Assembly (NCBI GenBank): GCA_947175285.1
Contig: CAMWMM010000369.1
Location: forward strand, 1-5,328
Reading direction: 5' to 3'
From: an uncultured Lachnospiraceae bacterium
GTDB taxonomy: Bacteria; Bacillota_A; Clostridia; Lachnospirales; Lachnospiraceae
DNA length: 5,328 bases
Positions 1 through 5,328 of the stretch are shown here, in pieces. The notes under the pieces were generated by a model. It was not told where the DNA came from. It worked only from the letters and a program-made list of their open reading frames with translations, and made no database searches. The position numbers and the translations under genes are program-made. Position 1 is the stretch's first letter. Each line of letters begins with the position of its first letter.

Positions 1-484
1 CCCACTCGGAATATTCATTCTCAATCGCTCTTTTATAATTAATGATATTCGGAGATTCACTTTTTAAACAGATCCCAAACATAGAAAGAATAACAATTAC
101 CATAATCACATTCAGACAGACCGATGTGATAAACCTTCCCTTATACTCCGGCTGCCTTGCCGCAATACTTCGTTTGATAGAACGGTTTGCCTCCGTCTTA
201 TTACTGAATGTTGTATATAACGGAATCGGTTTTATTTTGTCCGTCTCTATACCACAGCGTTTTAATTGTTCCTGTATCTGCAGCAGATAAGCGAACCCTA
301 TCGGAGTCTGCAAAATTCTGGTATCCAACGCTTTATTATATAGCATGAGCACATTCTGCGGCTTTTTATAATCAAGATTATCTTCCAGATTTTTGATGCG
401 TTTGGCATCCAGTCTTGCCGTTTCAGCATCCGCTATTGTCGCAAAATGGTACCCGCCTACCACTAAATCGTCTTTCGTTTCCAT
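1..484 (-). CDS. Hypothetical single-pass membrane protein, 3' end outside window
   Basis: The minus strand is open from position 589 to the left edge, so the stop codon lies outside the window and 161 residues are visible. I place the start at ATG 484 (METKDDLVVGGYHF...). It lies about 58 nt downstream of a good promoter and has an AAAGG element about 13 nt upstream, a long but usable spacing. The in-frame ATGs at 529 and 589 have no ribosome site, and 589 abuts the preceding terminator. The N-terminal ~110 residues are soluble and mixed charged/hydrophobic, with a helical stretch at 18-37. One hydrophobic segment spans residues about 117-140 (FITSVCLNVIMVIVILSMFG), followed by SESPNIINYKRAIENEYSEW, which looks like the start of a charged helical tail. 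It resembles conserved uncharacterised Lachnospiraceae proteins as I remember them, but I cannot assign a function. The promoter and terminator between them suggest transcription separate from the 629-1234 gene. Confidence 0.8.
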   Translation of the reverse strand, partial: METKDDLVVGGYHFATIADAETARLDAKRIKNLEDNLDYKKPQNVLMLYNKALDTRILQTPIGFAYLLQIQEQLKRCGIETDKIKPIPLYTTFSNKTEANRSIKRSIAARQPEYKGRFITSVCLNVIMVIVILSMFGICLKSESPNIINYKRAIENEYSEW

Positions 485-548
485 TGTAATTATCTTGCCT
501 TTCTTTCGGTTCACAGCTTCCGTCCGCATGCCGAATTGATTTGTTACA

Positions 549-577
549 ATTTTAGCAAGATTCTTTGGGTATTGCAA
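549..577 (-). promoter_or_regulatory. Sigma-A-like promoter for the 1-484 gene
   Basis: On the minus strand a TTGCAA -35 box (577-572) is separated by exactly 17 bp from a TAAAAT -10 box (554-549). Matches to consensus are 4/6 and 5/6. The predicted transcription start is near 542, giving a 5' leader of about 58 nt before ATG 484. The promoter sits directly after the terminator of the upstream unit, which supports an independent transcription unit. It is predicted from sequence only. Confidence 0.55.
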
Positions 578-590
578 TAGAGATGGCATC

Positions 591-626
591 AAAAAAGGCA
601 CAGCCAGTATTCTGACTATGCCTTTT
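591..626 (-). terminator. Intrinsic terminator of the SH3/membrane protein operon
   Basis: Positions 593-626 form a 15-bp hairpin around a 4-nt loop. Read on the minus strand the stem pairs fully, with two G-U wobbles; on the plus strand those positions would be A-C mismatches, so the structure is oriented for minus-strand transcription. The 3' arm runs into six T residues (596-591). The hairpin begins 2 nt after the stop codon of the 629-1234 gene. The A-rich 5' arm is typical of Firmicutes rho-independent terminators. Confidence 0.85.
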
Positions 627-628
627 CT

Positions 629-1234
629 CTATGCATTCCAATCTTCAATCTCTAAACTCTTCCCGTCCGCCTTACCGGACTCCTCTTCCTTTTTCGCTTT
701 CAACGCTGAAAAGATACCGACTGCAAAAATACCAAACACCAACGTAATAATAACACCGCCCCATATTTTAGAACGCCTTGACTCCGAGTGATATTTTTCC
801 ACTGTTTCCACCACCAGCTTTCCTTCCTGTTCATACCTAGCCATTTCTGCATCTATGCCTTCTACATCCAATTCCTGTACGATTAACGCCCCTTTTTCCA
901 CATATCCGTTTTTATCCTGATACATTACAAGATACCATCCGCCTGCCGTTTCTCCTGTAACAAACACCAAATCTCCTTTTTGGTATGACATGAGCGTTAC
1001 TGCATCGACATCCGGCTCTGCTTTCATGTCCACCTTCTGCTCTGCTACCATAAGCTGATTATAGGACGTCGTCTGTGATTCGTCCTGCGCTGCCTGCACG
1101 CATATCGCAGACGTTTTCATGCCAAATATGCCATATAATATGCCTGCAATAATCAATGCCCGCCTCATTTTTGTTTTGAAATATTCCTTTTTATCCTTCA
1201 TCTCAGTTGTTTGCTTTTTCATCTTTATAACCAT
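629..1234 (-). CDS. Exported membrane-anchored protein with SH3-like domain
   Basis: This encodes 201 residues from ATG 1234, chosen because GGAG (1245-1242) lies 7 nt upstream; the frame is open to 1279, but the earlier ATG there has no ribosome site. Residues 1-24 are strongly basic and residues 25-47 are hydrophobic, ending in CVQA-AQ. That fits either a cleavable signal peptide (V at -3, A at -1) or an uncleaved anchor. Residues about 60-119 read as a bacterial SH3-like fold (VAEQKVDMKAEPDVDAVTL, then QKGDLVFVTGE, then GGWYLVMYQDKNGYVEKG): variable, 'GD.v.v', 'gW..v...g..GYv'. Residues 120-150 are charged and helical, 157-179 form a second hydrophobic segment, and an acidic/basic tail ends in EIEDWNA. 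The SH3 part probably faces outside and may bind cell wall or partners, by analogy with the family. The gene overlaps the upstream membrane gene by 32 nt, suggesting translational coupling and a joint role. Confidence 0.85.
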   Translation of the reverse strand: MVIKMKKQTTEMKDKKEYFKTKMRRALIIAGILYGIFGMKTSAICVQAAQDESQTTSYNQLMVAEQKVDMKAEPDVDAVTLMSYQKGDLVFVTGETAGGWYLVMYQDKNGYVEKGALIVQELDVEGIDAEMARYEQEGKLVVETVEKYHSESRRSKIWGGVIITLVFGIFAVGIFSALKAKKEEESGKADGKSLEIEDWNA

Positions 1235-2642
1235 GTCCTTTCTCCGGTTTATTTTTATTGAAGATGGCAGAAGGCGCATCCCGCTGCCATAACTCTTCTT
1301 TTCGAATTTTTATGCTAGTTACTTTTACCTTTTCTTCTATATTAAAAGCGGCTCCAAAAAATAAAATAAGATAAACCGCCAACGTATTAACCGCCGGTTT
1401 CCAGAAAAACAGCTGTATCATAAAAATACTCGAAATCAGAATCATGTTTCCCGTTACAGGTCTGTCGAAACTGAATTTCCGATACATCCTGTCCGCTAAT
1501 AAAATGGAAAAAATAATAATAAATATGCTGACGATAATTCCTATATCGCGAAAGCAGACATAAAACGCACTTTCTGTCTGCCGGGCGCTGTCTGAAAGAG
1601 GCACGGCAAACCCGGTAAATGCCGTATCAAAGACTCCATCTCCCAATTTATTCCATTTATCAAAACCAAGCACAATACCTATAAAAAGAATTCCGGTTAT
1701 TTTTAGTAATAACTGATATCCCCGTCTCATTTTACGCATCACCAGACGTTCCAAATCAATTTCTTCCGGAATCTGGTCCCAATAATGAAAAAAGAAAAGG
1801 GCGCCAATTGCAAGCAACAAATCCAAATATACACTGTGCTCCAAAGAATAAGACAGTTCTTTTACGATAACCTTTGTATACCCTGTCAGCAGACTCATAT
1901 TACTCAGCATCAAAACAAAAAAGAAAAACATCTGCATATCTTTTTTTACAAGCAGTGCTGTCGGGCGGAGTATCACTGGCATTGCAATAAAATAAATGGA
2001 CATCAGCCAAAAACTTATAACATTATGATTCAGGAACAGGGAAAAGAAGGCAACTCCCGATACCGATAAATAAAAGCATGACCGCAGCCTGTCTTTACAT
2101 GTGCAATATCTATAAACACCAAACATGCTAAGAAGCAGGAAATAAGATGATGCCGCACCCGCATCCTGAAACAGTGTTTTTGTAAAAAAATCCATCTGCT
2201 CTTCCATAAAAAAGGGAAGCATAAAAACTGTCGAAGCGAGAAGCCCTCCATATAAAATGAAATCTATGTAAAGCAATTTCATCTGTATACCCGAAGACAA
2301 CAAAAAATAAAGCAGCGCAAACGCAATTATCTCCGCATTGATTGAAAAATCAACTGTTGTCTTATCGGGATTCTGAAAAAGTTTATAAATAACAGAAAAC
2401 ATTCCAATGCCAATGGCAATAACTGCTGCAATATCCGTCAGGCTGCGTGGCTTCAGGAAATTTTCATTTCCTGCATGGAATCTCATCCGGATTGTCATCC
2501 ACCCTGCTGTCACTATCAAAAGCAACAATACATAAAGCGGAAAACCTGCAATTTCTATATCCACAATGGCAAGCATGGAAAAAACAATAAGCAGTATGAT
2601 ACATTTATCCGCCCACCATGTATATTCTCTTCTTTTAGACAT
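1203..2642 (-). CDS. Polytopic membrane protein of unknown function, 12-14 TM segments
   Basis: This encodes 479 residues from ATG 2642 (MSKRREYTWWADKC), placed by AGGAGAGG (2658-2651), 8 nt upstream; an in-frame ATG at 2684 has no such site. Hydrophobic segments lie at about residues 14-30, 32-50, 69-88, 103-119, 122-145, 164-178, 188-205, 208-226, 236-255, 269-287, 309-326, 360-382, 400-414 and 416-434, separated by short loops. The longest loops are at 288-308 (acidic then basic, probably cytoplasmic) and 327-359 (WNKLGDGVFDTAFTGFAVPLSDSARQTESAF, probably extracellular), followed by a TM helix. The C-terminal ~45 residues are a charged tail. Overall topology resembles O-antigen ligase/polymerase or SEDS-type glycan polymerases, which also have a large outer loop before late TM helices, but I see no diagnostic motif, so that is a weak guess. 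It is co-transcribed with the overlapping SH3-like gene. Confidence 0.85.
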   Translation of the reverse strand: MSKRREYTWWADKCIILLIVFSMLAIVDIEIAGFPLYVLLLLIVTAGWMTIRMRFHAGNENFLKPRSLTDIAAVIAIGIGMFSVIYKLFQNPDKTTVDFSINAEIIAFALLYFLLSSGIQMKLLYIDFILYGGLLASTVFMLPFFMEEQMDFFTKTLFQDAGAASSYFLLLSMFGVYRYCTCKDRLRSCFYLSVSGVAFFSLFLNHNVISFWLMSIYFIAMPVILRPTALLVKKDMQMFFFFVLMLSNMSLLTGYTKVIVKELSYSLEHSVYLDLLLAIGALFFFHYWDQIPEEIDLERLVMRKMRRGYQLLLKITGILFIGIVLGFDKWNKLGDGVFDTAFTGFAVPLSDSARQTESAFYVCFRDIGIIVSIFIIIFSILLADRMYRKFSFDRPVTGNMILISSIFMIQLFFWKPAVNTLAVYLILFFGAAFNIEEKVKVTSIKIRKEELWQRDAPSAIFNKNKPEKGHGYKDEKANN

Positions 2643-2686
2643 TATGGATTCCTCTCCTAAACAGTAGATGATTCTACATTTCAAAA

Positions 2687-2736
2687 ATGCTATTCATGAT
2701 ATATTTTATACAGTGCAAATATATCATGAATAGCAT
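2687..2736 (-). terminator. Perfect 20-bp inverted repeat; probable terminator, possible operator
   Basis: The arms at 2687-2706 and 2717-2736 are exact reverse complements over 20 bp, with a 10-nt loop (TATACAGTGC). The stem is AT-rich, with only four G-C pairs. On the minus strand it is followed by five T residues, and on the plus strand by none, so it is best read as the terminator of the 141-aa gene, whose stop is 32 nt upstream. It also lies just upstream of the only -10-like box (TAGAAT, 2676-2671) before the membrane gene, where no good -35 is visible. A regulatory role is therefore possible. Confidence 0.6.
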
Positions 2737-2768
2737 ATCATAAATGTGTGGAAAATGCACGGGGTATT

Positions 2769-3194
2769 TTAAGATTTGTCGTGCTTCTCAATATCAGAGC
2801 AATTTACAGCTTCTCTTGCACGCTCCCTAATCTCCATAGCTTTTTCATAAACAAGATTTCTATGAAGTTCCGTAATATCAAAGCCACGCCCATTGGCTTC
2901 GCTCAAAAGGCGCATGGAAATATCAATCTGTTTGTAAAACTCCTCTATGCTGCATTTCTTATAATCACAATATATATGACACACAAGCATCTTTGAATCT
3001 CTATTAATCAGATATAAATAATAAACATCATCCTCGTTTACACCTACCCCTTCTGCTATACAAGTAATTTTTTCCTGATTCTCTGTGTTGAAGGCAATGT
3101 ACCATTCTTTTAAAGCCTTTTCACGCTCCTTTAGTAATTCAGCTATACGATTGTTTAGTGCTGATAATTTTGTTTCAGCCTCTTGTAATGACAT
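2769..3194 (-). CDS. Hypothetical coiled-coil protein, 141 aa
   Basis: I do not recognise this protein. ATG 3194 is well supported by AAAGGAG (3209-3203), 8 nt upstream, and by a near-consensus promoter. Residues 3-33 form a likely coiled coil, with hydrophobic positions L10, L13, I17, L20/L21 and L28 in a lysine/glutamate-rich helix (ALNNRIAELLKEREKALKEW). Residues 40-80 look like beta strands (EKITCIAEGVGV, DDVYYLYLINRD, KMLVCHIYCDYKKC), and 82-131 are helical (SIEEFYKQIDISMRLL; LVYEKAMEIRERAREAV). There is no signal peptide or membrane segment, so it is probably cytoplasmic. Cysteines cluster at 72, 76 and 81 (C-H-x2-C-x4-C) with C45 nearby. That could be a metal site, but the spacing matches no motif I know. 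It appears to be monocistronic, ending before the 2687-2736 inverted repeat. Confidence 0.85.
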   Translation of the reverse strand: MSLQEAETKLSALNNRIAELLKEREKALKEWYIAFNTENQEKITCIAEGVGVNEDDVYYLYLINRDSKMLVCHIYCDYKKCSIEEFYKQIDISMRLLSEANGRGFDITELHRNLVYEKAMEIRERAREAVNCSDIEKHDKS

Positions 3195-3254
3195 GCAGAA
3201 TACTCCTTTCTTTGTATTGTTTTTAAGTTAAAATATTATCGTCTTAATGCAAAT

Positions 3255-3283
3255 ATTCTATATATTTTCTCTCTGTTTGTCAA
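3255..3283 (-). promoter_or_regulatory. Near-consensus sigma-A promoter of the 141-aa gene
   Basis: On the minus strand a perfect TTGACA -35 box (3283-3278) is followed after 17 bp by TAGAAT (3260-3255), a 5/6 match to the -10 consensus. The spacer is A-rich. Transcription would start near 3248, giving a leader of about 54 nt to ATG 3194. This is the strongest promoter visible in the window, implying substantial constitutive expression. Confidence 0.75.
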
Positions 3284-3466
3284 TCTTTTATCTTTGTAAT
3301 TTCGCATCTAGTTCTTCTAATTCCAGAGAAGAATATAAAAATGCACAATACTATATCTTGTATTCTAAACGGAAAATAGTCCTTTTGTTATCCGCATCAT
3401 GACATTTCTATTTTACAAACGGTATTCCGTCTTTACTTTTTCTCCATTTTTACCTATTTAAAAGAA
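3284..3466. other. Divergent intergenic region, no gene seen
   Basis: This AT-rich stretch lies between the promoters of the divergent 141-aa and Rpn genes. I find no convincing ORF or RNA gene. The only structure is a 7-bp inverted repeat with an 8-nt loop (TTCTTCT at 3312-3318, AGAAGAA at 3327-3333). It has no T-tract and lies about 30 bp upstream of the minus-strand -35 box and more than 130 bp from the plus-strand one. It may be chance in sequence of this composition. Confidence 0.5.
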
Positions 3467-3495
3467 TTGAATTTTATATTTATCTATGTTATAAC
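3467..3495 (+). promoter_or_regulatory. Sigma-A-like promoter of the Rpn nuclease gene
   Basis: TTGAAT (3467-3472, 4/6) is followed after exactly 17 bp by TATAAC (3490-3495, 5/6). The predicted start of transcription is near 3502, giving a leader of about 73 nt to ATG 3575. The TTG of the -35 box is also the first possible start codon of the long open frame, so a start call at 3467 would be untranscribed from this promoter. Confidence 0.6.
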
Positions 3496-3574
3496 AAACT
3501 CATATTTACTTTCCGGCATCATGTTCCGTCATGAGCCAACTAATACAATTCTATCTTACAAAGGAGACATTTCT

Positions 3575-4423
3575 ATGAATCAAGACAAATCTGTTACTTC
3601 CCGACACGCTGAGTCCTTCCTTACCGCACAGAACGCCAGCGGTCCACTCCGCTACAATATGACCAATGACTACATGTTCCGCGCTGTCCTGCAGTCCAAC
3701 AACAAAGTTCTACGCGGTCTCATATGTTCTCTGCTCCACCTTTCAGAAGAGGAGCTCATTTCTGTCGAGATTACAAATCCGATTATTCTGGGCGAAGCTA
3801 TCGACAATAAAGAATTCCGGTTGGATATCAATGTCCTGCTTAATGATCATACTCTGATAAACTTAGAAATGCAGGTCGCTAATAAGATTGACTGGCAGAA
3901 CCGCTCCCTCATTTATCTCTGCCGCTCTTTCGACCAACTTGACCATGGACAGGAATATTGCGAGGTGCAGCCGGTGATACATATCGGCTTTCTTGCTTAT
4001 ACCCTTTTTGAAAAATCACCGGAATTTTATGCTACCTACAAACTAATTAATGTAAAAAATCATGAAGTTTATAGTGACAACTTCATCCTGAGTGTGGTAG
4101 ACTTATCTCGGATAGATTTAGCAACTGACGAAGATAAAAAATACCAGATTGATTATTGGGCAAAATTGTTCAAAGCCACAACTTGGGAGGAGATTCATAT
4201 GTTAGCTTCCGAAAACGACTATATCAATGAAGCTTCCAATACGATGCTTCGGCTCAGTGCCGAAGAAGATATCCGGAAACGGTGTCAGGACAGGGAAGAA
4301 TACTATCGGGAAATTCGGACTTATAAGCATATCATTGCCCAAAAAAATGATATTATCGCAAATATGGCTGATGAAATTACATGTTTAAAGTCCCAGCTAG
4401 AATTATATAAAATGAATGGCTAA
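3575..4423 (+). CDS. Rpn-family PD-(D/E)XK nuclease (putative transposase family)
   Basis: This encodes 282 residues from ATG 3575, set by AAAGGAG (3560-3566), 8 nt upstream; the frame is open from TTG 3467, but that start overlaps the promoter. The N-terminus carries the family signature TNDYMFRAVL (residues 30-39), then an alpha/beta region with nuclease motifs: D84 in EFRLDIN and E98/Q100 in NLEMQ. Together these match the D...E-x-Q active site of the PD-(D/E)XK_2/Rpn group. Residues 115-230 are the usual linker and helical part (WAKLFKATTWEEIHMLASEND), and residues 230-280 form a charged coiled coil. Length and completeness are normal. Rpn proteins are DNA endonucleases that stimulate RecA-independent recombination in E. 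coli and have been linked to phage defence; they are often mislabelled transposases. An internal start at codon 209 and a partial duplicate downstream are described separately. Confidence 0.93.
   Translation: MNQDKSVTSRHAESFLTAQNASGPLRYNMTNDYMFRAVLQSNNKVLRGLICSLLHLSEEELISVEITNPIILGEAIDNKEFRLDINVLLNDHTLINLEMQVANKIDWQNRSLIYLCRSFDQLDHGQEYCEVQPVIHIGFLAYTLFEKSPEFYATYKLINVKNHEVYSDNFILSVVDLSRIDLATDEDKKYQIDYWAKLFKATTWEEIHMLASENDYINEASNTMLRLSAEEDIRKRCQDREEYYREIRTYKHIIAQKNDIIANMADEITCLKSQLELYKMNG
4185..4192 (+). promoter_or_regulatory. Internal Shine-Dalgarno inside the nuclease gene
   Basis: GGGAGGAG lies within the codons for Trp-Glu-Glu of the nuclease. Its GGAGG core (4186-4190) is 8 nt from the in-frame ATG at 4199 (codon 209). 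It is at least as good as the ribosome site of the full-length gene. It could arise from the conserved WEE/EIHM peptide alone, so function is inferred. Confidence 0.5.
4189..4264 (+). repeat. Direct repeat copy 1 (inside nuclease gene)
   Basis: This 76-nt stretch recurs at 4475-4550 with one mismatch (T4258 versus C4544); the offset is 286 nt. Weaker similarity extends 6 nt further upstream with two mismatches. The unit contains part of the internal Shine-Dalgarno, the internal ATG and about 21 codons. Confidence 0.97.
4199..4423 (+). CDS. Possible nested short C-terminal Rpn protein (antitoxin-like)
   Basis: This nested frame would give a 74-residue protein identical to residues 209-282 of the nuclease (MLASENDYINEASNTMLRL...), lacking the whole catalytic domain. 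It consists of a short helical segment followed by a charged coiled coil (about residues 22-70), suited to oligomerisation. The start has an excellent ribosome site. Established background: E. coli Rpn genes make a small protein from an internal start in the same frame, which binds the long nuclease and blocks its toxicity. The call here is by analogy; expression is not shown by the sequence. Confidence 0.4.
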   Translation: MLASENDYINEASNTMLRLSAEEDIRKRCQDREEYYREIRTYKHIIAQKNDIIANMADEITCLKSQLELYKMNG

Positions 4424-4430
4424 TCATTGA

Positions 4431-4625
4431 ACCAGATTATTCAAGACAGAATTATTAAGTCTTCAACATTGGAGGGAGATTCATATGTTAGCTTCCGAAA
4501 ACGACTATATCAATGAAGCTTCCAATACGATGCTTCGGCTCAGCGCCGAACAAAATTCTCTCATCCAGCAGCTGTTTGAAGAAAATAAGAGGCTTAGAGC
4601 AAATAACGGCAAAGTTTTGGATTAA
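4431..4625 (+). pseudogene. Remnant of an rpn-like 3' end; contains an intact 46-codon ORF
   Basis: In the frame of ATG 4485, a TGA at 4428-4430 is followed by TRLFKTELLSLQHWREIHM. This parallels the nuclease's LFKATTWEEIHM with about five extra residues. It then reads MLASENDYINEASNTMLRLSAE, identical to the nuclease, before diverging to QNSLIQQLFEENKRLRANNGKVLD and a TAA (4623-4625). The catalytic domain is absent, so as an Rpn gene it is a fragment, probably left by recombination between rpn paralogues with different coiled-coil tails. Positions 4485-4625 nevertheless form a complete ORF of 46 residues with GGAGGGAG (4471-4478) as ribosome site, ending in a leucine-rich, likely coiled-coil segment. 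It starts 62 nt after the nuclease stop on the same strand, so it could be co-transcribed and translated as a small antitoxin-like protein. I favour remnant, but function is not excluded. Confidence 0.7.
4475..4550 (+). repeat. Direct repeat copy 2 (in rpn remnant)
   Basis: This is the second copy of the 76-nt unit at 4189-4264, 75/76 identical. The reading frame is kept and the only difference (AGC for AGT, both serine) is silent. After GCCGAA (4545-4550) the two sequences diverge completely. Confidence 0.97.
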
Positions 4626-4649
4626 CAGCAGGTTGTCCAAGACTTTGCC
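4608..4649 (+). terminator. Stem-loop ending the rpn transcript, weak U-tract
   Basis: The arms at 4608-4622 and 4635-4649 form a 15-bp stem with a 12-nt loop. On the plus-strand RNA all 15 positions pair, with two G-U wobbles; on the minus strand these become A-C mismatches, so plus orientation is favoured. The 5' arm overlaps the last codons of the remnant ORF and the loop opens with its TAA. No T-tract follows directly (the first T run is at about 4670), so it may protect the mRNA 3' end or be a weak terminator. Confidence 0.5.
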
Positions 4650-4682
4650 GATACTCGAATATTAGCATTTTTACAAAAAATT

Positions 4683-5328
4683 TTATAACTTCTTTTTCCG
4701 CTTTCTACTACTATATTCTTCATAACTTATGACCTCATCTGTTTCAGAAAGCTGCACCCTACTACCACTTAAATTATTTTTTTCACGAATCCAATCCACA
4801 TGCTTCTCATCAATTATAGTTTCGTTTAAATTCAAATCTTTTAAATATGCTTCATCTAAATTTGCTCCTCTTAAGTCTACTCTTCTTAAATCTACTTTAA
4901 GTAAATTTGCCCCGCTTAAATTTGCTCCTCTAAAATCTGCACTTCCAGAATATATTTCTATTAAATATGCTTTACTTAAATTTGCTCCGCTTAGATTTCC
5001 ATTACATAAATAGGCTCCTACCAAATTTGCTTTGCTTAAATTTGTTTCACTTAAATCCGCTCCGTTTAAATCTGCATTGCTTAAATCTGCCTCGCTTAAA
5101 TCTGCTCCGCTTAAATTTGCCCCGTTTAATTTTGCACCGCTTAAATTTGCCCCACTTAAATTTGCTCCTCTTAAATCCGCTTCTCTTAAATCTGCCCCAA
5201 CCAGATTTGCTCCAATCAAATTTGCTCCAATCAAATATGCCTTATATAAATATTTTTCGTACAGATTAATTCCTTTTAATTTAAGGGGCAATTCTTTGTT
5301 ATCCCGGATACAAAAAACTATATTATCA
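4683..5328 (-). CDS. Pentapeptide repeat protein, 5' end outside window
   Basis: The minus frame is open from the right edge to TAA at 4685-4683, giving 214 complete visible residues. A TTG at 5291 could be a start, but it has no ribosome site and the upstream frame reads plausibly (DNIVFCIRDNKELPLKLKGI), so I treat the gene as entering from outside the window. About 25 consecutive A(D/N)LxX pentapeptides (GANLIGANLVGADLREADLR...) predict a right-handed quadrilateral beta-helix. One irregular section (KAYLIEIYSGSADFRGANL) may mark a loop or kink. The repeats end in LNLNETIIDEKHVDWIREKNNLSGSRV, then SETDEVISYEEY and a basic tail RKRKKKL. That post-repeat module is, to my recollection, typical of Clostridia members. 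There is no membrane segment. Some family members mimic DNA and protect gyrase; most have no known role, and none is assigned here. It is convergent with the rpn locus. Confidence 0.88.
   Translation of the reverse strand, partial: DNIVFCIRDNKELPLKLKGINLYEKYLYKAYLIGANLIGANLVGADLREADLRGANLSGANLSGAKLNGANLSGADLSEADLSNADLNGADLSETNLSKANLVGAYLCNGNLSGANLSKAYLIEIYSGSADFRGANLSGANLLKVDLRRVDLRGANLDEAYLKDLNLNETIIDEKHVDWIREKNNLSGSRVQLSETDEVISYEEYSSRKRKKKL
4856..5235 (-). repeat. 15-nt-period tandem coding repeat
   Basis: The DNA of the pentapeptide region repeats with a 15-nt period. The plus-strand unit is close to CTTAAATTTGCTCCG, with variation mainly at the two free codon positions of each pentapeptide. 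The regularity at the nucleotide level suggests growth or shrinkage by slippage or unequal recombination. Confidence 0.85.

Follow-up and report, generated by a model that had tools for sequence, protein, structure and literature searches.

The stretch of DNA analysed here, referred to as the window (5,328 nt; contig CAMWMM010000369.1 of assembly GCA_947175285.1, from an uncultured Lachnospiraceae bacterium), carries an intact rpn gene of 282 codons that begins at ATG 3575 behind its own upstream AAGGAG. A second, in-frame candidate start lies in the 3′ part of this gene, and a copy of that start with the beginning of its reading frame is found just beyond the stop codon. The features of the region, with the evidence for each, are as follows.

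3561-3566, + strand: Shine-Dalgarno sequence AAGGAG of the full-length rpn gene (sequence; pairing −8.9 kcal/mol)
3575-4423, + strand: rpn gene, 282 aa, RpnL-like, PD-(D/E)XK nuclease (PF12784, E 2.8e-30; TIGR01784, 61.1 bits)
3824-3874, + strand: likely active-site stretch D84...E98-x-Q100 (conservation in 26 aligned sequences)
4185-4192, + strand: nested Shine-Dalgarno sequence GGGAGGAG within TGG GAG GAG, which encodes Trp204-Glu205-Glu206 (GAG bias at Glu205; −10.2 kcal/mol)
4199-4423, + strand: nested ORF, 74 aa, proposed RpnS-like antitoxin (start-codon conservation; short database proteins)
4319-4420, + strand: length-variable coiled-coil tail (tail gaps in multiples of 7 aa; helix in models)
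4469-4556, + strand: second copy of the Shine-Dalgarno sequence, ATG and head, just past the rpn stop (83/88 nt identical, 94%)
4471-4475, + strand: GGAGG of the second copy, 9 nt ahead of ATG 4485 (−9.8 kcal/mol)
4485-4625, + strand: free-standing 46-aa ORF with the same 22-residue head and a shortened, different tail (alignment of short forms)
4607-4650, + strand: strong hairpin overlapping the second-copy stop (fold of −26.4 kcal/mol, 19 pairs)

The product of the full-length gene matches PF12784 above the cut-off, and its residues 30-245 match TIGR01784, the NCBIfam model of the Rpn family, for which the curated cut-off is 52.1 bits. Among the 26 aligned sequences, E98 and Q100 are invariant and D84 is present in at least 90%; by analogy with the PD-(D/E)XK superfamily at large, these residues probably form the active site. 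The structure model of the full-length protein is poor over residues 101-178, where pLDDT is below 50. The best matches of the gene that have a named source are from Lachnospiraceae. A PADLOC search with four window proteins returned no match for the nuclease, and a single 12.5-bit match of the nested ORF to Avs2 (E 0.0055) was disregarded. Elsewhere, in the genus of genome G002, rpn-like DNA is present in 63 of 77 genomes, often as multiple copies accompanied by many partial matches, which suggests that turnover of rpn is fast in this genus.

The preliminary description of this DNA had placed an in-frame ATG at position 4199, as codon 209, with a GGAGG 8 nt before it and a 74-residue C-terminal product behind it. 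Each of these particulars is borne out: counted from ATG 3575, the codon at 4199-4201 is the 209th, the GGAGG occupies 4186-4190 with a spacer of 8 nt, and the nested ORF of 4199-4423 encodes 74 residues. The predicted pairing of this site with the anti-Shine-Dalgarno sequence is stronger than that of the gene's own start and ranks second among the 490 ATG, GTG and TTG triplets on both strands. Considered alone, the window site is weak evidence: out of 200 synonymous shuffles of the gene, 27% pair equally well, because part of the pairing is dictated by the peptide. The nested ORF is matched by 27 short database proteins, 21 of which have the nested Met as their first residue, but the support that they lend is likewise weak, since they are gene-caller predictions and some lie on short contigs. 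Another in-frame candidate with a good Shine-Dalgarno sequence, GTG 3974 (−9.5 kcal/mol), was rejected because a start codon occurs there in only 11 of 172 genes; being unconserved, this triplet inside rpn is a useful false-positive control.

The same scan was applied to four E. coli K-12 genes as a positive control (rpnA, rpnB, rpnC and rpnE, with rpnD left out). In RpnA it placed M244 first, tied with one other site, and this is the start that has been proved by mutation (Zhong et al., 2023, PMC10327210, cited throughout for its main text). The top codons in the remaining genes were 244 in rpnB and rpnE and 241/242 in rpnC, and internal starts have been reported for all three (PMC10327210).

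For comparison across homologues, rpn genes were drawn from 238 sources, comprising 68 genome_contigs loci, 169 further loci and the window; a regular expression kept 55 of 115 motif hits. The resulting 246 rpn ORFs were reduced to 187 by removal of redundancy at 85%, of which 178 were usable, the other nine being partial ORFs, sequences with no residue at the column, or in one case masked. A nested start is taken here as ATG, GTG or TTG positioned 5 or 6 codons past the Trp. Such a codon is found at the nested position or the next in 165 of the 178 genes, with GTG (L090) or TTG (L092 and L153) replacing ATG in three. The codon for Glu205 is GAG in 141 of the 142 genes that have both Trp-Glu and a nested start, the single exception being L230, which retains the Met as ATG behind GAA GAA. 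By comparison, at all other Glu positions of the 149 Trp-Glu genes GAG accounts for 1475 of 4175 codons (35%), and for 300 of the 728 whose next codon begins with GA. Of 58 conserved two-fold codon columns, Glu205 also shows the strongest bias (GAG in 156 of 162 genes); the fraction of GAG in nine other Glu columns ranges from 0.19 to 0.47. The raw probability attached to this bias is inflated by the non-independence of related genes.

On a FastTree phylogeny of the catalytic part, parsimony counts (93-169 genes per column) give three GAG/GAA changes at Glu205 as opposed to 10-48 in eight other Glu columns. Had shared ancestry alone been at work, the other Glu columns should show similar numbers of changes. 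Pairing strength follows the same pattern: in 164 of 165 cases the nested site pairs more strongly than the mean of its own synonymous shuffles, and the remaining in-frame ATGs have a mean of −2.4 kcal/mol (n = 1003). Joint loss of GAG and the start codon (Fisher test, 141/1 versus 2/5) was rejected as proof, as most of the genes concerned cluster on the tree; independent pairs of such losses number one if supported branches are counted and two on all branches, which leaves the comparison without power. The preliminary description had stated that its proposal of a nested antitoxin start would be refuted by homologues in which the peptide is kept while the Shine-Dalgarno codons or the Met are lost without constraint. 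The homologues behave otherwise, as the near-constancy of GAG and its three changes on the tree make plain.

The 13 genes that have no start codon at the usual place are informative in their own right. When the in-frame starts 8-40 codons past the Trp position are scanned, the best site in these genes has a median pairing of −11.8 kcal/mol and reaches −8 or lower in 11 of 13, versus a median of −1.7 kcal/mol and 9 of 165 in the same stretch of the genes that hold the usual start (Mann-Whitney P 2.7e-5, a value that ignores kinship). The 11 displaced sites lie 13-20 codons past the Trp position, or approximately 8-15 codons beyond the usual start, and several consist of AAGGAGGTGGC or GAGGAGGTGG followed by ATG or TTG. 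Compared with synonymous shuffles of their own genes, four of the 11 fall at or below 5% (L134, L077, L132 and L142) and seven at 7-22%. The in-frame scan detected no nested site in L034 and L059, and a search for free-standing short ORFs beyond ten of the start-lacking genes gave nothing convincing. Because many start-lacking genes cluster on the tree, and start presence changes only twice among the 149 Trp-Glu genes, the displaced starts represent few evolutionary events; the relative age of the two places is left undecided by the tree. The related genes L134, L077, L049 (ORF at 3802), L137, L133 and L142 have their nested start 19-20 codons past the Trp position, and some of them use TTG behind AGGAGGTG.

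A phylum-wide survey found a PF12784 match in 49 of 249 genomes and yielded 27 ORFs from 30 loci, two of which, L261 and L267, duplicate genes already in the previous set. In 24 of these 27 ORFs the C-terminal part contains a strong in-frame site, the scan having found none in L243, L256 and L262, and 24 of 27 exceed their shuffle mean, with many non-significant when compared with their shuffles one by one. Judged from sequence and conservation, the window gene has what characterizes RpnL/RpnS genes, an in-frame start led by a Shine-Dalgarno sequence that would give the C-terminal domain alone, and the nested start is very probably used by ribosomes.

The part shared by the long and short forms ends in a hypervariable C-terminal region, as in RpnL/RpnS. 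In 51 disjoint nearest pairs with core identity of at least 85%, the tails contain 50 internal gaps and the cores none. Multiples of seven residues make up 29 of the 50 gaps (17 of seven and nine of 14), for which the binomial P is 9e-13 against a one-in-seven expectation that is itself a crude chance model; multiples of four account for 10 of 50. Disjoint pairs were used because the count over all pairs (240 of 496 gaps being multiples of seven, with 262 of 298 proteins cuttable) re-uses proteins. The tail gaps begin about 40 or more residues past the nested Met, and the 51 pairs do not show variation by four-residue repeats 8-20 residues past it, the arrangement reported for E. coli and also for C. 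difficile (PMC10327210). Tandem Repeats Finder (TRF) detected no DNA repeat at 4150-4700.

Modelled as a monomer, the 74-aa form is predicted to be a single helix over residues 2-73 (pLDDT 93), and the same C-terminal part appears as three helices in the full-length model. Sequence searches of the PDB returned no significant match, and none of 236 matches in a fold search reached E 0.001. The mode of inhibition may differ from that in E. coli, because the window form is a predicted long helix that varies by seven residues, whereas its E. coli counterpart folds as a compact bundle of three helices (7TH0), dimerises and varies by four (PMC10327210). In E. coli, one extra repeat abolishes inhibition unless both partners carry one (PMC10327210); by analogy, the number of heptads could set the pairing of long and short forms here.

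The second copy, to which the preliminary description does not refer, starts 45 nt past the rpn stop. Its tail (QNSLIQQLFEENKRLRANNGKVLD) resembles those of P0002 and P0003, unlike the window gene's own, and its ORF has no middle, missing approximately 26 or more residues that all 17 other aligned short forms possess. We infer an in-frame deletion at a repeated Ala-Glu. Two histories would fit: a duplicate was deprived of its middle, or the gene, in gaining its present tail, pushed an older one aside. The hairpin at 4607-4650 covers the last codons and stop of this copy and is situated between convergent genes. Further short copies are seen downstream at some loci, again as in RpnL/RpnS genes: N-terminally shortened copies follow full genes at L039 (identical head, two heptads fewer), L112 and L180, a broken one occurs at L160, and others, some of them broken and some situated upstream or far off, are found at L044, L049 and L234. 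Truncated rpn copies comprise nine that are C-terminal-only versus four that are N-terminal-only, with eight edge cases excluded and L039 counted as full, numbers too few to indicate a bias.

This arrangement has a precedent in E. coli rpnE-ypaA, where a free-standing short copy directly follows the rpn stop and the duplication likewise begins just upstream of the Shine-Dalgarno sequence; past the rpnE stop, AAGGAGAGATTAATG is followed by a repeat of the nested head. A downstream short copy, rpnCS, is also described for rpnC (PMC10327210). The downstream copy in the window thus repeats a known E. coli arrangement and differs in having another tail and no middle. One reading, to which we give some weight while considering it unlikely, is that the 4485-4625 copy is a working second antitoxin like RpnES, the product of ypaA. 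Its frame is open behind its own GGAGG and ATG, and the RpnES product has been detected (PMC10327210), though RefSeq lists ypaA as a pseudogene and rpnE as inactive. Set against this are the missing residues, and the finding that downstream copies elsewhere differ in repeat number from their own full gene, a mismatch of the kind that abolished inhibition in E. coli (PMC10327210). More probably, the 46-aa ORF is what remains of a short form, or a spare that no longer matches.

The E. coli Rpn systems RpnA-E and RpnP2 are RpnL/RpnS genes-within-genes (Zhong et al., 2023, PMC10327210), and the window gene shares several of their features. RpnA, RpnC and the window gene all score above the TIGR01784 cut-off, and in each system an in-frame start led by a Shine-Dalgarno sequence precedes a C-terminal domain with a hypervariable terminus. 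The catalytic part is PF12784 in the window and PF04754 in RpnA and RpnC, and the tails of the window family change by seven residues from approximately residue 40 rather than by four at residues 8-20. Within the Rpn family, the window gene stands apart by its repeat unit and by the shape predicted for its short form. A Gram-positive parallel is the C. difficile rpn gene, whose nested start was shown by mutation in tests performed in E. coli; it is known here from the description in PMC10327210 rather than from a comparison of DNA, and four-residue repeats are reported for it there.

The explanation best supported by these observations, and in our view a likely one, is that a single frame encodes two proteins, an RpnL-like nuclease and an RpnS-like intragenic antitoxin. 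The 282-aa protein would act as a PD-(D/E)XK DNA nuclease, and ribosomes would also start at ATG 4199 by means of the internal Shine-Dalgarno sequence, producing the 74-aa C-terminal helix alone. This short helix would pair with the equal helix of the long protein and hold the nuclease off, such that the gene would be a toxin carrying its own antitoxin. Changes in tail length, mostly in seven-residue steps, should then reset the match between short and long forms, and the downstream ORF would be a duplicate starting from the nested ribosome site, with the short form's middle missing. The suggestion in the preliminary description that the nested start may encode an intragenic antitoxin gains support from conservation of the site, and homology with the tested E. 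coli genes points to the antitoxin role. By that analogy the window gene probably works like RpnL/RpnS, and we infer for it actual translation, helix pairing, inhibition and phage defence.

It is also conceivable, if improbable, that internal initiation is real and that the short form serves the nuclease as a structural component or a stimulator. In Cas10d/Cas11d an internal start likewise yields a short product, which is needed as a subunit and is not an inhibitor (PMC10327210). The computed data would fit an inhibitor and a subunit equally, and the predicted long helix would suit co-assembly; arguing for inhibition, E. coli RpnS blocks cleavage, SOS induction and growth inhibition by RpnL (PMC10327210).

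Considerably less probable is a Shine-Dalgarno sequence that is meaningless and merely forced by a conserved Trp-Glu-Glu peptide, the alternative that the preliminary description itself raised. Among the 26 aligned sequences Trp204 and Glu205 never vary and Glu206 hardly does, TGG GA(A/G) GA(A/G) partly spells the motif, and over a quarter of the window gene's shuffles match its pairing. Against this explanation, the adjacent Glu206 is GAG in 72 of 153 genes, with 41 changes on the tree compared with three at Glu205. In addition, the motif survives changes in the peptide: W-K-E genes use AAG GAG, and a divergent group with R-K-E-E, R-K-E or R-E-E has AAGGAG or GGAGG ahead of the Met. Together with the sites found elsewhere where the usual one is missing, these observations lead us to reject the by-product explanation. 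Slowing of ribosomes by internal Shine-Dalgarno-like codons has been suggested, but the idea that the motif acts on the elongating ribosome or the RNA, for example by causing a pause ahead of the C-terminal domain, and that no second protein is made is scarcely credible here, as it leaves unexplained the start codon at near-fixed spacing, the GTG and TTG substitutes, and the recurrence of displaced sites ahead of start codons.

Genes-within-genes of the rpn family have been described before, in E. coli and C. difficile (PMC10327210). What is new here is the comparative evidence, the differently placed starts, the seven-residue tail steps as opposed to the published four-residue ones, and the second copy at 4469-4625 with its different tail. 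Among the matches listed in literature searches on the Rpn nuclease and antitoxin, none was seen to describe rpn genes with displaced nested starts or with heptad steps, and the nested antitoxin was the topic of PMC10327210 alone; the main text of that paper, as distinct from its supplement, does not contain "heptad", "coiled", "seven amino", "Lachnospir", "synonymous" or "Shine". Through this comparison, what had been published for E. coli becomes a trait on which selection can be measured across a large group of gut bacteria, and synonymous sites combined with displaced starts offer a cheap sequence test for other genes-within-genes. A different length code, written in heptads rather than tetrads, could match toxin to antitoxin. 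If the two-protein reading is true, many such genes, whose annotation reads putative transposase, are complete toxin-antitoxin units in themselves. A more tentative proposal, and a rather doubtful one as a whole, is that the nested start in Lachnospiraceae is essential but movable, that heptad number is a lock-and-key code, and that duplications keeping the nested site shed spare or mismatched antitoxins that are a source of new specificities.

Among the other collections searched, viral_contigs yielded two stretches and no relative, a near-match search of phages gave none, and plasmids gave four weak records, none covering 80%. Convergent with rpn, positions 4683-5291 on the minus strand encode a 202-aa pentapeptide-repeat protein (PF00805, E 1.4e-44), which scores below the cut-offs of all listed NCBIfam models, Qnr types included. 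A promoter scan gave nine sites versus 4.2 expected (sd 2.2). Near the start of the minus-strand ORF at 1203-2684 is an inverted repeat (2676-2747) with 31-nt arms that are 87% complementary and separated by 10 nt.
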